In this document: one piece after another, positions 1 to 64,000 of the stretch
Position numbering within the stretch: the first letter of the stretch is position 1
Layout: each line of letters opens with the position of its first letter
From: a virus
Direction: 5' to 3' (one strand)
Length of the DNA stretch: 64,000 nucleotides
Virus record (IMG/VR): IMGVR_UViG_3300018424_000006
Span: 155,820 to 219,819 of that record
Notes under the pieces: model-generated
What the model was told of the DNA's origin: nothing
Seen by the model: the letters and a program-made list of their open reading frames with translations, nothing else
Database searches by the model: none
Made by a program: the position numbers and the translations under genes

Positions 1-355
1 GAACATAATCCGCCTCTTTGAAGTTGTTAAGCTGAATAGTTACCAATCGATTTGAGACCGATGCTAAACTATTAGCATTGATCCACGGAATGCCAATGTA
101 CACAATGGTAGTTGAATCCGTAGCCAATGCTAGATAGTTGTAAGAGGTAAAGTCATTACTAATTAATGCTTGGTCTTCTGCTGGGATAGAAGGCCAAATA
201 TTAGTATGATTTACCTGTGCATTTGAATCGGCTGGCAAGGCTCTAGGATTTACTACGCCTAGAACCTTACCTGTGAACGACTGAACGCCGCCAATCAAAC
301 CGTGAGTTGTAAACTGAATTTCGTCATCAAGGATCAAGCTTGTTTGTGAGAGCAT
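1..355 (-). CDS. Partial phage protein, C-terminus beyond left edge
   Basis: A minus-strand frame opens with ATG at 355 (MLSQTSLILDDEIQFTTHG...) and stays open for 118 codons to the window edge, so the C-terminus is missing. It overlaps the end of the next gene upstream by 29 bases, the same tight packing seen along the rest of this operon. The product is rich in beta-type residues and in Thr, Asn and Ser, with no cysteine or membrane segment visible, which would suit a virion surface or adsorption-type protein. That is inference only; I do not recognise the family. It resembles the partial gene at the right edge only in general composition. Confidence 0.6.
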   Translation of the reverse strand, partial: MLSQTSLILDDEIQFTTHGLIGGVQSFTGKVLGVVNPRALPADSNAQVNHTNIWPSIPAEDQALISNDFTSYNYLALATDSTTIVYIGIPWINANSLASVSNRLVTIQLNNFKEADYV

Positions 356-656
356 GAGGGATCTCCAATAGAATACTGGTTCCGCCAATTAGCTTTAGAC
401 TATCTACATCTGGCGATGTAGACAAAGAAGCTTCTTTGCGGATGTCATTTAAAATTTCCATTATAAGATCAGTCGGCTCTTCTTCAATAAGTTCACCATA
501 AACAATGGCAACCTCAAGAAGTTCTTCTGCTTTCGCATAGAGTTGTTTCCGAACTTCCTTACAAGAAGGAGTATCCGGTAAGCTTTGATTATGAAGTAGG
601 TTAATCAGTTTTAAAACCGCGTTTGACTGACAGAGTAGTACTACGGGCTTATCCAT
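327..656 (-). CDS. Small phage protein of the GGTS-tail array
   Basis: 109 residues beginning MDKPVVLLCQS, with an opening hydrophobic strand, a helical middle (LYAKAEELLEVAIVYGELI) and a C-terminal LKLIGGTSILLEI segment. The GGTS element near the C-terminus recurs in the genes at 1018-1494 and 2369-2752, so these look like diverged members of one tandem family. Function is unknown. It is the penultimate gene of a minus-strand run ending at the left edge, and its stop overlaps the start region of the partial gene downstream. Confidence 0.65.
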   Translation of the reverse strand: MDKPVVLLCQSNAVLKLINLLHNQSLPDTPSCKEVRKQLYAKAEELLEVAIVYGELIEEEPTDLIMEILNDIRKEASLSTSPDVDSLKLIGGTSILLEIPHALTNKLDP

Positions 657-665
657 GTACCTTAC

Positions 666-1076
666 CTATTTATAGTTGACTATACCGAAACTGGCCGACC
701 ATTGATCGATGGTGACGAGTTCAGCTTCTAAGTATTCGATACCATCTACGTTTAAATTTTTCTCGGCGAATGAGACAAGGCGATAAAATATCTCCTTAAA
801 GTAAACGTAGAAAGTGTCTTCTTCAACATGTCCTATTGATAGACGGATACCATTAATTATGTCATCCGAAAAAGAATGCTCTGCAACTGCGATATGTTGC
901 AGCATATCTATAAAATTATCTTCTACGTTATCAGGCATGTAGCCACGACTAAGTAGACGCCGTTTAGCATCGATAATTATATCTTTAATATCAATTATAA
1001 GGATCAAGGGCTGGTGTTCAGACAAGCCTGTTCGGGAGAGTACTTCTCCCTGCGGTGCTTTGAACGGGAATGGCAT
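666..1076 (-). CDS. Small phage protein, probable member of tandem array
   Basis: 136 residues. The ATG at 1076 has a GAGG Shine-Dalgarno about ten bases upstream and lies 59 bases inside the end of the preceding gene. The middle of the protein begins a strand LILIIDIKDIII, comparable to LIIDVPIL and ILIDIGGI in the neighbouring array genes, and the end VTIDQWSASFGIVNYK sits where its neighbours carry the GGTS block. I read it as a diverged paralogue of the array, without known function. The long overlap leaves a later start possible. Confidence 0.6.
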   Translation of the reverse strand: MPFPFKAPQGEVLSRTGLSEHQPLILIIDIKDIIIDAKRRLLSRGYMPDNVEDNFIDMLQHIAVAEHSFSDDIINGIRLSIGHVEEDTFYVYFKEIFYRLVSFAEKNLNVDGIEYLEAELVTIDQWSASFGIVNYK

Positions 1077-1494
1077 TTTGCATTGCGCCTCGATTAACGT
1101 TCTGAATGAAGTCTATTGTAAAAGACGTACCTCCTACATACTTCGCCATAATGCTTAAATTGGGGCGATGAATATGGTAAATAGGTGGCAGCGCAGAAAA
1201 CTCAGTTTGCATATACGCGCCCACATCCATTATCAAAGTATACGCATGACTTTGCTGATTGGCCAGAAGGTTGCAATCTCCGCAAATATAACTTACGTCA
1301 CACTGACAAGTTTTAGGTGGTGAGTACAAGTCTAGATAGTCAGTAGAGACCATATCGTCAATGATATTTTCTAGAGTCTGGAACTGGAACACTGCTTCTA
1401 TACAATGGCAAGCTAAGGTAACGTTGTCAATAGTAGCCAACTTACCCTGCAAGATTGGAACATCGATAATGAGTCGACTGGGTAGTACGTCCAT
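1018..1494 (-). CDS. Small phage protein of the GGTS-tail array, Cys-containing
   Basis: 158 residues. I chose the ATG at 1494 because an AAGGAA Shine-Dalgarno lies directly upstream, rather than the longer frame that overlaps the preceding gene. The N-terminus MDVLPSRLIIDVPIL matches the opening strand of the neighbouring array members. Around residues 85-95 there is a cluster of cysteines (TCQCDVSYICGDCN) that could bind a metal. The C-terminal part contains AKYVGGTSFTIDF, the shared GGTSF block. No enzymatic family is recognised. Confidence 0.7.
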   Translation of the reverse strand: MDVLPSRLIIDVPILQGKLATIDNVTLACHCIEAVFQFQTLENIIDDMVSTDYLDLYSPPKTCQCDVSYICGDCNLLANQQSHAYTLIMDVGAYMQTEFSALPPIYHIHRPNLSIMAKYVGGTSFTIDFIQNVNRGAMQNAIPVQSTAGRSTLPNRLV

Positions 1495-1504
1495 ATCTAT
1501 TTCC

Positions 1505-1939
1505 TTATAGGTTTTCTTTGAGAAGAACCCCTTCGTTGGGACCAATCCATTGAAACTTAATTCTTTCCAATGGCCATCCTGCCGGAAGAAATACTAGTAA
1601 AGCTCTCAGCTTATCTTTAATCATTTCGCTGGCTAGATTAAAGGTTGACTCGGCATGATAGGTAGGCATACCTAACGTGACGAACATGTCGAAGTTATGC
1701 GGAGTTTTCATTAACCTCTGATAGAGATCTCTGACTCCTTCCCCATAAAGAATGCAACTGACTTCTGCGTCCAAAAACCCTCGTATATCAAAGAAGCTTA
1801 TTCCTAGATTCGAGTGGTTCTCAAGCGATTGTCGGATGTGTTCTTTGACATCAACAAAACTGATAACTTCTATTTCATTATTTTCGTTTAGGATCGGTGA
1901 ATATATTTCCCGTCCCGGTCGGTATTGAGTCGCTCCCAT
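1505..1939 (-). CDS. Small phage protein, probable array paralogue
   Basis: 144 residues from an ATG at 1939 that lies 52 bases inside the end of the preceding gene. The sequence IEVISFVDVKEHIRQSL occupies the position of the LIIDV strand of its neighbours, and the end IKFQWIGPNEGVLL aligns in position with IRYLGGTSFAAL of the gene at 2369-2752, with the GGTS core changed to GPNE. Function is unknown. The overlapping arrangement implies translational coupling along this minus-strand operon. Confidence 0.6.
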   Translation of the reverse strand: MGATQYRPGREIYSPILNENNEIEVISFVDVKEHIRQSLENHSNLGISFFDIRGFLDAEVSCILYGEGVRDLYQRLMKTPHNFDMFVTLGMPTYHAESTFNLASEMIKDKLRALLVFLPAGWPLERIKFQWIGPNEGVLLKENL

Positions 1940-2379
1940 TCTAAAACCCTATAATCTCCAAGTGGTTCGGCTACTACGGTAGTATTCATGCATGTAACAT
2001 GAAATACCTCGAACATGTTTTCTGGGCAATAAGGTGTGACTTCCCGTAGAATGAATAGATTGATAGGGTCGTAGTAACGAACACCGTAAACCAACTCATT
2101 AACGTCTTGGTCAGTAAACGTAATAGTACTCTTCAAGGCAAACATTCTAGAGATGATATCTCGACGTACACCATGTAGTTTGTCTCCCACATTACCGCCA
2201 CCCAAATACTGGTTTAAGTCATGATGCAACGAATCTGCCACAGCAGCCGTTATTAACTCTAAACCAAATAGTTCCCAGATCTGGTGAAAGGGACTACCCT
2301 TACCATGAGACGACTCTAGAAACTCTAGAGTAGACCGCGTTATCCCCCCAATATCTATCAGGATAGTTTTATTTTGCAT
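1888..2379 (-). CDS. Small phage protein, probable array paralogue
   Basis: 163 residues counted from the ATG at 2379, which overlaps the end of the upstream gene by 11 bases. A longer frame extends upstream but would overlap that gene by more than 100 bases and lacks the array-like start. The N-terminus MQNKTILIDIGGITRS again opens with a hydrophobic IDI strand. The middle is helical with several His residues (SLHHDLNQYLGGG), and the C-terminal half holds two cysteines. No recognised domain; function unknown. Confidence 0.6.
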   Translation of the reverse strand: MQNKTILIDIGGITRSTLEFLESSHGKGSPFHQIWELFGLELITAAVADSLHHDLNQYLGGGNVGDKLHGVRRDIISRMFALKSTITFTDQDVNELVYGVRYYDPINLFILREVTPYCPENMFEVFHVTCMNTTVVAEPLGDYRVLEWERLNTDRDGKYIHRS

Positions 2380-2752
2380 ATTCTTTCTCCAAAGCTGCAA
2401 AACTGGTTCCGCCCAAATATCGAATTTCAAAGTTCTCTGGTAGGTGATGGCTAGTTGGAATACTCTCTCGTATTTCAGCAGACATTTCCGCAAGGATCTT
2501 TCGATCTAATGCTTCCAGAGGTTCGAAATCAAAAGCGGTACTTTTTGTTCCACTTAAATCACAAACTAAATACATCCCTTCTATAACCCGTCCGATCCAG
2601 AAGACGACAATATCGATAGGCTCATTACCTAACGAGTCTACAGGATGTGCATTTGGGTTGTTTGGATTTTTAATTTCAGATTTAACAATGGAAATAGCAT
2701 CATAAAAACTTTCCGGTACTGCAAAGATAGTTCCTTTAAGTCCATTAACCAT
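2369..2752 (-). CDS. Small phage protein of the GGTS-tail array
   Basis: 127 residues from ATG at 2752, beginning MVNGLKGTIFAVPESF. The C-terminus IRYLGGTSFAALEKEYAK gives the clearest form of the GGTSF block shared with 1018-1494 and 327-656. It follows the phuZ gene, separated by a strong hairpin at 2781-2806, so it may head a separate transcript, though no promoter of the TATATTAC type lies in the 68-base gap. Function unknown. Confidence 0.65.
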   Translation of the reverse strand: MVNGLKGTIFAVPESFYDAISIVKSEIKNPNNPNAHPVDSLGNEPIDIVVFWIGRVIEGMYLVCDLSGTKSTAFDFEPLEALDRKILAEMSAEIRESIPTSHHLPENFEIRYLGGTSFAALEKEYAK

Positions 2753-2780
2753 TTTTAATAAACCCTATATTAAGAAAAAA

Positions 2781-2806
2781 ATATCGGGAGAATTAACTCC
2801 CGATAT
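2781..2806. terminator. Terminator between phuZ and the small-gene array
   Basis: A perfect 10-bp stem (ATATCGGGAG / CTCCCGATAT) with a 6-base AATTAA loop, flanked by an A-run on the left and T-rich sequence on the right, so it can act in both directions. It lies immediately after the phuZ stop codon on the minus strand. Confidence 0.85.
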
Positions 2807-2820
2807 TTTAAGTTTTGCCT

Positions 2821-3822
2821 TTAGAAAACGAAACCGTCTTCTTCTTCACCGGCTACTTCAGTAGTCTTAGAAGCTTCTTCTACCAATGCAGATGCCGCAC
2901 GAGTAAAGTCTGCTACTTTTTCTTTTAGCTTGGCGATACGAGGCTCACGCTGAACCGCTGTAGTCGCGAAGTGTAGAGATAGCTTTTCATCTGGCATACT
3001 GTCCAGAATCTCTTTAGGGTAGTAACCTACAGTTGAGTACAACTGGCTACCAGAGATTTGCTCAGAATCTGCATTAGGAATAACCGATGCAGTACTGATC
3101 ATCTTGCCCTTTAGAGTGTCTAGACGACTGACGTCAGACGTAATAACGACATCCACTAGTTGTGGAGGTACGCTAGTTACTTTGTTATAGCAGATGAAGT
3201 TAGCAATGTCTGCACGGTCTAGCTCAAGGTGTTGTTCACCCATCAATAGAGCCATGCGAGTTGCATCGTCAAGAACGCGAGCATCAACCTTTGTACGAGT
3301 ATTGATGTTACGACTACCTTCTTCGCCATTAGTGATGTTCTCATAATAGCTAATAAGGATTGGGTTCTTGGCGGTCTTTGAAGCTAGGTTCTGAAGAGTA
3401 GCTAGAGTCTTCAAAGTGTTGTCAGTTTCTTTTGCAGAGATAGTGCTACCCACTACTAAGCAAATTGCTGGTACCTGACGACGCGCTAGTTCTGCAGCTA
3501 CTAATGGGCCAATAACAGAACCAGAACCACCAGAGGTGCTGAACAGTACAAGGTTAGTAGTACCCGGTTTGAAAGTTTTCAACATTTCAACCACTTGGTC
3601 ATATGCAGCTTGGTGAGCCACTGCACGATTCTTGCCTGCTCCAGACATACCTGCTACCACGAAGGTATTGGCATTGTCTTCTTCGGTTACGTTTGAATGG
3701 CTGGTATCCAAGAAAGTCTTTTCAACTGCTGGATAACCTACAGCGTTAGGGACAGTCAATTGCTTGGCCAAGTTAATGCCACAACCACCACAACCGTAAA
3801 TACGAAGTTTTGCTTTTTCCAT
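2821..3822 (-). CDS. phuZ: PhuZ-like phage tubulin
   Basis: 333 residues. The N-terminal CGGCGINLAK (11-20), the loop MSGAGKNR (59-66) and the tubulin signature SGGSGS (97-102, inside LFSTSGGSGSVIGP) match the nucleotide-binding loops of PhuZ from phiKZ-type Pseudomonas phages, as does the following ETDNTLKTLATLQ region. The protein ends in an acidic tail (EEEDGFVF), like the PhuZ C-terminal tail that mediates filament contacts. In known phages PhuZ forms the dynamic spindle that centres the phage nucleus and moves capsids. It has its own early-type promoter (3904-3935) and a terminator at 2781-2806, so it is probably monocistronic. Confidence 0.93.
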   Translation of the reverse strand: MEKAKLRIYGCGGCGINLAKQLTVPNAVGYPAVEKTFLDTSHSNVTEEDNANTFVVAGMSGAGKNRAVAHQAAYDQVVEMLKTFKPGTTNLVLFSTSGGSGSVIGPLVAAELARRQVPAICLVVGSTISAKETDNTLKTLATLQNLASKTAKNPILISYYENITNGEEGSRNINTRTKVDARVLDDATRMALLMGEQHLELDRADIANFICYNKVTSVPPQLVDVVITSDVSRLDTLKGKMISTASVIPNADSEQISGSQLYSTVGYYPKEILDSMPDEKLSLHFATTAVQREPRIAKLKEKVADFTRAASALVEEASKTTEVAGEEEDGFVF

Positions 3823-3903
3823 AGTTCTCCCCTTTAGGAAATAAGATTAATGTATTTGGGTTTTCTTACTACCATGAGAGTTTTATTATCTCATGCCACT
3901 AAA

Positions 3904-3935
3904 GTAATATAGAATTGAAATTCCCTAGAACTCCC
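3904..3935 (-). promoter_or_regulatory. Early-type phage promoter before phuZ
   Basis: On the minus strand the core reads TATATTAC (complement at 3904-3911), preceded by TTTCAATTC and a CTAGG block. It is about 80 bases before the phuZ start. The same core occurs at six more sites in the window, and TATATTAC is the described early-promoter core of phiKZ. The leader downstream contains CATGAGATAATAAAA, also found after the site at 13019. Confidence 0.75.
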
Positions 3936-3995
3936 ATGAAATCAAGGGTCTAGGTATTTTTAGTTAATCCTCTGTAAAGCAATGAGGATATAAAA

Positions 3996-4778
3996 ATGAA
4001 CGCTATTGACTATGCTTTGAATAATCTTTTTCAACGTATACCTTCTGAACTAATCACTCAGGCTTTTGGTACTTCTCCTGTCTATGGTTATATTGATAAT
4101 CGTAGCTTAGAGCAGCGAGTTCGTGAAACCGTAATTGATTCTTTTGTTTCTATAGACTGCAATTTAGTAGGTGGACAACAGGTAATGCTTCCGATGAGTA
4201 CTTTGCCAGGCAAGCCTGTGGAAACTGGATGGATTTATGAAATACCTTTAGCCATGACTCAAGGAAGAAAGATTACTTCTGTATTGGGAGTAGAGTATTC
4301 GTCTGGCAATGGGAACCTTTCTAATCCTGATATGAATGCAATGGGTAGAAGTTTAATGGATATGGTAAACTTCGCTACAGGGCCTTCCGGAGGCGTCGCT
4401 AGCGGTAACGTCATGCTGGTGGGACCTAATACTGTTTTCGTTGGATCGAATATGGGAACCGGTAGCTTGTACCTGCGGTGCATGATTGCGAATGATTCAC
4501 AGATGGCTAATCTGAATCCACGTGCACTTCCTATCTTTGCTCAGTTATGTGAGTATGCTTGTAAAGGAATGATTTACAATGCATTACGAATTAAGCTTGG
4601 TGAAGGTTCGATTACGGGTGGTTCTTTAAATAGCTACTTGAATCAGATACTGGATGAATACTCTGATTCTTTTACGTTGTACAATGAACTACGTGACGGT
4701 AAGTGGAAGAAGGTTTCTATTCTTGCTGATGACTTCACTCGACGTGAGTTGACTAGAATGTCATTACCTAGAAGCTAA
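3996..4778 (+). CDS. Conserved-looking phage protein, possibly structural
   Basis: 260 residues with a TGAGGAT Shine-Dalgarno before the ATG. The sequence is mixed alpha/beta with a Gly/Ser-rich middle (FATGPSGGVASGNVMLVGP) and a predicted amphipathic C-terminal half; there is no signal peptide or membrane segment. It stands alone, divergent from phuZ and closed by a strong terminator at 4790-4818. No family is recognised. A virion component is a reasonable guess from composition and from its isolated transcription unit, but nothing in the sequence proves it. Confidence 0.75.
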   Translation: MNAIDYALNNLFQRIPSELITQAFGTSPVYGYIDNRSLEQRVRETVIDSFVSIDCNLVGGQQVMLPMSTLPGKPVETGWIYEIPLAMTQGRKITSVLGVEYSSGNGNLSNPDMNAMGRSLMDMVNFATGPSGGVASGNVMLVGPNTVFVGSNMGTGSLYLRCMIANDSQMANLNPRALPIFAQLCEYACKGMIYNALRIKLGEGSITGGSLNSYLNQILDEYSDSFTLYNELRDGKWKKVSILADDFTRRELTRMSLPRS

Positions 4779-4789
4779 AAGCATATTTA

Positions 4790-4818
4790 CTCTATACCCA
4801 GCATAGCTGGGTATAGAG
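4790..4818 (+). terminator. Terminator after the 260-residue gene
   Basis: A perfect 13-bp stem (CTCTATACCCAGC / GCTGGGTATAGAG) with a 3-base ATA loop, followed by CTTTATTCTGTTTT. It lies 12 bases after the stop codon of the gene at 3996-4778. Confidence 0.85.
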
Positions 4819-5133
4819 CTTTATTCTGTTTTAAATTTTCTAAATGTAAATCATATAGATATTAATAATTAATTATAATATTAATTTAATATTTATTTTT
4901 ATTCTTTAAAATTACTTAAAAAATTTATTCCCTTATATTATAGACAGTAATATATTTGACGAGGAACGAGGCAAATATATATACATTTAGTAGTCAATAT
5001 CAGAACTACTAAAAATAGACCTATTTTAAGCTACTTTCTATCTTAGGATAGGAGGTAGTTATTATGCTGTTTAAAAATACAAATAGGTATTAGGGTATGA
5101 ATTAAACATAAACCAACCAAAAGGAATTTAGAT
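4819..5133 (+). promoter_or_regulatory. AT-rich leader with two hairpins and a 9-codon ORF
   Basis: A gene-free, very AT-rich stretch before the four-gene run at 5134. At 4986-5013 a 9-bp stem (TTTAGTAGT / ACTACTAAA) encloses a 10-base loop. At 5031-5058 a 12-bp stem with two G-U pairs and a TTAG loop pairs CTACTTTCTATC with GATAGGAGGTAG, hiding a perfect GGAGG Shine-Dalgarno. That Shine-Dalgarno sits eight bases before the ATG of a nine-codon frame, 5064-5093 (MLFKNTNRY). The arrangement looks like a leader controlling the downstream operon; the function is inferred only from structure. Confidence 0.5.
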
Positions 5134-5700
5134 ATGAACTTCTTTAAGTTATTATGGAAACGGATAGTAATATCCATTCTAGTGGATAGACCTTTCTTTG
5201 CTTTCTCAAATGAGATAGTGGAAAGTTTCTATCGGGGTTATAAGTCAATAGGTCGTACTAGGTTTACCCAAGAGCTGGATAGGCTCTTCGTGGCAAAGAG
5301 AGCTAAGATTGATCCTAAGTACACAAGTCCTAAAGCTTTAGGTTCTTATTCAGCCTTAGAAAGATTGAAAACTTTAAACTACTGGGCTGCTTATCACACT
5401 AACCTATTTGCAGACGCATGGGCGCTTATGTCTAAAGAGCCATTGTTTTTCTCTATCTTACCTCTAAGCAAGACTCGATACGAAGACGAAGATAGTCTAC
5501 AGGACTATCTAGAAGACTCTAGAGATCTTTTTACGTTTTTGGATATAGAAGATCTATGGAGCAGTAGTCCTAGACTAGATTTATATAACCGCCTAGTCGC
5601 TTACAAGGAAGTCTATGAAGAACGTGGTCAGTTAGAATACTGGCAACGAATCTATGATATGCTAAAACCAAGATTGATTGAGGTGGGTTATGACCTATAA
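5134..5700 (+). CDS. Tandem family protein, copy 1 of 4
   Basis: 188 residues, start preceded by AAAAGGAATTT. The N-terminus LLWKRIVISILVDRPF is a basic, hydrophobic segment followed by a charged helical body with many Tyr, Trp and Arg residues. The next two genes begin in the same way (FKRKILSFFLDIPM and LKRYILEVVLQRPL), and all four genes in the run have almost the same length, so I read them as diverged tandem duplicates. The basic N-terminus could be a targeting or membrane-associating segment. No known domain; function unknown. Confidence 0.75.
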   Translation: MNFFKLLWKRIVISILVDRPFFAFSNEIVESFYRGYKSIGRTRFTQELDRLFVAKRAKIDPKYTSPKALGSYSALERLKTLNYWAAYHTNLFADAWALMSKEPLFFSILPLSKTRYEDEDSLQDYLEDSRDLFTFLDIEDLWSSSPRLDLYNRLVAYKEVYEERGQLEYWQRIYDMLKPRLIEVGYDL

Positions 5701-6247
5701 GAATTGGTTCAAACGAAAGATCCTAAGTTTCTTTCTTGATATTCCTATGGACTATGTTCCGATGCGTTATGCAGACGCAGCATTTGCACATCTGACTAAT
5801 GGTCCTTGGGAAACCAGAAAGTATCGTGCTCGGATGTATTTAGCTCAGTGTAGAAGTATTCCGTGCAAAGACTCTACCCCGGATGTACTTTATTTATATC
5901 CGTTCCATGAGGTACTTACCTATCTTGCCGATAATCAATACGACATGGAGAAGGCCAAGTTCTTATGGAAAGATAAGAACATGGCCAAACACTGGATGGA
6001 AGTCTTTAGGGTATATAAGCTAGCGGATGGTACATATTCCAATAGTAATTTTATTTCGAATTACTATCTTAAGTTGGCAGGCTATATCGATATGGGTACT
6101 CCCGGGTTTTTAGAAGCGCTGGATGACTTTATTATGAATTTGAATGTAGTAGCCTACTCTGTCCAGGATGCCGATAAACACGTTGCTCTAGTTCAGGAGA
6201 TTGAAGTTTATAAGAAGCTACAATCTAAGCTTAGGGGCGAATCATGA
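5690..6247 (+). CDS. Tandem family protein, copy 2 of 4
   Basis: 185 residues. I take the ATG at 5690, which has GAGGTGG just upstream and overlaps the end of copy 1 by 11 bases, rather than the TTG twelve bases earlier. The N-terminus YKNWFKRKILSFFLDIPM matches the basic-hydrophobic start of the neighbouring copies. The body is helical and aromatic-rich (HLTNGPWETRKYRARMYLAQ). Translationally coupled to copies 1 and 3. Function unknown. Confidence 0.75.
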   Translation: MTYKNWFKRKILSFFLDIPMDYVPMRYADAAFAHLTNGPWETRKYRARMYLAQCRSIPCKDSTPDVLYLYPFHEVLTYLADNQYDMEKAKFLWKDKNMAKHWMEVFRVYKLADGTYSNSNFISNYYLKLAGYIDMGTPGFLEALDDFIMNLNVVAYSVQDADKHVALVQEIEVYKKLQSKLRGES

Positions 6248-6807
6248 TCAGACTAAAGCGCTATATACTAGAGGTCGTCCTACAACGGCCTCTAGAGTCG
6301 CTCACGGATAAAAACATCCTTGAGATATGGCATTACCTTCCTGATGGCGTAAAAGGTCTTATGGGGGTTTACAGCGCCCCTAAGGAATGGATTAGGAATC
6401 TTTATTTCCTAGGACTTCTCCCTATAACGGAATTTACGATCTCTGAGATTCATGATTTCTTTATAAATCCAATGTGTGATATCCATCCAGATATTCCGGG
6501 CGAACCTATACTTCCATATTACTTATCTGAAGCAGCGAAGCATAAACGCAAAGTAGAGATCTTTAAAGACTTCTGGGAAACCTGTCCTCCAAAGACTTTA
6601 TTTGCATTCTTTATGAGTCCTCATCAAAGTACTCATAAGCTGCTGTTAGAAAATGTAATAAGGGAGACGGGTAATGGCCGCTACGATTATCAGAAGTGGC
6701 TACTGAAGTATGGGAAAGATTATAGTCATATTTTCCATCAGTTACCGATGCCTTTTATACATGTCGATTTAATAACTAAGTTGGAGTTTGATTTAAGACG
6801 TAAATAG
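6244..6807 (+). CDS. Tandem family protein, copy 3 of 4
   Basis: 187 residues starting at an ATG that overlaps the stop of copy 2 (ATGA). It begins MIRLKRYILEVVLQRPL, the same basic-hydrophobic start as copies 1 and 2, followed by an aromatic-rich helical body including a Pro-rich middle (CDIHPDIPGEPILPYY). The body is diverged beyond easy alignment by eye, but length, start and gene order support common origin. Function unknown. Confidence 0.75.
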   Translation: MIRLKRYILEVVLQRPLESLTDKNILEIWHYLPDGVKGLMGVYSAPKEWIRNLYFLGLLPITEFTISEIHDFFINPMCDIHPDIPGEPILPYYLSEAAKHKRKVEIFKDFWETCPPKTLFAFFMSPHQSTHKLLLENVIRETGNGRYDYQKWLLKYGKDYSHIFHQLPMPFIHVDLITKLEFDLRRK

Positions 6808-6865
6808 GTTGTTAATCCTATGTATTAGCTTGTTCATTAATTAACCTGAAAAAGGAGAAAAGGTT

Positions 6866-7408
6866 ATGAGCTTTAAAATCTCAATGAAAACTTTGTTTAT
6901 AAAGTTTTTACCATTAGCGTTGTTGTCTGGGTTGTCTCGACGCTTAACTGCTGCGTTGTTTATTGGTCCTCGCGGTTTTAAATTAGATAACGAAGGTCTT
7001 GATATGGCAATCGCTGCTATCAAGAAAACGCCTCTGTCAATCTTTCTGCGTCCATTTGAATTACTAGAGAAGCTTTATCTAGCTAATAAGCTAGAGGCTT
7101 CTCAATTGTTCAATGAAGAGATTGCAAACTTTACTGAAGAATCCTACATCGCCATTATTAACCGCTACCTGACTCTGAATCCAGAGCGGGCTAGAATGAT
7201 ATGGAACTGGACCTCTTTAGATCGTCAATTACATATTCTTTTGAATAGCCATTTCTTGTCTGCTAAGATCAGCAACCTTGGCGATGTAATTGCAAACGAG
7301 CCGTTGATTAAAACTGTTTGGGATGCAAACACCCCATTCAAGAAAGGTGAGCGTCAGCGTGCTAAGAACTTAATCCGCAGAATGTATCCGCATCTGGATT
7401 TGACTTAA
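6866..7408 (+). CDS. Tandem family protein, copy 4 of 4 (most divergent)
   Basis: 180 residues with an AAAAGGAGAAAAGG Shine-Dalgarno. The N-terminus (FKISMKTLFIKFLPLALLSGLSRRLTAALF) is more hydrophobic than in copies 1-3 and could insert in a membrane, while the C-terminus is basic (KGERQRAKNLIRRMYP). It is separated from copy 3 by 58 bases and followed directly by the structured noncoding region at 7516-7941. Assignment to the family rests on size, position and the hydrophobic N-terminus. Function unknown. Confidence 0.7.
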   Translation: MSFKISMKTLFIKFLPLALLSGLSRRLTAALFIGPRGFKLDNEGLDMAIAAIKKTPLSIFLRPFELLEKLYLANKLEASQLFNEEIANFTEESYIAIINRYLTLNPERARMIWNWTSLDRQLHILLNSHFLSAKISNLGDVIANEPLIKTVWDANTPFKKGERQRAKNLIRRMYPHLDLT

Positions 7409-7515
7409 AATAAACAGATGACCTTATACTTTGTAATTACTATTGATCCAGTCGTTAACTTGTTTGGTAGTGGTTCTTTAAAAATTCGATTTTAAATCAA
7501 ATTTTAAATTAGCCC

Positions 7516-7941
7516 TTAGGAACAATATTGATAGTTCCGTGCCTTTTATGGTGGGCAATAAGACTAACAGTAAAGAGACTCCTGTTAACTGGTCCTCGTT
7601 TTCCCGGGTTACACTGACCGTTAGTCTTCTCCAAATTTACGTCTTCTTGTCGGATCTGCTGGGTGTCCGACATTTAGGTTGGAAAGGTATGAAGGCCGCT
7701 ATAAGCTTTAGCGTTTTTTTGCGGCTTCTCCCACTCGTGCTGCTTTGTTACTTACGCTCGTTATTGGCAACGTCCTTTTGGTTGGTTCGTCGTGCCAGAA
7801 TAAGCTATTCCGGATATTTTTCTAATGGGTTTATATCCGTGCGACTCACAGCGGCCTTTATACCGATCCTTCTCCACTTCTCCCTTACCCGCACAGACTT
7901 TGTCCTCACTGCAGTCTTCGGATTGCAGTGGGGCGTTTTCT
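7516..7941 (+). ncRNA. Candidate structured noncoding RNA
   Basis: A stretch of about 430 bases between two plus-strand genes with no credible reading frame, GC-richer by eye than its surroundings, and dense in perfect hairpins: 7560-7568 with 7620-7628 (9 bp, AAGACTAAC/GTTAGTCTT, itself enclosing a GGTC/GACC pairing), 7648-7654 with 7666-7672 (7 bp), 7798-7802 with 7806-7810 (5 bp), 7811-7817 with 7833-7839 (7 bp) and 7904-7913 with 7924-7933 (10 bp with one G-U). A CGCTA/TAGCG hairpin followed by seven T lies in the middle (7698-7720). Size and ornate folding recall large phage RNAs such as GOLLD and ROOL, but I see no sequence match to either. Strand is assumed from the flanking genes. Confidence 0.5.
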
Positions 7942-8007
7942 GCCGTTAAAAAAAAATAAAGAGGCTCCTGAGTTATTGTAATCAACCCAGCCAAGAGAAA
8001 AACTTCG

Positions 8008-8994
8008 ATGTTAAAATTACATAAACTCCCCTACTCTCGATTTCAAGAACTTGTCGATGAAGATATCTTCCCTGCCGCTATCGGTGATGAGCTACTTGCT
8101 TTCCAAATCCAGAAGAAAGAAGGTAACTTGTTTATCGCTTATTTCGATATGGATAAATTCGGTACCGTTAATACTGAAACTAACGTTACCTATCGTGAGT
8201 TACAACTACCGGTAGAAGTTGAAACTATCGGTAGATTGCGCCTAGAATGTAGTAATGCATTCGCGGTCCCAGTAACATATAAAGACCCCCAAACTAAAAA
8301 GATCGTCAATCAGCTACTGCATGTCAAAGATTATCTGCCGGGTCAAGAAACTCTAATCACTTTTGATAATCTTAATCTGACAGATCACTATGAGCTTGAG
8401 ATTAATGAGAAAAGTTTTAAGGTAACTCCGGCAACTGGTACTGTACTGAAGATTTCAGATTCCGATAAACTTGGTGAAATTTGTGATAGTGCTGTTGAAG
8501 CGATCAATAAAAACCCTGAAATCCATCTACAGTTTGCTTTTGAATTGCAGATGCCGTTCAGTATTCTAGGCGGTATTGATAATCTGTTCTTCGCATATAT
8601 GGATTTAGCAAAAGGACATCGCACGGCATTTGTAATCGATAGAAATACTGGCGAAGCTAAGTTGTTGTCTCAGTTATTTGCACCTCTTAATCTAGAACGC
8701 AAGTCAATAGCGATTTGCGGACATAACTCCGACGGCTTCTTTGTGCTCTTCGGCCATCAAGATGGCGAGCGTAGTGGTTCGATTATGTTCGTTACTTATG
8801 ACGAACTACGTAACTGGAAGATCACAGATGGCTCTTTAACTACTGAAGCGATTGTGTTCCGAGACGAAATCTATCTTCTTGGTGAAGATGGTTACTTCAT
8901 TAATGATGCCACTGGTGATATCGTTGGTCGTCTTAATGAAGACGAACTACTTGTTGCAGTATCTCCAAATCTACCTTTCATTTTGATTGGTTAA
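8008..8994 (+). CDS. Phage protein of unknown function
   Basis: 328 residues, all-beta in appearance, with repeated short strands and DG/GD turns (DMDKFGTV, EDGYFINDATGDIVGRL). The C-terminal half reads like successive beta-propeller-type blades: phrases such as FFAYMDLAKGHRTAFVI, FFVLFGHQDGERSGSIMFV and IYLLGEDGYFI recur at regular spacing. No signal peptide or catalytic motif is visible. It follows the structured noncoding region and is closed by a bidirectional terminator at 9008-9039. A repeat-built binding protein is a structural guess; the function is unknown. Confidence 0.75.
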   Translation: MLKLHKLPYSRFQELVDEDIFPAAIGDELLAFQIQKKEGNLFIAYFDMDKFGTVNTETNVTYRELQLPVEVETIGRLRLECSNAFAVPVTYKDPQTKKIVNQLLHVKDYLPGQETLITFDNLNLTDHYELEINEKSFKVTPATGTVLKISDSDKLGEICDSAVEAINKNPEIHLQFAFELQMPFSILGGIDNLFFAYMDLAKGHRTAFVIDRNTGEAKLLSQLFAPLNLERKSIAICGHNSDGFFVLFGHQDGERSGSIMFVTYDELRNWKITDGSLTTEAIVFRDEIYLLGEDGYFINDATGDIVGRLNEDELLVAVSPNLPFILIG

Positions 8995-9007
8995 AAAAGA
9001 AAAAAAG

Positions 9008-9039
9008 ACTACTCCCTAGGCTAATGCCTAGGGAGTAGT
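9008..9039. terminator. Bidirectional terminator between convergent genes
   Basis: A perfect 14-bp stem (ACTACTCCCTAGGC / GCCTAGGGAGTAGT) with a TAAT loop and an A-run on its left, between convergent genes ending at 8994 and 9049. The stem and loop are nearly the same as those at 15805-15832 and 48151-48184. Confidence 0.9.
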
Positions 9040-9048
9040 TAGTCTGCC

Positions 9049-9459
9049 TTAAAGAGTAGATTCTGGGAATATCTTCTTTATGGTAATGTTGACTAGTGGA
9101 ATCACATCTAGGTATGGAACTAAGATATCTAGGACCGCTTGACGATCGTAGTTATCCACCCACCTACTATCTAGAGTTAGGAAACCAGCATTGCGTACTT
9201 TATCTCGAGCAGGATGAGAATACGTTATCACTGTTTGGAATAGGATATCGTAGTAATAGTTCTCGGCATACTTGATAGCAGCTTCTGCGATCTCTTCTGG
9301 ATTGAAATTCTCGCCTACACGACCACTAAATAGAAGATAGCCAAAATGATCCTTGGCGACCCTATGGGCTCCGTACAGAGCCATTGTTTCCGACCGGTCA
9401 ATGAAGTTATGTACTTCATCGATAAGTGCTAGCGAAAGGGGCAAAGTTTCATATTGCAT
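9049..9459 (-). CDS. Small phage protein of unknown function
   Basis: 136 residues. The ATG at 9459 is chosen because AAGGAG lies seven bases upstream of it; an ATG at 9480 in the same frame lacks a ribosome binding site. The protein is helical with a Tyr-rich middle (AIKYAENYYYDILFQTV). It is downstream of the gene at 9471-10439 in the same transcript, which is driven by the early-type promoter at 10508. Function unknown. Confidence 0.75.
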   Translation of the reverse strand: MQYETLPLSLALIDEVHNFIDRSETMALYGAHRVAKDHFGYLLFSGRVGENFNPEEIAEAAIKYAENYYYDILFQTVITYSHPARDKVRNAGFLTLDSRWVDNYDRQAVLDILVPYLDVIPLVNITIKKIFPESTL

Positions 9460-9470
9460 ATCCAATCTCC

Positions 9471-10439
9471 TTATTGACATTCTGCTAAACTCGAAAAATA
9501 ATCTTCCAGCATTTTACGTACAAATTCTTTGCACTCGCTGCGACTATTATATTTCTTAAAGTTTTCCAGTCTTTTCCAAGGACTTCTACGATCCACTGCC
9601 ATATAAAAGTTTCCAATTCGAATGGAAGGAACACCTTCTCTAGAAGTACCTAGAGAAATAACTCCCGTTCCAGTATGGTTTTCTTCTATGGCCGGATAGT
9701 AGACATCGACAAATGGACCATTATACCCCCTATGATAGAGAACTCCATAGCTATCTTGCTTCTGACTAATCTCTATAATCCTTGGGAATAAAGAGTATAT
9801 AGTCTCCACTGCCTTTTCTTGCTCAGCATTTAAAGCCAGAGTAATAAAAGACCGTTTGACAGTTTCCTTGCCTCGATTAAGGCTAATATACATAGGAGAA
9901 TATTTAGTACGTAGGTTGTACGTTTTATCGAAACAAAAGAACTGACGTTCAAGAATGAGCCTGGCTCGTTGAAATAAAACAAGAAGTGCTACATCCTCGA
10001 AACTTACATTTAAGTTACTAAGATATAACTTAGTAGTTACGCTAAGCCCAAAGAAATCTTTGTCAGGCTCAGGCCTGCTTGGCTTTAGTAGTTTATGCAT
10101 CGATTCAGCTAGCATCTCTTTCTGTTCACATTCCACGTCTTTTTCAAAACGCCCGTGACGAAAGTAATCATAGATGTTTTTATAGATCGGAAAATACTTT
10201 CTAAGTGCAAGTATTTTTTTAATTTTCTCTTGGTCTTCTCCGCCATGTCGTAGAGTATTTCCTGAGTCGCTATACATCCACCACCAGTCGTAATGGTCAA
10301 GTAGTAAGAAAAAATCTTCTGGGGTATAGTCCTCTGGATTAACCAGCGTTCTTTTTCGTATCATCAAATCCCCAATTAATTTACCGTGCTCTTGGGTATC
10401 CTTTATAAACTGCTTTTCTTCTGTTGTTAAAAATCGCAT
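9471..10439 (-). CDS. Phage protein of unknown function, early operon
   Basis: 322 residues with an AAAGGAGAG Shine-Dalgarno. Mixed alpha/beta and rich in charged and aromatic residues, with no cysteine-pair or NTP-binding motif visible. It lies 69 bases downstream of a TATATTAC-type promoter, which places it with the early genes. No family is recognised from the sequence. Confidence 0.75.
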   Translation of the reverse strand: MRFLTTEEKQFIKDTQEHGKLIGDLMIRKRTLVNPEDYTPEDFFLLLDHYDWWWMYSDSGNTLRHGGEDQEKIKKILALRKYFPIYKNIYDYFRHGRFEKDVECEQKEMLAESMHKLLKPSRPEPDKDFFGLSVTTKLYLSNLNVSFEDVALLVLFQRARLILERQFFCFDKTYNLRTKYSPMYISLNRGKETVKRSFITLALNAEQEKAVETIYSLFPRIIEISQKQDSYGVLYHRGYNGPFVDVYYPAIEENHTGTGVISLGTSREGVPSIRIGNFYMAVDRRSPWKRLENFKKYNSRSECKEFVRKMLEDYFSSLAECQ

Positions 10440-10507
10440 TTGTGTTGCTCTCCTTTAAATGGATTATTTTATAGGAGACTTAGATTATATATCACAGCCT
10501 CACTTAA

Positions 10508-10536
10508 GTAATATAGAATTCAAATATTCTAAAAAT
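10508..10536 (-). promoter_or_regulatory. Early-type phage promoter
   Basis: Minus-strand core TATATTAC (complement at 10508-10515) preceded by TTTGAATTC. It lies 69 bases before the gene at 9471-10439. The leader just downstream contains GTGAGGCTGT, also found after the site at 52045. Confidence 0.75.
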
Positions 10537-10600
10537 ACATATCCTACTTAGCGTATGAAGTAGTAACCAACCAAATTAAAAAAACCTACGGAGAAGGAAA

Positions 10601-11098
10601 ATGATTACATATGTTGAAGGCGATGTCTTCGATAAGAAACTCCTTAAAGAAAATGACTTCTTTTTACATCTAGCCAATTGCCATAAAACAATGGGTGCGG
10701 GTGTAGCTCTGGGAGTGAAGCATTTTATGCCGGAGCTATATCAGGCTGACCTAAATGATTCTCGAACCCCAAAACAGAGGCTGGGTTCTTATAGTACCGC
10801 CAGCGTTACTCTGACTGAAAGTATCCCTAGTATGAGAATTCCTGCCGAAAAAATAACGGGTGTCAATATTTATGGCCAGTTTTATTACGGTAGAGAACAA
10901 ACCTACGTACGGTATAAAGACTTAGAGGCAGCACTTTTAGCTTTCCATAAATCTTTCGAGTTGAAAGAAACCTCTAGAATCATCATGCCTATGATGGGTT
11001 CCGGTCTAGCTGGCGGTAGTTGGAAACGTGTTGAAGAAATCATCGGACGCACTTTCCCATTGCAAAAAGTAACAGTAGTTATTAAGAAGGATCAGTAA
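10601..11098 (+). CDS. Macrodomain (ADP-ribose binding) protein
   Basis: 165 residues that fit a single macrodomain: an opening beta strand with an acidic residue (ITYVEGDVF, 2-10), the substrate loop HLANCHKTMGAGVAL (23-37, equivalent to the usual N...MGxGxA), and the second phosphate loop MPMMGSGLAGGSW (129-141), where families have P.IGcGLaGg.W. The fold binds ADP-ribose and many members hydrolyse ADP-ribosyl groups or ADP-ribose-1''-phosphate. This form is closest by motif to the Poa1/TARG1/DarG-like group. In a phage it could recycle ADP-ribose or reverse host ADP-ribosylation defences; that role is inferred. It heads a three-gene plus-strand unit. Confidence 0.88.
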   Translation: MITYVEGDVFDKKLLKENDFFLHLANCHKTMGAGVALGVKHFMPELYQADLNDSRTPKQRLGSYSTASVTLTESIPSMRIPAEKITGVNIYGQFYYGREQTYVRYKDLEAALLAFHKSFELKETSRIIMPMMGSGLAGGSWKRVEEIIGRTFPLQKVTVVIKKDQ

Positions 11099-11382
11099 TG
11101 GAAAACATGACTCAGTCCCCTAACTGGGATCTACCTACGTCTTTAGCGGAATTAATTGAATACAATGAAGATTGCCTTCTTTCCGAAAAGCCGGACCGCA
11201 TGGCAATTCTTCTATCTGACCCTAATGACCCGGGTAAATTGGTTATATTGGAATATGGTGATGATGGCTGGCAGAACCGTCCGGGTTCTCGTGAGTGGGT
11301 TTGTGACATGCCTATCCTGGATCTTCAGGAAGGTATTAACGCCGTACTAGAACGTCATACTTTCGATAATGAAAAAGGATAG
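11098..11382 (+). CDS. Small phage protein downstream of the macrodomain gene
   Basis: 94 residues starting at an ATG that overlaps the macrodomain stop codon (TAATG), so translation is probably coupled. Acidic, with Trp residues and a short strand pattern (RMAILLSDPNDPGKLVILEY). No recognised domain. Its position suggests a partner of the macrodomain protein, but nothing in the sequence shows an interaction. Confidence 0.7.
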   Translation: MENMTQSPNWDLPTSLAELIEYNEDCLLSEKPDRMAILLSDPNDPGKLVILEYGDDGWQNRPGSREWVCDMPILDLQEGINAVLERHTFDNEKG

Positions 11383-12118
11383 ATTTGGGATAGAGCAGTA
11401 TCCCGATGAAATTGCTTACCAATCAGTGCCTTGTCCCGGACACGAGGCCTATCTGAGGGAAATGTATATGCCCAGTTATAAATCTAACGTAGTTATAGAA
11501 CGAGCCGCTATTTCAGCTAGACAAACTGGCAAGACTTTAGCTAATAAGTATGCGTTTGATATTCTGGCAGAACGTTTACGAGATAGTCATGGGGATAACT
11601 TTTCTTTTAGTTCGATAAGTCCTTTTGGGACTGCTTCACATATTTCCGAACTCTATCCTCGGATTAACTTAGACTATATGTATGAAAACAGTGCGGCTAT
11701 TCGTAACCATATATCTAATGCTAGGTTCTCTTTGAAGATGTTTAAAAACTCTTCAGTATTTCAGACGATGTTGAAGTGTTGGCTACGCTATACTATCGAT
11801 ATGAATCGCTTTGTCGATTCTCTTATAGCTAAAGAGGAGGTAAGCCGGTATAATGAAAGTCTTTCTCCGATAGGAAACTTCATTAACCAAGCTAAGGCTA
11901 AGTTCGGATTTAGGGATGACTATTATACCCCTATTAACGTAGGTACACTTTCCAGCTATGATGAATCCAAATACGAATTTGTCTATGGCATACCACAACC
12001 TAGAAATACTTTCCCGTTCGAGATTTTTGATTACTATTTAGATAACCGTAATACTGGTCTTGATACTCTGAATGTCTTTTCGGAAGAGTTCTATTGGTTA
12101 ATTATCTACCCTAGCTAA
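11369..12118 (+). CDS. Phage protein of unknown function
   Basis: 249 residues beginning 14 bases inside the end of the previous gene, third in the macrodomain unit. Rich in Tyr, Phe, Asn and Ser. The phrase AISARQTGKTLANKYAF resembles a nucleotide-binding loop (xxxQTGKT), but the GxxxxGK[ST] spacing is not met and no Walker B is evident, so I do not call an ATPase. Closed by the terminator at 12130-12163. Function unknown. Confidence 0.7.
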   Translation: MKKDRFGIEQYPDEIAYQSVPCPGHEAYLREMYMPSYKSNVVIERAAISARQTGKTLANKYAFDILAERLRDSHGDNFSFSSISPFGTASHISELYPRINLDYMYENSAAIRNHISNARFSLKMFKNSSVFQTMLKCWLRYTIDMNRFVDSLIAKEEVSRYNESLSPIGNFINQAKAKFGFRDDYYTPINVGTLSSYDESKYEFVYGIPQPRNTFPFEIFDYYLDNRNTGLDTLNVFSEEFYWLIIYPS

Positions 12119-12129
12119 AAAAAGAAAAA

Positions 12130-12163
12130 GCTATACACCAGAGCTAGTGCTCTGGTGTATAGC
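12130..12163. terminator. Bidirectional terminator between convergent genes
   Basis: A perfect 15-bp stem (GCTATACACCAGAGC / GCTCTGGTGTATAGC) with a TAGT loop, between convergent genes ending at 12118 and 12206, with A-rich sequence on the left flank. Confidence 0.9.
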
Positions 12164-12205
12164 TTGATCTGCGTTTAGGTAAACGTACAGGAACTACCTC
12201 GTCAG

Positions 12206-12661
12206 CTAACCTACTTTTTTCATTTGAATGACGTTGTCATATTTGCCCATGACTTTACAACCTTTAAAGTGAAGATCCTTTTCAAAGTTAAAGCAAGCTA
12301 CTCGAGCTAGATTGTTTTCAATCAAGTTCTTAAGTAACTTAACGTTATCAGGATCTTCAATGGGGTTAGTATTGAACAATTCAAACATATGCTTTTGTAT
12401 TTCAACAACAAGATAGGTGTTATCTACATCTTCTTTGTACATTCCAAATTGCACTCGAAACTCTTGACACTTTTTAACATAAAGACCTAGCTCATCTAGA
12501 CGAGGTTTAGTCATTAAGTTAAGCGCATCCAAACGAACTGCGTCTTCAATGTCTTCCGTAAATGCTCGTACAGAATATTGAAGGTTAAGATCACGACGCG
12601 GAATGTTTTCCCCAAGTACTTTTAATTTGGAGAGTACAAACTCCTTTATTTCTTTGTTCAT
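12206..12661 (-). CDS. Phage protein of unknown function
   Basis: 151 residues from an ATG at 12661 that overlaps the stop of the tiny upstream zinc-ribbon gene (ATGA). A GTG at 12676 in the same frame is the alternative. The product is helical and charged (MNKEIKEFVLSKLKVLGENI), with cysteines only in the C-terminal quarter. It belongs to the early-type operon driven from 13019. Function unknown. Confidence 0.7.
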   Translation of the reverse strand: MNKEIKEFVLSKLKVLGENIPRRDLNLQYSVRAFTEDIEDAVRLDALNLMTKPRLDELGLYVKKCQEFRVQFGMYKEDVDNTYLVVEIQKHMFELFNTNPIEDPDNVKLLKNLIENNLARVACFNFEKDLHFKGCKVMGKYDNVIQMKKVG

Positions 12662-12807
12662 TGCTCGTCTACCCACTTAGGGTCGTTATAGCACGAAGAA
12701 CAGTGATCCTGATATTCACGATTACCGTCTTCGTCTACTCCAGTTAAAACGATCTGTGCTCCGCAGCAGTCAGAAACTTTATCGTCCATATCTGTAGTTG
12801 TTTGCAT
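12658..12807 (-). CDS. Tiny zinc-ribbon protein
   Basis: 49 residues: MQTTTDMDDKVSDCCGAQIV..., with a CC pair at residues 14-15 and an HCSSCYNDPKW motif in the C-terminal half. The spacing of two Cys groups around a short beta hairpin is that of a small zinc ribbon. The start has AGGAGAAATAAAAAA upstream, and the stop overlaps the next gene (ATGA). It is a paralogue of the gene immediately upstream (12812-12985), which has the same CC...DHCSKC layout. Probably a small regulator or accessory protein; the target is unknown. Confidence 0.7.
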   Translation of the reverse strand: MQTTTDMDDKVSDCCGAQIVLTGVDEDGNREYQDHCSSCYNDPKWVDEQ

Positions 12808-12811
12808 TTTT

Positions 12812-12985
12812 TTATTTCTCCTCTCTACCAGATTTATTGTCCGTCACTCTAACCGGCCTCATATCCCAACTACATTTACTGCAGTGATCAGAATAGTAAT
12901 GCCAGCCATTTTTAAATTTGCCGTAATAATCAACAGGCACATTGCAGCAGGGAGAAATAAAATCACCCTTCTTCTTAGTCCTCAT
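12812..12985 (-). CDS. Tiny zinc-ribbon protein, paralogue of its neighbour
   Basis: 57 residues: MRTKKKGDFISPCCNVPVDY..., with CC at residues 13-14 and SDHCSKCSWDMRPV later, matching the neighbouring tiny protein (GAQIV... DHCSSCYNDPKW). The N-terminus is strongly basic. The ATG at 12985 is 34 bases downstream of the early-type promoter core at 13019, making it the first gene of the operon. Small zinc ribbons like this occur in many large phages; the function is not known. Confidence 0.7.
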   Translation of the reverse strand: MRTKKKGDFISPCCNVPVDYYGKFKNGWHYYSDHCSKCSWDMRPVRVTDNKSGREEK

Positions 12986-13018
12986 CTAGCAACCCTTTTA
13001 TTATCTCATGTCAATATA

Positions 13019-13046
13019 GTAATATAGAATTGAAATGTTTTCCACA
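13019..13046 (-). promoter_or_regulatory. Early-type phage promoter
   Basis: Minus-strand core TATATTAC (complement at 13019-13026) preceded by ATTTCAATTC. It is 34 bases before the tiny zinc-ribbon gene at 12812-12985. The downstream leader CATGAGATAATAAAA is the same 15 bases as in the phuZ leader. Confidence 0.78.
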
Positions 13047-13056
13047 ACGGCAAAAA

Positions 13057-13085
13057 ACTCCATGCCCCAACTACGGACATGGAGT
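13057..13085 (-). terminator. Terminator after the 405-residue gene
   Basis: An 8-bp stem (ACTCCATG / CATGGAGT) with a 13-base loop, followed on the minus strand by TTTTTTGCC. It lies just past the stop of the gene at 13094-14311 and just before the next early-type promoter. Confidence 0.75.
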
Positions 13086-13093
13086 GAAAGGCC

Positions 13094-14311
13094 TTAGCCG
13101 TTATAGTAACGGATACTAAGAATACGTAAAGAAATGTAAACTAAGACAGCTACTTTAGTTGCAGATAGAGTTGCTTCATGGCGAGCGCTTATAGAACGCT
13201 TCACAATGTCCTCTACCTTCTCTTTTATGTCTAGCACTGCTTTGTTATTAGTTCGATGCGATCGGAAGCCTGAGCGCAATCTAGAGACGATCTCGGGGAT
13301 GTTCTTTTCATCTATCTCAGAACTTTTCATGAACTGGTGAATATAGACTACTAGAGCCCCTACTTCTTTAGTGATATCGAATCGCTTCTTACCGTCAATG
13401 TTATCTGAGATAAAGTCTAGAGCTTTAACTAGATTACTCTCAGTAGCAGATTCTACTAAGTTAAGAGTTGCTTGAATTAACTCTTCCTTAATGAAGTCAT
13501 TTCGATACTGAAGAATGTCATGCATCTTCTTGGCATTATCTTCGATATTGTTAGTAAACTCACGAAGTACTTGCTCGCCTTCTAGGTTTGTAATGAAAGC
13601 TTGCTGACTAAGAATACGAGCTTCTGAATCTCGTAATTCATAGAAGGTACTAGTCAGCTTATTATAGCTCTTACGAACCCTATCCTGAACATCATTTACT
13701 AAAGCAACTTGCTCTTCGTTATCATCCATCTTATTTAAAGCTTTTTGATGGATACTCTTCTTACTCAAGAAGCCGTCTGTACGATATTCAATTAATGCTT
13801 TCCAATTACCAGTCAGCTTAAGTAGGCTCTTTCTGCTAAGCTGTTCATATACTGCCTGTGCCAATGCTTCATCTGCACGATATGGAAAACGCTTAGCGTC
13901 CACACTGGTTAGGAATTTAATCTGCAGCATGTTCATTGCTGCATGAGCACCCATCTCCTTATATTTGGAAGGAAGATCTGCTGTAAGGCATTTATGAATA
14001 ATCCAAGTAAAGATATAGTTTACTGGGTTACCAGAAACCGCAAACTCTTTGTTGATCTCTGGTAGTTCGTGTAATTCTTCTTTGAAAGATTCTATATCTA
14101 GAACCTCGGCTACATCTTCGACCCAGTAGTCACGATCTTCAGACTTAAAGCGGATAGGATAAACTCCTATTAAGTTTCCGCCAAAGAACTGGATATGGTC
14201 ATCGTTCTTATGAATAAAGTTATTATAACCGCGAACGATCATTTCCATCTTAGCGCGGTCAAATTTTGCCTCGCTATATTTTTCAATTAAATCTTTGATT
14301 GTTTTCTTCAT
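13094..14311 (-). CDS. Phage protein of unknown function, helical
   Basis: 405 residues, largely alpha-helical with heptad-like stretches in the middle (residues about 185-330) and a hydrophobic C-terminal segment TKVAVLVYISLRILSI. There is no recognised NTP-binding or nuclease motif. It overlaps the preceding gene by 29 bases and the two probably form a unit. Function unknown; a structural or scaffold-like role is possible but unproven. Confidence 0.75.
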   Translation of the reverse strand: MKKTIKDLIEKYSEAKFDRAKMEMIVRGYNNFIHKNDDHIQFFGGNLIGVYPIRFKSEDRDYWVEDVAEVLDIESFKEELHELPEINKEFAVSGNPVNYIFTWIIHKCLTADLPSKYKEMGAHAAMNMLQIKFLTSVDAKRFPYRADEALAQAVYEQLSRKSLLKLTGNWKALIEYRTDGFLSKKSIHQKALNKMDDNEEQVALVNDVQDRVRKSYNKLTSTFYELRDSEARILSQQAFITNLEGEQVLREFTNNIEDNAKKMHDILQYRNDFIKEELIQATLNLVESATESNLVKALDFISDNIDGKKRFDITKEVGALVVYIHQFMKSSEIDEKNIPEIVSRLRSGFRSHRTNNKAVLDIKEKVEDIVKRSISARHEATLSATKVAVLVYISLRILSIRYYNG

Positions 14312-14759
14312 CGTAAATACTCAGTTTGCCATGGAAGGCTTCTCGGAAGTCTGGATGTTTCTTTGCTAATAACTTAGCATATTTAACAGAGTACGAAATG
14401 CGGTCTACATCTCGCTGTAACCCTACGGAGTCAGTACCAATATCAACAAGCTTTTCATGTACCTTATCTTTACTAGGAACTGTCTCTTCTATGGTAGTAT
14501 CAATAAAGTCAGCGATCATTGCAACGGAACGCATAAAGACTTTACCCGCATACTTATTCAGATACTTAGTATCCTTATAGGAGCTATGGTCGGTCAAGAA
14601 AAAATGTAGGAATTGATCCTTCGTTTTCAAGTCCTTCTCGACTATTTTAGTTAGACAGTAATCCATCATATTCCATTCCATCTCGCCGATCGGAAAGAAA
14701 CCCCAGATTATGCTATTTAATTCATGACGTAATTTATCATTCATTTGTGCTTCTAACAT
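14283..14759 (-). CDS. Phage protein of unknown function
   Basis: 158 residues with a GGGGGAG Shine-Dalgarno before the ATG at 14759. Helical, with alternating charged residues. Its 3-prime end overlaps the start of the 405-residue gene by 29 bases, which suggests translational coupling. No TATATTAC promoter is found in the 158-base divergent gap to the gene at 14918. Function unknown. Confidence 0.7.
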   Translation of the reverse strand: MLEAQMNDKLRHELNSIIWGFFPIGEMEWNMMDYCLTKIVEKDLKTKDQFLHFFLTDHSSYKDTKYLNKYAGKVFMRSVAMIADFIDTTIEETVPSKDKVHEKLVDIGTDSVGLQRDVDRISYSVKYAKLLAKKHPDFREAFHGKLSIYDEENNQRFN

Positions 14760-14917
14760 GGCAAGCTCCCCCTTCTTATTTTTGGGCTTACATTTGATTC
14801 GGCAATTTAAAATAAAAAGGTAGGATTATATACATAATCGAAAAGTAGCCTATAAAATTTCAGTGTCGTTTTTACAGAGCTGCTTTGTTGTCAAAAACTT
14901 TCTAAAGGAAAAAAGAG

Positions 14918-15790
14918 ATGAGTGGTAACTTTCAACCCAAGCCTCGTCCAGTGATCGAAGAACCCGGTCATGACTTAAACCCAATGGCAGAATACATGAT
15001 TGCCAGTAAAAAAGATTTGAAGCCTCATGCCACTCCGGGTGGTCAGGTTTCTGGTAACACCATGCCTGTAAATGGCCAGATGGTTAAGGTGGGCACTTTC
15101 GCAGTTATTGCTAAGTACCAAATAGGTATCCCTGCCGACCATCCTAACTTCCCAGAAGTAGCTAAGTTCGCTACTACTTTCCCAGAGAACGAATACTTCG
15201 TTGCTTGGGGTAAGTCCGGCCCTGTACCTTGGGAGAAAGATGAGTCTTTCCGTTACATCCCAACCTTCTCTCGTTATGTAGTAAACGAAGCAGGTACCGT
15301 TAAAAATGCGCATACCGGCGCTGTTGTATATGAAGACGTATTCGACAAGCGTGCTCAGTTAGTAGCTGACGGTTTCATGAATGGCCTATCTTGGGTTATG
15401 GGTAACATGATCAAGATCCTAGCATTCAGCAAACTACCTGAAACATTCACTGACTATACTTTCCAGAACTATAGCCATTCTATTGGTGTAGTGGACGGTC
15501 AATTAGGCTGGGAACCAAAACCGGTAATCTCTGCTCGTAGTAATGTTGATGGTCAGATTGTTAAATCTCGTACTGTACAAGATTTCATTACTTGCCGCAT
15601 TAAAGACTTCACTCAGAAAGGTGAGGCGCGTAAACAGATCCGTAACCTATCTTCTACCGCTGCCGTGCGCATGGGTGAGTTTAGTGTTCTTAAAGGTGAC
15701 GTTGACGACGTGACTAAGTTTGGTCCTGCTCAAGAGTCTGCTCCTGTCCCACAAGGCAATGCAAGCTTTGACAATGATCTAAGCTTCTAG
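14918..15790 (+). CDS. Possible ssDNA-binding-type protein with NUMOD4-like motif
   Basis: 290 residues in a stand-alone unit with strong Shine-Dalgarno-like AAAGGAAAAAAGAG. Codon use is regular, as in well-expressed phage genes. Residues about 107-130 (YIPTFSRYVVNEAGTVKN) closely match the NUMOD4-type segment of the intron endonuclease at 35216-36271 (IPNFSRYCVNAKGRFK). The C-terminus, after a Pro/Gln-rich linker, ends NASFDNDLSF, reminiscent of the acidic, Phe-terminated tail of SSB proteins. I therefore suggest a nucleic-acid-binding protein, possibly ssDNA-binding; the OB fold itself is not evident by eye. Low certainty on function, high on the gene. Confidence 0.6.
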   Translation: MSGNFQPKPRPVIEEPGHDLNPMAEYMIASKKDLKPHATPGGQVSGNTMPVNGQMVKVGTFAVIAKYQIGIPADHPNFPEVAKFATTFPENEYFVAWGKSGPVPWEKDESFRYIPTFSRYVVNEAGTVKNAHTGAVVYEDVFDKRAQLVADGFMNGLSWVMGNMIKILAFSKLPETFTDYTFQNYSHSIGVVDGQLGWEPKPVISARSNVDGQIVKSRTVQDFITCRIKDFTQKGEARKQIRNLSSTAAVRMGEFSVLKGDVDDVTKFGPAQESAPVPQGNASFDNDLSF

Positions 15791-15804
15791 ACAAAAAAAT
15801 AAAG

Positions 15805-15832
15805 CTACTCCTAGCCTAATGGCTAGGAGTAG
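15805..15832. terminator. Bidirectional terminator
   Basis: A perfect 12-bp stem (CTACTCCTAGCC / GGCTAGGAGTAG) with a TAAT loop, followed by TCTTTTAT and preceded by an A-run, between convergent genes ending at 15790 and 15844. Confidence 0.9.
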
Positions 15833-15843
15833 TCTTTTATGTC

Positions 15844-16320
15844 CTAATCGGAAATAGACTCTACCATGAGGTTGATATCAGGAAACATACCAAAGCCTCC
15901 ATAATCTTCATCTGGATCGTAGATAGTTTCTATTGTGTCCGGTTCCTCTACAGCTAAGTAGGTAAGTATACCTATGGCCGGTTTTACATCCTCAAAGTAG
16001 AATACTCCAGAATGCTCCATTAAAGAACCTAGTACAATCTCGATAGCATGACGTATTAGATATTTTCTATAGTCAGTATAGCTAAGGTAGTCATACGGAC
16101 CCTTTACTATATCTTCAGCAAGTGCGTGATCAGGGACTTTGTTATTCATTAATAAAATCGAGTTCATATAGCTAACCGATTTATGTAACGAACGTGCCTG
16201 AGTTCCTTTCCAATTTCCATTTACAAAGATTAGCGATGGAGAGGTTAGTGCTCTCCCTTCTATCTTTTTCTCCATTTCCATAATCGCTAACAGAAGTTTT
16301 TCTCTAGACATTTCTGCCAT
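15844..16320 (-). CDS. Early-type phage protein of unknown function
   Basis: 158 residues with GGAG before the ATG at 16320. The N-terminal third is a charged amphipathic helix (MSREKLLLAIMEMEKKIEG) and the C-terminus is strongly acidic (DPDEDYGGFGMFPD). It is monocistronic, between the early-type promoter at 16355 and the terminator at 15805-15832. No family recognised; small acidic early proteins of jumbo phages are often host-takeover factors, which is only a class-level expectation. Confidence 0.72.
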   Translation of the reverse strand: MAEMSREKLLLAIMEMEKKIEGRALTSPSLIFVNGNWKGTQARSLHKSVSYMNSILLMNNKVPDHALAEDIVKGPYDYLSYTDYRKYLIRHAIEIVLGSLMEHSGVFYFEDVKPAIGILTYLAVEEPDTIETIYDPDEDYGGFGMFPDINLMVESISD

Positions 16321-16354
16321 AGGTTTCTCCAGTTATGGTTGGTAATGCATTTAA

Positions 16355-16383
16355 GTAATATAGAATTACAAAATTCTCGACAA
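16355..16383 (-). promoter_or_regulatory. Early-type phage promoter
   Basis: Minus-strand core TATATTAC (complement at 16355-16362), preceded by GTAATTC and further up by GTTGTCGAGAATTT, similar to the block before the site at 30167. It is 35 bases before the gene at 15844-16320. Confidence 0.78.
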
Positions 16384-16392
16384 CAGAAAAAC

Positions 16393-16422
16393 CTATCCTA
16401 CCCCAATAAAGGAGTAGGATAG
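16393..16422 (-). terminator. Terminator after the tail tube gene
   Basis: A 9-bp stem (CTATCCTAC / GTAGGATAG), followed on the minus strand by GTTTTTCTGTTG. It closes the sheath-tube transcript at 16432 and separates it from the early-type promoter just beyond. Confidence 0.8.
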
Positions 16423-16431
16423 ATAAATACC

Positions 16432-17280
16432 TTATTCTTGAACTTCGTCTGGTAGACTTGCAAAGCCGTTGTCGGCTGCTGCAACGTCTGCAGAGATCTC
16501 TTCAATGAAAGTAGGTAAGGCGTCAGGATTCAAACCTAATTTGTTTAGGTTATCCAAGTAGTCCTGTGCCATGGCGCGTACAGAATTACCACGTTCGGTA
16601 ATAGCTGTAAACTCGATGTCGGTCTGAGGAGACTCTAGAGCCTCACCCATAACACGACTACCAGTATTCTCACCACCAGTCTTAGGCATCATGTTGCTAC
16701 ACAACCAAGCGTTTACAACGCCATCTAGAGATGGGTTAGGCTCGATGAATAGAACAGTGAAGCTAACTTGAGATTCCAATAGAGGAAGCTTGTTAGGATC
16801 GTTCTGGTACGCTTCAGTACTAATAATACCTGCACGTCCTAAGTCAGGGTCATGCAATAATGCTTTACCCAACTGTTCCCAGAAACGGTTAACTTGCTTA
16901 CCATAGATCTCAGGCCATGAAAATGCCGGAACACTACGTTCAATTGTGGCATTGGTAACAGTCTCACGCATCTCACCAGAGTTGCCTTCAACAGTCTCAC
17001 CAAATTCCCAAGTGATAGTAGAGTTAAGTCCAGTAATGGAAATCGCACGATCTTCGATTAGGCTCTTAAGAACCGCAACACGCTTTTCGTAGTCATCCAT
17101 ATAACGCATGGCTGGAGGAGCTTCAACTAGAACAGGAATGATACGTTGTTTAACGTAGCGAGCTGAACTTTCGAAGCTGGATGGATCGCGCATCGCGCCT
17201 TGTTGGCCACGCGCAGAAGCATCAATACCCGGAGCATAGCCGCCATTCAGACTTGTTTTTTCGTCTAATAGAACACCCAT
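16432..17280 (-). CDS. Probable tail tube protein
   Basis: 282 residues, GGAG Shine-Dalgarno, lying 11 bases after the tail sheath gene on the same strand. In contractile-tailed phages of the phiKZ group the tube gene follows the sheath gene (phiKZ gp30 after gp29), and the length fits my recollection of that protein. The sequence is beta-rich with a central domain about residues 75-200 and an acidic C-terminus. The call rests mainly on synteny and length; no sequence motif for tube proteins can be read directly. Confidence 0.72.
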   Translation of the reverse strand: MGVLLDEKTSLNGGYAPGIDASARGQQGAMRDPSSFESSARYVKQRIIPVLVEAPPAMRYMDDYEKRVAVLKSLIEDRAISITGLNSTITWEFGETVEGNSGEMRETVTNATIERSVPAFSWPEIYGKQVNRFWEQLGKALLHDPDLGRAGIISTEAYQNDPNKLPLLESQVSFTVLFIEPNPSLDGVVNAWLCSNMMPKTGGENTGSRVMGEALESPQTDIEFTAITERGNSVRAMAQDYLDNLNKLGLNPDALPTFIEEISADVAAADNGFASLPDEVQE

Positions 17281-17291
17281 TGTTTAATCTC

Positions 17292-19349
17292 CTATGCTTC
17301 TAAGTCAGCACGACGCTTAGCGATAACGTTAAACGTACCTACAGTCTTCATTGGGTCACCGTAAACAGCAACGTCCATAGTCCAGCTATAGCCGCGTGCA
17401 TCATCAGCAGTGGTGAAGTAAGTTGTAGGAACGATAGTAACGCGGTCATCGTAACGACCTTCTACTAAGTCATTCATTAACTGGTTAGATTTCTCAATGA
17501 ACTGAGCTTTAGTCAAACGAGTTTGACCACTTAGTTCACGCCATACCACGTCACAAAGTTTTGTAACGTCGACCATGATGGTCATTAGCATCTCTGAGTT
17601 CAGGATACTAGTGTCATCTTTGTACACTGTCTGGAATGCAGGATAGAAAAGAGTCTGACGGTCATTATACTGAACGTAGTTAAGACCCGCTTCCCAATCC
17701 GCTTCACGGATAGACAGTTTCTTGTAGGTACAGTTAACGTCAGAGAAACCAGCAACACGGTTAAGTGGAGCTTCATCGTAACGCTTGTTAGGACGCATCT
17801 TACCATCGCCAGAGCCAGCATATTCTGCACGCTTCATTGCTAGGTCGTGTACAAAGCTAACCAAACCTTTATAAGGAGAGTTAGGTTGATAACCAGCATG
17901 GCCAACGATAACAGCACGACAAACAGAAGTACCGTACAATTGAGATTCTGGGAAAAGACCAATCTTGGCGTTAAGAACACCAGTGATTGAACTTTCTTCA
18001 GCGATAGTATTTTGAACGCCGCCGTTAGTCACTAAGTCGTGAGTAGAGAAGGCAACGTGAACGTCAGGACGATAGCCCATGGCTAACATCAAAGCGTCTT
18101 TAACCGCTGATGGGAAACCGGTATCGTACATCGCAGAGAAAGGATAACGAGCTACGTCTTTAAGCGCGTAGTCTGGGTTTTCCCAGTTGTAGTTCATCTC
18201 GTCGATAATACGGTTACCCAGTTCTTCAACACTTACTGTACCGTCGTTGCCGCCTGTAGCAAAATGAGTAGTGATCTCATCAAGGCTGATACTATCAGCA
18301 CTATAAATGAAGCTCTCGTACTCAACGCCAGACATGTCCTTACCAGTCAAGAAGTTGATAAGGTGGGCATCAGCAAAAGTGTTAGAAGAAATTAATTCTT
18401 CTTGGGTTTTCAATAGACCAAGAACTGTTGCGATGTTATCTGAATAAACATGCATGTCTTGGAATGGGCCATACGTTGGAACACGGCCAGAAGTAGGATC
18501 GTTATCTTCGTACGCTTTCACGATACGGTCAGAACCTAAATCTAAGTTGGTAGCGCGATCGAAAACACCTTCTTTAAAGGCGAAGTCAATGTAGCGTTCA
18601 GAATTAATAGTTTCTTGAACTACCGCAGTGCCAGTTTCGCTTAGCTCAACTAACTGAGCGCGATATAGCATTGCATTCTGATCCAGAACGATTCCGGCAT
18701 CAGCAGGATCGTTAGTACCATCAACAGGAGCACTTAGACGAATGCCCATGTTGTTGCCATAGTCACCAATATAGGTTTCTAAACCTAAGATTGGATAGAT
18801 AGTCGAAGTCTCACCAGTCTTACCGGTAAGAGTACCACCAACCTGAGTTGCTACTGTTTTAATGTCAGTTGCATCATCAACAGGCAATAAGCTCCAGCGT
18901 AACTTGTAACCTTCAACTACGTTTGAGCCGTCTTGTTGCTTCTCACCGCTACCGGCATCTACAAGAACTTTACCGTCAGCACCACGAAGGTAGACTGGAA
19001 CAGCATCGTCAAGTACGATTTCTAGAGCAAGAACAAAACGAGCAGACTTAGCATCAGCAGCTACTACACGCTTAATGAAACACTGGTTACCCGCACCAAT
19101 TATAGATTGGGCTAGATAAGTGTGGTGGTTATAGAACTTACCACGAACATCAAAGGTTTTAGAACCGAAGATTTTTTGTAGGGGAGCACCTACAACCATC
19201 TGAGGATCTAAAGGACCACGTTCAGTTTGCAAATAAAAGAACGGTAGATGTTGGGGTAACTGTTCAACTTCGGATTGTAGAGTTCCGCCTGACTCGTCCT
19301 TAATGCCGGGACGAATAGAACGCGGAGCGGCATTTTTAATCGACGCCAT
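17292..19349 (-). CDS. Tail sheath protein
   Basis: 685 residues, strong AGGAGT Shine-Dalgarno, and regular codon use as expected for an abundant virion protein. The N-terminus starts ASIKNAAPRSIRPGIKDESG, the middle is beta-rich, and the C-terminal part (YTKKLSIREADWEAGLNYV..., then a segment ending in GYSWTMDVAVYGDPMKTV) has the strand-helix pattern of contractile sheath C-terminal domains. Length and position match the phiKZ-type sheath (gp29) beside the tube gene. The protein surrounds the tail tube and contracts on infection. Alternative readings are unlikely given the context. Confidence 0.82.
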   Translation of the reverse strand: MASIKNAAPRSIRPGIKDESGGTLQSEVEQLPQHLPFFYLQTERGPLDPQMVVGAPLQKIFGSKTFDVRGKFYNHHTYLAQSIIGAGNQCFIKRVVAADAKSARFVLALEIVLDDAVPVYLRGADGKVLVDAGSGEKQQDGSNVVEGYKLRWSLLPVDDATDIKTVATQVGGTLTGKTGETSTIYPILGLETYIGDYGNNMGIRLSAPVDGTNDPADAGIVLDQNAMLYRAQLVELSETGTAVVQETINSERYIDFAFKEGVFDRATNLDLGSDRIVKAYEDNDPTSGRVPTYGPFQDMHVYSDNIATVLGLLKTQEELISSNTFADAHLINFLTGKDMSGVEYESFIYSADSISLDEITTHFATGGNDGTVSVEELGNRIIDEMNYNWENPDYALKDVARYPFSAMYDTGFPSAVKDALMLAMGYRPDVHVAFSTHDLVTNGGVQNTIAEESSITGVLNAKIGLFPESQLYGTSVCRAVIVGHAGYQPNSPYKGLVSFVHDLAMKRAEYAGSGDGKMRPNKRYDEAPLNRVAGFSDVNCTYKKLSIREADWEAGLNYVQYNDRQTLFYPAFQTVYKDDTSILNSEMLMTIMVDVTKLCDVVWRELSGQTRLTKAQFIEKSNQLMNDLVEGRYDDRVTIVPTTYFTTADDARGYSWTMDVAVYGDPMKTVGTFNVIAKRRADLEA

Positions 19350-19536
19350 TTTTTACTCCTAAAGTTTCGTTGTTAACAAACAAATTTGACTACAGAAAAA
19401 GTCACCTAATAAAGGGTAATAGATTCCGTAATCTTGTGGGCGCTAGCATCACACATTATTATGTATTAAAGTGTGCATAAATAGTGCTAACTTTTATTTT
19501 TTTACTTGCAATGTAACTTAACTAATTGAGGGAACC
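19350..19536. other. Divergent intergenic region between sheath and tail/neck genes
   Basis: A 187-base gap between divergent genes. It is AT-rich, with an imperfect CACAC/GTGTG hairpin near 19452-19474 and a T-run before 19510. No TATATTAC early core is present. It must hold promoters for the two structural operons, but I cannot point to a specific box. Confidence 0.5.
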
Positions 19537-20445
19537 ATGAACATTTATGAAACCTATTATGGCAAAAACCTTCGCGCACTTGCCGGTGAAGTAACAAAGC
19601 AGCTTAAAACTTACATTGCGATGAACGATGAAAATCTAAAACAGTCAGAAGTAGGCAATGTTTACTATCTTTCTATTGAAGACGAAAACGTCATTCAATG
19701 GAATTTCCCAATCGTTATTGATGGGAAGGCTTATGTAGATCTTCGTCCCTATCTAACTAAACAAGGTACGGTTCGTAATCCTCAAGATGTCTCAGCTGCT
19801 ATTCGTCGTGCCCAACTAGAACTTCTATGGTTAGAAGATCGAGACGACTTCGAAAACATTATGATTGGTACCGCAACAATCTTCGGTACTTGGATAGCTT
19901 CTTTATTGGCGTTTAGTCACAGCCTTTCTGGTCGTGATAAAGTAGTTATTGAAATAGCATTAACTGCTTACTATGCTGTTCTGTTTATGGACGAAGAAAA
20001 GCTAGACGATCGTGATGTCGAAAAGATCTTTGTACAGTTAGCTCGTAGTTCTAATGTTGGACGTCAAATCTTAGATGACGTTTTTGAAACAAAAGGTAGT
20101 GGTAGCTATACTTTAACCGAGGCTTTATTGGATAGAAGTATTGAACCTCTTGGTCCTGTACTGAACTGGATCAATAATGTAATCGATGTAGAAATTGAAG
20201 GTCTTTCTCCTAAGCTACTTTTCAATAAAGTAGTGAATGGTAGCTGGGTAGGTGCATTAGCGCCTGAACTAGCCTCTGCTTCATTGTACCATCCACCAAT
20301 CTTTATTAGCTTACTAGATCGTGCTATGACATATAGCTTCTTTGAGCGTACTGCTATTGGCCGTTCGGTTAAGAACAATAGTCGTAATCGCGCTGTACGT
20401 AATCTAGAGCCTTGGTTAAAACGGGCTCTTGAATATCAGGAGTAA
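19537..20445 (+). CDS. Structural protein candidate (phiKZ gp28-position)
   Basis: 302 residues with a GAGGGAACC Shine-Dalgarno. Mixed alpha/beta, with a hydrophobic helix (IFGTWIASLLAFSHSL, about 115-130). It is the first of three plus-strand genes running into the terminase, in the order and approximate sizes I recall for phiKZ genes 28-27-26-25. On that basis it is likely a tail or neck component; no motif confirms it. Confidence 0.65.
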   Translation: MNIYETYYGKNLRALAGEVTKQLKTYIAMNDENLKQSEVGNVYYLSIEDENVIQWNFPIVIDGKAYVDLRPYLTKQGTVRNPQDVSAAIRRAQLELLWLEDRDDFENIMIGTATIFGTWIASLLAFSHSLSGRDKVVIEIALTAYYAVLFMDEEKLDDRDVEKIFVQLARSSNVGRQILDDVFETKGSGSYTLTEALLDRSIEPLGPVLNWINNVIDVEIEGLSPKLLFNKVVNGSWVGALAPELASASLYHPPIFISLLDRAMTYSFFERTAIGRSVKNNSRNRAVRNLEPWLKRALEYQE

Positions 20446-20448
20446 CCA

Positions 20449-22968
20449 ATGTTAGATCAACTTGTCGATCGTGCAGTCCAAGAAGTTTGGGCTGCACCGG
20501 ATATCGATAGACAGTTCCTTATTGAACCTGTAGCACTTTCTGATAAGAATGGTGATATAGGTAAAGTCTATCTTCCGTATGAACAAATCATCTTGCCCGA
20601 CAACAGTGAACGCTTCATGGTCTATCAAGTAGGTCAATGGGCTCCTGACAGATTGGGTATTGATGACCGTCTTTGGAACTGGGTTAAATTAAGCGACCTA
20701 AGTAATGACGATGGTCTACTAGTGCAGTTTATGATTAATCATAAGTTGTTACCTCTCCATGAAGGCTATATCCGCAGAACTAAGAATCGTGCTTTAATCT
20801 TTGCTTTCCCATTAAGGGTAGCCGAAGAAGATATTAAGGCAGTCTATAGCCCCATGGTTCGTGTCTATACAAACCACTGGTATAGTACCCCTGAAGGAAC
20901 TGCGGACCCACGTCCTTCATATATGGGTTCTACTTACAGCCAGCTTACTGGCGACCCTGCGTTCTTTACGCACTGGGCAGGCATTAAAACTAATCCTGGT
21001 TCTTTCCTATATAAGAATGGTATTCTCGTAAATGATCTTACTCCGTCTGAAATAGTGACTGGAGATAAATTATCGTTATACGAAGACCATTCTGTTGAAG
21101 GTTATTTTGATATAGCTTTGGATGACTTACTCTTCTATACCTCTGATGTAGATTCTAAGAATAGATACATCATTCAAGTACCAGAAGAACTAACCAGTAA
21201 CCTCCATTACATAGATGACCTTGAAGTTTATATAATGGGTCATATCGAACAGAATGGGATTACTCGAGATGCAGGTATCTACGTTCCTCGTATTACGAAG
21301 GGAACGATTAAGATGCTTACTCACTGTGACTTCGCCCTAGAAGTTAACTATGTGACTAATGCGATTAACCAGAACGATCATTTAATTGATTTTGCTAACA
21401 CCCGCATTCGAGTTTATTACCGTAAGAATAATAAACTTCGTCCAGATGTTGCTAACTCTTCGTTCCTACGTCAGTTCTACCAGCTTCCTAAAACTACTCG
21501 TCTTCTCTTGATGACAGGTACTAACTCTAACGTTGCTGTATGGCAAGCTAAGAATCTAGAGCAAGGGGCCTTTACGACATTTATGTCCATGACTCCTCTT
21601 GAGTTAACTAATGCCTTACAGATTCCTGCTGCAGGTATTAATGACGTTTATAACTATTTCGGTTTAATGGAAATCTTTGAGACTTCCACTATTTCGAACG
21701 GTAAGATCCAGTGGTGTAGAGCAGATAAAGAGAATGGTTGCTTAATCAAGTCTTTTGATGCCGATGGGAATATGATTGATTATCGATTTGTTGACGATAT
21801 CTATACGTCAATGGAGAGAGACATCTTCCCGGGTACGACCTACATTGAAACTATCCCGGGTAAACAGACTTCAACTGCCGAGATAAATGGCTATGATGAA
21901 ACAAATGACTTTGTTGGTAAATATAACGAGGTTCGTTATTTGCTAAAAGAGTCCGGGGAAGTTAAAGCCGTCTTAGATAATGACTTTACAGTCAATAGCA
22001 TAACTGGGAAGGTTACATGGGACGGGAAGAACGCAGGTATCCCCAAGCGTCTTATTCGTTCTACCGATATTATCATGAGTGAGTATACTCTAGCCGCTAC
22101 CGACGTAACAGAGTCTTTGCCTCTGTTAGGTCCTGAAACTCCATTAACGTTTACTCCGGGTATTCCGGGAGTAGAAGTTTATATTGATGGTAAGCGTGCT
22201 AACTTAGGTCTGGACTATATTCTGGAATATCCTAACTTCAGAATCTTTAAGCAGATTACTCATGACAATCCAATTGATGTTAAGGTTATCCTTCACGGCA
22301 TTCCTTTAGTCGATGATAAGATCTACCCTGCTCCTAAAACAGGCTGGATTTTAGATGGTGAGATTAGTCGCAACAATGTCTTTGAGTTTTACAAGGATAC
22401 CTACTCTGAGATCTATATCGATGGTAGATATGTTTCACAAGACCAAATCAAGCTCGCTGAAACTGGTTTAGGTTCAATGCCTAACTGGGTGACGAACGGC
22501 ATGCCTTACGCAATCTATCCTCGCGTACAGCACATCCCTACAGACTTTGTAGATAGTGTTACTGCCGGACGATTCTGGGCATACGAGACGCTCGATAATG
22601 CAGCAGGTGCTGTTGATAACATTCTTACTCAGGGTGCAGATCAGATACCTAGTGTGATCATTGGACAGTATGAATTAGTCAGTCCACTTCTTAAAAAGGT
22701 TATTGACGAGATTCGTAATGGTTCTATTCAGATTGATTCTAATCTTTCGGATGCTGCAGTAGGTGTTAAGATAACGCCATACTCTAACCTAGTTGAAATT
22801 GATCCTGCTTCTGTACGGACAGATATCGAATATTTAGATTTTGTCCCTCATAGTGAGACAACCCCAATATCAGTAACTCTTTTGGAATACAATTTCCTAG
22901 AGAGAGTTAACGCAATTTATCTGAATAATAATTGCACCCTTTCATCGTACATACTTATAGGTTCTTAA
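20449..22968 (+). CDS. Large structural protein candidate (phiKZ gp27-position)
   Basis: 839 residues, starting four bases after the previous stop. Beta-rich throughout with repeated strand-turn patterns (VYIDGKRANLGLDYILEY, IYIDGRYVSQDQIKL), typical of baseplate, fibre or neck proteins. Its position two genes before the terminase matches the phiKZ morphogenesis block. The precise virion location cannot be read from sequence. Confidence 0.7.
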   Translation: MLDQLVDRAVQEVWAAPDIDRQFLIEPVALSDKNGDIGKVYLPYEQIILPDNSERFMVYQVGQWAPDRLGIDDRLWNWVKLSDLSNDDGLLVQFMINHKLLPLHEGYIRRTKNRALIFAFPLRVAEEDIKAVYSPMVRVYTNHWYSTPEGTADPRPSYMGSTYSQLTGDPAFFTHWAGIKTNPGSFLYKNGILVNDLTPSEIVTGDKLSLYEDHSVEGYFDIALDDLLFYTSDVDSKNRYIIQVPEELTSNLHYIDDLEVYIMGHIEQNGITRDAGIYVPRITKGTIKMLTHCDFALEVNYVTNAINQNDHLIDFANTRIRVYYRKNNKLRPDVANSSFLRQFYQLPKTTRLLLMTGTNSNVAVWQAKNLEQGAFTTFMSMTPLELTNALQIPAAGINDVYNYFGLMEIFETSTISNGKIQWCRADKENGCLIKSFDADGNMIDYRFVDDIYTSMERDIFPGTTYIETIPGKQTSTAEINGYDETNDFVGKYNEVRYLLKESGEVKAVLDNDFTVNSITGKVTWDGKNAGIPKRLIRSTDIIMSEYTLAATDVTESLPLLGPETPLTFTPGIPGVEVYIDGKRANLGLDYILEYPNFRIFKQITHDNPIDVKVILHGIPLVDDKIYPAPKTGWILDGEISRNNVFEFYKDTYSEIYIDGRYVSQDQIKLAETGLGSMPNWVTNGMPYAIYPRVQHIPTDFVDSVTAGRFWAYETLDNAAGAVDNILTQGADQIPSVIIGQYELVSPLLKKVIDEIRNGSIQIDSNLSDAAVGVKITPYSNLVEIDPASVRTDIEYLDFVPHSETTPISVTLLEYNFLERVNAIYLNNNCTLSSYILIGS

Positions 22969-22969
22969 A

Positions 22970-24625
22970 ATGCCCATAGTTCAACATGACGGTAAAAAGT
23001 CAACTGTTATAAATATGGATGAGTTGTACCAAGGAGTCGATCCTGCCGAAGGTGAAACTCTCCATATTCCTGCTATAGGAGATCTGGTTGTTGATTTCAA
23101 TCGTGGTTTCTTTAAGGTAGACGCGGTTGACCCAATTACCAAAATCCCGACCCTATCTCCATGGAAACCTGAGACATTAGGCGACTCTGGAAATAGTGAT
23201 GACATTAACGCGGGTCTAACTCGCAACTTTACTTCTGGCGCTAACCGCGCCTTTGTAAATTACAATGTTTCTCCACCGACAATCAACATCGATCGTCGAG
23301 TACTTATTATGGATGCGGCAGCTACGACTGTTAAAATCTTTAAAGGTACTGATACTAGTTCCGCTACCGGGACGGTCATTAGTCGTGTATATGACAATAA
23401 CCAAAACTTCATTAGCGAGAACGTAGAACTTGAACGCGTCTTCCCTGAGAACGACGTTATCAAATATGTTCCAGAGACTCACATTGATACCGGCCTTAAT
23501 CAGGGCGAAATTGTTACTGTAGTTGCTTACTCCGCAAATAGCGGCGTAGTACATGAAGAACATTTCACGACTCGACTAACGGACGCCATTGGTACTCCAG
23601 ATCTTAATAATAAGTATCTGGTTGGTATCAGTCTGGTATCTGACTTAGTGTCTGCTGAAGATCCCGAGATGATCCTGAATGACCTTAACGTTCCTTTCAA
23701 TACTACATTAATGCAATGTCGTTTACATTATAACGACGGCTCCCATGTAGACATCGGTATCGATGGTATGAAAGCTAAGTTAATGGGTATTGATAATTTC
23801 AATGAATCTACTCTAGGTCCTGCCAATGATATTCTATTGGTATACTACCCTTCTGCAGATGAACCAGCGATAAATGTAGTTGATGGCGAGAATCCTGTTC
23901 TCACTAAGAGCTATAAGCTTTCTAATCAGCGTGGTGAGGCGACCTTCGGATTCAAGTTATATGTCATTCCGAAATATCAAGATATTAGTCTTGGCTATAC
24001 TTTAGAATATCGTCTAACTAACTTTGACTACGACATCGATGTGGACGTTACCGCAAATGTAACAACTACTCTTCGTTCAGACGGTTCTGCATGGTCTCCG
24101 ACTAACTACGGTAATCGTCAAGAGCTGTTGGCAGTACTTCGCTTAGAAGATGTAATGCCGGGCATCTATGATGGCTGGATTCATACTCAGAACTTTAATA
24201 TCACTCTTGACGTTCCTACTGACGGCGCTGGTAATAGCTGGGTTATTGATTACGCGGCTGATAACTCTCGTCTATTGGGTTACGATGTGGATATCGAAGC
24301 ATCTAATATTAATAGTCGTGTGTTGATTCAGAACGGACACGTTAATCAAGCTGACTGGCTTGATAAGCTTTACTATGAAGCTGTGCCGTTGTTCGACCAA
24401 GATCTTATTTCCGCTCCTCCTCGTCCGACACATTTCCGATTCACCTATGGCGAACCGGCAATCTCTAAAGTGTTTGGCATTGACGAATGGGATAAGTATC
24501 TTTCTCGCGATACTGCTGATCCGTATACTGCACATGAAACAGCCACAATTACGTGGTTATTGGAAGATGGACCAAGTACCTTTACTTTGGGTCATACTCC
24601 ACTACTAGTTCGTATTGTAGACTAA
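22970..24625 (+). CDS. Structural protein candidate (phiKZ gp26-position)
   Basis: 551 residues starting one base after the previous stop, so translation is coupled. Beta-rich with several Ig-like stretches (DIDVDVTANVTTTLRSDGS, GDLVVDFNRGFFKVDAV), few cysteines and no membrane segment. Ends at a UUCG-capped hairpin before the terminase gene. Likely a tail or neck structural protein by synteny; function unproven. Confidence 0.68.
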   Translation: MPIVQHDGKKSTVINMDELYQGVDPAEGETLHIPAIGDLVVDFNRGFFKVDAVDPITKIPTLSPWKPETLGDSGNSDDINAGLTRNFTSGANRAFVNYNVSPPTINIDRRVLIMDAAATTVKIFKGTDTSSATGTVISRVYDNNQNFISENVELERVFPENDVIKYVPETHIDTGLNQGEIVTVVAYSANSGVVHEEHFTTRLTDAIGTPDLNNKYLVGISLVSDLVSAEDPEMILNDLNVPFNTTLMQCRLHYNDGSHVDIGIDGMKAKLMGIDNFNESTLGPANDILLVYYPSADEPAINVVDGENPVLTKSYKLSNQRGEATFGFKLYVIPKYQDISLGYTLEYRLTNFDYDIDVDVTANVTTTLRSDGSAWSPTNYGNRQELLAVLRLEDVMPGIYDGWIHTQNFNITLDVPTDGAGNSWVIDYAADNSRLLGYDVDIEASNINSRVLIQNGHVNQADWLDKLYYEAVPLFDQDLISAPPRPTHFRFTYGEPAISKVFGIDEWDKYLSRDTADPYTAHETATITWLLEDGPSTFTLGHTPLLVRIVD

Positions 24626-24629
24626 TAAT

Positions 24630-24657
24630 GAATGCTAGGTCTTCGGGCCTAGCATTC
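24630..24657 (+). terminator. UUCG-capped hairpin between structural gene and terminase
   Basis: A 12-bp stem (GAATGCTAGGTC / GGCCTAGCATTC, one T-G pair) closed by a TTCG tetraloop, followed by TTATCTTA. The weak T-run suggests partial termination or an mRNA-stability element between two co-directional genes. Confidence 0.7.
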
Positions 24658-24679
24658 TTATCTTACCCGGGAGTCTATT

Positions 24680-26830
24680 GTGATTTTATTTAGAAAAGAT
24701 TGGGCCAAATATCCCGGCGCAATCATACATGCTAATACTAAGAATAAATCATTCTTACGCTATAGCTATATCTTAAGGGAAATGGGAATAAAGAATAACT
24801 TCTTTCATCTAGCTTTATTGCAACCAGAGTTAGCTAACGTTGATCCCTTTGATCCTGACTTAGATAATGAAACTAAGTTCAAAATTATCCGAGAATGTAA
24901 ATACAACATTTGGTACTTCTTAAGAGAAGTTGCACGATTCCCTCCAAAGGGCGGTAACGAAGCAATACCATATGCAGCCAACCGCGGTAACATGGCCCTT
25001 ACTTGGTCATTCATGAACCATATCGACTTTGCGCTTATCATGATCCGTCAGGCTGGTAAGTCGGGTTCAACTGACCAAATACATTCTTATATAACCCATG
25101 TAGCTGGGGAAGGTAATGCTACACAGATTCTAACTAAGGATAACAAACTTAGAAAGGCAAACATCGAACGTATTAAAGCGATTCGAGATCAATTGCCTAG
25201 TTATTTGCATACATGGACTCGTGACGATGCCGACAATACCGTTGAGGTCACCTGTAAGGCCCTAGGGAACGAGATTCAGACTGGAGTGGCCCAGAAGTCG
25301 GAAGACGGTGCAGATAATCTTGGAAGGGGTCTGACGGCGCAGGTGCAGCATATAGACGAAGCGCCATACATTGCAAACATCCATATCTCTCTTCCGGTAG
25401 CACTTGCATCCGGTACAGCAGCACGTGACCTTGCTAAAGCAGCAGGTGGTTTCTATGGAAACATCTTCACTACAACGGCTGGTAAGAAAGATACAAAAGA
25501 GGGTCGTTATATTTATGATCTAATTCATGAAGGCATGTATTGGAATGAAGCAATCTTAGATTGTGCTGATATTAATGAAGCTATTGAAATGATTGATAAG
25601 AACTCAGTGGGAGATTCTATCATTATCAATGGTACATTCAGTCATTCTCAGATTGGTAAGTCAGATGAATGGTTACGTAAGGCAATCCTTAATACGAAAG
25701 CCACTGAAGATATCGCTGACCGAGACTTCTTCAATGTATGGACTTCCGGTTCTGAAAGTTCTCCTCTATCTCAGAAACTAAGTACGGTAATTCGTGCTTC
25801 TGAAACTAGCCCTATTTATACCAACATTACTCCAGAGAAATATCAGATACGTTGGCAGATCCCTAGAGAAGATATCTTTAGACGAATGCAGAATGGACAA
25901 TTCGTAATGGGTCTCGATACGTCGAATGCGGTAGGTCGAGATGGTAACGGTATAGTACTTATAGATGTGAAGACTCTAGAAGTAGTTATGCTTGCCAGAA
26001 TAAGTGAAGCGAATATTCTTAAGTTTGCTAAGTGGATTTCTAGCTTTATGGTTATGTTCCCGTCAGTTACTTTGGTTCCAGAGAACAAGTCTTCGGGTCA
26101 GTCTATTATGGATATTATATCCACAGACTTAATGGCCGCTGGATACCATCCATTTAAACGAATCTTTAATAGATTGGTAGGCGGTAGCGAAGGGAAAGCT
26201 GAGAGAGGCTGGTTGGAGATTAAGAAGAACTTACCTTGTACTGAAGAGTTCTATGTTTCCTATAAAGGTTACTTAGGGTTTATGACCACAGGTAATACTC
26301 GTGCTCAACTATATGACTCTGTATTTCAACAAGCTGCTGGTTCTGCGGGCCACTTAGTTAAAGATAAGATTTTGATTGACGAGATCTTAGCTCTTGTAAC
26401 TAAGAATGGACGTGTTGATCACCCTTCCGATGGACACGATGATACGACTATTGCGTGGCTATTAGGTAACTGGTTCTTACGTCAAGCATCACACCTTGAT
26501 AACTATGGGCTATCTAGATTGAATGTATTGGCTGAAGTATCCGATGAAGGTGCAACAGTTGATCCAGAAGAACTAGAACGTGTACGTGAACGAAACCTTG
26601 TTCGTAAAGAAATAGAAGAATTGAAACTTGCTCTTGAAGGCACTAATGACATTATTGCCAAGACTAAGATTGAAGCTCGTCTATCTATCTTAACAAACAA
26701 ATCTCAAGTAGACGGCGGTGAACCTGTAAGCCTAGATGCTGTATTAGGTGAAGCTCGTGAGAAGAAGAAGTCTAAGACTACTATTCTTGAGAAGATGAAG
26801 CGTATACAGCAATACCGTAATGCGACATAG
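24680..26830 (+). CDS. terL: Terminase large subunit
   Basis: 716 residues from a GTG start with GGGAG upstream. The N-terminal ATPase shows a Walker A-like RQAGKSGST at about residues 120-128 and a Walker B-type VQHIDEA at about 220-226. The C-terminal RNase H-fold nuclease shows the three acidic clusters: GLDTSNAVGRDGNG (about 408-421), VPENKSSG (about 472) and DGHDDTTIAW (about 583-592). This is the motor that cuts and packages DNA into proheads. Position after the three structural genes agrees with phiKZ gene 25. The adjacent terminator and convergent downstream gene end the unit. Confidence 0.93.
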   Translation: MILFRKDWAKYPGAIIHANTKNKSFLRYSYILREMGIKNNFFHLALLQPELANVDPFDPDLDNETKFKIIRECKYNIWYFLREVARFPPKGGNEAIPYAANRGNMALTWSFMNHIDFALIMIRQAGKSGSTDQIHSYITHVAGEGNATQILTKDNKLRKANIERIKAIRDQLPSYLHTWTRDDADNTVEVTCKALGNEIQTGVAQKSEDGADNLGRGLTAQVQHIDEAPYIANIHISLPVALASGTAARDLAKAAGGFYGNIFTTTAGKKDTKEGRYIYDLIHEGMYWNEAILDCADINEAIEMIDKNSVGDSIIINGTFSHSQIGKSDEWLRKAILNTKATEDIADRDFFNVWTSGSESSPLSQKLSTVIRASETSPIYTNITPEKYQIRWQIPREDIFRRMQNGQFVMGLDTSNAVGRDGNGIVLIDVKTLEVVMLARISEANILKFAKWISSFMVMFPSVTLVPENKSSGQSIMDIISTDLMAAGYHPFKRIFNRLVGGSEGKAERGWLEIKKNLPCTEEFYVSYKGYLGFMTTGNTRAQLYDSVFQQAAGSAGHLVKDKILIDEILALVTKNGRVDHPSDGHDDTTIAWLLGNWFLRQASHLDNYGLSRLNVLAEVSDEGATVDPEELERVRERNLVRKEIEELKLALEGTNDIIAKTKIEARLSILTNKSQVDGGEPVSLDAVLGEAREKKKSKTTILEKMKRIQQYRNAT

Positions 26831-26834
26831 TAAG

Positions 26835-26864
26835 CTACTCCTCCAGCCTGGGCTGGAGGAGTAG
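26835..26864. terminator. Bidirectional terminator after terL
   Basis: A 14-bp palindrome (CTACTCCTCCAGCC / GGCTGGAGGAGTAG) with only two bases between the arms, so the inner pairs must open to form the loop. It lies between the convergent terL and the gene ending at 26868, followed by TCTTTAT. Confidence 0.88.
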
Positions 26865-26867
26865 TCT

Positions 26868-27680
26868 TTATGCAAATCCAAAATCAGCAGCAGTCTTTTC
26901 GCCAATACCTATATCTTTAAGTAATGGATTCAGCTCACTAATCAAATCTTTATGGAAAGTTAAAATCGAATTAGAGCTATTGAAAGTTAATTGATCATTA
27001 GTCTTATTAGCAATAAAGATAACAGGACGAATTTCGCCTAACTCAGTTCTAACGAAGTCATCCCACCCAGGAGCATTAAGGATTTCAGGAACCTTACAAA
27101 TATACTCCATAAACTTTAAATAATTAGGGTGACTACTATTCTTATTATAATAGTTCTTAAAGTCATTCAGATAAGCGCCAAATGTTGGATCATTCATTAA
27201 GTTGGATTTAACTACAAAATTAACACTGGAAGTATTCATCTTGTCATAACCACCTAAGGCAGCGACGATTTGCGGAATGTCTGACGGGAATACTGAGATC
27301 AAAGCAAGCATAAGTAAGTTACGGTTAGTATCTTCCATACCACTTGTATCAGTATGAGCTACATCCCCCGCTTCAAATAGCTGGACTTTAGTATCTCTTC
27401 CAGATCCTAAACTCTCCCATTTAGCTCGTATAGCAGGCCCATCTAAACGAGCTGGATTTAGAGCAGTCATAGAAATGAATGCTTCATATGCATCCACAAT
27501 CATAACTGCATACTTATGAAAGATACATTCTTCTACTACTGGAGTAGGCTGTACTTTGTTATATGCAGGATAGTCTCCGGTTGCAGGGACTTCTACCGTA
27601 GGATAGTCGGTATACTCCCTGTAGTGTGGAGGACGTCGAAACATCCCCTCTAAATACTTAAGCGCTTCTGGCTGTTCCAT
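26868..27680 (-). CDS. Phage protein of unknown function
   Basis: 270 residues from an ATG at 27680 that lies 23 bases inside the preceding exonuclease gene, with AGGAAAA upstream. Mixed helical and Asn/Tyr-rich segments, and a Pro-rich N-terminal quarter (YTDYPTVEVPATGDYPAY). No catalytic motif recognised. Co-transcribed with the exonuclease, so a nucleic-acid-metabolism role is possible, but there is no direct evidence. Confidence 0.72.
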   Translation of the reverse strand: MEQPEALKYLEGMFRRPPHYREYTDYPTVEVPATGDYPAYNKVQPTPVVEECIFHKYAVMIVDAYEAFISMTALNPARLDGPAIRAKWESLGSGRDTKVQLFEAGDVAHTDTSGMEDTNRNLLMLALISVFPSDIPQIVAALGGYDKMNTSSVNFVVKSNLMNDPTFGAYLNDFKNYYNKNSSHPNYLKFMEYICKVPEILNAPGWDDFVRTELGEIRPVIFIANKTNDQLTFNSSNSILTFHKDLISELNPLLKDIGIGEKTAADFGFA

Positions 27681-28263
27681 CTGGTTTTCCTATATAGTCT
27701 TGTGTGCCAGCGATAAGAACTTTAGCTTCAAAACGAGCATCGTCAAGAGCATGATGCTTTCTTCCTTCAAAAGGAATTTTGTGAGTAAGCTTTTCGCCGT
27801 GTTTGTATACATACAATCTATTGACTGTTCTTAAGGATTCTTGATTCCAGAAGAACCATGGAATAGGCATACCGACATGAGTATAAGCATTGTTTAAGAT
27901 ACTACAATCAAACTCTGGACCATTCCCATATACAACAACACGACTAGCGTCTCCAAAATGCTTCATTAGAAAATCAGAGAACTCTCTAAGAGTATCTTTC
28001 AGTGTCAACCTTTCTTTTTCGCGGGTAAAGACCTCATCATAAGCTTCAGGAGAATCTTTCTTCTGCCTTCCCCAGAAACGTAATGTATCTTCGCAAGTAT
28101 CACGCTCACGATTGTGCAGACATTGATGCGCTACTCGTCGATAGAACGTCCCTACCTCTTCCCCTGTTATAGGGTTAACAATTACACAGCCTACGTTAGT
28201 AATAACTGCATTCTCTTTCTTAGAGAAAGTTTCGATATCGGCTACCGCCGCTAATTGATTCAT
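27658..28263 (-). CDS. DEDD-family 3'-5' exonuclease (DexA/RNase T-like)
   Basis: 201 residues from ATG at 28263; a TTG fifteen bases earlier is in frame but less likely. Exo I DxE is ADIETFS (D9, E11), Exo II is YGNGPEFDCS (D119), and Exo III is HHALDDA (H170/D175), so the full DEDDh catalytic set is present. The order, spacing and ITNVGCVIVNP strand resemble T4 DexA. Expected to degrade single-stranded DNA or RNA from the 3' end, for example in host DNA turnover or end processing. The following gene overlaps its end. Confidence 0.88.
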   Translation of the reverse strand: MNQLAAVADIETFSKKENAVITNVGCVIVNPITGEEVGTFYRRVAHQCLHNRERDTCEDTLRFWGRQKKDSPEAYDEVFTREKERLTLKDTLREFSDFLMKHFGDASRVVVYGNGPEFDCSILNNAYTHVGMPIPWFFWNQESLRTVNRLYVYKHGEKLTHKIPFEGRKHHALDDARFEAKVLIAGTQDYIGKPDGTARSA

Positions 28264-28289
28264 TTTAAAATCCAACAAAAAATAAACCC

Positions 28290-28311
28290 ACTAGACACCT
28301 AAGTGCCTAGT
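28290..28311 (-). terminator. Terminator overlapping a gene end
   Basis: On the minus strand ACTAGGCAC pairs with GTGTCTAGT (9 bp, one G-U) around a TTAG loop, followed by GGGTTTATTTTTT. The hairpin includes the stop codon of the gene at 28299-28667. Confidence 0.78.
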
Positions 28312-28667
28312 AGAGTTGTAACATAAGTAGTTAGGAGGATGATCGGAATAGCTACTTTCAGATAGCGCTTTCTAAAACTCCGTTCATCTTCAAGAGTTCT
28401 CCGGTCCAGACCATAACTACCGATACAGGCCATGAATAAACAAAGGATTCCTAAATGCCCTAGAAGTATTATGCCCGGCATGTTTCTTAGTACGTCGGTA
28501 ATATACTCTAGACTATTGGGCCCCGTAACAATCTTTATAATGAACACAGACATTGATAGTTGAAAGAGAGCGTGGAGTAACAGGAAGCCAAATACTCTTT
28601 TACGGTGACCAAATCCTATTCCAAGCATAAGTTGGAATAGGATTATCGTGGAAAGGTAAGCTACCAT
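28299..28667 (-). CDS. Small integral membrane protein
   Basis: 122 residues with about four hydrophobic segments: STIILFQLMLGIGFG (about 6-20), FGFLLLHALFQLSMSVFII (about 27-45), MPGIILLGHLGILCLFMACIG (about 64-84) and VAIPIILLTTYVTTLL (about 104-120). The start overlaps the stop of the upstream membrane gene (TAATG), so the two are coupled and may form a complex. No family recognised; holin-type roles cannot be assigned from this. Confidence 0.75.
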   Translation of the reverse strand: MVAYLSTIILFQLMLGIGFGHRKRVFGFLLLHALFQLSMSVFIIKIVTGPNSLEYITDVLRNMPGIILLGHLGILCLFMACIGSYGLDRRTLEDERSFRKRYLKVAIPIILLTTYVTTLLGT

Positions 28668-29086
28668 TAAACTTGCATCACTGCGATAAGAACGACGATA
28701 ATAACGCGGATAGCCAAAGTCTCAATAAGCGGAATTATAAAATCTTTGTACTCGCGTAGATCATCTTTCATGTTGCGCGCTTTGATTAATATGGAATAGA
28801 CAACGTCAAGTAGAACACTAATAATTAAAAGTGCGGCTACTTCGCCCAGCGCACTAGTCGCACTAAGATTAGCTAAAGCGGTAATCGCACCGCCGATCAA
28901 TAACGTATAGCCGTGATCACGAATATTTGAATAGCCTAAGCGACGGACGAAGTTTTCATTTTTTGTATCAACAACTTGATCGACATACGCTTTCGTATAA
29001 GCACGATAAAGGCTAGAACGCGTCTTAGTAAAAGTCCAGACCATAACCGCTAGTAGAAATAGCGAAATAGCGAAATTAGTTTCCAT
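28667..29086 (-). CDS. Integral membrane protein
   Basis: 139 residues from ATG at 29086, chosen because AAGGAAAATAATC lies just upstream; the longer frame to 29194 runs into the terminator region. Hydrophobic segments: FAISLFLLAVMVWTF (about 5-19), YTLLIGGAITALANL (about 55-70), VAALLIISVLLDVVYSILI (about 78-96) and LAIRVIIVVLIAVMQV at the C-terminus. A short cytoplasmic basic loop (RSSLYRAYTKAY) follows the first. Paired with the next gene. Function unknown. Confidence 0.78.
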   Translation of the reverse strand: METNFAISLFLLAVMVWTFTKTRSSLYRAYTKAYVDQVVDTKNENFVRRLGYSNIRDHGYTLLIGGAITALANLSATSALGEVAALLIISVLLDVVYSILIKARNMKDDLREYKDFIIPLIETLAIRVIIVVLIAVMQV

Positions 29087-29161
29087 GATTATTTTCCTTT
29101 TGGTTGGGATAATTGAGTTATACAGGCTATAAGAAAAATAAATAAAAAAAGAAAGAGGGTA

Positions 29162-29184
29162 CTCTCTCCCACAGGGGGAGAGAG
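29162..29184 (-). terminator. Terminator after the 134-residue gene
   Basis: A perfect 9-bp stem (CTCTCTCCC / GGGAGAGAG) with a 5-base loop, followed on the minus strand by TACCCTCTTTCTTTTTTTA. It separates the gene at 29203 from the two membrane genes. Confidence 0.85.
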
Positions 29185-29202
29185 CTGGGTGCATTGACAG
29201 GG

Positions 29203-29607
29203 CTAGGCTAACTCTTCTTCCGTGAGAGTCATGTCTGCTGCCATACGACGAATAGTATCGAAGTTAGGCATCGCTGTTACCAACGAAGTCTTAACATCGA
29301 TATTGTCGCCGTCTTTTGAAGCGTAGATGTCACTGGTAACGTGATCAGTGAAACGCACAGTAGTAACTACTTCATGCATATCACTATTGATTACGCCAGC
29401 ACCTACTTCAGCTGTTGCGAGGGTCGCAGCTTCAGTAAAGTTCTGAGTGAACTCCATTGCTTCGTTATATTGTTCAGGTGTCAGCGTTGCAGGTAACATA
29501 CCTTGTACAACATCTTGTCCGATGTTGGCAATGCCGTTCTGATCAAAATTAATTTCGTCTTTAATTTGAGCGCTAAGTGCAGTCAAACTAGTTGGTAGTG
29601 TAGACAT
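29203..29607 (-). CDS. Phage protein of unknown function, possibly virion
   Basis: 134 residues with AAGGAGAAATA before the ATG. No cysteine, many Thr, Ala and Asp; the first 25 residues are low-complexity (MSTLPTSLTALSAQIKDEI) and the C-terminus is acidic (MTLTEEELA). Regular codon use suggests good expression. It ends at the terminator 29162-29184. No domain recognised. Confidence 0.72.
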   Translation of the reverse strand: MSTLPTSLTALSAQIKDEINFDQNGIANIGQDVVQGMLPATLTPEQYNEAMEFTQNFTEAATLATAEVGAGVINSDMHEVVTTVRFTDHVTSDIYASKDGDNIDVKTSLVTAMPNFDTIRRMAADMTLTEEELA

Positions 29608-29642
29608 TATTTCTCCTTAATGTCAATGGGTTTTACACTCGA

Positions 29643-29778
29643 CTAAATGCCGAGATGTTCTTTTGCCTTTTCTTCAATAAAGCTTTCGAAAGCATTACGA
29701 AGATCAGGCTTAAGTCTTATGCCATATACAAAACGACAGATGGTAAAACGAATACATAGCCCAATGTCATCGGGCCCA
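29643..29778 (-). pseudogene. Out-of-frame C-terminal extension of the membrane protein
   Basis: In the minus-one frame relative to the gene at 29717-30106, a frame open from about 29778 to a TAG at 29643-29645 encodes ...FVYGIRLKPDLRNAFESFIE and then EKAKEHLGI. It has no ATG, GTG or TTG start. The charged, amphipathic character contrasts with a random frame and would make a sensible cytoplasmic tail for the membrane protein. Either a one-base change has cut the tail off, or ribosomes shift frame in the overlap; no classic slippery heptamer is present. Confidence 0.4.
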
Positions 29779-30106
29779 TGTTACCGCCTAGCGAATTACG
29801 AATACTGACTCGAGACTTCTTATTTGTATAAAGCACGAAAGCTAAAACATGAAGAAAGATCTCGATGAACAAGACAGAGAAGATGGTTTCCAAATGCTCA
29901 GTGATCGGTTCTTGGCTAATGCTAATTAAGAACAAAACAATTAAAGAGCCCGAGGCAAATCCGAAAATTCGACGAACTTTATTTATGCGCCTTTGTTCTG
30001 CAGGTGTATAGGGTTTGGAAATAGCCCCTACTTCTGTCTTATAAATTAGATACTGCATAATAAATATAAGTGCATAAGCAGTACCGATTAGTAAAAAAAG
30101 TTCCAT
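29717..30106 (-). CDS. Small integral membrane protein, early-type
   Basis: 129 residues from ATG at 30106 (GGGGGAT upstream; an earlier TTG is less likely). Hydrophobic segments at about 2-20 (LFLLIGTAYALIFIMQYLI), 46-62 (FGFASGSLIVLFLIS), 74-95 and 107-125. A charged loop with EQRRINKVRR lies between the first two. Just past its stop the minus-one frame continues with a convincing helix-coding stretch (to 29643), so the protein may originally have been longer or may be extended by frameshifting. It follows the early-type promoter at 30167. Confidence 0.7.
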   Translation of the reverse strand: MELFLLIGTAYALIFIMQYLIYKTEVGAISKPYTPAEQRRINKVRRIFGFASGSLIVLFLISISQEPITEHLETIFSVLFIEIFLHVLAFVLYTNKKSRVSIRNSLGGNMGPMTLGYVFVLPSVVLYMA

Positions 30107-30166
30107 AGTTTTATCCCCCAAAACTTATAGTAGTTTAATAGAGATTATATATCTCTACTCATTAAA

Positions 30167-30196
30167 ATAATATAGAATTGTAATTTCCTAGACAAC
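30167..30196 (-). promoter_or_regulatory. Early-type phage promoter (variant core)
   Basis: Minus-strand core TATATTAT (complement at 30167-30174), preceded by ATTACAATTC and, further up, CGTTGTCTAGGAAAT. It lies 61 bases before the membrane protein gene at 29717-30106. The last core base differs from the other six sites. Confidence 0.65.
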
Positions 30197-30204
30197 GGCA
30201 TAGT

Positions 30205-30234
30205 AAGGACTACTACCAAACGGTAGTAGTCCTT
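30205..30234 (-). terminator. Terminator after the 105-residue membrane gene
   Basis: A 13-bp stem (AAGGACTACTACC / GGTAGTAGTCCTT) with a GTTT loop on the minus strand, between the stop at 30243 and the early-type promoter at 30167. Confidence 0.85.
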
Positions 30235-30242
30235 TAAAATCT

Positions 30243-30560
30243 CTAAAAATAAGAGAGAATAAATCCTAGAAGAAATGTTAATGCAAATGTAAGCAAGAAA
30301 ATATAAGATTTATACTTCTTAGCTTTCTTTGAAATATATTCCATAGAAACGTTTCTACGTTCACTAACGGAATAGAATACAAGACCGTATGAAACGTTCA
30401 GGCTAATATTTATCCGATTAAAGATAATCACCAGCTTTCTAGTCCAGCCTTTACTTGTAAACTTATTAGACACAAACTTAGCTATTAGTAATGATAGTAA
30501 GAACCACACTATAATAGCTATTCCCATAGCAGCGCTATATAAGAGCCTCTCTTCAACCAT
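30243..30560 (-). CDS. Small integral membrane protein
   Basis: 105 residues with AGGGAGTAAAAGGGG upstream. Two clear transmembrane segments: AAMGIAIIVWFLLSLLIA (about 10-27) and SYIFLLTFALTFLLGFIL near the C-terminus (about 85-102), with a basic central region (KGWTRK, KKAKKYK). The topology would place the basic stretch inside the cell. It lies downstream of the prohead protease gene but behind its own ribosome binding site. Function unknown. Confidence 0.72.
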   Translation of the reverse strand: MVEERLLYSAAMGIAIIVWFLLSLLIAKFVSNKFTSKGWTRKLVIIFNRINISLNVSYGLVFYSVSERRNVSMEYISKKAKKYKSYIFLLTFALTFLLGFILSYF

Positions 30561-30597
30561 TTCCCCTTTTACTCCCTCTTTTATTTATTCTTAAAGA

Positions 30598-31359
30598 TTA
30601 CCAATCCATAGAACTTGGCTTAATAAGCTGGGTCTTAGACCAGCCTAAATCATCACGAATCATCGTGGTGGTTACCAATGGATTACTTTCCAGACCAGCG
30701 CCATCAATCAATACAGCTTGCTCGGCCATATTTAAAAGCTCTGGAGTTACTTCAAAGCTATAAGCAGATTCCAAACCAGCAGAGTCGTATTTGTTAGCGA
30801 TTAGAATACCGCCATCATTAACATTATCCCAAGTAATTAATTCACGTACCTCGCGAACCAGACGGCCATTTACTGGACGCTCGCCACAGATAGTACGAAC
30901 AGAGAAGCAAACGTTCTCTTCTTTATTACTTAGTTGATCAAGAAGTACATCACGCTTAACGCCTGATGGACGAACACTTGCTTCAACTAGAATAATATCA
31001 CGACCTTCATGGTCTTTAGCTGCAGTAGCAGTAACGTCTTTAAAGTGGCAGATGGTATTGCGACCATCGATCATACGAAGACGGTTAAAGTACTGAGCCA
31101 TATTTTGACCCGGGGTCATTTGGGGATGCTCAACTTCTCCACGAAGACGTCCAGCGCTAATGCGCTGTTGTAAGAGAGAGCCCTGAGAGAACATATTCTT
31201 CAAATAGTTATTGAAGGTATAGAAAGTCCCGTGAGCATTATAGGCTTCAAAAGCACCTAAGTTAACTCGGTAGTAACCGTCAGCATCCGCTTTCAGTTTA
31301 CCTACCTTATTAGTGCCATTTAAAACCGTTCTTTCGAATTTCATTTTTTGATCGGCCAT
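30598..31359 (-). CDS. Prohead protease (T4 gp21 / phiKZ gp175-like)
   Basis: 253 residues. The motif GRLRGEVEHPQ (70-80) matches the GExxHP signature containing the catalytic His of the herpesvirus/T4-type prohead proteases, and NVCFSVRT (149-156) supplies the nucleophilic Ser region. Such proteases cleave scaffold and inner-head proteins during head maturation, in phiKZ at S/A/G-x-E sites. The next genes upstream are two structural candidates and then RNA polymerase, the same neighbourhood as in phiKZ (genes 175 to 180, from memory). The final acidic residue of the triad cannot be fixed by eye. Confidence 0.82.
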   Translation of the reverse strand: MADQKMKFERTVLNGTNKVGKLKADADGYYRVNLGAFEAYNAHGTFYTFNNYLKNMFSQGSLLQQRISAGRLRGEVEHPQMTPGQNMAQYFNRLRMIDGRNTICHFKDVTATAAKDHEGRDIILVEASVRPSGVKRDVLLDQLSNKEENVCFSVRTICGERPVNGRLVREVRELITWDNVNDGGILIANKYDSAGLESAYSFEVTPELLNMAEQAVLIDGAGLESNPLVTTTMIRDDLGWSKTQLIKPSSMDW

Positions 31360-31361
31360 AA

Positions 31362-32084
31362 TTATTTCCTTAATAGCTCTTCAATTTCTTCGGTTTGTTT
31401 GGCAGGGTTAAGCAGCGAGGAATTAATACCCTCACTTAAATACGCGCCAGTAAGGCGAGCCGTGGTGTTGGTTGCACCATATGACACAGAGCGCAATGGG
31501 ATAACGTCTGTTGGCATATTTATCAAATCATCTTGAGTCTTATATACTTCACGAGCATAACGAGACCGGTCACCCGGAATACGAACGCGAGAAGCAGTAA
31601 AGATCTGAAGAATGGCAGGAGCAGAATGTAAGTTCGCGCCAGCATGTTTAACGGAACTATCAAACAACGTACCTAGATCGACAGGTGTTAGATACCACGG
31701 AGTTTTCCCTTTAGCTACGATTTCATCGTAAACAGCGTATGCCATTTTATCATTAACCACCAAGTTCCGGTTTGGGCATACTACCGATCCAGCTTCCCAA
31801 GATAGTTCAGCATACGGAGTTCCGTCGATAGTAACAACATTGGTTTCGTCAGGAGTAAATGGCATGACGGCTAAGGCAGATGAAACGCCATAACTATCAC
31901 CCATCACTACCGCAAAGATGGCGATGGTATTAAAGCGTTCATCAACACTACCTAACTGTGAGTCTAGGTAGTGTTTAGGGAAAAGTACCTTACAAGGAAC
32001 CTTAGTGACAATCTGCCCGCCTTTCTGATTAACCCAGTTGCGGTGAATGACGTCGGGTGCTCGCTTCAAATTTGAGATATCCAC
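31362..32084 (-). CDS. Structural/morphogenesis protein candidate
   Basis: 240 residues from a GTG at 32084 with a very strong AGGAGGAACC nine bases upstream. Beta-rich N-terminal two-thirds (VPCKVLFPKHYLD, FNTIAIFAVVMGDSYGV) and a charged helical C-terminus (TEEIEELLRK). It is immediately upstream of the prohead protease (two-base gap), so it is likely in the same morphogenesis transcript. No family motif recognised. Confidence 0.68.
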   Translation of the reverse strand: MDISNLKRAPDVIHRNWVNQKGGQIVTKVPCKVLFPKHYLDSQLGSVDERFNTIAIFAVVMGDSYGVSSALAVMPFTPDETNVVTIDGTPYAELSWEAGSVVCPNRNLVVNDKMAYAVYDEIVAKGKTPWYLTPVDLGTLFDSSVKHAGANLHSAPAILQIFTASRVRIPGDRSRYAREVYKTQDDLINMPTDVIPLRSVSYGATNTTARLTGAYLSEGINSSLLNPAKQTEEIEELLRK

Positions 32085-32103
32085 GAAAGGTTCCTCCTAA
32101 AGA

Positions 32104-33528
32104 TTAAAATGCTTCGCAAGAAAGCTGATCAGCAATCCAATTAGCAACTAGATCACATACTGCTAAACAAGCAGCATCGCTAGGAGATAGTTCAGGATTG
32201 TCGGCTAGCTCGGAATCAATCTGAACAAGAATAGCTTTAGCGTCAGTACCTTCAGCCAATACATCACAAACTAGGTTGCGAATAAAGGCATGTAGGTCTT
32301 CGCCGATAACAAACTTGTTAGTAGCCATCAGCTTGTTAAGCTTCAAGTTAAATTCGGCTTTAACGTCATCCTCAAAATCAAATTCGCTGATCTTTTCGGA
32401 AAGACCACGAACAAGATATTTGTTGATAGCGACATTAGCTTCAGCTTTGCGCTTAATAAGCTTCATTGCTTCACGGCTCTTCCAGAAAGCAACTAGACCA
32501 TCGATGTCTTCAGTCAATGCAGAAATTGGACGCTTAGATTCTAAGAACGCTAGGTAAACTTCAGCAGAAGCGCCATCGTTGTCCTTGATCCACTTACGGT
32601 AAGGCTTAGAGCGAACGGCTTGTTCATATTCAGTACTTAGAGTTGGAATGCCGAAACCTTCCATGTTCTCAAGCAGAGAAAGATGCGTACGCTGAGTCTC
32701 AAGGATATAAGCGAAGTGATTACGTAGCTGAGCTAAACGACCACGAATATCGTGAGATTGCTCATCGATATTAACACCTTCAGCACGGCCATTTAAAACG
32801 CCGTTTAGGAACAAGAAGATTAGAAGCGGACCATATTCAGTATAGGGGTTCGATTTAGAACCAATACCAAACTTATATTCTCCGTTAAGTACAGAGAAAG
32901 CAGAATCTGCTAAATAACTAAAAGTGCTTGACTCTTCAACCATTTCTAGAATTTGCTTATCAATAGCAGGTAAGCCTGTAGAAAGAACAGACTTAAGTTC
33001 ATCAATAGAAAGAGTACTGAAGATATCCAAGCCATTCATGTTTGGACGACTTGCCTTCACCTGAGAATAGTTGCTTACCAACGTATCAAAGATGTTACCT
33101 TCAAAGAAAGCAGGAACTTCATATAGACGAACCATGTTATCTGCGAAGTCAGAACCAATTGCCTTTTCACGAATGATAGAGGCTTCTTTATTAAGTTCAC
33201 GAATAACGGGATTGATTTCTTTACGAGCGAAAAGGATATTGGCAGAAGCCATTTGGATAAGCTTTTCTGTTAATGCATTCATCTCGCTATTGTGAATCTC
33301 AACGCCGCCAGCATTTTTAGCAAAGCCTAGCTTTTGCATGGCTGCTTCTTCGGCAGTTAGAGCACCATCTACCGGAGTTGGAGAATCAATATACATATCT
33401 GCTGGTAATGCGGTATAACCAACTAAAGCAGATAATGGACTTTCTGGCTTAACGGATACTTCCTTACCAGAATAAGTTAGGTCGTCAACAAGAGGACGTA
33501 CTGCGATTAATGCGTCACGATTAAGCAT
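32104..33528 (-). CDS. Virion inner-body protein candidate
   Basis: 474 residues, strongly helical and charged with no cysteine until the end. It sits between the small gene at 33521 and the protease operon, the position of phiKZ gp177, an inner-body protein, as I recall the map. Abundant AxE, SxE and GxE tripeptides would provide prohead-protease sites but are too frequent to be diagnostic. Its start overlaps the preceding gene by eight bases with AGGAG immediately upstream. Role inferred from context. Confidence 0.6.
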   Translation of the reverse strand: MLNRDALIAVRPLVDDLTYSGKEVSVKPESPLSALVGYTALPADMYIDSPTPVDGALTAEEAAMQKLGFAKNAGGVEIHNSEMNALTEKLIQMASANILFARKEINPVIRELNKEASIIREKAIGSDFADNMVRLYEVPAFFEGNIFDTLVSNYSQVKASRPNMNGLDIFSTLSIDELKSVLSTGLPAIDKQILEMVEESSTFSYLADSAFSVLNGEYKFGIGSKSNPYTEYGPLLIFLFLNGVLNGRAEGVNIDEQSHDIRGRLAQLRNHFAYILETQRTHLSLLENMEGFGIPTLSTEYEQAVRSKPYRKWIKDNDGASAEVYLAFLESKRPISALTEDIDGLVAFWKSREAMKLIKRKAEANVAINKYLVRGLSEKISEFDFEDDVKAEFNLKLNKLMATNKFVIGEDLHAFIRNLVCDVLAEGTDAKAILVQIDSELADNPELSPSDAACLAVCDLVANWIADQLSCEAF

Positions 33529-33718
33529 TACGTTTCTCCTCTAGGTAACCACTTACTTTTGTAGAAATGATCTCAGAAAGATCTAAAGAGGCAGACTTAC
33601 CCAACTCTTTTCCTACCATACCCTGCACAGTACGAACGCCGACTGTAACGGCGTTCGCTAGCGCATTACGGGTTTGCTTAGCGGCGTCCCGCTTAGCTAC
33701 TTCCGATGCTGTTTTCAT
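33521..33718 (-). CDS. Small basic-helical protein between RNAP beta and virion gene
   Basis: 65 residues: MKTASEVAKRDAAKQTRNAL... followed by an amphipathic helix and a charged end (YLEEKRNA). AAGGAGTAAACA precedes the ATG at 33718, which lies four bases after the RNA polymerase beta stop. Its end overlaps the next gene by eight bases. Coupled on both sides, so it is a genuine gene. Unknown function; a virion or RNA-polymerase accessory role is only suggested by position. Confidence 0.68.
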   Translation of the reverse strand: MKTASEVAKRDAAKQTRNALANAVTVGVRTVQGMVGKELGKSASLDLSEIISTKVSGYLEEKRNA

Positions 33719-33721
33719 TGT

Positions 33722-34855
33722 TTACTCCTTAAAGTACTTTTCAGAGGCTTGTCGTGAAATCTCCATAAGTACCGCATTAACAATACCCATTATTTCAGCC
33801 GACAAAACGATACGATCCATGACGGATCGCCAACCAAAGATCATATCTATACTATCACCTTCTAGAGTCTCGTTGGTACCAGTAAGGATGCCGCCAAACA
33901 CAGTTTTTAACTGACTTGCCAAAACACCCTTATCCCCAATACCTACCCCTAGGTCTTGATCGATAAATATTTCAATTGCTACTTGACCCGGCTCCACTTT
34001 GTTGCCGGATACATAAACATTTTTATCTACATAACCACTAGTGGCCATGCCGCTACTCGTCGCTTTAACGTGTTGTGCGCGACGGCGGTCTCCCGCTTCT
34101 ACAATCTTCTTAACTGACTCAGACATGTTCTCTTTCTTAGAGCGATAAAGAACTTGTATGTCGGATACCTTACCCACAATTTTAGCTTTAGGGGCATGGT
34201 TAGAAAACTTACTTAACGCAGCTAATGCTTGTTCGTCAATAGAGTCTAAAGAAACACTACCGTCTTGGATAATACATAAAGGACTATCTAGATCAGTCTC
34301 GTCCCCAATCTTGACCATATTTAGAACATGGTCATCTTCATCAACAACAATAACTTTGCGTTTAGTATAAGCAGAACCTAGTTTCTCAGCTAAAGCAGCA
34401 CTAATCAAAGAACTATCTTCTAAGGTTCCATTACCTTCCATGAAAGCAACATTGGCAATCGCCCCAACCTTAAATGTAACGTTCTTTGGATTTAACCAAT
34501 CACGTTCGAAGTAGTCCTTGTTCCATGCAACGATATCGCCTTCTTTAACTTTGTCTCCAACTTTAAAGTCGGTAATAATTTCCTGAGGAATAGTTAAACC
34601 GCCTTGGATACCATGGTTAGTCCCAATCTTAACACCGGATGTTGAACCGTCTTTATTTTTGATGTAGACATATTCGTCAGTAATCTTTTCAATTACCCCA
34701 TCCATCTTAGCAGTATATGCAAACTCATCTGCTGTACGCGCACCAATCACCTGTTCATAACCAGTACGAAGAGGCATGGATTGATAACCCTTAGCATGAA
34801 CCATAGCAGACATCTGTACGTTCAATAAATTGGCTCTTTTTCCTGTTGGTATTAA
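33722..34855 (-). CDS. RNA polymerase beta, exon 2
   Basis: Predicted second exon (377 codons plus stop) of the beta gene whose first exon is 36376-39180. It reads LIPTGKRANLLNVQM..., continuing the HDD of exon 1 as in the bacterial HDDANRALMGANMQ motif, then PLRTGYE (bacterial ...GTGME). Further on, VAIEIFIDQDLGVGIGDKG and GDSIDMIFGW match the bacterial GDK...NKG and D-lining region. It ends before the C-terminal clamp segment. A TTG at 34825 could start a free-standing 367-residue frame, but it has no ribosome binding site and would drop conserved residues. Splicing gives a 1,312-residue protein. Confidence 0.82.
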   Translation of the reverse strand, partial: LIPTGKRANLLNVQMSAMVHAKGYQSMPLRTGYEQVIGARTADEFAYTAKMDGVIEKITDEYVYIKNKDGSTSGVKIGTNHGIQGGLTIPQEIITDFKVGDKVKEGDIVAWNKDYFERDWLNPKNVTFKVGAIANVAFMEGNGTLEDSSLISAALAEKLGSAYTKRKVIVVDEDDHVLNMVKIGDETDLDSPLCIIQDGSVSLDSIDEQALAALSKFSNHAPKAKIVGKVSDIQVLYRSKKENMSESVKKIVEAGDRRRAQHVKATSSGMATSGYVDKNVYVSGNKVEPGQVAIEIFIDQDLGVGIGDKGVLASQLKTVFGGILTGTNETLEGDSIDMIFGWRSVMDRIVLSAEIMGIVNAVLMEISRQASEKYFKE

Positions 34856-36375
34856 CTAGGTGTCGTTAGTACCTAGCCAGCAGTAATCTGCTGCTGCATG
34901 TCGCCATGCAGACTAGACCATATCTTCACCTCCAGCTTTACCTGCTGAGGTGCTCTCCGTTTCGAGTCCACTTGGACCCTACACCGTGATAAGCGGTTGG
35001 TCGTTGAACCTTGATCTTAGTCTTTCTAGACCTTAGACCCTTGGCTGCTGATTGTCTCTCACTTTACTTTTTCAAACATTCACGCTCACCGTTTCCAGTC
35101 ACGTTGTAGTAGTAAGCTTCTGAGTAGACCGGGTATGCAATTTATTAAAAATACCCGGCCCAGTTAAGCCATAACAACTTAACAGTTTCCAGCAATTAGA
35201 AGAGATTCTGACTAATCATTTCTGAATTAGCAGGACAGAATCAGTTTTAATTTCTTTGTAAATATCAGAATAGTTGTAGAACTTAAAGCCCTTCTTACGA
35301 GTTTTACCGGGACATTTGTTTATCCAGTAAGACATGGTTGTTTTACCAACCTCGAAGCTTCTAGCCGCATCAGCTAGTCTGATATAAATCCTCTCTTCAC
35401 CAGTCTCATCATTCTTGCAATAGATAGCACTATAGCCAGAACTCTTTTCGTAGTTAAGAACTGGATCATCCACAGTCTCCCATGGAGTTCCATCATCCAT
35501 CTTCAGCAAGTACAGGTTACCTTTAACAGCGAAGACTTCGAATGGATTATTTTTAATCCTAGTTGTAATGTTACTTTCCGGTAAGTCAATGGCACGTGCC
35601 GCTTCCCGGAAAGAACCATAACGCTCTATAGACCCCTTACAGTAGTCTTTTACCAGTATGGGTATCGATCTACCATAATTCTGCATTTCAAGCCGTAGTG
35701 CTTCATTAGAGGCCTTTTTCCATGGCGTTGTCGAAGTCCCGGACTTGTATAGCTTCCCTTCAGGAAAGATTTTCTGTCCGTCGCTACCTATGCGCTTCAG
35801 TAACTCGCCGCTACTCAATCCAAGTGTCTCCATTGCAATGGAGCGAAGAGGAAACTCTTCTATTTCTCCAGTGAATGGATCATAACTTATTAGAGGTGAG
35901 CGTGTACGCTTAAGTCCTGTGTCGACTGAATGTCTTACGTTCTCTTTAGCTGTACACCATTCAAGATTCTCTGCCGAATTGTCCTTAGGTAAACCATTTT
36001 TATGATTTACTTGTAAAGACTCCTTATTTGGAGTTTCTGGATAAAAGGCGGCTGCTGCTAATCGATGAAGAGCTACATGTACCTTCTTTCCGCTATCGTC
36101 AATAAAGCGGGTAGTAATGTAGCCTCTATCGTTAGGACTGACTTCCAGTAGACGACCGGTTTCTTTTACCTTAAATCTACCTTTGGCATTTACGCAATAA
36201 CGGCTAAAGTTAGGGATTTCGAAGAAGGTCTCGTCGCCCTCAACTGGTTTTGGATTAAAAATATTTCTCATTGTAATATACCTAATACTGATACATACAA
36301 TAAGATGACCTAAAATACTAACTGTACAAATTATAGATTAGGTCGCCAAAGAAATTATGAAACTAATTTTAGTTT
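34856..36375 (-). ncRNA. Group I intron in the RNA polymerase beta gene
   Basis: All four group I core elements are readable on the minus strand: P, AATTGCTGGAAACT (35184-35197); Q, ACAATCAGCAGCCAAG (35039-35054); R, GTTCAACGACC (34999-35009); S, AAGATATGGTCT (34915-34926). The exon end GATGAT pairs with the internal guide GTCATC (36304-36309), ending in the required U-G pair, and CTAAAAT/ATTTTAG extends this helix. The last intron base is G (34856), and the first bases of exon 2 (TTAA) pair with TTAG beside the guide, giving P10. Joining after GAT keeps the frame. The 1,520-base intron carries a homing endonuclease between P1 and P3. Confidence 0.88.
35216..36271 (-). CDS. Intron-encoded HNH homing endonuclease (NUMOD4-HNH)
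   Basis: 351 residues. A NUMOD4-type segment opens the protein (FFEIPNFSRYCVNAKGRFK, about 16-34), followed by an HNH nuclease (LQVNHKNGLPKDNSAENLEW, about 85-104, then CTAKENVRHS). The C-terminal part has two NUMOD1-like helix-turn-helix repeats (FREAARAIDLPESNITTRI about 220-238 and LADAARSFEVGKTTMSYWI about 302-320) that would contact target DNA. It lies inside the group I intron and should cut intronless alleles of the beta gene to spread the intron. Start context is weak (TAGGTATATTACA), as is usual for intron ORFs. Confidence 0.92.
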   Translation of the reverse strand: MRNIFNPKPVEGDETFFEIPNFSRYCVNAKGRFKVKETGRLLEVSPNDRGYITTRFIDDSGKKVHVALHRLAAAAFYPETPNKESLQVNHKNGLPKDNSAENLEWCTAKENVRHSVDTGLKRTRSPLISYDPFTGEIEEFPLRSIAMETLGLSSGELLKRIGSDGQKIFPEGKLYKSGTSTTPWKKASNEALRLEMQNYGRSIPILVKDYCKGSIERYGSFREAARAIDLPESNITTRIKNNPFEVFAVKGNLYLLKMDDGTPWETVDDPVLNYEKSSGYSAIYCKNDETGEERIYIRLADAARSFEVGKTTMSYWINKCPGKTRKKGFKFYNYSDIYKEIKTDSVLLIQK

Positions 36376-39180
36376 ATCATCGTGGTTAGTGCCCGGCATT
36401 AATAGGCCAGTGGTGGATAGCACACTACTAGAACCTTGTCCTTCTTTATAACGACTACTCACACCACGAACAGTGTCAATATTAGCGTTAGGAGAAAGAA
36501 TAGAACGAATACCTACTTTAGCACTATCTGGCGTACCTTCTGAGATAAGACCTAAGTCATTCTTATGGAAGATACGAGAACGCTTAACAAGAGTCTCTGC
36601 TGAACGACCACCCGCACCACCTAGGTTAACAGTTTCCTGTTCCTTTAAGCTGCTGATTGGATTCAGAGAACTTGCAGGAATAGTTGTTTGGTCGTTCTGG
36701 ATATCACCCATTACTGCCATTGGATTTACATCAATAGTAGCTGTCTTAGTAAACTGATTGTTCCTATGGCCACGCACACCTTCAACAAGTCTACGATACA
36801 AGGTACCAGAGAAACGCTCAATGCCACGGATACGCATGAACTCAGGATCAGTCTCATCAGGATGACGGTCGTCTTGAAGTAACTCAACCGCATAAAGCAA
36901 TAGCTCTTTATAGACAGTTGGTTGGTCTTTAGACTTTAGGATTTCTTCAGTGATTGGATCAATGAACATATCTTCCAAAAGTTCTAATTCATTTAAGTGG
37001 TAGTTACTACCGCCTAGGAATGTCATTAGAGGACCATAGCCTTCTTTACGGTTTAGCTGATCCATACGCAAAGTATGAATGGCTTTTCGTACAGGACGGA
37101 AGCCAGCATAAAGCATTGAGATCTCAGAGCGGCTAGCGTCGATAATAACCGTTTCGTCTTTAAACTTAACAGCAATTTCGTTGGCTTCAATAGGCTCACG
37201 AGAACCAGTGGCGACTATTCGGTAATTTACTTTGAGATACTTAAGTAGTTTCTCAAAACCTAGCAGATAAGAAAGAACCATAACAATAGGTACTTGCTTA
37301 TTGAAGACAGACATTACAATATGGTCACGAGGAGCAGTTCCTGCTTCAGGTAGAATGAAAGACTCTAGACGACCTTTAGACTCTGAATTACCCTTAGAAT
37401 GAAGAGTCAGTGCATTGTCCATATTGATAGTTAAGAACTCACCAGAGGAATTAGTAGCACAAACGACTACGCCATCTTTCTCTAGTTTCTTAAGTACGTC
37501 TTTACCGTACAATTCTTCACGTTTATCATAAGCAAAGTTGAATACAAACTTATTCGAAGTAAAGCCTTCTAACTTACTACCAATTGAGGAATAAGCTAGA
37601 GGTACCTTAGCTTCGATCTTCGTCATGTCGCCATAGCGAAGAGCCGTGATTGCTTTATTAGAAACGTCTAGACCAGCAGCATTGATATGCTTTAATAGCC
37701 AACGACCATAGTTATCTACAGCTTTAGGGGAACGCTTAATAAACGTCTTACCATAATAACTAGTCAGAGCAACCTTATCTGGTCCACTCTTACGAATTGG
37801 CATATCTACACGCTGAGAGTCAAACGTGTATTTAACACCACCCTTAAAGAAACGACCTTGGTCATCTAGTTTGGGGATTTGGAATTTAATAGTAGAACTC
37901 TTACCGGTAATAGGTTGAACTTTCACCGTGTATTCTAGCTGAGAATCCAGAGCATCTACAATCTCTTCCATCTGAACGTCGCGAACAATAACACCGGCAT
38001 CCTTAAGTTTAAGGAACATGTTATTTATATCACGGAACATGATGTTGTCCTGATAGTGCTTATCGAAATTACTTACTGAACTTTCCTTAATGGTAGGATC
38101 AATAATCTTATCGATAGCAGTAGGGATAGTACGAGAAACTACAGTCTCTTTAAATTCCACTTTAGAGGCTTCGCCGATAGGCTTACCAGTAATCGGGTCA
38201 GGAATAGATTCCGTAGCTTTGGCAAGTTCTATAATCTTAGCTTGCTCACGAGAAGACAATTGTCCTTCAGAACCTAGCTCAGAAACCATTTTAAGGATCT
38301 TAGGGCTAACCGCACCGTCAGCAGCCTGTTCAGTTTCTTTCTCAACTTCTAACGCAGCTGTCTCTACAAGACTCTTCTGCTCAACAAACTTCTCAAGTAC
38401 TTGATAGAAATGTTTCTGTCTAGTCTCTACTGAATCTTTATCGTCTTCATTAAAGCGGAATTGCAGAGCAGGAATCACGCTAACAAAACCAGCACCCATG
38501 AAAACAAAGTTAAGTTGCTTTAGCTGTTCCTCAGAAAGAGTAGAAAGACTACCTTTCCCTTCAATGAACAACCATAGGTCACGAAGTCCTAATGCTTCAA
38601 ATGTATGCCACTTAGTCGCATGCGTATTACTTAGCTCCTCAGTGATCATTTTAAAATCAGCAAAAGCAGGCAATACGTTTGGAAGACGATACAAAGAAAA
38701 CGTCTCACGTTCTTCCGTGGTAATCTTAATGCCCTTCAAGAACATATCGTTAATGTTACTCCATTCATAGTACGGAGTAAGGATATGGTCAGAGTAGTCG
38801 ATACCATGAGTTAGGAAACTATAATCATAAACAACTAAGTTACGACGACTATCTAAAGCTTTACCGATGTCGCGAGCACGACGTACACGTCCTTGACTAC
38901 GGAAGTAGACGGATTCCATCTTCTTGTAGTTTTGCTTCTTGCGGATGGCCTTACCTTTGGTAATTGGTAATTCAGTTTCATGAAAGACACGAACGTCTTT
39001 AGGGAAATTAACAATCATTGGATGGGAGCCCCGAATACCTAGTTCAGGACTGTCCATATCGATATAGTGCAAAGCAGAGTCTAAAGGTAGCTGGAAGTCT
39101 TTAGCTGGATGAACCTTAAGTAGGTTCAAGGCTTTGCCCGGAAGTATAGAAAACTTCTTTAAAAAGGGAGCATAAAGCAT
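36376..39180 (-). CDS. RNA polymerase beta, exon 1
   Basis: 935 codons from ATG at 39180 (AAGAAGGCAAG upstream). The C-terminal part carries beta signatures: AGGRSAETLVKRSRIF, then HKNDLGLISEGTPDSAKVGI, equivalent to the bacterial H...G..CPIETPEGPNIGL, and GLLMPGTNHDD, which ends exactly at the intron. Without splicing, translation would add KLKLVS and stop at 36355. Neighbouring virion and protease genes suggest the virion RNA polymerase of phiKZ type (gp178 position), which transcribes early genes after injection. An assignment to the non-virion enzyme is less likely but not excluded. Confidence 0.85.
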
Positions 39181-39207
39181 AATACTTGCCTTCTTGTTTT
39201 AATGGGT

Positions 39208-40824
39208 TTATTTGAAGTTCTTGAGTACCCAAGAGCTTACGTCGGTGGTTGTGTCATACATCAAACCACCAGAAGCCTGTAGGTACATTTCCTTCCCGTT
39301 TAAAATCTTACGCATTTCTTTAACAGATTCGTCCGAGTAGACTAAAGTCAAGGAGACAGTATCTCCATCGAAATCAGCTCCCAGAGGCTTAAGCATAGCG
39401 CTATGCGGAATCGTCGTATCAACGAAACTCTGTGAACCTTTATCTGCGTCTGGCATCTCAGGGAATACGCTTCCACTTGAAGTCCAGTCGTCAGCCAATT
39501 CAGTTAAAGAGATAGCAGGGTTGGTAGATTTACAATATAGCTTAGTAGGATAGATCGAACCTAAGCCAGTAACAGGATAGCGAGTAACGAAACCATACAC
39601 ACGGTCGCTAACAGAGTGCGCAGCATAATAAAATAACTCCGCCCAAGTCAATGGATAAACATTCTCTTTCTCTAGGTGAGGAGGAAGCTCTTCCATATTC
39701 TTAAAGATACGAAAAGACTTCTCATCTTTATAGATAAGAGCTAGAAAATGACCATCAACCATAACAGGCTTGTGTCTACGTTCAAGTAGATCAAAACCAT
39801 TCATGGTATCGTTAAGGCCATCTATAGTTGTCCATTTGTCCCGAGTCTTTTGTTTTAATTTTACAGGAACTAATTTAAGTGTTTTAGGATCGATTAAAGG
39901 AACCTCTCCATCTGGGTTACTGACAATATCAACTAACAAAGTTGTATTCAGCTTATGCTGAATCAAAGGAGAACAACCTTTAATAAACTGATGGATACCA
40001 ACTTGAGTTGTATTGATATCGGCAAGACGTGGACTATCCATGTCCTCTGCTGTCATGTCCATGGCACTGATAACATTCCGTGTACTACCAAATACCCGAC
40101 GTGCAGCCCACTTGCCTTGTATGAACCCTGATTTACCTGAGATCATATTCTCAAGGTATGCGTAAACTTCCAGTACTGCTCGTTGTACTTTCCATCGAGT
40201 CAAGTCTAGATCTGCAGTTTCCTTATTCTGCATTACAGGACTGATTGTTGCAGCTGAAGTTAGAACGGAGCGATAAAGTTTACTTAACTCGTGTTCGATT
40301 GGACGGCCACCTTCTGTCATCTCGATATCTCGAAGACCGGCAGGTAGGACAACCAATTTATCCATTAGAGCAACCTTACGATATTTCTCTATTAGATCGA
40401 TATTAAGATCACGTCGCTTTGATTCGTTCCGTGCAAACTTAATATCATTAAAATGTTTAACGAAGAAATGGAATCCAGTATCTCCGTCTAGTGCATCACT
40501 TCGAACAAAGTCTTTTAACTTCTTATCGAAGATTGCATATCCTTTACCTTCAAGAATATCTTTATAAAGACCTTTCAATCTAAAGATTTCCATAAGTAGT
40601 TTAGGATGAAAAACGGTTGTATTCAGTTTGATGAGTGCGTGTTGTTGATTACGCTTTTGTTCGCCAGCCAAACCGAATATAAGAGTGGAGTATAAACCTG
40701 CTGGATGATACTCTCCGCTGGACGTATCCCAAATGTCCGATGCAGTGATCTCAGCTAGATGACCTACCTTCTGTTTGGTTGGTTCAAGTATAGAGATATT
40801 AAAGGGTAGGCGCTTCTGTTGCAT
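39208..40824 (-). CDS. RNA polymerase beta-prime, N-terminal half
   Basis: 538 residues with GTGGAG before the ATG. Near the C-terminus, LGADFDGDTVSLTL (about 479-492) is the catalytic NADFDGD motif whose Asp residues bind the two metal ions. The protein ends about 50 residues later, so the remaining half (bridge helix, trigger loop) must be a separate gene outside this window, as in phiKZ relatives where beta-prime is split. It lies 27 bases upstream of the beta exon 1, so the two are co-transcribed. Position fits phiKZ gp180 of the virion enzyme. Confidence 0.88.
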   Translation of the reverse strand: MQQKRLPFNISILEPTKQKVGHLAEITASDIWDTSSGEYHPAGLYSTLIFGLAGEQKRNQQHALIKLNTTVFHPKLLMEIFRLKGLYKDILEGKGYAIFDKKLKDFVRSDALDGDTGFHFFVKHFNDIKFARNESKRRDLNIDLIEKYRKVALMDKLVVLPAGLRDIEMTEGGRPIEHELSKLYRSVLTSAATISPVMQNKETADLDLTRWKVQRAVLEVYAYLENMISGKSGFIQGKWAARRVFGSTRNVISAMDMTAEDMDSPRLADINTTQVGIHQFIKGCSPLIQHKLNTTLLVDIVSNPDGEVPLIDPKTLKLVPVKLKQKTRDKWTTIDGLNDTMNGFDLLERRHKPVMVDGHFLALIYKDEKSFRIFKNMEELPPHLEKENVYPLTWAELFYYAAHSVSDRVYGFVTRYPVTGLGSIYPTKLYCKSTNPAISLTELADDWTSSGSVFPEMPDADKGSQSFVDTTIPHSAMLKPLGADFDGDTVSLTLVYSDESVKEMRKILNGKEMYLQASGGLMYDTTTDVSSWVLKNFK

Positions 40825-40913
40825 GATAACTCCACATTTAAAAATCTAATAATTTATAAGGACTAGAAATTTTGGCCTTATCTAATTTATAGTGTTAACA
40901 AGAGGTCACTGTT
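40825..40913. other. Short divergent intergenic region
   Basis: Eighty-nine AT-rich bases between the beta-prime gene and the divergent giant structural gene. No TATATTAC core is seen, which agrees with these being late, virion-building genes read by a different polymerase. Confidence 0.5.
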
Positions 40914-43900
40914 ATGTCTGATGACATTAATTTAGATGACATCGATATGGACGGACTGGATCTGGATTTCGATTCGGACTTAGATCCATTTGATGTCAAA
41001 GATGACCGTAAGCCTGCTACTAAGGTAATGGATGGTGCTCTGGGTTCGCTTAGAGACAAAGACAACCTTGCGCATGCGGCTAAGACTATAGCGGATAATT
41101 CTTTACCGCCGGGTTTTAAAGCTGCAAGAGGACAGGCTGATAAAGTTCTGTCTGAGGCTCGCAGTATATACGATAAAACAGCCAAAGAGCTAAAGGGTCC
41201 AATGGAGGACCTGAAAAGGGCTGTTCATAACAATATTGATGGTTTATCTTTCTTACCAAACAGCATTAAAGATAAAATCAAAAGCATGACCAAGGAAGAG
41301 AAGAAGTATGGTTTAGAGTCTCAGCGCGAGATTGATGAAGCTAATATTTCTTCTGCTGCCAACGAAATCTTTGGTCGCCAACTTAATCTTCAGATGGCTA
41401 CTGAAGAGAAGAATGCTAAGGCCGAAGGTGCTAGAGACAAACGTGACCAAAAACGCTTTGAGGCCAGTAGTGCATTACTAGGTCAAATTTCTAATGCCGT
41501 AACTCGTTTGGCTGCGTATACAGAACAGATTGAAAGTCCATACCAACGTAAGATGTTGGAGCTGGGTCATCGTCAGTTCTTTATGCTTCGAGATATTGCT
41601 GAAACGAATAGAGCGTTCTCTTCTGACGCTATTTCTAATCTACGCAGCATCTCTAAGAACACAGGTCTTCCTGAGTTTGTTAAGTTACGTGGAACAGAAA
41701 GTTATATCCAACTTACCCGTGAACGGTTAATGGGTCGTCTTAACGACACTGCTGCTCAAGGGATATCTAAGTTTGGTAGTCGCTTTGCTTCTAACGTTAA
41801 GAGTCGAGTATCTGAATTCACATCTCAAGTCTCTGAAGGCTTGTCGATGGGTGCGGATATGATCGATACTGTTGGCGGAATGGCTGGCGATGATATGCCG
41901 GGTATGGATGCTCATGAGATGGCTGGTGAAAACATCGGCTCTATCGGAATGAGCATAGCCTCTAAAGCGGCCGGTAAACGTCTCGGCGCATTCCTCGCTA
42001 AGAACCCTACTATGTCACGATGGAGTAACCAACTACTCTATCTTTCCGAAAACGCCCCAGAGGCTCTTGTAGAGCTTTCTAAGATGGGTGATACGGAACG
42101 TTTCAGTATGCTTAGGGAACTTATCCCGGGCATAGGCGGAGATAATGAATCTGTTGTCCATAGTCTAGCCGAAACGATGACGGACGCTTCTCTTTTCGAT
42201 GAGATGACTCGTCGTAGTATTGTTGAAATTATACCGGGTTATTTATCCCGTATTTTAAAGACAACTACGGATATAGCAACAGGCCAAGATAACGAACGAT
42301 TAACTTACTCTGTAGATAAGGAAGAGTTTGTTACGATTGGTTCTGAAGTCAAGTCTCTTCGTAAACGTATTTATGACGAACGAAATGTAAGTCGTTCTGT
42401 TTCTGCTGGCTTTGATATCATCGATAAGATTGATCCTGAAGGTAAGCTTTCCAAGGAACAGAAGAATGCGTTAATGCGTATGTTAGTTGACAATGCTAAT
42501 GGGGGTCAACTATTCAGTTTGGGTAACCTTTCTAAACTAACCGATAAAGACGTTGAAGGCGGCGATCTATTTGCCAGTCTGATTCGTGATACTTATATTG
42601 GTGAAGGTAAGGAAGGTAGACTGGCGGAAGGTAATCTAGGCCTCTCTCGTATCTACAAAGATATGAAAGATGGATTTGGTAATATCAATCCAGAACTAGG
42701 TAAGCTTAATGCTAGCGGCAATAAAGAAATTGCTAGACGTCTTGGCATCATCGGTAAAGTCGGTGAGAAAGATATGGTGGATCATACCAATAAGAGAACA
42801 ATGTTCTTTGAAGAGGCAATGAATGATCCTGAACTAGCGGCTCGCCTAACGGGCGTTAAAGGTGTTGATCTAGATCTAGGATCTGGCGAAGCGGCCAAGA
42901 AGAAAGGTTTCTTTAAGCAGCGTAGAAAACAGCAGTTCTATAACGGCCCTACTAAAGGGTTTGAAGAGGAAGAATATGGGGAAGTGCTTTCCCTTAAATC
43001 TTTCATGGGTGCTGATGGCGGTCTTAAGTTGGATATCTCTGGTATCCAAGAAGTTGCTAACGGAATGCCGGGCAGCCTCAAGGAAGAGTTCTTCGAAGAA
43101 ATCGAAAATAAACTTGGCATCCCTGTTCATGTTCTTACTATGCCGGGAGGCTCTGTACGAATGGATGATGGGGCTGGACCAGAGGGTTCGGGTCCGGAAG
43201 GTCCATTATTTGGAATGCTTAAGGGTCAGTTGGATGAAGTTAATGTCCAGCTACGCGCTATCTTTGAAGCAACTATGTCTAGCGGTAACACTACCTATTC
43301 TTTCGGTGCTGGCGATCTAGCTAAGTTCGCTAAAGAGAAGTTAGGTAAAGCAACAGGTTTTATTACTGGCTACTATTCTAACTTAGGCAAGGCATTTACT
43401 ACTGCTAAAGATACCGTTATGGGTGGTGCTACATCCATGTACGAGAAGATCAAGAAAAAGACTAAGGACTTTAAACAGTTACCTTTTGATCTTTATATTC
43501 CGGGTAAGCCTGATCCAGTCTTGATTTATCAAAAACTTCGTGATGGCGAATACTTTGATGCAGTAAGTGGTAAAATACTAACCAGCTTTAATGAAATCAC
43601 TGGTCCTGTAGTAGACGCAGATGGGAACATCGTATTGTCCTTTGAAGATCTTAAACAAGGTCTTGTCGATCGCTTCGGTAAGAAGATTGATATAGAGGCA
43701 ATGAAATCAACTATAAGTGATCTATTCACTAAAGCGAAAGAAGGTCTAGGTAATATCTACGGCATGCAGTTTGGTCTAGCGAAGACTGCTTTAAATGCAG
43801 TTAAGCCTTTATTGGGTCAAGCTAAGAAGTTGTTAAGTGCTCCGATGGATGTCTATGTAGCTGGTGAGCGATCGCCTCGACTACTAGCTCGTATTATGGA

Positions 43901-46160
43901 GAACGGCGGATACGTAGATGCCGATGGTAAGATAGTTTCATCTTTACGAGATGTTAAAGGTGATATCTATGACCTTAAAGGAAACGTAGTATTAAGTTTA
44001 GATGATATCCGAAACGGTATCTTTGATAAGTTTGGTGTTCAAATTAAGAGCAGTGAATTATTATCTCGCTTAACTATGGCTCCTAAGCTTGCTATTAAGA
44101 AAGCAAAAGAAATGTTTACTATGGCTAAGAACTTCGGTCTTGGTGCCATGGGACACGCGAAAGATTTATTTAAATCTCTCTTCTCTGGTTTTGGTGGGCC
44201 GGAAGGAATCGCTATTGGCGGTTTCAATTCTGACATACTAGAACGAATCTATCGCCACATGGAAATGCGCTGGCCAGTTCAAAAGGCTGCTCTAGCGGGT
44301 GACATGCAGACCGTTTACAAGAACGAGGCGGAAGCTAAGGTTAACCTCACCGAAGCTATGAATAACTTTGTAGCCCAAGCTAAAGAAGCGAAGGATAAGT
44401 TTTCTGCAGATTCAAAAGAGAAAGTTGATAAGCACATCAAACCGCATCTAGATCGATTGATGAAAGAAGTCAAAAACTATAATCCGTTTATGGATGATGA
44501 AGTTGATGCGGAAGTGGACGTTACTAGTAAACGCAAAGTAAACTCTGCTAGTCTTAAAGATCTAATGGCAACATTGATTAATAAGATTGATGGAGATGAA
44601 GTACGCGGTGACGGTAACGGGGATGGTCTTCGAGACGGTGGTTGGAGAGCCCAACTGAAGCGTCGTAAAGATCAACTTAAAGAGAAGATGAACCTTAAGC
44701 CTAAGGATCGCGCAAAAGCCGAGAAGGATGCAGAGAAATCTGGAGACTCTACTGGCTTAATTGCAATGGTACTTGGCGGAATCTCGGACAAGATTACAGG
44801 GGCCCTTGGAGGGTTCTCTGGCGTTCTAGATGGGTTAAAGAGCTTAATAGCGGGCAAGGCTTTAGGAGGAATGCTTCCTGACGGTACTCCTGATTTGGGT
44901 AAAGGAGGGAAGAAAGGTCTCTTGCGTAGAGTTGGAGGAAAACTTGGAGGTCTAGCTAAGGGCGCTGGCCGTCTTGCATTGGGCGCTGGTAGCACCTTAG
45001 GGCGAGTAGCCTTAACTGCTGGTGCCGGTTTAGGTAAGATGGCTTTAGGCGGCTTAGCAGTTGCCGGTAAGGGCTTACTTGCCGCAGGCGCTGCTGTCAT
45101 CAGTAGTCCTGTACTTATAGCTGCCGCTGTGGGTGGATTGGCCTATGGCGGCTATAAAGCTTATAAGTATTTCTCGGATAGATCTGAGCCTGAGGGTGTT
45201 GAGAAAATGCGTTTTCTTCAGTACGGCGTAGACCTTACTGATAAGAGTGCAATCGCAAACATCCGACAGCTTGAAGCTGAGGTGATGGATGAAATAAGCT
45301 GGCAGGGTAATCGCCCAATACTTAAGAAGCCTGTAAAAGAGTTTGCTCAAGAATTTGCTGAAGACTTTGGTGTGGACATGAACCGTCCAGAACAAATCCA
45401 AGCATGGGCAATCTGGTTTGCTAAGCGCTTCATTCCTATTTTCCTTACTCACTTAAGTGCAGCTAAGAAGATGGGGATTGGTGATGACATTGAAGATATC
45501 GAAAGTGATATCAAAGAAGACCAACGTCAGGCATTTATCAAGGCAGCAGTAGCTCCTAGGTTCTATGGTGAACATAGTCCATTGGATGTATCTGCTAATC
45601 CTTGGCCAATGTCTCAGCCTACTAATACTGAGTCTGAACTAAACAGCATGTTAAGTACTGCTCTTAGTACTGCTCCAGTAACTGCTATTGCTTCCAAGGC
45701 TAAAGCAGATAAAGCTGAGAAGGTAGGTCGCCGTCGCACCAGAAACAAAACTAAAGACGTTGCTGAAACGAAACTTGACACAAAAGAAATAAAAGAACAG
45801 GATGGCTCTAAAGCCGCCGATGTAGTGAAAGCTACAACTTCTGTTGTTTCTTCTATGAAAGCAGCTAAGCCTGCTGAAACGACAAGTGACAAGTCAGTAG
45901 TAGATAAAGGTATGGAAGCTATGGCTTCTAACCAACATCTAAGTAACGAAACCATGTCTCGAATCGAAATGGAGCACAATAAAGCATTTGCTCAACGTGA
46001 ACGTAGTATCCAACAACAGGTTATTACGAACTCCAAACTTGATGAATTAATTGAGATTATGGCCGCTGGTCGTCAAAGATCTGCGAGTGCTACTAAAGCG
46101 AAAGCTAAGAGCCAAAACGTTTCAGTTCCTGTGGATCTTCGCAGGAGTGAGGCGAGCTAA
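40914..46160 (+). CDS. Giant virion structural protein (phiKZ gp181-position)
   Basis: 1,748 residues. The N-terminus is acidic and low-complexity (MSDDINLDDIDMDGLDLDFD), then a long helical region, a central tandem repeat (about residues 857-930 and 978-1047, units starting DLYIPGKPDP and DVYVAGERSP), a Gly/Ala-rich hydrophobic block (about 1330-1420, LGRVALTAGAGLGKMAL and following) and a Ser/Lys-rich tail. Length, divergence from the RNA polymerase genes and the hydrophobic block fit a tail tape-measure or injected virion protein. No lytic transglycosylase motif is seen. Ends with a terminator at 46164. Confidence 0.7.
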   Translation: MSDDINLDDIDMDGLDLDFDSDLDPFDVKDDRKPATKVMDGALGSLRDKDNLAHAAKTIADNSLPPGFKAARGQADKVLSEARSIYDKTAKELKGPMEDLKRAVHNNIDGLSFLPNSIKDKIKSMTKEEKKYGLESQREIDEANISSAANEIFGRQLNLQMATEEKNAKAEGARDKRDQKRFEASSALLGQISNAVTRLAAYTEQIESPYQRKMLELGHRQFFMLRDIAETNRAFSSDAISNLRSISKNTGLPEFVKLRGTESYIQLTRERLMGRLNDTAAQGISKFGSRFASNVKSRVSEFTSQVSEGLSMGADMIDTVGGMAGDDMPGMDAHEMAGENIGSIGMSIASKAAGKRLGAFLAKNPTMSRWSNQLLYLSENAPEALVELSKMGDTERFSMLRELIPGIGGDNESVVHSLAETMTDASLFDEMTRRSIVEIIPGYLSRILKTTTDIATGQDNERLTYSVDKEEFVTIGSEVKSLRKRIYDERNVSRSVSAGFDIIDKIDPEGKLSKEQKNALMRMLVDNANGGQLFSLGNLSKLTDKDVEGGDLFASLIRDTYIGEGKEGRLAEGNLGLSRIYKDMKDGFGNINPELGKLNASGNKEIARRLGIIGKVGEKDMVDHTNKRTMFFEEAMNDPELAARLTGVKGVDLDLGSGEAAKKKGFFKQRRKQQFYNGPTKGFEEEEYGEVLSLKSFMGADGGLKLDISGIQEVANGMPGSLKEEFFEEIENKLGIPVHVLTMPGGSVRMDDGAGPEGSGPEGPLFGMLKGQLDEVNVQLRAIFEATMSSGNTTYSFGAGDLAKFAKEKLGKATGFITGYYSNLGKAFTTAKDTVMGGATSMYEKIKKKTKDFKQLPFDLYIPGKPDPVLIYQKLRDGEYFDAVSGKILTSFNEITGPVVDADGNIVLSFEDLKQGLVDRFGKKIDIEAMKSTISDLFTKAKEGLGNIYGMQFGLAKTALNAVKPLLGQAKKLLSAPMDVYVAGERSPRLLARIMENGGYVDADGKIVSSLRDVKGDIYDLKGNVVLSLDDIRNGIFDKFGVQIKSSELLSRLTMAPKLAIKKAKEMFTMAKNFGLGAMGHAKDLFKSLFSGFGGPEGIAIGGFNSDILERIYRHMEMRWPVQKAALAGDMQTVYKNEAEAKVNLTEAMNNFVAQAKEAKDKFSADSKEKVDKHIKPHLDRLMKEVKNYNPFMDDEVDAEVDVTSKRKVNSASLKDLMATLINKIDGDEVRGDGNGDGLRDGGWRAQLKRRKDQLKEKMNLKPKDRAKAEKDAEKSGDSTGLIAMVLGGISDKITGALGGFSGVLDGLKSLIAGKALGGMLPDGTPDLGKGGKKGLLRRVGGKLGGLAKGAGRLALGAGSTLGRVALTAGAGLGKMALGGLAVAGKGLLAAGAAVISSPVLIAAAVGGLAYGGYKAYKYFSDRSEPEGVEKMRFLQYGVDLTDKSAIANIRQLEAEVMDEISWQGNRPILKKPVKEFAQEFAEDFGVDMNRPEQIQAWAIWFAKRFIPIFLTHLSAAKKMGIGDDIEDIESDIKEDQRQAFIKAAVAPRFYGEHSPLDVSANPWPMSQPTNTESELNSMLSTALSTAPVTAIASKAKADKAEKVGRRRTRNKTKDVAETKLDTKEIKEQDGSKAADVVKATTSVVSSMKAAKPAETTSDKSVVDKGMEAMASNQHLSNETMSRIEMEHNKAFAQRERSIQQQVITNSKLDELIEIMAAGRQRSASATKAKAKSQNVSVPVDLRRSEAS

Positions 46161-46163
46161 TCG

Positions 46164-46189
46164 AGTGGGCATGAGAGATCATGCCCACT
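46164..46189 (+). terminator. Terminator after the giant structural gene
   Basis: A perfect 11-bp stem (AGTGGGCATGA / TCATGCCCACT) with a GAGA loop followed by TATCTTTTTT. It lies four bases after the stop codon. Confidence 0.9.
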
Positions 46190-46220
46190 TATCTTTTTTA
46201 AAAGCCATTAGGAAGACGTC

Positions 46221-48137
46221 ATGGAAAATCGAGAAAAGTTTACAGGCGAAATAGATGACACTAGCTGGATTCGCCAAGCTATGTTCGTACCACGAACCGT
46301 ATCCGAACAATCCCGTCACGTCAATCGTACTTATTCCAGTGCCGGAGAAAAGTTCTTCGACACGACTCTTGGGGGTAATCTAAGCATTAACCCTAAGCCG
46401 CAATTTACTCGTACCGCAGATTTAAAGATGCCATCTCTTTCCCCTAGCTCTAAAGGGATGGGTCGTTACTACTCAGAAGCATTGGACGATAATGCATTCC
46501 GTGTTTCTTTACAGTTCGGTGTTCCCGAATTCAATTCCCTAAGTCAGTTCTTAGGGAACTTCTATAACCCTCAGTTAGCCACGCTAGTAAATCGTGGTGA
46601 GAACCAAGGGTTTAGTTATAAGCTAGGCTATGCCGTAGGCTTTATCATGACTCTGCCTCTACAGGCGTTCTTTGGTATAAGCTACTTAGTTACTCGTTTG
46701 AGTTCTTTTGCCGCTGGTACGCCTTACAGTAAGTTCTATTACATGAAGCCCACTATGCCTCTGTATTGGAATACTGTAACCAGTTTAGTAAACCATCTGT
46801 CCGTTAGCATGGGTATTACTCAGGGTGCATTTAAGAAAGGTTCCGAAAAAGATCCTTTAACTGACAGCGAGATTGCTTTGTTAAACAAATCTCTTCCGGA
46901 TATCTTTAAGCGCGATACGGATTCAGATAAGAACTTAAACGGTATTGATGTATATGCTGTAGCGACTCGTGCACAACGTTTAGCAGATGAGCACTATGCT
47001 CGCTTAGACGGGATTGCTAAGAGTGCAGGTACGACTGAAGAATATGTTAAGCAGGTTAAAGCGGAACTAAGTCAACAGAAATCTAAGAAAGGAGATCTTC
47101 GAATGAAGTACCCTTCTTATGGTGAATATATGGATAGTTTCCTTAGCGGTAAGTTAATGGAACCTAAACCTGCCCCTGCTGAAGGTGAAGAACTATCTGA
47201 GAATCACGAATACGTTCGTGCAGATGAGCCTAGTTGGACAGACCACTTCAAAGCAGAGATTCGAGATGGTTCCCACTTTGTTTCTTTCATTACTGATTTG
47301 TCTAACCCTACTGAGTCATTCAGTAACAGCGTTAAGACCTCTGCTGTAGCTGAGAAATTAAACGGAGCTAACAATGCTGCTCGTGATATGCGTTTCAGTT
47401 TTGCTGAAGGTAACTTAATTGGCGATACTCAGAAATCTATTACTGACGCTATCGGTAACTTCGCAACAGGCGCTTTAGATTCCGTTGGTCTTGCAGGACT
47501 ATCTGCTTTCTCTGGTAATGCTTATGTTGATATTCCTAAGACTTGGGATAGTTCTTCTGCTGAACTAGGAAAGACCTCTTACAAAATTCGACTGCAAAGT
47601 CCTTATGGTAATAAGTTCTCTTTATTGACGAACATCTATATTCCTCTTTGTATGTTATTGGCAGGTGCTCTACCTAGAAGTACCGGTAAAGCTTCCTACT
47701 CTTCTCCTTTCCTTTGTCGTGTATTTAGTCAGGGCGTAACGGATATTAAGTTGGGTATGATTGATAGCTTAACGATTACTCGTGGTGTAGGTGGGATAGG
47801 TTGGACTGAAGACCGATTGCCGAATGCTATCGAAGTAGATATCGGTATTGTTAACTTAGATGAGATTATGCATGTCCCTGTAATGGAGTCATTCGGAGAC
47901 GGCGGGATCTTTTCTGCATTCGATGAAGATACGGCAATTGGTGATTACTTAAATACTCTTTCGGGATTATCTTTGTATGACCAATACTATATCTCTCCTC
48001 GTATTAAGTTAGCGTGGGCTAAGACAGTACAGAACTTTGAGAGCTGGACAAGTAAGTCTCATATGGCTAACTGGGCAGCTGGTACTATACCGGGTCAAGC
48101 TTTGTCTGCGATTGCTCGTGGTTCGGAAGTTTTATAA
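46221..48137 (+). CDS. Virion structural protein candidate
   Basis: 638 residues with AGGAAGACGTC before the ATG. Two domains are suggested: an N-terminal half with a hydrophobic segment LGYAVGFIMTLPLQAFFGIS (about 134-153) and a beta-rich C-terminal half with YKIRLQSPYGNKFSLLTNIY. The middle (about 225-320) is charged and flexible. It follows the giant structural gene on the same strand across a terminator. No known family motif; a tail or baseplate role is inferred from position. Confidence 0.65.
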   Translation: MENREKFTGEIDDTSWIRQAMFVPRTVSEQSRHVNRTYSSAGEKFFDTTLGGNLSINPKPQFTRTADLKMPSLSPSSKGMGRYYSEALDDNAFRVSLQFGVPEFNSLSQFLGNFYNPQLATLVNRGENQGFSYKLGYAVGFIMTLPLQAFFGISYLVTRLSSFAAGTPYSKFYYMKPTMPLYWNTVTSLVNHLSVSMGITQGAFKKGSEKDPLTDSEIALLNKSLPDIFKRDTDSDKNLNGIDVYAVATRAQRLADEHYARLDGIAKSAGTTEEYVKQVKAELSQQKSKKGDLRMKYPSYGEYMDSFLSGKLMEPKPAPAEGEELSENHEYVRADEPSWTDHFKAEIRDGSHFVSFITDLSNPTESFSNSVKTSAVAEKLNGANNAARDMRFSFAEGNLIGDTQKSITDAIGNFATGALDSVGLAGLSAFSGNAYVDIPKTWDSSSAELGKTSYKIRLQSPYGNKFSLLTNIYIPLCMLLAGALPRSTGKASYSSPFLCRVFSQGVTDIKLGMIDSLTITRGVGGIGWTEDRLPNAIEVDIGIVNLDEIMHVPVMESFGDGGIFSAFDEDTAIGDYLNTLSGLSLYDQYYISPRIKLAWAKTVQNFESWTSKSHMANWAAGTIPGQALSAIARGSEVL

Positions 48138-48150
48138 AAAAAAAGAATAA

Positions 48151-48184
48151 ACTATACTCCTAGGCTAATGCCTAGGAGTATAGT
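48151..48184. terminator. Bidirectional terminator between convergent genes
   Basis: A perfect 15-bp stem (ACTATACTCCTAGGC / GCCTAGGAGTATAGT) with a TAAT loop; A-run on the left, ATTTAT on the right. Almost identical in its inner stem and loop to the hairpins at 9008 and 15805. Confidence 0.92.
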
Positions 48185-48196
48185 ATTTATGTTGTC

Positions 48197-48919
48197 TTAT
48201 TTTCCAAGAGGAACGACTTCAATAGATTCAAACTTACCAGACTCGTCATGGATAAGATTGTAGCGAAGAGAAAGGTCGACATCCATGACTTTCTTTATCT
48301 TTTCTACATACTTCAGTTTATCTCCAGAGTAGCCCATTACCATGCCTCGGAATGGTGAGCCATCGGGAGCAACTTGATCCATTGAACGCATTAGGCCGTT
48401 TTGAACAACGTAGATCTTTTCTCCTAATACAGGATGAAACAATTGGAGAGTCATATTGTCATAGTCTGCCGTGCCCGTGCATGCGAATGCAGAGTAGGTA
48501 GTGTTCGTTTCAATCTCATGCACTTCTATAGGATAGCGAAGGTCGTTTTCATACTTATACGTACGGCCATGAACTCCACTATACGGAAGGTATCGACGAA
48601 TGGCTGTTAAGCGACCTAAGTAATCTACCTCAGTCTCGACAAAGAACTCATTAAAAGTATCTGTCTGCTTAAATAACTTCCCATCTTTATCGAACCAGTA
48701 TTTGATTCCATCTATTCGTTTAAGAAGAATGTTTCCGCCTTCCAATTCTTCAATAGAAGAAATCTCTCGGATTTCATGGCAGAATTCATAGTCTAAAAGA
48801 ACTACGCGCATTTCAGGGAGAGTCAAATCTAAAAGACCCGACTTCTCTATCATAGCGATAGTTTCCCAAGACCAATCCATGCACTCCATCATCAATCGGT
48901 TGAGCCGCATACTACTCAT
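48197..48919 (-). CDS. Paralogous beta-rich protein, copy 2
   Basis: 240 residues from the ATG at 48919, which overlaps the stop of the upstream paralogue by eight bases; the longer frame to 48985 would overlap by 74 bases. The segment IREISSIEELEGGNILLKRI with YWFDKDGKLFKQ aligns with DDIKSIKEVKDGVDIELDDG and KCDKEGIIWEV of the upstream gene, showing duplication. DKDGKL-type short strand-turn units recur, as in repeat proteins built of beta hairpins. Function unknown. Confidence 0.72.
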   Translation of the reverse strand: MSSMRLNRLMMECMDWSWETIAMIEKSGLLDLTLPEMRVVLLDYEFCHEIREISSIEELEGGNILLKRIDGIKYWFDKDGKLFKQTDTFNEFFVETEVDYLGRLTAIRRYLPYSGVHGRTYKYENDLRYPIEVHEIETNTTYSAFACTGTADYDNMTLQLFHPVLGEKIYVVQNGLMRSMDQVAPDGSPFRGMVMGYSGDKLKYVEKIKKVMDVDLSLRYNLIHDESGKFESIEVVPLGK

Positions 48920-49640
48920 AACTATAATCCCCAGACGTATGAAGATAGTCCTCAGTAACGTCTGTACAATTCCCTTCATCATCATAGCTAAACTTCAGCT
49001 TAACTGAGTCAAGAGTACGTACGACGTATTCGATTTTCACTTCATCCAACTTCCCGTCTTTATGATAAGTCAGATGCGCTTCAAAGTGTTCGTCATAATC
49101 ATCAAAGCGAGATAGACGCCATTGATTAATATCGCAGGGTTCGAATGCACAGCGAGCATCAAGGAATCGAGCGTCAATCCCAGCCTTGAATTCCTCGCCC
49201 TTATCTTTACCGTAGTAATCAATATCGAAGCCATTGAAGTCCTCATCGTTCTCGTTGATAACAAGTACGTGTCCATACGGATCGTATTTGAAAGAGGCAA
49301 ACTGATGTTCTTCAGAGCCCTCTTTGGCAAAGATAAGCTTCTCTGGACGATTATCGGGACGAAAGGTACCGGAGATTTGGAATACCTCGTCTCCGTTATC
49401 TACTTCCCAGATAATGCCTTCTTTGTCACACTTAAGTGTAACGCCATCATCTAGCTCTATATCAACACCATCTTTAACTTCTTTGATGGACTTAATGTCA
49501 TCTAGCGTATCGAAACCCGGAGTATAATCTATTAGTTCTTTCGCTAGTTCAATATTTTTGAATAAGCGACTGCGGCGTAAGATGGTTTGCTCGAACACAT
49601 TCATGCCCATCATATCCATCGTTATTTGCTTAAGTTCCAT
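48912..49640 (-). CDS. Paralogous beta-rich protein, copy 1
   Basis: 242 residues with AGGAGTTCAC before the ATG. Acidic and beta-hairpin-rich: repeated phrases such as FKYDPYGHVLVINEND, HLTYHKDGKLDEVKI and KLKFSYDDEGNCTDV resemble short tandem hairpin repeats. It overlaps its paralogue at 48197-48919 by eight bases, so the pair is translationally coupled. No enzyme motif recognised; a binding or regulatory role is the most one can say. Confidence 0.72.
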   Translation of the reverse strand: MELKQITMDMMGMNVFEQTILRRSRLFKNIELAKELIDYTPGFDTLDDIKSIKEVKDGVDIELDDGVTLKCDKEGIIWEVDNGDEVFQISGTFRPDNRPEKLIFAKEGSEEHQFASFKYDPYGHVLVINENDEDFNGFDIDYYGKDKGEEFKAGIDARFLDARCAFEPCDINQWRLSRFDDYDEHFEAHLTYHKDGKLDEVKIEYVVRTLDSVKLKFSYDDEGNCTDVTEDYLHTSGDYSYE

Positions 49641-49648
49641 GTGAACTC

Positions 49649-50029
49649 CTATGTGCGTTTAATTATAAATTTAGAAAAGAAGGTTAGAGTCTTAAGCCAA
49701 AGATAAAAAGATAAACTTCTTTCACCCTTAAGTCCGAGTAGGATATAAAGACTGGTCCGACGCATTAACTTTAATACAGTAATACTACGCGTCTTTCTTT
49801 TCCAAACGGATTCATGAAGAGACTTATCATAATGAGTTAAAGGGATGGCTCTGCGTTCCGCGATAAGCATTGTTATTTGCGCATCAAGGTTATGTTTGAA
49901 TTTATATAATTCCATCTGGTAGTCCCCATTTTGGAATACGTCAATAAATTTCATAAGCCATTGTTGCTCAGTTTTAGAATCACGTACTACGGCAAGTGCG
50001 TCACTAACCGGTCTAAGATAACTAACCAT
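49649..50029 (-). CDS. Small basic phage protein
   Basis: 126 residues starting where the upstream gene stops (TAATG). Very basic in its second half (ESVWKRKTRSITVLKLMRRT), with a hydrophobic stretch SLYILLGL and a Lys-rich end (FFSKFIIKRT). It might associate with membranes or nucleic acid; no motif decides this. Part of the long minus-strand run of small genes. Confidence 0.62.
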   Translation of the reverse strand: MVSYLRPVSDALAVVRDSKTEQQWLMKFIDVFQNGDYQMELYKFKHNLDAQITMLIAERRAIPLTHYDKSLHESVWKRKTRSITVLKLMRRTSLYILLGLKGERSLSFYLWLKTLTFFSKFIIKRT

Positions 50030-50418
50030 TAGCAGACTTCCTTTAAGTCTAGAGTAACTACATCACGATATTCGTCCCATTTAAGCGGGTCGGTATTTTT
50101 CATCGTTTTCATTACTACTGCAAGTTTATTCCAAGCGTTGCGAGATAATCTAACCATGTCAACATTGATAATAGACTTAGCGTCTTCAATTAAGTCTTTA
50201 GCAGTTAACATATCTTTTTCATCTAGGCCGTAAATGGTTTGTATACAGGCCATATCAGTTGCAGTGTATTTACATACAAGTGGGTTCTCAAACGCATCAA
50301 TTGATTCAACGGATATTCCATTAGCTTCCGCTAGAGAGTACTTACCGTATTTAAGTAGAGTACGCTTTACACGTAAGAAGTGAGCGATGTCTACATATTC
50401 GTTTTGAAACTGTTCCAT
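50029..50418 (-). CDS. Small phage protein of unknown function
   Basis: 129 residues with AGGAGAATATAAAA before the ATG. Mostly helical; an N-terminal helix-turn-helix-like stretch (LRVKRTLLKYGKYSLAEANGISVESIDAFEN) could suggest DNA binding, but the fit is loose. Translationally coupled to the next gene through TAATG. Function unknown. Confidence 0.65.
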   Translation of the reverse strand: MEQFQNEYVDIAHFLRVKRTLLKYGKYSLAEANGISVESIDAFENPLVCKYTATDMACIQTIYGLDEKDMLTAKDLIEDAKSIINVDMVRLSRNAWNKLAVVMKTMKNTDPLKWDEYRDVVTLDLKEVC

Positions 50419-50445
50419 TTTTATATTCTCCTGTAATGGACAAGT

Positions 50446-50463
50446 GCTCCGTGTTACCGGAGC
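50446..50463. terminator. Small hairpin after a membrane gene
   Basis: A 6-bp stem (GCTCCG / CGGAGC) with a 6-base loop. The T-run lies on the plus-strand side, where no gene ends, so on the minus strand it is only a terminator-like hairpin. Confidence 0.45.
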
Positions 50464-50476
50464 TTTATTTTATTTA

Positions 50477-50857
50477 TTACTTTGTAAAGAGGTGAATGAA
50501 GAACGCGCCTACAGTAATCATTAAGATGCCGATACGCGCCCCTTTCTCTACTTCCGTTTCGCCAGATGACAATCCAAATGTTAAAGCAAAGAATCCAAAT
50601 AACACTAAGTTAAATATAAATTCTGATTTAGCTAGAATTGGATCTACGTTAAGCATGGCTGTTGCAACACGTATGGATACTACTATAAATGCTGCAGTAA
50701 ATGCGCCAGAAAAGAAGACGGCATAAAACCAACGCCCCTTCTTAAATTCGTCAATCATATCGCTGACACCTAGAAGACCCCAAGCTCCTTCGGTACCATT
50801 CTTTATGAGTAGTATGCCTACTCCAATGATTGCCATTATTAATATTAAACTTATCAT
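50477..50857 (-). CDS. Small integral membrane protein (four segments)
   Basis: 126 residues with CGGGAGAAACG upstream. Hydrophobic segments: SLILIMAIIGVGILLI (2-17), FYAVFFSGAFTAAFIVVSI (about 43-61), FIFNLVLFGFFALTFGL (about 80-97) and IGILMITVGAFFIHLF (about 109-124). A compact four-helix membrane protein with short loops; no family recognised. Confidence 0.72.
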   Translation of the reverse strand: MISLILIMAIIGVGILLIKNGTEGAWGLLGVSDMIDEFKKGRWFYAVFFSGAFTAAFIVVSIRVATAMLNVDPILAKSEFIFNLVLFGFFALTFGLSSGETEVEKGARIGILMITVGAFFIHLFTK

Positions 50858-50886
50858 AATCGTTTCTCCCGATTTTATTTATAATG

Positions 50887-50912
50887 TCCCCCTCTATGTA
50901 AGCAGGGGGACG
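50887..50912. terminator. Hairpin after the 134-residue gene
   Basis: An 8-bp stem (GTCCCCCT / AGGGGGAC) with a 10-base loop, just past the stop at 50921. No T-run follows on either strand, so it may be an mRNA-end stabiliser rather than an intrinsic terminator. Confidence 0.5.
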
Positions 50913-50920
50913 TGGTCTCT

Positions 50921-51325
50921 TTAACCTACACTACGTAGGCGGCGAGGTGAGACCATCGCACGGTGGCGACCTAACCATTCAATGATACCAGTTTCTAGTT
51001 TTTCTCGATGGTATTCATATCCTTCAGGATTCAACTTAGGTAAAGTTAAAGCCTGTAGTACATTGTAAGCGATAGAGCAGGAAACGAAGTCACGATCGGA
51101 TGATTTCATCGCGTCGAATTCTTCATGTCCACCTAAGGCCCAAGCCATTGTACCAGTAGTGATGTCGTCTTTTAATTTATTTTTATAGTCCAAGACTAGC
51201 TCAGATAAATTTTCGCTATCGAGCTTAGAAGCAATCTCGCGTAGAGTCTTGCTGTGTTCCCTTCCTTCTGCTAGTTTAGGCAGTTCAATAAGAGCGGCGT
51301 CAACTAATGCATCAATGCGTTTCAT
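50921..51325 (-). CDS. Small helical phage protein
   Basis: 134 residues beginning MKRIDALVDAALIELPKLAE, with GGAGAGAAAACA upstream. All-helical in appearance with a basic C-terminus (GRHRAMVSPRRLRSVG). Downstream of the gene at 51402 but separated by a terminator. Function unknown. Confidence 0.68.
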   Translation of the reverse strand: MKRIDALVDAALIELPKLAEGREHSKTLREIASKLDSENLSELVLDYKNKLKDDITTGTMAWALGGHEEFDAMKSSDRDFVSCSIAYNVLQALTLPKLNPEGYEYHREKLETGIIEWLGRHRAMVSPRRLRSVG

Positions 51326-51360
51326 TGTTTTCTCTCCAGTTAAAATTTGAGGCTGCAGAA

Positions 51361-51390
51361 AAGGACCTTGCCCACTAGGAGCAAGGCCTT
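51361..51390 (-). terminator. Terminator after the 194-residue gene
   Basis: On the minus strand AAGGCCTTGC pairs with GCAAGGTCCTT (one bulged base) and is followed by TTCTGC. It lies 12 bases past the stop at 51402. Confidence 0.7.
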
Positions 51391-51401
51391 CGTACTACAG
51401 G

Positions 51402-51986
51402 TTAAGCAGCTAACATTTCTTGAATCAACTTGCCAGAAGACAGACGCTGAAACAATTCAAATGACACTCTGGTAAAACCAGAAGGCCACTCACCAACCAA
51501 GACTTCCTCCTCAAGGGTGTTGAAGAAAGCAGCATGACCGACAAGTCGATCCGTGCGCAAGATAATCTTACTCACGTCCATTGCATGCTCGATGGTAAAA
51601 GAACCATCCTCTTCGAACAACTTCGCCCTAAGTTCAAGCCATGTACTAAAAAGCAGCATTTCATTTATAGATGAACCCTCCTTAACAATGTTGTTAACGA
51701 GATGCATGGGTACATCGTCAATATCCTGACATGCGACATAGGCCGCACATAGAACATTGTGATACTCTGCTTTAGAGACAGATTCCTCACGATACGCCCC
51801 AGCAATTTGGTTAAGCCATACAGCATGACTTAAGTAAGGATTGCCAGAAGCTCTCCCTAGACGTTCGCAAGTGTCCTTCGCCTTTAAGATCTCAGTCGCC
51901 CACTTTCGTGAGGGATTGTATCTCATCTCAGAAGCAATTAAGCTTTCTTCGATTTTGGCTAGTCCTTTCTCTATTTTAGTATCCAT
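51402..51986 (-). CDS. Early-type helical phage protein
   Basis: 194 residues with AAAGGAAAATCT before the ATG. Helical throughout, with several Ala-rich and acidic segments and no motif recognised. It lies 59 bases downstream of the TATATTAC-type promoter at 52045 and is closed by a terminator, so it is a monocistronic early-type gene. Function unknown; an early host-takeover role is only a general possibility. Confidence 0.7.
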   Translation of the reverse strand: MDTKIEKGLAKIEESLIASEMRYNPSRKWATEILKAKDTCERLGRASGNPYLSHAVWLNQIAGAYREESVSKAEYHNVLCAAYVACQDIDDVPMHLVNNIVKEGSSINEMLLFSTWLELRAKLFEEDGSFTIEHAMDVSKIILRTDRLVGHAAFFNTLEEEVLVGEWPSGFTRVSFELFQRLSSGKLIQEMLAA

Positions 51987-52044
51987 AGATTTTCCTTTGT
52001 AAGGTAGTCAAGAGACGCAGAATCATTTCTACAGCCTCACCTAT

Positions 52045-52075
52045 GTAATATAGTACTATTTTACTCTGGAACACG
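52045..52075 (-). promoter_or_regulatory. Early-type phage promoter
   Basis: Minus-strand core TATATTAC (complement at 52045-52052), preceded by AAAATAGTAC, which diverges from the AATTC block of the other sites. It overlaps the 3' end of the gene at 52061 and is 59 bases before the gene at 51402-51986. The leader has GTGAGGCTGT in common with the site at 10508. Confidence 0.65.
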
Positions 52076-52606
52076 CCCAGGGATAGTTTCGGCTTCTGCC
52101 TGAGTTACCATATTCAATTCTAGGTAATATGCACCATAGATAGCATAAAGGAAAGGACAGCCATTGCAGGAACGTCTACGTTCACGATCATTCATAGAAC
52201 GCTTAGGGTCTTTAAAGGGAAGGTACTTACTTCTTACTTCAGGAATAATATTGTGTTTATCGTCGCGTTTGTCCAGAAAGAAGTTCCCGTCTCTTTTAAT
52301 ATAAAGAATGCCTTGAAGTAGGTCATCGTTTTCTTCAGGTACTTCCGGAGAAACATGCCAACCTTCCGCTTCTAAAATTGTCCTTACTTCTTCTACTCGG
52401 TTAATAAGAACCATAAGGTCAAATCCTAATAGTCCTGCAAACTCATACAGCTTAGAGAGGGACGGTTTACCCTGCCCTACCTCATAACGACCAAGACTGT
52501 TCTCAGTTAAACATAAACGCTTAGCGGCTTTAGTTAAACCATATCCTAAAATCTCCCTAGCTTCTCTTAGAGCTAGTCCGGTAATAGTTGCAATAGAGGT
52601 TATCAT
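52061..52606 (-). CDS. XRE-type helix-turn-helix regulator
   Basis: 181 residues. The N-terminus (about 11-60) is a Cro/CI-type helix-turn-helix: ALREAREILGYGLTKAAKRL followed by LTENSLGRYEVGQGKPSLSK and the closing helix LYEFAGLLG. The C-terminal part is different: a basic loop with DRERRRSCNGCPFLYAIYG (about 147-165) containing a CxxC pair. Expected to bind DNA as a transcription regulator, perhaps with a metal- or redox-sensitive tail. AAGGGATTTGTT precedes the ATG. Its target is unknown; no operator could be identified. Confidence 0.8.
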   Translation of the reverse strand: MITSIATITGLALREAREILGYGLTKAAKRLCLTENSLGRYEVGQGKPSLSKLYEFAGLLGFDLMVLINRVEEVRTILEAEGWHVSPEVPEENDDLLQGILYIKRDGNFFLDKRDDKHNIIPEVRSKYLPFKDPKRSMNDRERRRSCNGCPFLYAIYGAYYLELNMVTQAEAETIPGRVPE

Positions 52607-52660
52607 AACAAATCCCTTATTTAAGTTTTTTATATAAAAAATAAGTTAAGGGCATAAAAA

Positions 52661-52688
52661 ACTACCCTACCGAAAAAGGTAGGGTAGT
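52661..52688 (-). terminator. Terminator after the 380-residue gene
   Basis: A perfect 11-bp stem (ACTACCCTACC / GGTAGGGTAGT) with a 6-base loop, followed on the minus strand by TTTTTTATGCCC. Located just beyond the stop at 52694. Confidence 0.88.
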
Positions 52689-52693
52689 TAGTA

Positions 52694-53836
52694 CTATAGA
52701 TAGATTCTACGGTATTGTTTTCTAGCTAAACGCTTCCAGTCGGTAGGGCGATACTTTCTGGTTTTCCAAGTAACAAAGGAAACCTTGGTACGAGGGTCAT
52801 AGGCTAGTGCAGTCTGAGCATCTCTAGAAGCATAACGATAATTATCCATCTTGGAGATAGTCGTACCATTGCGAATAGCTTTATTCCAGTTAGGGTCTAC
52901 TTTATTTAAAGCATCTATTAAAGCAGCGCCTTGCTGAGCTTTTGTAGGATAAGATTTCTCTTCCGTTAAACCTTCTGCCGTTTCACCAATTAAATTGGCA
53001 AAAGCAGAACTGGCCCCAAAGAACTCAGCAGTATCTGTAATCAGACTTTTCTCGCTAGTACTAAGAGAAGTAATCACAGGCTTATCGCTATATTTAAAGC
53101 CCTTAAGTAATTCTTTTGCAGTCTGAGTACGCTTCTCGTTTGTCATCCTGTCTCCGATAACATCTATCAGAGAAGAAACAACATCTTCTAATCCATATTC
53201 GGCAGCTAGATCCATAATAGAATCCATTGCAGCATTCTGGAGAAGAGAAGGAAGTTTCGTACCGGCTATCATTCCAAGTAAGTCTTCACGACCTTCGCTT
53301 GTCATAGCTTTCTTAACTACATAGACGCCTACTGCAGCAGTCACTGCATAATCAAATCCGGAGGCATCTTTTAAATTATCTAAGGTAAGTTTGCCGTCTC
53401 GAATAATAACACTATTCGTTAACTTACCTGTTTCCTTTATAAGGAAGTCTACATCATCTCCTGCCAGACTACCTATTAAAGAAGGGTCCATTGTCTCAGT
53501 AAGACGTTTAGTGGTAGCGATAACATCACTTAAGCTATTGCTCTTAAGGACATCGTCTAGAGAAGCATTTGGAGGTAGATCATTCTTAACATTTCGAATA
53601 GCGTCTGCAAGAGTAAGGTTGTCTCGCTGCAATGCGGCAGTTAAGTCTCCATCCAAAAGAGTTTCACTGATCTTACCCGGCGGTAGACCGGGGATGGAAA
53701 AACCACCCCCACCTAAACTACTGGAAAGATCGACATTAAAACCGAATACAGAACCGGGGTCGTATGCATCGGCTACTTTGGGGGAATCGCTCGGACCATT
53801 AGAAAACGTAGTCGGCTTAATAGTAGATTCAGTCAT
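52694..53836 (-). CDS. Possible virion structural protein
   Basis: 380 residues with CAGGAGTCCG before the ATG. The N-terminal 60 residues are Ser/Gly/Pro-rich (SLGGGGFSIPGLPPGKI), then a helical, Ala/Leu-rich body and a basic C-terminus (WKRLARKQYRRIYL). The low-complexity N-terminus and the basic tail are common in virion or internal proteins, but no family is recognised. It lies in the long minus-strand run of unknown genes. Confidence 0.62.
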   Translation of the reverse strand: MTESTIKPTTFSNGPSDSPKVADAYDPGSVFGFNVDLSSSLGGGGFSIPGLPPGKISETLLDGDLTAALQRDNLTLADAIRNVKNDLPPNASLDDVLKSNSLSDVIATTKRLTETMDPSLIGSLAGDDVDFLIKETGKLTNSVIIRDGKLTLDNLKDASGFDYAVTAAVGVYVVKKAMTSEGREDLLGMIAGTKLPSLLQNAAMDSIMDLAAEYGLEDVVSSLIDVIGDRMTNEKRTQTAKELLKGFKYSDKPVITSLSTSEKSLITDTAEFFGASSAFANLIGETAEGLTEEKSYPTKAQQGAALIDALNKVDPNWNKAIRNGTTISKMDNYRYASRDAQTALAYDPRTKVSFVTWKTRKYRPTDWKRLARKQYRRIYL

Positions 53837-53858
53837 ACGGACTCCTGTTTATTTGTAT

Positions 53859-54392
53859 CTACTTCTTCTCAAACGGTATTAACATTAACTCTTTGTTAAC
53901 AACCGGAAGAAGATCTTTAAATTCGGCAGCAAAATAGCAGAAAGCTTGTAGATTACAAACAGCATCTTCAGGGAAACTGACCATAATCTCTTCAGGCTTA
54001 TTAGTTAGATTTCCTAATACCGCTTCTTTAAAACGTACGGTATGTAAAACAGGCTTACCTTCACCGAAGTCACTTTCTGCCATTTCTACACCACTGTGGG
54101 TATCGGCAACAAAGTGGGTATCGGTAATATCGATATTAATAGCAGGTTCGTCGAAATAGTTAGGGAGTGCTGGTGAAGAAGCATGTAAGGAAATCCACAA
54201 ATAATCAGATTTCTTAGTACCTACCCTTAGCCATGCGCCACTAGGCTGCACAACAATCATAGTAGTCGCGTCTATCTTTATGGATGATAAGCCTCGCTTG
54301 TCTCCATTGCAAGATCTATGGACGCCATCTTTATATCTATCTAGATAGACTAAATCGCCACCTAGATTAAGTATTAAAGTTTTAGCTTTCAT
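53859..54392 (-). CDS. Phage protein of unknown function
   Basis: 177 residues from ATG at 54392, chosen for the GGAGAAAAGGAA directly upstream; a frame open to 54428 would overlap the preceding gene. Beta-rich N-terminal two-thirds (KTLILNLGGDLVYLDRYKDG) and a C-terminal mixed domain with two cysteines. Function unknown. The downstream gene begins 23 bases after its stop. Confidence 0.68.
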   Translation of the reverse strand: MKAKTLILNLGGDLVYLDRYKDGVHRSCNGDKRGLSSIKIDATTMIVVQPSGAWLRVGTKKSDYLWISLHASSPALPNYFDEPAINIDITDTHFVADTHSGVEMAESDFGEGKPVLHTVRFKEAVLGNLTNKPEEIMVSFPEDAVCNLQAFCYFAAEFKDLLPVVNKELMLIPFEKK

Positions 54393-54408
54393 TTCCTTTT
54401 CTCCATCG

Positions 54409-54747
54409 TTAGTGGCAAGGAGCCACATATTCTTTTTCTAATTCTTTTGTTAATGGAGGACAGTAAGGCTTGTTAAACCAAAGACTACCGTCCGCTTCCG
54501 ATACAGATAAAACCATACCTTCATGTAAAGCAATACCTACATAGGCAAGTAGACTAAAAATAGACTCGCCCACTTCATAAAGATCTTCAATTACGTTATA
54601 ATCAAGGTATGCAGGTATCCAATGAGTAAAGTCTTCTTCATTTACCGTACTTACATGGTCCGGTATCATACGAAGGTAATGTCTATGGCATGACTTTTCA
54701 GCCTGCCCAGCCTTCATTAGTTTTATTTTTGTTATCTCAATTAACAT
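54409..54747 (-). CDS. Small phage protein of unknown function
   Basis: 112 residues from ATG at 54747 with GGGGGGAA upstream; an in-frame TTG twelve bases earlier is less likely. Short strands and a single helix, two His near residue 20 (KSCHRHYLRM) and a C-terminal ending in CH. Could bind a metal, but nothing decisive. Followed closely by the next gene. Confidence 0.65.
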   Translation of the reverse strand: MLIEITKIKLMKAGQAEKSCHRHYLRMIPDHVSTVNEEDFTHWIPAYLDYNVIEDLYEVGESIFSLLAYVGIALHEGMVLSVSEADGSLWFNKPYCPPLTKELEKEYVAPCH

Positions 54748-54764
54748 AATTCCCCCCAAAAAAA

Positions 54765-54782
54765 TAAGGGCCGAAGCCCTTA
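54765..54782 (-). terminator. Small hairpin terminator
   Basis: A 7-bp stem (TAAGGGC / GCCCTTA) with a 4-base loop, followed on the minus strand by TTTTTTTGGGG. It lies between the stop at 54792 and the start at 54747. Confidence 0.75.
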
Positions 54783-54791
54783 CTTATACTT

Positions 54792-55151
54792 CTACGCTAC
54801 CTTAACTGGTAGAATAGAAGCGCTACGTGGATCAACTACGAATTCGCAGTATCCATTTAAATCTGGCTTTTCAGTCATAGGTACAAAGGTTTTAATGTCT
54901 TCTTCAAAGACGTAGTGAGATTCTTGTTTTGAATCATCCCAAGATTGTTTCGATAATATAAGTTTTTCTTTGCCCACCATAAGCGAGACCAGATCATCTT
55001 CTATCGGTACCGGTACGCCAACATCTTCCTGATGATAAACATCAGTGATCTTTAGCTTACCGTTACAAATATGAAAAGCATGGATTCCTGTTGGTTGTGC
55101 GATCGTTAGAGATTTACTAAAATCAATATCGCCATTAATATGCTTAGTCAT
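54792..55151 (-). CDS. Small phage protein of unknown function
   Basis: 119 residues with GGGAGAAACAT before the ATG. Beta-rich and acidic (GVPVPIEDDLVSLMVGKEKL), with no cysteine pair or membrane segment. Monocistronic by the hairpins on both sides. Function unknown. Confidence 0.68.
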   Translation of the reverse strand: MTKHINGDIDFSKSLTIAQPTGIHAFHICNGKLKITDVYHQEDVGVPVPIEDDLVSLMVGKEKLILSKQSWDDSKQESHYVFEEDIKTFVPMTEKPDLNGYCEFVVDPRSASILPVKVA

Positions 55152-55179
55152 ATGTTTCTCCCGTTTTGTTTTTATATAC

Positions 55180-55204
55180 CTTAGGGCTATAGATTAGCCC
55201 TAAG
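55180..55204. terminator. Hairpin at the end of the 234-residue gene
   Basis: A 10-bp stem (CTTAGGGCTA / TAGCCCTAAG) with a 5-base loop overlapping the stop codon at 55187. No clear T-run follows on the minus strand, so termination is likely but not certain. Confidence 0.55.
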
Positions 55205-55891
55205 ATTTAATTGCAAGCAGCGTGTGCCGCCTAGGACTAATGTTAGCTCGATATAGTCAAGCTCACATATTTCCAATCCCTCTACGAAGGACTTCCACAT
55301 TATAGTTGGAGTTTTCAGTTTCTTCTTAATAGAAGATCTGACTGCTGAAGCTGAGCGTTCTTCGCCTTCACGTTCAACCGATACTTTAGACTTTTGTTCG
55401 GAGTATTTGACTAATGCATTTTGCCAATCCTCTTCATTTCCTATATAGGTATCGAAGATATCGTTCAATACATTCTTCAAGTTAATCCGACTCTCTTCCA
55501 TATGTTCTAGTTCGAATACTTCATTCGCTCTGGTACATGTGGCAACCGTCTTAATAACAATTGTTCGCTCCAGTTCTACTTCGCCCTTGACGGCACGGAA
55601 AGTTAATTTTGTTATAGGGCGGTTTAGAATAACCATCCCTTTAACAAAGTTAGCCCACGTCATGTCGTCAGCTTTAAGGGCATCATCAAGATTACCCTTA
55701 ATATTTTGGGCTCGCTTAACTCCATATATCCTTTCCATAATGGCTACATAGTTTCCTACGTTTGATTCCCATTTAGGATAGCTGAGTTGCAGTTTCCAAA
55801 GTGTTAGTCTCCATAGTCGAGAGAGGATACCCGTACTGGAATTAATAAACTCCAGATCTGGGTTCAGTAGGTCTTCGGTTTCAACCGACAT
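55187..55891 (-). CDS. Phage protein of unknown function
   Basis: 234 residues from ATG at 55891, with GGAGAGAAAC upstream; it overlaps the end of the preceding gene by eleven bases. The C-terminal half includes a Lys/Ser-rich segment (KYSEQKSKVSVEREGEERS) and a beta-rich end (ELDYIELTLVLGGTRCLQL). No recognised domain. Function unknown. Confidence 0.68.
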   Translation of the reverse strand: MSVETEDLLNPDLEFINSSTGILSRLWRLTLWKLQLSYPKWESNVGNYVAIMERIYGVKRAQNIKGNLDDALKADDMTWANFVKGMVILNRPITKLTFRAVKGEVELERTIVIKTVATCTRANEVFELEHMEESRINLKNVLNDIFDTYIGNEEDWQNALVKYSEQKSKVSVEREGEERSASAVRSSIKKKLKTPTIMWKSFVEGLEICELDYIELTLVLGGTRCLQLNLRANL

Positions 55892-56777
55892 GTTTCTCTC
55901 CAACTTTACAAATCTTAACTCCGTTAACAGACAGTGAGGACTTGATTGCCTCAATGATATTGTCAGGGATAAGACCAGACTCAGAATTTAATACAACGGG
56001 TGTTGCATTAAGAGCTTTGTAAAATGGCATACGTTCTTCCATCTTTAAACGTTTAAGATCAATGCTGGATTTTGTTCCAAGCAAATGATTAATCGCAAAC
56101 CGCTCGCCGTCAACTTCAATAAGCATGTCAGGCATTAGCAGTTCAAAGATTTCAGTAGTATGCGCAATATCGAAGTAAGTGGCTTCTGGCCCTCGATACT
56201 TTGCTTCAACCAAACTTTCAAATATGTCACGTATAGACTCTTCAGCCAACTGGATAGTGTCTTCTCTATTTAAATCAACTTCATATTTACGAAGGGATTC
56301 GAATGAGTTAGCCTCTAGTTCCAGATCGGTGCTAAGTCGACAGTCGACGATTCCATCACTAATGACGGATTGTTCGATGTAAGTGCAAATGTTCTCAGGT
56401 AAGAGTCCACTAGCAGAACGCAATACTACCGGAATTGCATTCAGTGCTTTATAAAACTCCAGACGCGAACGCATCTTAGAGCGCTTGATCTTAACAGTGG
56501 CGCGAGTACCGATTGTTAAATCGATAGCATAGCGCTGACCATTAAATTCAATAAGGTAGTCTATTCCGAATAAATCTAATAGACAAAAGTAGTCTGGATC
56601 TTCGTGACGAATTTGTTCTTCAGTCAATCCAGACTTCTCGAGGATAACCTCGAATACTTCAGGGATATAGCATTTGGCTTTGTCGATAATCTCGTTATGG
56701 TCAATGCTAACTGTCTTATCCCAAAAGGGCTTCATCGCATTAAGCTCGAGATTTATTGCCCGCTTTACTTTGTTCAT
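55881..56777 (-). CDS. Protein with internal duplication
   Basis: 298 residues built of two similar halves. DYLIEFNGQRYAIDLTIGTR (73-92) with EFYKALNAIPVVLRSASGLL (107-126) matches DMLIEVDGERFAINHLLGTK (217-236) with PFYKALNATPVVLNSESGLI (251-270); a helix before each unit also aligns. The strand-turn-strand with a conserved acidic residue resembles restriction-endonuclease-like folds, but the ExK catalytic pair is missing in both units, so I do not assign nuclease activity. GAGG precedes the ATG; it overlaps the upstream gene by 38 bases. Confidence 0.72.
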   Translation of the reverse strand: MNKVKRAINLELNAMKPFWDKTVSIDHNEIIDKAKCYIPEVFEVILEKSGLTEEQIRHEDPDYFCLLDLFGIDYLIEFNGQRYAIDLTIGTRATVKIKRSKMRSRLEFYKALNAIPVVLRSASGLLPENICTYIEQSVISDGIVDCRLSTDLELEANSFESLRKYEVDLNREDTIQLAEESIRDIFESLVEAKYRGPEATYFDIAHTTEIFELLMPDMLIEVDGERFAINHLLGTKSSIDLKRLKMEERMPFYKALNATPVVLNSESGLIPDNIIEAIKSSLSVNGVKICKVGEKHVG

Positions 56778-57279
56778 CTTTAGCCTCTACTAGAGTAAAG
56801 CTCGATAGTAAAGTAAACAAGGATATCAGATCACCGTTCACCGACTTTAATAGTCGGCCTACGGCTGTCCTATCACTATCGGCTTCTGTGGCGTTTAAAA
56901 TCCGTTCTAAATATTCGCTTAACATACCTAATTGTTGGTTTATAAAGGAAGGAGTTATATCAATCTCCTCCAACCATTCGGTAACTGCTTGTTGAGAGCG
57001 TTCGTCTTTCAACATCCCGGGGTTGGTATTAGGATATTTTTGAAGGGATCGTTTTAAGTCACTAAGACGGATATAGCGAGTCTCTAAACTATACTCTGCT
57101 AAGTCCTCTGTAATCAAAGTAACCTTCATTCTTTTAAGCAATTCGGATATTTCTTTTAGGAAATAAAACTGCTTCATTGGACTGTCTTGAGGTAGTACCT
57201 CAAACTCATCCAGTAGATCGAGGAGCCGTTTTCTGACTCGTACCGAGGAAAAGTATCCCCTGATCGCTTGGAAAGGCAT
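56740..57279 (-). CDS. Early-type helical phage protein
   Basis: 179 residues with a strong AGGAGGCCAT just before the ATG at 57279, and 33 bases downstream of an early-type promoter core. Helical with Leu-rich segments (LLDLLDEFEVLPQ, YFLKEISELLKRMK) and a charged C-terminus. First gene of the operon that includes the duplicated-domain protein. Function unknown. Confidence 0.7.
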   Translation of the reverse strand: MPFQAIRGYFSSVRVRKRLLDLLDEFEVLPQDSPMKQFYFLKEISELLKRMKVTLITEDLAEYSLETRYIRLSDLKRSLQKYPNTNPGMLKDERSQQAVTEWLEEIDITPSFINQQLGMLSEYLERILNATEADSDRTAVGRLLKSVNGDLISLFTLLSSFTLVEAKDEQSKAGNKSRA

Positions 57280-57311
57280 ATGGCCTCCTATAATTTCTTT
57301 CTGTCGTTAAT

Positions 57312-57341
57312 GTAATATAGATTTGTACTGATCTAGAACAC
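57312..57341 (-). promoter_or_regulatory. Early-type phage promoter
   Basis: Minus-strand core TATATTAC (complement at 57312-57319), preceded by ACAAATC and TCTAGATCAG. It is 33 bases before the gene at 56740-57279, in the divergent gap to the plus-strand gene at 57355. Confidence 0.75.
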
Positions 57342-57354
57342 GGAGGATTCAACT

Positions 57355-57765
57355 GTGACTGATATAAAAGAATTAGATACAAGTCCAGATAACGTAGTAG
57401 AGTTGGTTCAAGCTAAACGACTTGAAATGTTACTGGATGATACATCAGACATCGATAAGACTAGACTAGAGCTTATGCGAGATCTGGCTAAAACCGCAAC
57501 TGATACTAACCGCATTCAAGCAGATAAGACTGCCGCAGATTCTAATGCAGAATTGGCGCGCGCCCTTATTGCTGGAATTAATAGTTCCAAAAAGGATGAT
57601 CCTTTTGCTATTGACGTTGACTATGAAGTTATCGCTGATGAAGCAAACATCCCTACTCTCTCTCAAGAGGACCTACCTGAGTTTGAGTTAAATGATAATG
57701 AGACTTCTACTGAACAAAGTAGTATGACTTATAAAGAAATGTTTGCTGCCACTGACGAAGAATAG
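57355..57765 (+). CDS. Acidic helical phage protein
   Basis: 136 residues from a GTG with GGAGGATTCAAC upstream. Long amphipathic helices in the first 75 residues (RLEMLLDDTSDIDKTRLELM followed by RDLAKTATDTNRIQADKTAA), then an acidic, disordered C-terminus. Small, helical, oligomer-forming proteins of this kind include terminase small subunits, and that is one possibility, but no terminase synteny or motif supports it here. Closed by a strong terminator. Confidence 0.6.
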   Translation: MTDIKELDTSPDNVVELVQAKRLEMLLDDTSDIDKTRLELMRDLAKTATDTNRIQADKTAADSNAELARALIAGINSSKKDDPFAIDVDYEVIADEANIPTLSQEDLPEFELNDNETSTEQSSMTYKEMFAATDEE

Positions 57766-57774
57766 GACAGCATT

Positions 57775-57806
57775 ATACCACCTAGACCATTCGGTCTAGG
57801 TGGTAT
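57775..57806. terminator. Bidirectional terminator between convergent genes
   Basis: A perfect 14-bp stem (ATACCACCTAGACC / GGTCTAGGTGGTAT) with an ATTC loop, followed by GGTTTTATGCC, between genes ending at 57765 and 57811. Confidence 0.92.
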
Positions 57807-57810
57807 GGTT

Positions 57811-58536
57811 TTATGCCGTCGTCCCGATGAGTTTAGCCAACTCAATATCAAAGCTGAAATCTTTAAGAGGCAAAAGGTTTAATTCCAGGTGTTCGGCTAA
57901 GAACATCTTAGAACCCGTTACTGCGTCTCGAAGATCTATCTCTTCTTCTGCTCTGGGCTTAATGGCCTTTATAGGACCAGACAGCATAAACCTAGGCATT
58001 TTGTTTTCTTTCAGCTCTTCCCCATGCATACTTAACCATTCGTCTACTTCATAAGTTATATACTGAGTATACTGAGAAACAGATTTTGGATTAAGAAACT
58101 GCTGAGGAATACTAACGATGTTAACAGACTCCGCGCCCTTAAAAGAATCCTGCATGGCAGAAAGAATAACTTCCTTTTCTGCATCGGAGAACTTATAGGG
58201 ATATAGATTAACCGTTATATTTACGTATTGTTTTACAGGAGACTTATCTCGAGTAGATACGCAACTATAAATGTGGTCTTGGATTTGAACAAGCATGTTA
58301 GTAGGTAAAACCTGCCCCTTAATATCTTCAACTGTTCTTTCCATATAAGCTTTAAGGAAAGAACTGTTATCAAAGTCAGGGACAAGATCAGAGAATAAAT
58401 CCGAAATCCGGGTATGGTAAGTATTCTCTTTAAGAATAGTATCGGACGACTGACGATCAATTCGATTTAAAATAGGGATACGAGTATCCCAGATACAATC
58501 TAAATCAACCAGTAAGTTATCGTTATAGCTATTCAC
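57811..58536 (-). CDS. Phage protein of unknown function
   Basis: 241 residues from a GTG at 58536 with GAGGTGGTTA upstream, overlapping the previous gene by eight bases. Mixed alpha/beta with an acidic, Asp-rich N-terminus (LLVDLDCIWDTRIP) and a charged C-terminus. It ends the operon that carries the RNA polymerase beta C-terminal piece and the recombinase. No domain recognised. Confidence 0.7.
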   Translation of the reverse strand: MNSYNDNLLVDLDCIWDTRIPILNRIDRQSSDTILKENTYHTRISDLFSDLVPDFDNSSFLKAYMERTVEDIKGQVLPTNMLVQIQDHIYSCVSTRDKSPVKQYVNITVNLYPYKFSDAEKEVILSAMQDSFKGAESVNIVSIPQQFLNPKSVSQYTQYITYEVDEWLSMHGEELKENKMPRFMLSGPIKAIKPRAEEEIDLRDAVTGSKMFLAEHLELNLLPLKDFSFDIELAKLIGTTA

Positions 58537-58948
58537 TAACCACCTCTATCTGCTCAAGAAGAGCAATCATAATAATGACCGGTCGCTTCATTATAACCTG
58601 ATAGTGAGCTTTGTAGCTTTGCTCGTTATAAGCGTCGTCATTTACGAACGAACCCATAGAGATAGCTAAAGACTCGACTATATTACCAAGGTCAACATTA
58701 TTCAGATTGCCACGAATACATAGCTGACTAAAAAGCTTCTTTAGTAAAGCTAACTTAACTTTAGGAATGTTCTTGATGAACTTATCAACTTCCCCGTTAG
58801 CCAAGATCTCAGATACACAAATATCTTGTAACCCTTTCCAGCTACCCAGTCCTAATATAGCCCCTGCTTCTTCTTTACTGAGCTTCTGTAAAAGTTCAGC
58901 TAGAATATCAGTTGCATATTTAACAGTTGTCGTTTCGACTACTTTCAT
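58529..58948 (-). CDS. Small phage protein of unknown function
   Basis: 139 residues if the ATG at 58948 is used; a GTG at 58957, overlapping the upstream stop as GTGA, is the alternative. Helical with Leu/Ile-rich segments (ILAELLQKLSKEEAGAILGL, KVKLALLKKLFSQL). It lies between the beta C-terminal gene and the gene at 57811, both overlapping or adjacent, so the group is translationally coupled. Function unknown. Confidence 0.65.
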   Translation of the reverse strand: MKVVETTTVKYATDILAELLQKLSKEEAGAILGLGSWKGLQDICVSEILANGEVDKFIKNIPKVKLALLKKLFSQLCIRGNLNNVDLGNIVESLAISMGSFVNDDAYNEQSYKAHYQVIMKRPVIIMIALLEQIEVVSE

Positions 58949-58953
58949 TTTTA

Positions 58954-59625
58954 TCACGCTAATAAATCATTATCGAGATGCATGGCAAATAAGATAGCGG
59001 CAAATGTTTCATTCGCTTTCGTGTTAGTGCCAGCTTCTTCGATGGGTTTTAGACTATAGCTACCTTGCTCAACCATCGACTTGTTCATATGGCGGAATGC
59101 TGCCGCGTCACCGCCACGAACTTTAATCATTTCAACGAGACTGTTTTCAAAACCTTTAGAGTTAAGAACCAAAAGCTCTGGCATAGAAATGGATGAACCT
59201 TTACTATCGCCAGTAGCCTGGCCAGACAAGTGGTCAACAACTCGATCATCAGGCGGAAGAGACTTCTTCTTAATAAGGTGCTGTTCTTGACGACGAACAG
59301 GCATAGGTAGAACCAGATATTTAAGTGGAGTAGTAAACTCCTCTCCGGTCTGTGGGTCGGTTAACTTAAGATGATGGAAAAGATCCAAACCTAGTTCTTC
59401 AGCTACCTTTAATGCCTGTCCTTTAAAGACTTCGTTTTCACTTAAGTTAGGAGCATATAAAGGAACGGCCCATTCGCCATCCCTCGCTTTCTCCATATAT
59501 GCCTTGAAGTCTTTCTCGGATAAAGAGTTCAAATGGTCAGCAACCATCTTAATGCCGTCGTTTTTAGGCGCTAGTTTTTCAAGTTGTTTTACAATGAACT
59601 CTATTGTTTTTGCTTTGTTGGACAC
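58954..59625 (-). CDS. RNA polymerase beta C-terminal piece (phiKZ gp149-type)
   Basis: 223 residues from a GTG with GAGGATTTCCCT upstream. The segment YLVLPMPVRRQEQHLIKKKS followed by RVVDHLSGQATGDSKGSSIS, then MPELLVLNSKGFENSLVEMI, lines up with the bacterial beta C-terminal region (YMLKLNHLVDDK...[36 protein letters not shown]). This is precisely the part missing from the spliced beta at 33722-39180. In phiKZ-type virion polymerases beta is also split, with a separate C-terminal subunit (gp149, from memory). It sits upstream of two small genes and downstream of the recombinase operon start. Confidence 0.68.
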   Translation of the reverse strand: MSNKAKTIEFIVKQLEKLAPKNDGIKMVADHLNSLSEKDFKAYMEKARDGEWAVPLYAPNLSENEVFKGQALKVAEELGLDLFHHLKLTDPQTGEEFTTPLKYLVLPMPVRRQEQHLIKKKSLPPDDRVVDHLSGQATGDSKGSSISMPELLVLNSKGFENSLVEMIKVRGGDAAAFRHMNKSMVEQGSYSLKPIEEAGTNTKANETFAAILFAMHLDNDLLA

Positions 59626-59638
59626 AGGGAAATCCTCT

Positions 59639-60025
59639 TTACATAGGGCCCTGAATTACAACACTGCGCGAGATAATTTCAGGGTGCCTTTCAATTGCAC
59701 TACATATGATTTCCTCAGTTTCTTTAATGAACGAAATCACATCCTGATAGTTTCTTTCTCGACAAGTCTTAACAAATAAACTAGTATCTAAACCGGCAGC
59801 TTCAAACTGTCTAGCCCAATACTCAGTCATCCAATAGACTTGCCCGGCGGGAGGAACCATATTAATGCTGTCCAGTATACCCGGCAGTTGTTCAGTAAGG
59901 TGCTGTAGGAATTCATCGCCTGCAAAACTATCGCTTCCTAGAGAAAGGCTGCGGTACATTTCCATGATGATATCCTTGGACGCGTAATTCGCGCCCGGGA
60001 TTGTGGAGATAGAGACAGAAGTCAT
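59639..60025 (-). CDS. Small phage protein of unknown function
   Basis: 128 residues. The ATG at 60025 lies just after the recombinase stop, with GGGAAAAGAATAAA upstream. Helical, with cysteines in the C-terminal half. Between the recombinase and the beta C-terminal gene in one minus-strand run. Function unknown; the surrounding replication/recombination genes give only a weak hint. Confidence 0.7.
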   Translation of the reverse strand: MTSVSISTIPGANYASKDIIMEMYRSLSLGSDSFAGDEFLQHLTEQLPGILDSINMVPPAGQVYWMTEYWARQFEAAGLDTSLFVKTCRERNYQDVISFIKETEEIICSAIERHPEIISRSVVIQGPM

Positions 60026-60026
60026 T

Positions 60027-61448
60027 TTATTCTTTTCCCTTTTGTGCAGGCAGCCAGAATGGATGGTATTCGCCTGTACGCATTTTAAGTAAATCCATAG
60101 TTGATAGGTAAGGAAGTTCTAACGGAGCGTCTTCCTCAAAACACCACCAACCGCGTGTGTTCAATAATACATCCCAATCATAACCTTTAGACTTAAGATC
60201 GTCATAAAGGTCTTTAGGAGAACAGATGTATTTCTCATCCAAGTTCCAGTGACGCTGCATCTGTGCCATCTGAGCAGTAATCTCAATAGCGCGTGCTAAT
60301 CTAGCATCTTCTAGAACTTTATGGGCTACAGTAGTACGACCCAATTTAACACCCGGATAGATATCCATTTCATAACTTACGTTATTACCACTGATACCGA
60401 AACGGTCTGCTGTTTCTTTTAAATAATGGAACTCAGTAAGTGTAGGCTGGAAACCACGAGTCTGAGAAACGATCAAGTTAAATTGGAAACCAGAAGGACC
60501 ATTCTTGTTACGAGTATTAACCATACGCACTAACATTAAGTCGATAGTACCTTCCTGACGATCGGATTCGCCAAATGGATATTTAGCTGTACGGTCACTA
60601 GAAGAATTGATCAATGGTTTGGCATCGAAGATTTCGAATAGGTTATTGTTAATGAATTCGAATTTCTCAGTAGCGCCTTTAACAGTTGCGCCTTTACGGG
60701 AGTGAGCTAACTTAGCTGCTTTAGGTGCATATTGATCCATCTCAATCTTGTTGCCTGTATGAGCAACCATACCAAATAACATATTGTTTTTAGTAGTCAT
60801 GTTTGGCAACTGAGTAATAAGCTGAGCCTTAGCCGCACCTTCTTTCATGAACTGGGTATTGGCACCAGATTCACCTACAGCATTCTTATCTACAATTTTA
60901 CCTTCAACAGAACTTATCTTGAACTGAGATAATGAATCAACAACCAGCATTACCGGAGGCATCATCTTAAGGTTTTTATCGCCGAAGTCTTTAAACGGAG
61001 TCGTCTTAAGTAATTTATCTTCAACTTTCTTACGTTCATCTAAAGACTTCTTAATTTCTTCAAACCACTTATCGCCTAAGATATCTCCGCTAGAAACAAG
61101 CTGGATAATTTCAGCTGACGTAGGGTCGTCTAAGTCAATATGTTTTAATCGAGCAAAATTTTCAAGGATAGATTTAAGGCGCTCATATGTGAAACTACCT
61201 TCGGTGTCATATACACCCATAAAGCTACCTTTATAGCGACTAAGTACAGTTAAGAAAACATACATAGTCAAAGCAGTTTTAAAGCTATTCTGTGGACCAA
61301 TAATAGAATTGATAGATGATAGTCCAGACGAAAGAATAGATTCTCCATTCTTACCGGTAAGATAGTTGCCAGTCGGAATGTCTAAAAGTCCCCCTAAACT
61401 GAACTGAGGTTTAATCTTTGAAGCAGTGGGTAATCGGTTAAAGAACAT
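60027..61448 (-). CDS. RecA/UvsX-like recombinase ATPase
   Basis: 473 residues. The Walker A loop GPQNSFKT (51-58) has the degenerate GPxxSFKx form of T4 UvsX, and PPVMLVVDSL (164-173) is the Walker B with its Asp. YDTEGSF (80-86) and a Q-rich loop LIVSQTRGFQP (about 345-355) fit the remaining RecA-core features. Expected to form filaments on single-stranded DNA for strand exchange and recombination-dependent replication. The C-terminal 100 residues are unlike RecA. It begins the minus-strand run at 61448, divergent from the genes at 61550 onward. Confidence 0.85.
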   Translation of the reverse strand: MFFNRLPTASKIKPQFSLGGLLDIPTGNYLTGKNGESILSSGLSSINSIIGPQNSFKTALTMYVFLTVLSRYKGSFMGVYDTEGSFTYERLKSILENFARLKHIDLDDPTSAEIIQLVSSGDILGDKWFEEIKKSLDERKKVEDKLLKTTPFKDFGDKNLKMMPPVMLVVDSLSQFKISSVEGKIVDKNAVGESGANTQFMKEGAAKAQLITQLPNMTTKNNMLFGMVAHTGNKIEMDQYAPKAAKLAHSRKGATVKGATEKFEFINNNLFEIFDAKPLINSSSDRTAKYPFGESDRQEGTIDLMLVRMVNTRNKNGPSGFQFNLIVSQTRGFQPTLTEFHYLKETADRFGISGNNVSYEMDIYPGVKLGRTTVAHKVLEDARLARAIEITAQMAQMQRHWNLDEKYICSPKDLYDDLKSKGYDWDVLLNTRGWWCFEEDAPLELPYLSTMDLLKMRTGEYHPFWLPAQKGKE

Positions 61449-61549
61449 GTAATTAAATCCTTATGCACTTGATGGTATGTTGAGGCACGTTTGCCTTATA
61501 TACGAAAAAGCTTTTATGTATTTTATTCTTAAGAAAGAAGGCCTGTAAA
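61449..61549. other. Divergent intergenic region
   Basis: About 100 bases between the recombinase (minus) and the plus-strand virion-type genes. No TATATTAC core and no strong hairpin; AAGAAAGAAGG before 61550 is the ribosome binding site of the next gene. Promoters must lie here but cannot be identified. Confidence 0.45.
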
Positions 61550-62383
61550 ATGAACGAACATTTTATGAAAATGCGCCAAGCTTTGGAAGTTGAGACGTCA
61601 ACTACTGTAGCTGGTAATGAAGGCCTTGGTGATATCATCTCACGCGTGATGGGTGATTTCAAACAAGGTTTCGCAGGAAGTGGATTTGTCGAAGATATCG
61701 ACTCAGCTAAAGAGGATTTTAGTCGTAATCTACTATCCGAAAAATTAATAGCCGACTTGGAAGAAGTTGGTTTCAATAAAGTTAAAGATATTCCGGTATA
61801 TCGTCCTGAGCGCCTTAAAGTAAATATGCAGCGCGCCGCTAATACTTTAACGGAAGCTATCGACGAAACTAAAGGTATCGCAGAATCTTTGTTGTTGCCT
61901 GTAGCCCAATGGTTCGAAAAAGCTGTTACAGAGAAAGACTTCCGCGAGAAGATCTGGACGGCTAAAGAAGTGAAGCCTGCTGACATTGACGGTATTACTG
62001 ACAAGGTAGCTAAGCTTTATGATAAGAAGCGTAATGGTGAAGCAGACACTGCTAAATTCCGTGAGCTTTATCCTTCCGTTAAAGTGTTCAAGGAATGTGG
62101 AAACATTCTATTTGAACTTCGTAAGAAGGTAGAAGAGATTGATCTAGACGAAGTATCTCGTTTGGAAGATCGCTTAACCGAAGCAGTTCGTCTTTATCAA
62201 AAAGAGAACCTAGTTTCTGAAATTCCTAAAGATACTTCTCGTCGTCTTGCTGTTATGTTCCGTCACATTGGTGATGAGATGGAATTGCTAACCAGCGTAA
62301 TTGTTCAGGCTAAGAAACTTATCGTTGCATATAGCGATACCTTAGAAGGACTGGAAGAAGACCTCAAAGAACTGGAGGGCTAA
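61550..62383 (+). CDS. Helical virion-type protein (inner-head candidate)
   Basis: 277 residues, highly helical and charged (ETSTTVAGNEGLGDIISRVM; RKKVEEIDLDEVSRLEDRLT), no cysteine pairs or membrane segment, with an acidic C-terminus (LEGLEEDLKELEG). AGxE- and SxE-like tripeptides could be prohead-protease sites. It lies next to the recombinase, the position of phiKZ gp153, which is a virion protein as I recall. The assignment is by context and composition, not motif. Confidence 0.6.
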   Translation: MNEHFMKMRQALEVETSTTVAGNEGLGDIISRVMGDFKQGFAGSGFVEDIDSAKEDFSRNLLSEKLIADLEEVGFNKVKDIPVYRPERLKVNMQRAANTLTEAIDETKGIAESLLLPVAQWFEKAVTEKDFREKIWTAKEVKPADIDGITDKVAKLYDKKRNGEADTAKFRELYPSVKVFKECGNILFELRKKVEEIDLDEVSRLEDRLTEAVRLYQKENLVSEIPKDTSRRLAVMFRHIGDEMELLTSVIVQAKKLIVAYSDTLEGLEEDLKELEG

Positions 62384-62386
62384 TAA

Positions 62387-63688
62387 ATGAATGTATTTAT
62401 TAAAGGCTTTGGTCGATTAAATGCATATCTAGATACAGTAGATGGAGGCATCTCTCCTGTAGGTGAACTATCTACTCAATCTAAAACGTTCAGTATCGAC
62501 AAAGACGTCCTTCGTGACCCAACGAAAGATGCTGGCGAAGCAGTAATCTTCCACTCAAAAGGTGAAGATAAATCTGACTATGCAATCCCCACTTCTTTCA
62601 AAGATGAGATCTTAGATATCATCGAAACGGTAAATGGGTTTGATGACCAGTCTACCGCCGAAGCTCAGTTCAATGCGGTATTCAATGCCAAGCCATGGAC
62701 AGATGTAGTAATCGGTCCTTCTGTACTGGGTAATGCTCAAAATATTCCTGCCTACGTTTTATTCAAAACTGTTATCGGTCTAGATACAATTGAATTTAAA
62801 CTATGGTTTGCTGACAGTACATTCCAGACTGAATATGACGAATGGAGCATCTTGCTGGTTCCGCCTGTAGACGATCTAAACTCTCTATGGGGAACGTATG
62901 CTGATGTTTCCAATGCATTAGTAAATGTTAAGTTAACTGATCGCCTAAGTAAAGTTGAGCCTCTTAAGGCCGGTAATCCAGAAACCAAACTAATGGGTTC
63001 TACGATCACTTGGCAAGACCGCGCAGATAACTCTCGTCTACTTCAGACCGAATGGACCGTAATCGGTTATGGCCCTAAGTCCTCTGCCCAAGAAAACATC
63101 ATGGAAGCTGTCCGTGAGTACTTGGTCGATAACTCGTCATATACCATTGAACAATGGGTAGAGCATTTCCCTGAGATTGTAGCCCTAGATAGCTATACGT
63201 TTATTCCTTTATGGGACCAGCCAGCTATCTCTGTAGCCGGACAATCTGAGTCTGTATTCAATCCTAGTATTGCTTATGCAGATGTTGTGCCTAGAACTCA
63301 ATTAGTTATCCCCGCTCTTTCTGAAACTGAAATTCAGAACCGTGCCGATATAACCAGTATTCTTTATAAGAGCATTGGTTTCATTGTTATGGGTGAAGCA
63401 GCAAATGCCGTTGATGCTATTCGTTTCACGGATCGCTTTACTGATTATGCAGTATTGGCAACTAATGACGCGAACATCAACCGTCTATCTGAAACAACCA
63501 AACAGGTTATTCAGGGACTGGAGCGTTTGGCTCGTCAGTGTGAAGTGGATGACGGCATCTCAGCGCTACCTGCTGATATGAACCGTATTACGACTGGTCA
63601 ATTAACTCTAGTTACTTTGACTATCGGTACAGCTCAACTTAAGATGGGTACAAAGAACAGCTATATGGCTGTTGTTAATGCTGTCTAA
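62387..63688 (+). CDS. Virion structural protein candidate
   Basis: 433 residues starting four bases after the previous stop. Beta-rich with long Ser/Thr/Asp-rich loops and no cysteine except near the end, typical of baseplate or tail components. The frame is followed by GGAGGTAGTT and another structural-type gene. No family motif; a late virion operon is inferred from composition and position. Confidence 0.65.
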   Translation: MNVFIKGFGRLNAYLDTVDGGISPVGELSTQSKTFSIDKDVLRDPTKDAGEAVIFHSKGEDKSDYAIPTSFKDEILDIIETVNGFDDQSTAEAQFNAVFNAKPWTDVVIGPSVLGNAQNIPAYVLFKTVIGLDTIEFKLWFADSTFQTEYDEWSILLVPPVDDLNSLWGTYADVSNALVNVKLTDRLSKVEPLKAGNPETKLMGSTITWQDRADNSRLLQTEWTVIGYGPKSSAQENIMEAVREYLVDNSSYTIEQWVEHFPEIVALDSYTFIPLWDQPAISVAGQSESVFNPSIAYADVVPRTQLVIPALSETEIQNRADITSILYKSIGFIVMGEAANAVDAIRFTDRFTDYAVLATNDANINRLSETTKQVIQGLERLARQCEVDDGISALPADMNRITTGQLTLVTLTIGTAQLKMGTKNSYMAVVNAV

Positions 63689-63700
63689 TAGGAGGTAGTT

Positions 63701-64000
63701 ATGCCACTTAATAATACGCCCCCTATTAACGCCACAGGGGAGTATAGTTTATCTGCTCCCTTTTCTACTCCTTCTGGTGCCATTTACCGCTGTGAGGCCA
63801 TACAGGGCTTTGAGGCGCTGGATCAGAAGAATGTAGATATCTTTGCTACGTACTACGAACCTCATGGCTTGACTAGTCAAGACTATGAGAACGATAGAAC
63901 AAATGCAATAAATATCATTACGTTGATATCCGATGTAGAACCTACGATCTATGTGCCTAGTTCATATATCGCTGGCTTCCCTACAACTACTAATATTCCG
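63701..64000 (+). CDS. Partial phage protein, continues past right edge
   Basis: 100 codons from the ATG at 63701 (AGGAGGTAGTT upstream) stay open to the window end: MPLNNTPPINATGEYSLSAP then FSTPSGAIYRCEAIQGFEAL and on. Beta-rich, Pro/Thr/Asn-rich, with TIYVPSSYIAGFP near the cut, comparable in feel to the partial gene at the left edge. A virion component is the likely type; the C-terminus lies outside the window. Confidence 0.6.
   Translation, partial: MPLNNTPPINATGEYSLSAPFSTPSGAIYRCEAIQGFEALDQKNVDIFATYYEPHGLTSQDYENDRTNAINIITLISDVEPTIYVPSSYIAGFPTTTNIP

Follow-up and report, generated by a model that had tools for sequence, protein, structure and literature searches.

The interrupted beta gene

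The window analysed here is a stretch of 64,000 nucleotides, bases 155820-219819 of the 219,819-base IMG/VR virus record IMGVR_UViG_3300018424_000006. Its minus strand carries a gene for the beta subunit of a virion RNA polymerase in two parts. Exon 1 (36376-39180) encodes 935 residues, ending in NHDD, and matches columns 398-1050 of the beta family PHROG 3148 (E 1.7e-235); by tblastn, its similarity reaches 294 phage records. Exon 2 (33722-34843) encodes the C-terminal part, starting with GKRANLLNVQ (or with LIPT at 34855, if spliced as the first-pass annotation proposed), and matches columns 1052-1421. The two parts fit consecutive stretches of one family, so that both flanks belong to one beta gene, as had been claimed. 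In the alignments with sm033, FLC9 and Yong MS32, exon 2 abuts exon 1 at zero gap, with the junction at 34843. The neighbouring gene on the same strand (39208-40824; phrog_2986, E 3.1e-181) encodes the N-terminal beta' subunit of the phiKZ gp180 family and is intact at ADFDGD. The order of the beta' and beta genes matches that of PhiPA3 212/211.

Between the exons lies a group I intron. Its catalytic core matches positions 1-253 of RF00028 at 35259-34894 on the minus strand, with 82.8 bits (E 1.5e-19; gathering score 50), and is the sole Rfam hit in the whole window; a group I core on this strand is thereby confirmed. Upon inspection, P7 is present with its G-binding G-C pair (GACCA at 35002-34998 with UGGUC at 34920-34916). 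The relatives have GACUA/UAGUC here, which amounts to a compensatory change from U-A to C-G. Placed by homology, on the basis of the core and of 65 intronless loci, the intron would extend over 1,532 nt (34844-36375, minus strand), from the 5' end AAACTAAAATTAG to a predicted 3' end in CCAACA.

Upstream of the core, the intron contains an open reading frame of 351 amino acids (35216-36271, minus strand) for an HNH homing endonuclease (Pfam HNH_3, E 1.1e-10; phrog_59 HNH endonuclease, E 3.7e-35), the last codons of which overlap the guide and the 5' strand of P2. The protein is 27.6% identical to PhiPA3 gp210 (94% coverage, E 9e-25), and its residues 25-159 match the structure of I-HmuI (PDB 1u3e, E 2.6e-6). 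I-HmuI, a phage SPO1-type homing endonuclease, is likewise an HNH nuclease, but it has another target gene and the similarity is only remote. Two hairpins on the minus strand (approximately 36264-36344) precede and overlap the start of the reading frame, covering its ribosome-binding site and AUG. The fold of 36390-36262 has a free energy of -27.4 kcal/mol (z -2.78), and one of 200 shuffles was equally stable. Comparable hairpins precede the reading frame in the introns of PhiPA3, Haymo, Kodama and phiKp_32, which suggests that they may control the translation of the endonuclease.

The sequence thus strongly supports a group I intron with an HNH homing endonuclease that splits the virion RNA polymerase beta gene of a jumbo phage after HDD. 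This was the main claim of the first-pass annotation, and it is borne out by Rfam, HNH_3, phrog_59 and PHROG 3148; the letters quoted there for exon ends, guide and P10 are all found where it had placed them.

The 5' splice site and the internal guide

The 5' splice point had been put after GAT (36376/36375), which is also its place in all 20 homologous introns found at exactly this site. These comparators are 18 non-redundant introns together with those of EL and FishSpeaker; phiKp_32, CF8, BONAISHI and locus L140 were excluded, as their insertion points are displaced downstream by 3 to 11 nt. In all 20, exon 1 ends in GAT and the last intron base is a G before the x codon of DD-x-KR.

A GUC is found in the homologous introns immediately before P2, after the reading frame where one exists. 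The first intron nucleotide pairs with the base before this GUC in 17 of 17 introns, including the one in the window (shuffle p 0.004). Furthermore, the pair covaries: it is U-A, U-G or C-G in the others and A-U in the window. A terminal U-G pair between exon 1 and the guide (by homology, U36376 with G35236) is common to the same number of introns (17/17). Given the conserved GUC and the covarying pair, the guide in the window is GUCC (35236-35233), which falls within the final codons of the endonuclease gene. Together with the preceding U (35233-35237, minus strand), it would form the pairs U35237-A36375, G35236-U36376, U35235-A36377 and C35234-G36378. It is a weak point of this best explanation that the homologous guide pairs with only three exon bases and one intron base.

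A different guide, GTCATC at 36304-36309, had been proposed at first, with P1 extended by a 7-bp inverted repeat. Pairing of equal length arises in 43% of dinucleotide shuffles when G-U pairs are allowed and in 2.5% when they are not, and an extension of this kind arises in 42%. Since GTCATC is not significant against shuffles and folds in, between or beside the hairpins before the reading frame, it was rejected as the conserved guide. It is probably misplaced, and belongs to or adjoins these hairpins.

The 3' splice site

Exact splice sites had been predicted at both ends of the intron. The 5' site stands, but the 3' site (34856/34855) conflicts with every intronless relative. In each of the 65 intronless loci, DD (in two of them ED or DE) and [K/R]R are separated by a single residue. 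The homologous junction is HDD|GKR, before GGAAAAAGA (34843), and the base that precedes it is A34844. The site first proposed lies 12 nt upstream, which shortens the intron to 1,520 nt and places LIPT within the otherwise invariant DD-x-[K/R]R spacing, and is doubtful for that reason.

A guanosine at the 3' end is the rule among group I introns, and it is present in 20 of the 20 comparators. With A34844 instead of G, the second splicing step is left unexplained, and this base is abnormal given that the G-C pair of P7 which normally binds G (35002-34916) has been kept. A sequencing error at A34844 was rejected, since the same 7.86 kb is found without a difference in two other IMG/VR contigs. 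A literature search for exceptions to the terminal guanosine returned general papers only. On these comparisons, the homologous junction HDD|GKR seems somewhat more likely than one at G34856. Tentatively, and with a little less than even confidence, it is proposed that splicing takes place at HDD|GKR and that the intron ends in an adenosine where a guanosine is conserved, the G-binding pair of P7 being kept. If true, this intron would stand as a natural exception to a rule that is among the firmest for group I introns.

It could also be, with an appreciable but minority probability, that the first-pass annotation was exact, in which case the intron ends at G34856 and mature beta carries the four residues LIPT between DD and GKR. 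On this reading, the 3' site would have slipped upstream by 12 nt once the ancestral terminal G had been lost. The intron would then end in the standard G, as do the 20 comparators, and the frame remains open across TTAATACCAACA; joining 36376 to 34855 is indeed in frame and gives 1,312 residues, as had been stated. The one-residue spacing in all of the intronless loci, however, is violated. Moreover, comparison with the homologous introns places G34856 at the very end of the terminal hairpin stem, where it is paired; in the homologous introns, a linker of 11-13 nt comes after this stem. As for P10, TTAA can pair with TTAG beside the guide first proposed, but this needs a guide other than the conserved one; if the conserved guide is used, it is GGAA in the homologous exon 2 that can pair, with UUCU and again over four bases. 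Since either junction allows a P10 of four pairs, P10 does not discriminate and was discarded as evidence for the 3' end. The two junctions predict distinct products, GATGAT-GGAAAA for HDD|GKR and GATGAT-TTAATACC for the upstream site.

Both the terminal G and the one-residue spacing would be restored if in-frame splicing used G34843 or G34842 and the 5' cut fell one or two bases further on, the product being HDDRKR or HDDKKR. This is improbable: the exon would end in A, against the U of the U-G pair in all homologous introns at the site, and R or K at position x is absent from the intronless loci surveyed. Splicing still further downstream, after CTAAAAT and before CCAATTTA, preserves the spacing as well as the U and G ends; it was rejected because the near-invariant KR becomes LK.

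Two separate unspliced proteins starting at 39180 and 34825, with a dead intron or a polymerase assembled from pieces, are very improbable, for although natural splits are known in some polymerase subunits of jumbo phages (PMC7598289) and the intron has an abnormal 3' end, its core and endonuclease are intact, as are the two exons, the split coincides exactly with a known intron site, a start at 34825 would lose the near-invariant KR, and the record of 201phi2-1 joins gp273/274 as one product, which was identified by mass spectrometry.

Known occupants of the site

The first-pass annotation had implied that the insertion was novel, with an intron known only from phiKZ and in a different gene. 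However, the site has already been published for PhiPA3 gp211/gp210/gp209 (PMC11620839), and the GenBank record of 201phi2-1 already joins gp273/274 across a mobile element. As inserts are found at this position in PhiPA3, 201phi2-1, Kodama, Haymo, EL and FishSpeaker, the site is known, and the intron in the window is, by sequence, a new occupant of divergent lineage.

The closest parallel in the literature is PhiPA3, whose gp210 intron interrupts the beta gene of the virion RNA polymerase immediately behind the same Asp-Asp; gp210 nicks the empty site in vitro (Birkholz 2024, PMC11620839). As in the window, the insertion follows DD at the same codon boundary, with exon 1 ending in HDD and the same gene order; gp210 is flanked by gp211 and gp209, which are the two parts of beta. 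Both introns have a group I core (67.8 bits in PhiPA3) and related internal HNH endonucleases. They differ in length and in their ends, since the PhiPA3 intron measures 1,352 nt and ends in G before ATGAAACGC, while homology predicts 1,532 nt for that of the window, with A at this point. Nicking has been proven for gp210, and may be supposed for the window endonuclease.

The 201phi2-1 intron occupies the same site, with a core of 87.4 bits, and its exons are joined in GenBank as one beta gene; unlike that of the window, it is only 336 nt long and without an endonuclease reading frame. In the Serratia phages Haymo and Kodama, an insert directly after DD of beta ends in G and has an HNH reading frame. 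Pseudomonas phage EL and Shewanella phage FishSpeaker also have an insert directly after DD that ends in G, but of about 340-420 nt and with no annotated reading frame.

Other inserts are shifted 3-11 nt downstream of the DD site (L007, L171, L011 and L140). Those of phiKp_32 and CF8 follow the KR codons, that of BONAISHI follows HDDG and that of L140 lies within PKRI, so that several neighbouring insertion points are used in the DD motif.

Distribution and proposed mobility

The survey comprised 91 loci, with a few duplicate records among them, from an IMG/VR profile scan with exon 2 and from fetched phage records. The site is empty in 65 loci, and 26 have an insert at the site or at most 11 nt from it. 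On a tree of 86 rows, of which 22 are occupied, the label requires 18 changes, at least 15 of them forced by well-supported branches. Occupied loci cluster no more than shuffled labels do (97 of 500 as low). This pattern fits frequent gain and loss of the intron, and the DD site is a recurrent hot-spot with patchy occupation, in about a quarter of the sampled lineages.

Two near-identical IMG/VR contigs differ in occupation, L129 being occupied and L130 empty. Their flanks are 99.4% and 100% identical; of the 22 differences, six lie in the 109 nt directly before the insertion (p 3e-5), and the 6,116 nt that follow it have none. Such a pattern is as expected of one-sided co-conversion in a recent homing event, and we infer that this natural pair of an occupied and an empty locus bears the footprint of homing. 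For the phage of the window itself, no close intronless relative was found; the two matching IMG/VR contigs are the identical ones mentioned above.

The core, the reading frame, the one gene in two parts, the shared site and the patchy distribution support this interpretation at the level of sequence: very probably, the hot-spot directly after the two aspartates of virion RNA polymerase beta is here the seat of a mobile group I intron like that of PhiPA3 gp210, which would splice itself out and spread by homing. It can be envisaged that the beta gene is transcribed and that the RNA folds as a group I ribozyme, in which the GAU at the exon end pairs with the guide GUC just before P2. The intron would then splice itself out after GAU, joining exon 1 (ending in HDD) to exon 2 (starting with GKR, or with LIPTGKR if the upstream 3' end is used), and intact beta would be translated from the spliced RNA. 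The HNH enzyme, made from the intron, would nick the empty allele of a co-infecting phage, and repair would copy the intron across. The window would thereby add a divergent lineage to a known battleground, in which intron endonucleases attack the virion polymerase gene of a rival jumbo phage in co-infection. For annotation, the beta genes of such phages are to be joined across the intron, with caution at the 3' end.

Other introns and inserts

Outside the window, the same record contains a second group I intron (about 147743-148939; locus L004), with a core at 147794-148126 (74.3 bits) and an HNH reading frame of its own. It lies between NAD and FDGD of the catalytic motif of beta', which is the position of the phiKZ gp180/gp179 intron, and ends in G. 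As in the beta introns, its guide, the six bases GUCUGC, stands after the reading frame and just before P2. The phiKZ intron resembles that of the window in having a related core (74.9% over 200 nt), an endonuclease reading frame and a target in a polymerase active site that ends in GAT, but it is located in beta', inside an NADFDGD-type motif (GAD|FDGD).

In a peripheral domain of the window intron, 35 bases (35110-35076) recur without change in the intron of Shewanella phage FishSpeaker that lies beside its nuclear shell gene (L002), and the same bases are more than 90% identical to Enterococcus phage DNA. This suggests that a peripheral element may have been exchanged between introns. No nuclear shell protein was found in the record with the FishSpeaker protein as query, which is perhaps too distant, the record being moreover a fragment.

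In the Vibrio phages pir03 and Yong MS32, the first part of the beta gene is interrupted by a different insert, about 1.5 kb long (L008 3866-5415 and L009 3863-5353), at residue 459/460 of exon 1 of the window. It contains a reading frame of 1,089 nt, and Rfam gave no hit there. Yong MS32 also has a group I core (L009 1834-2240) after a reading frame and just upstream of the beta gene, presumably in the beta' gene.
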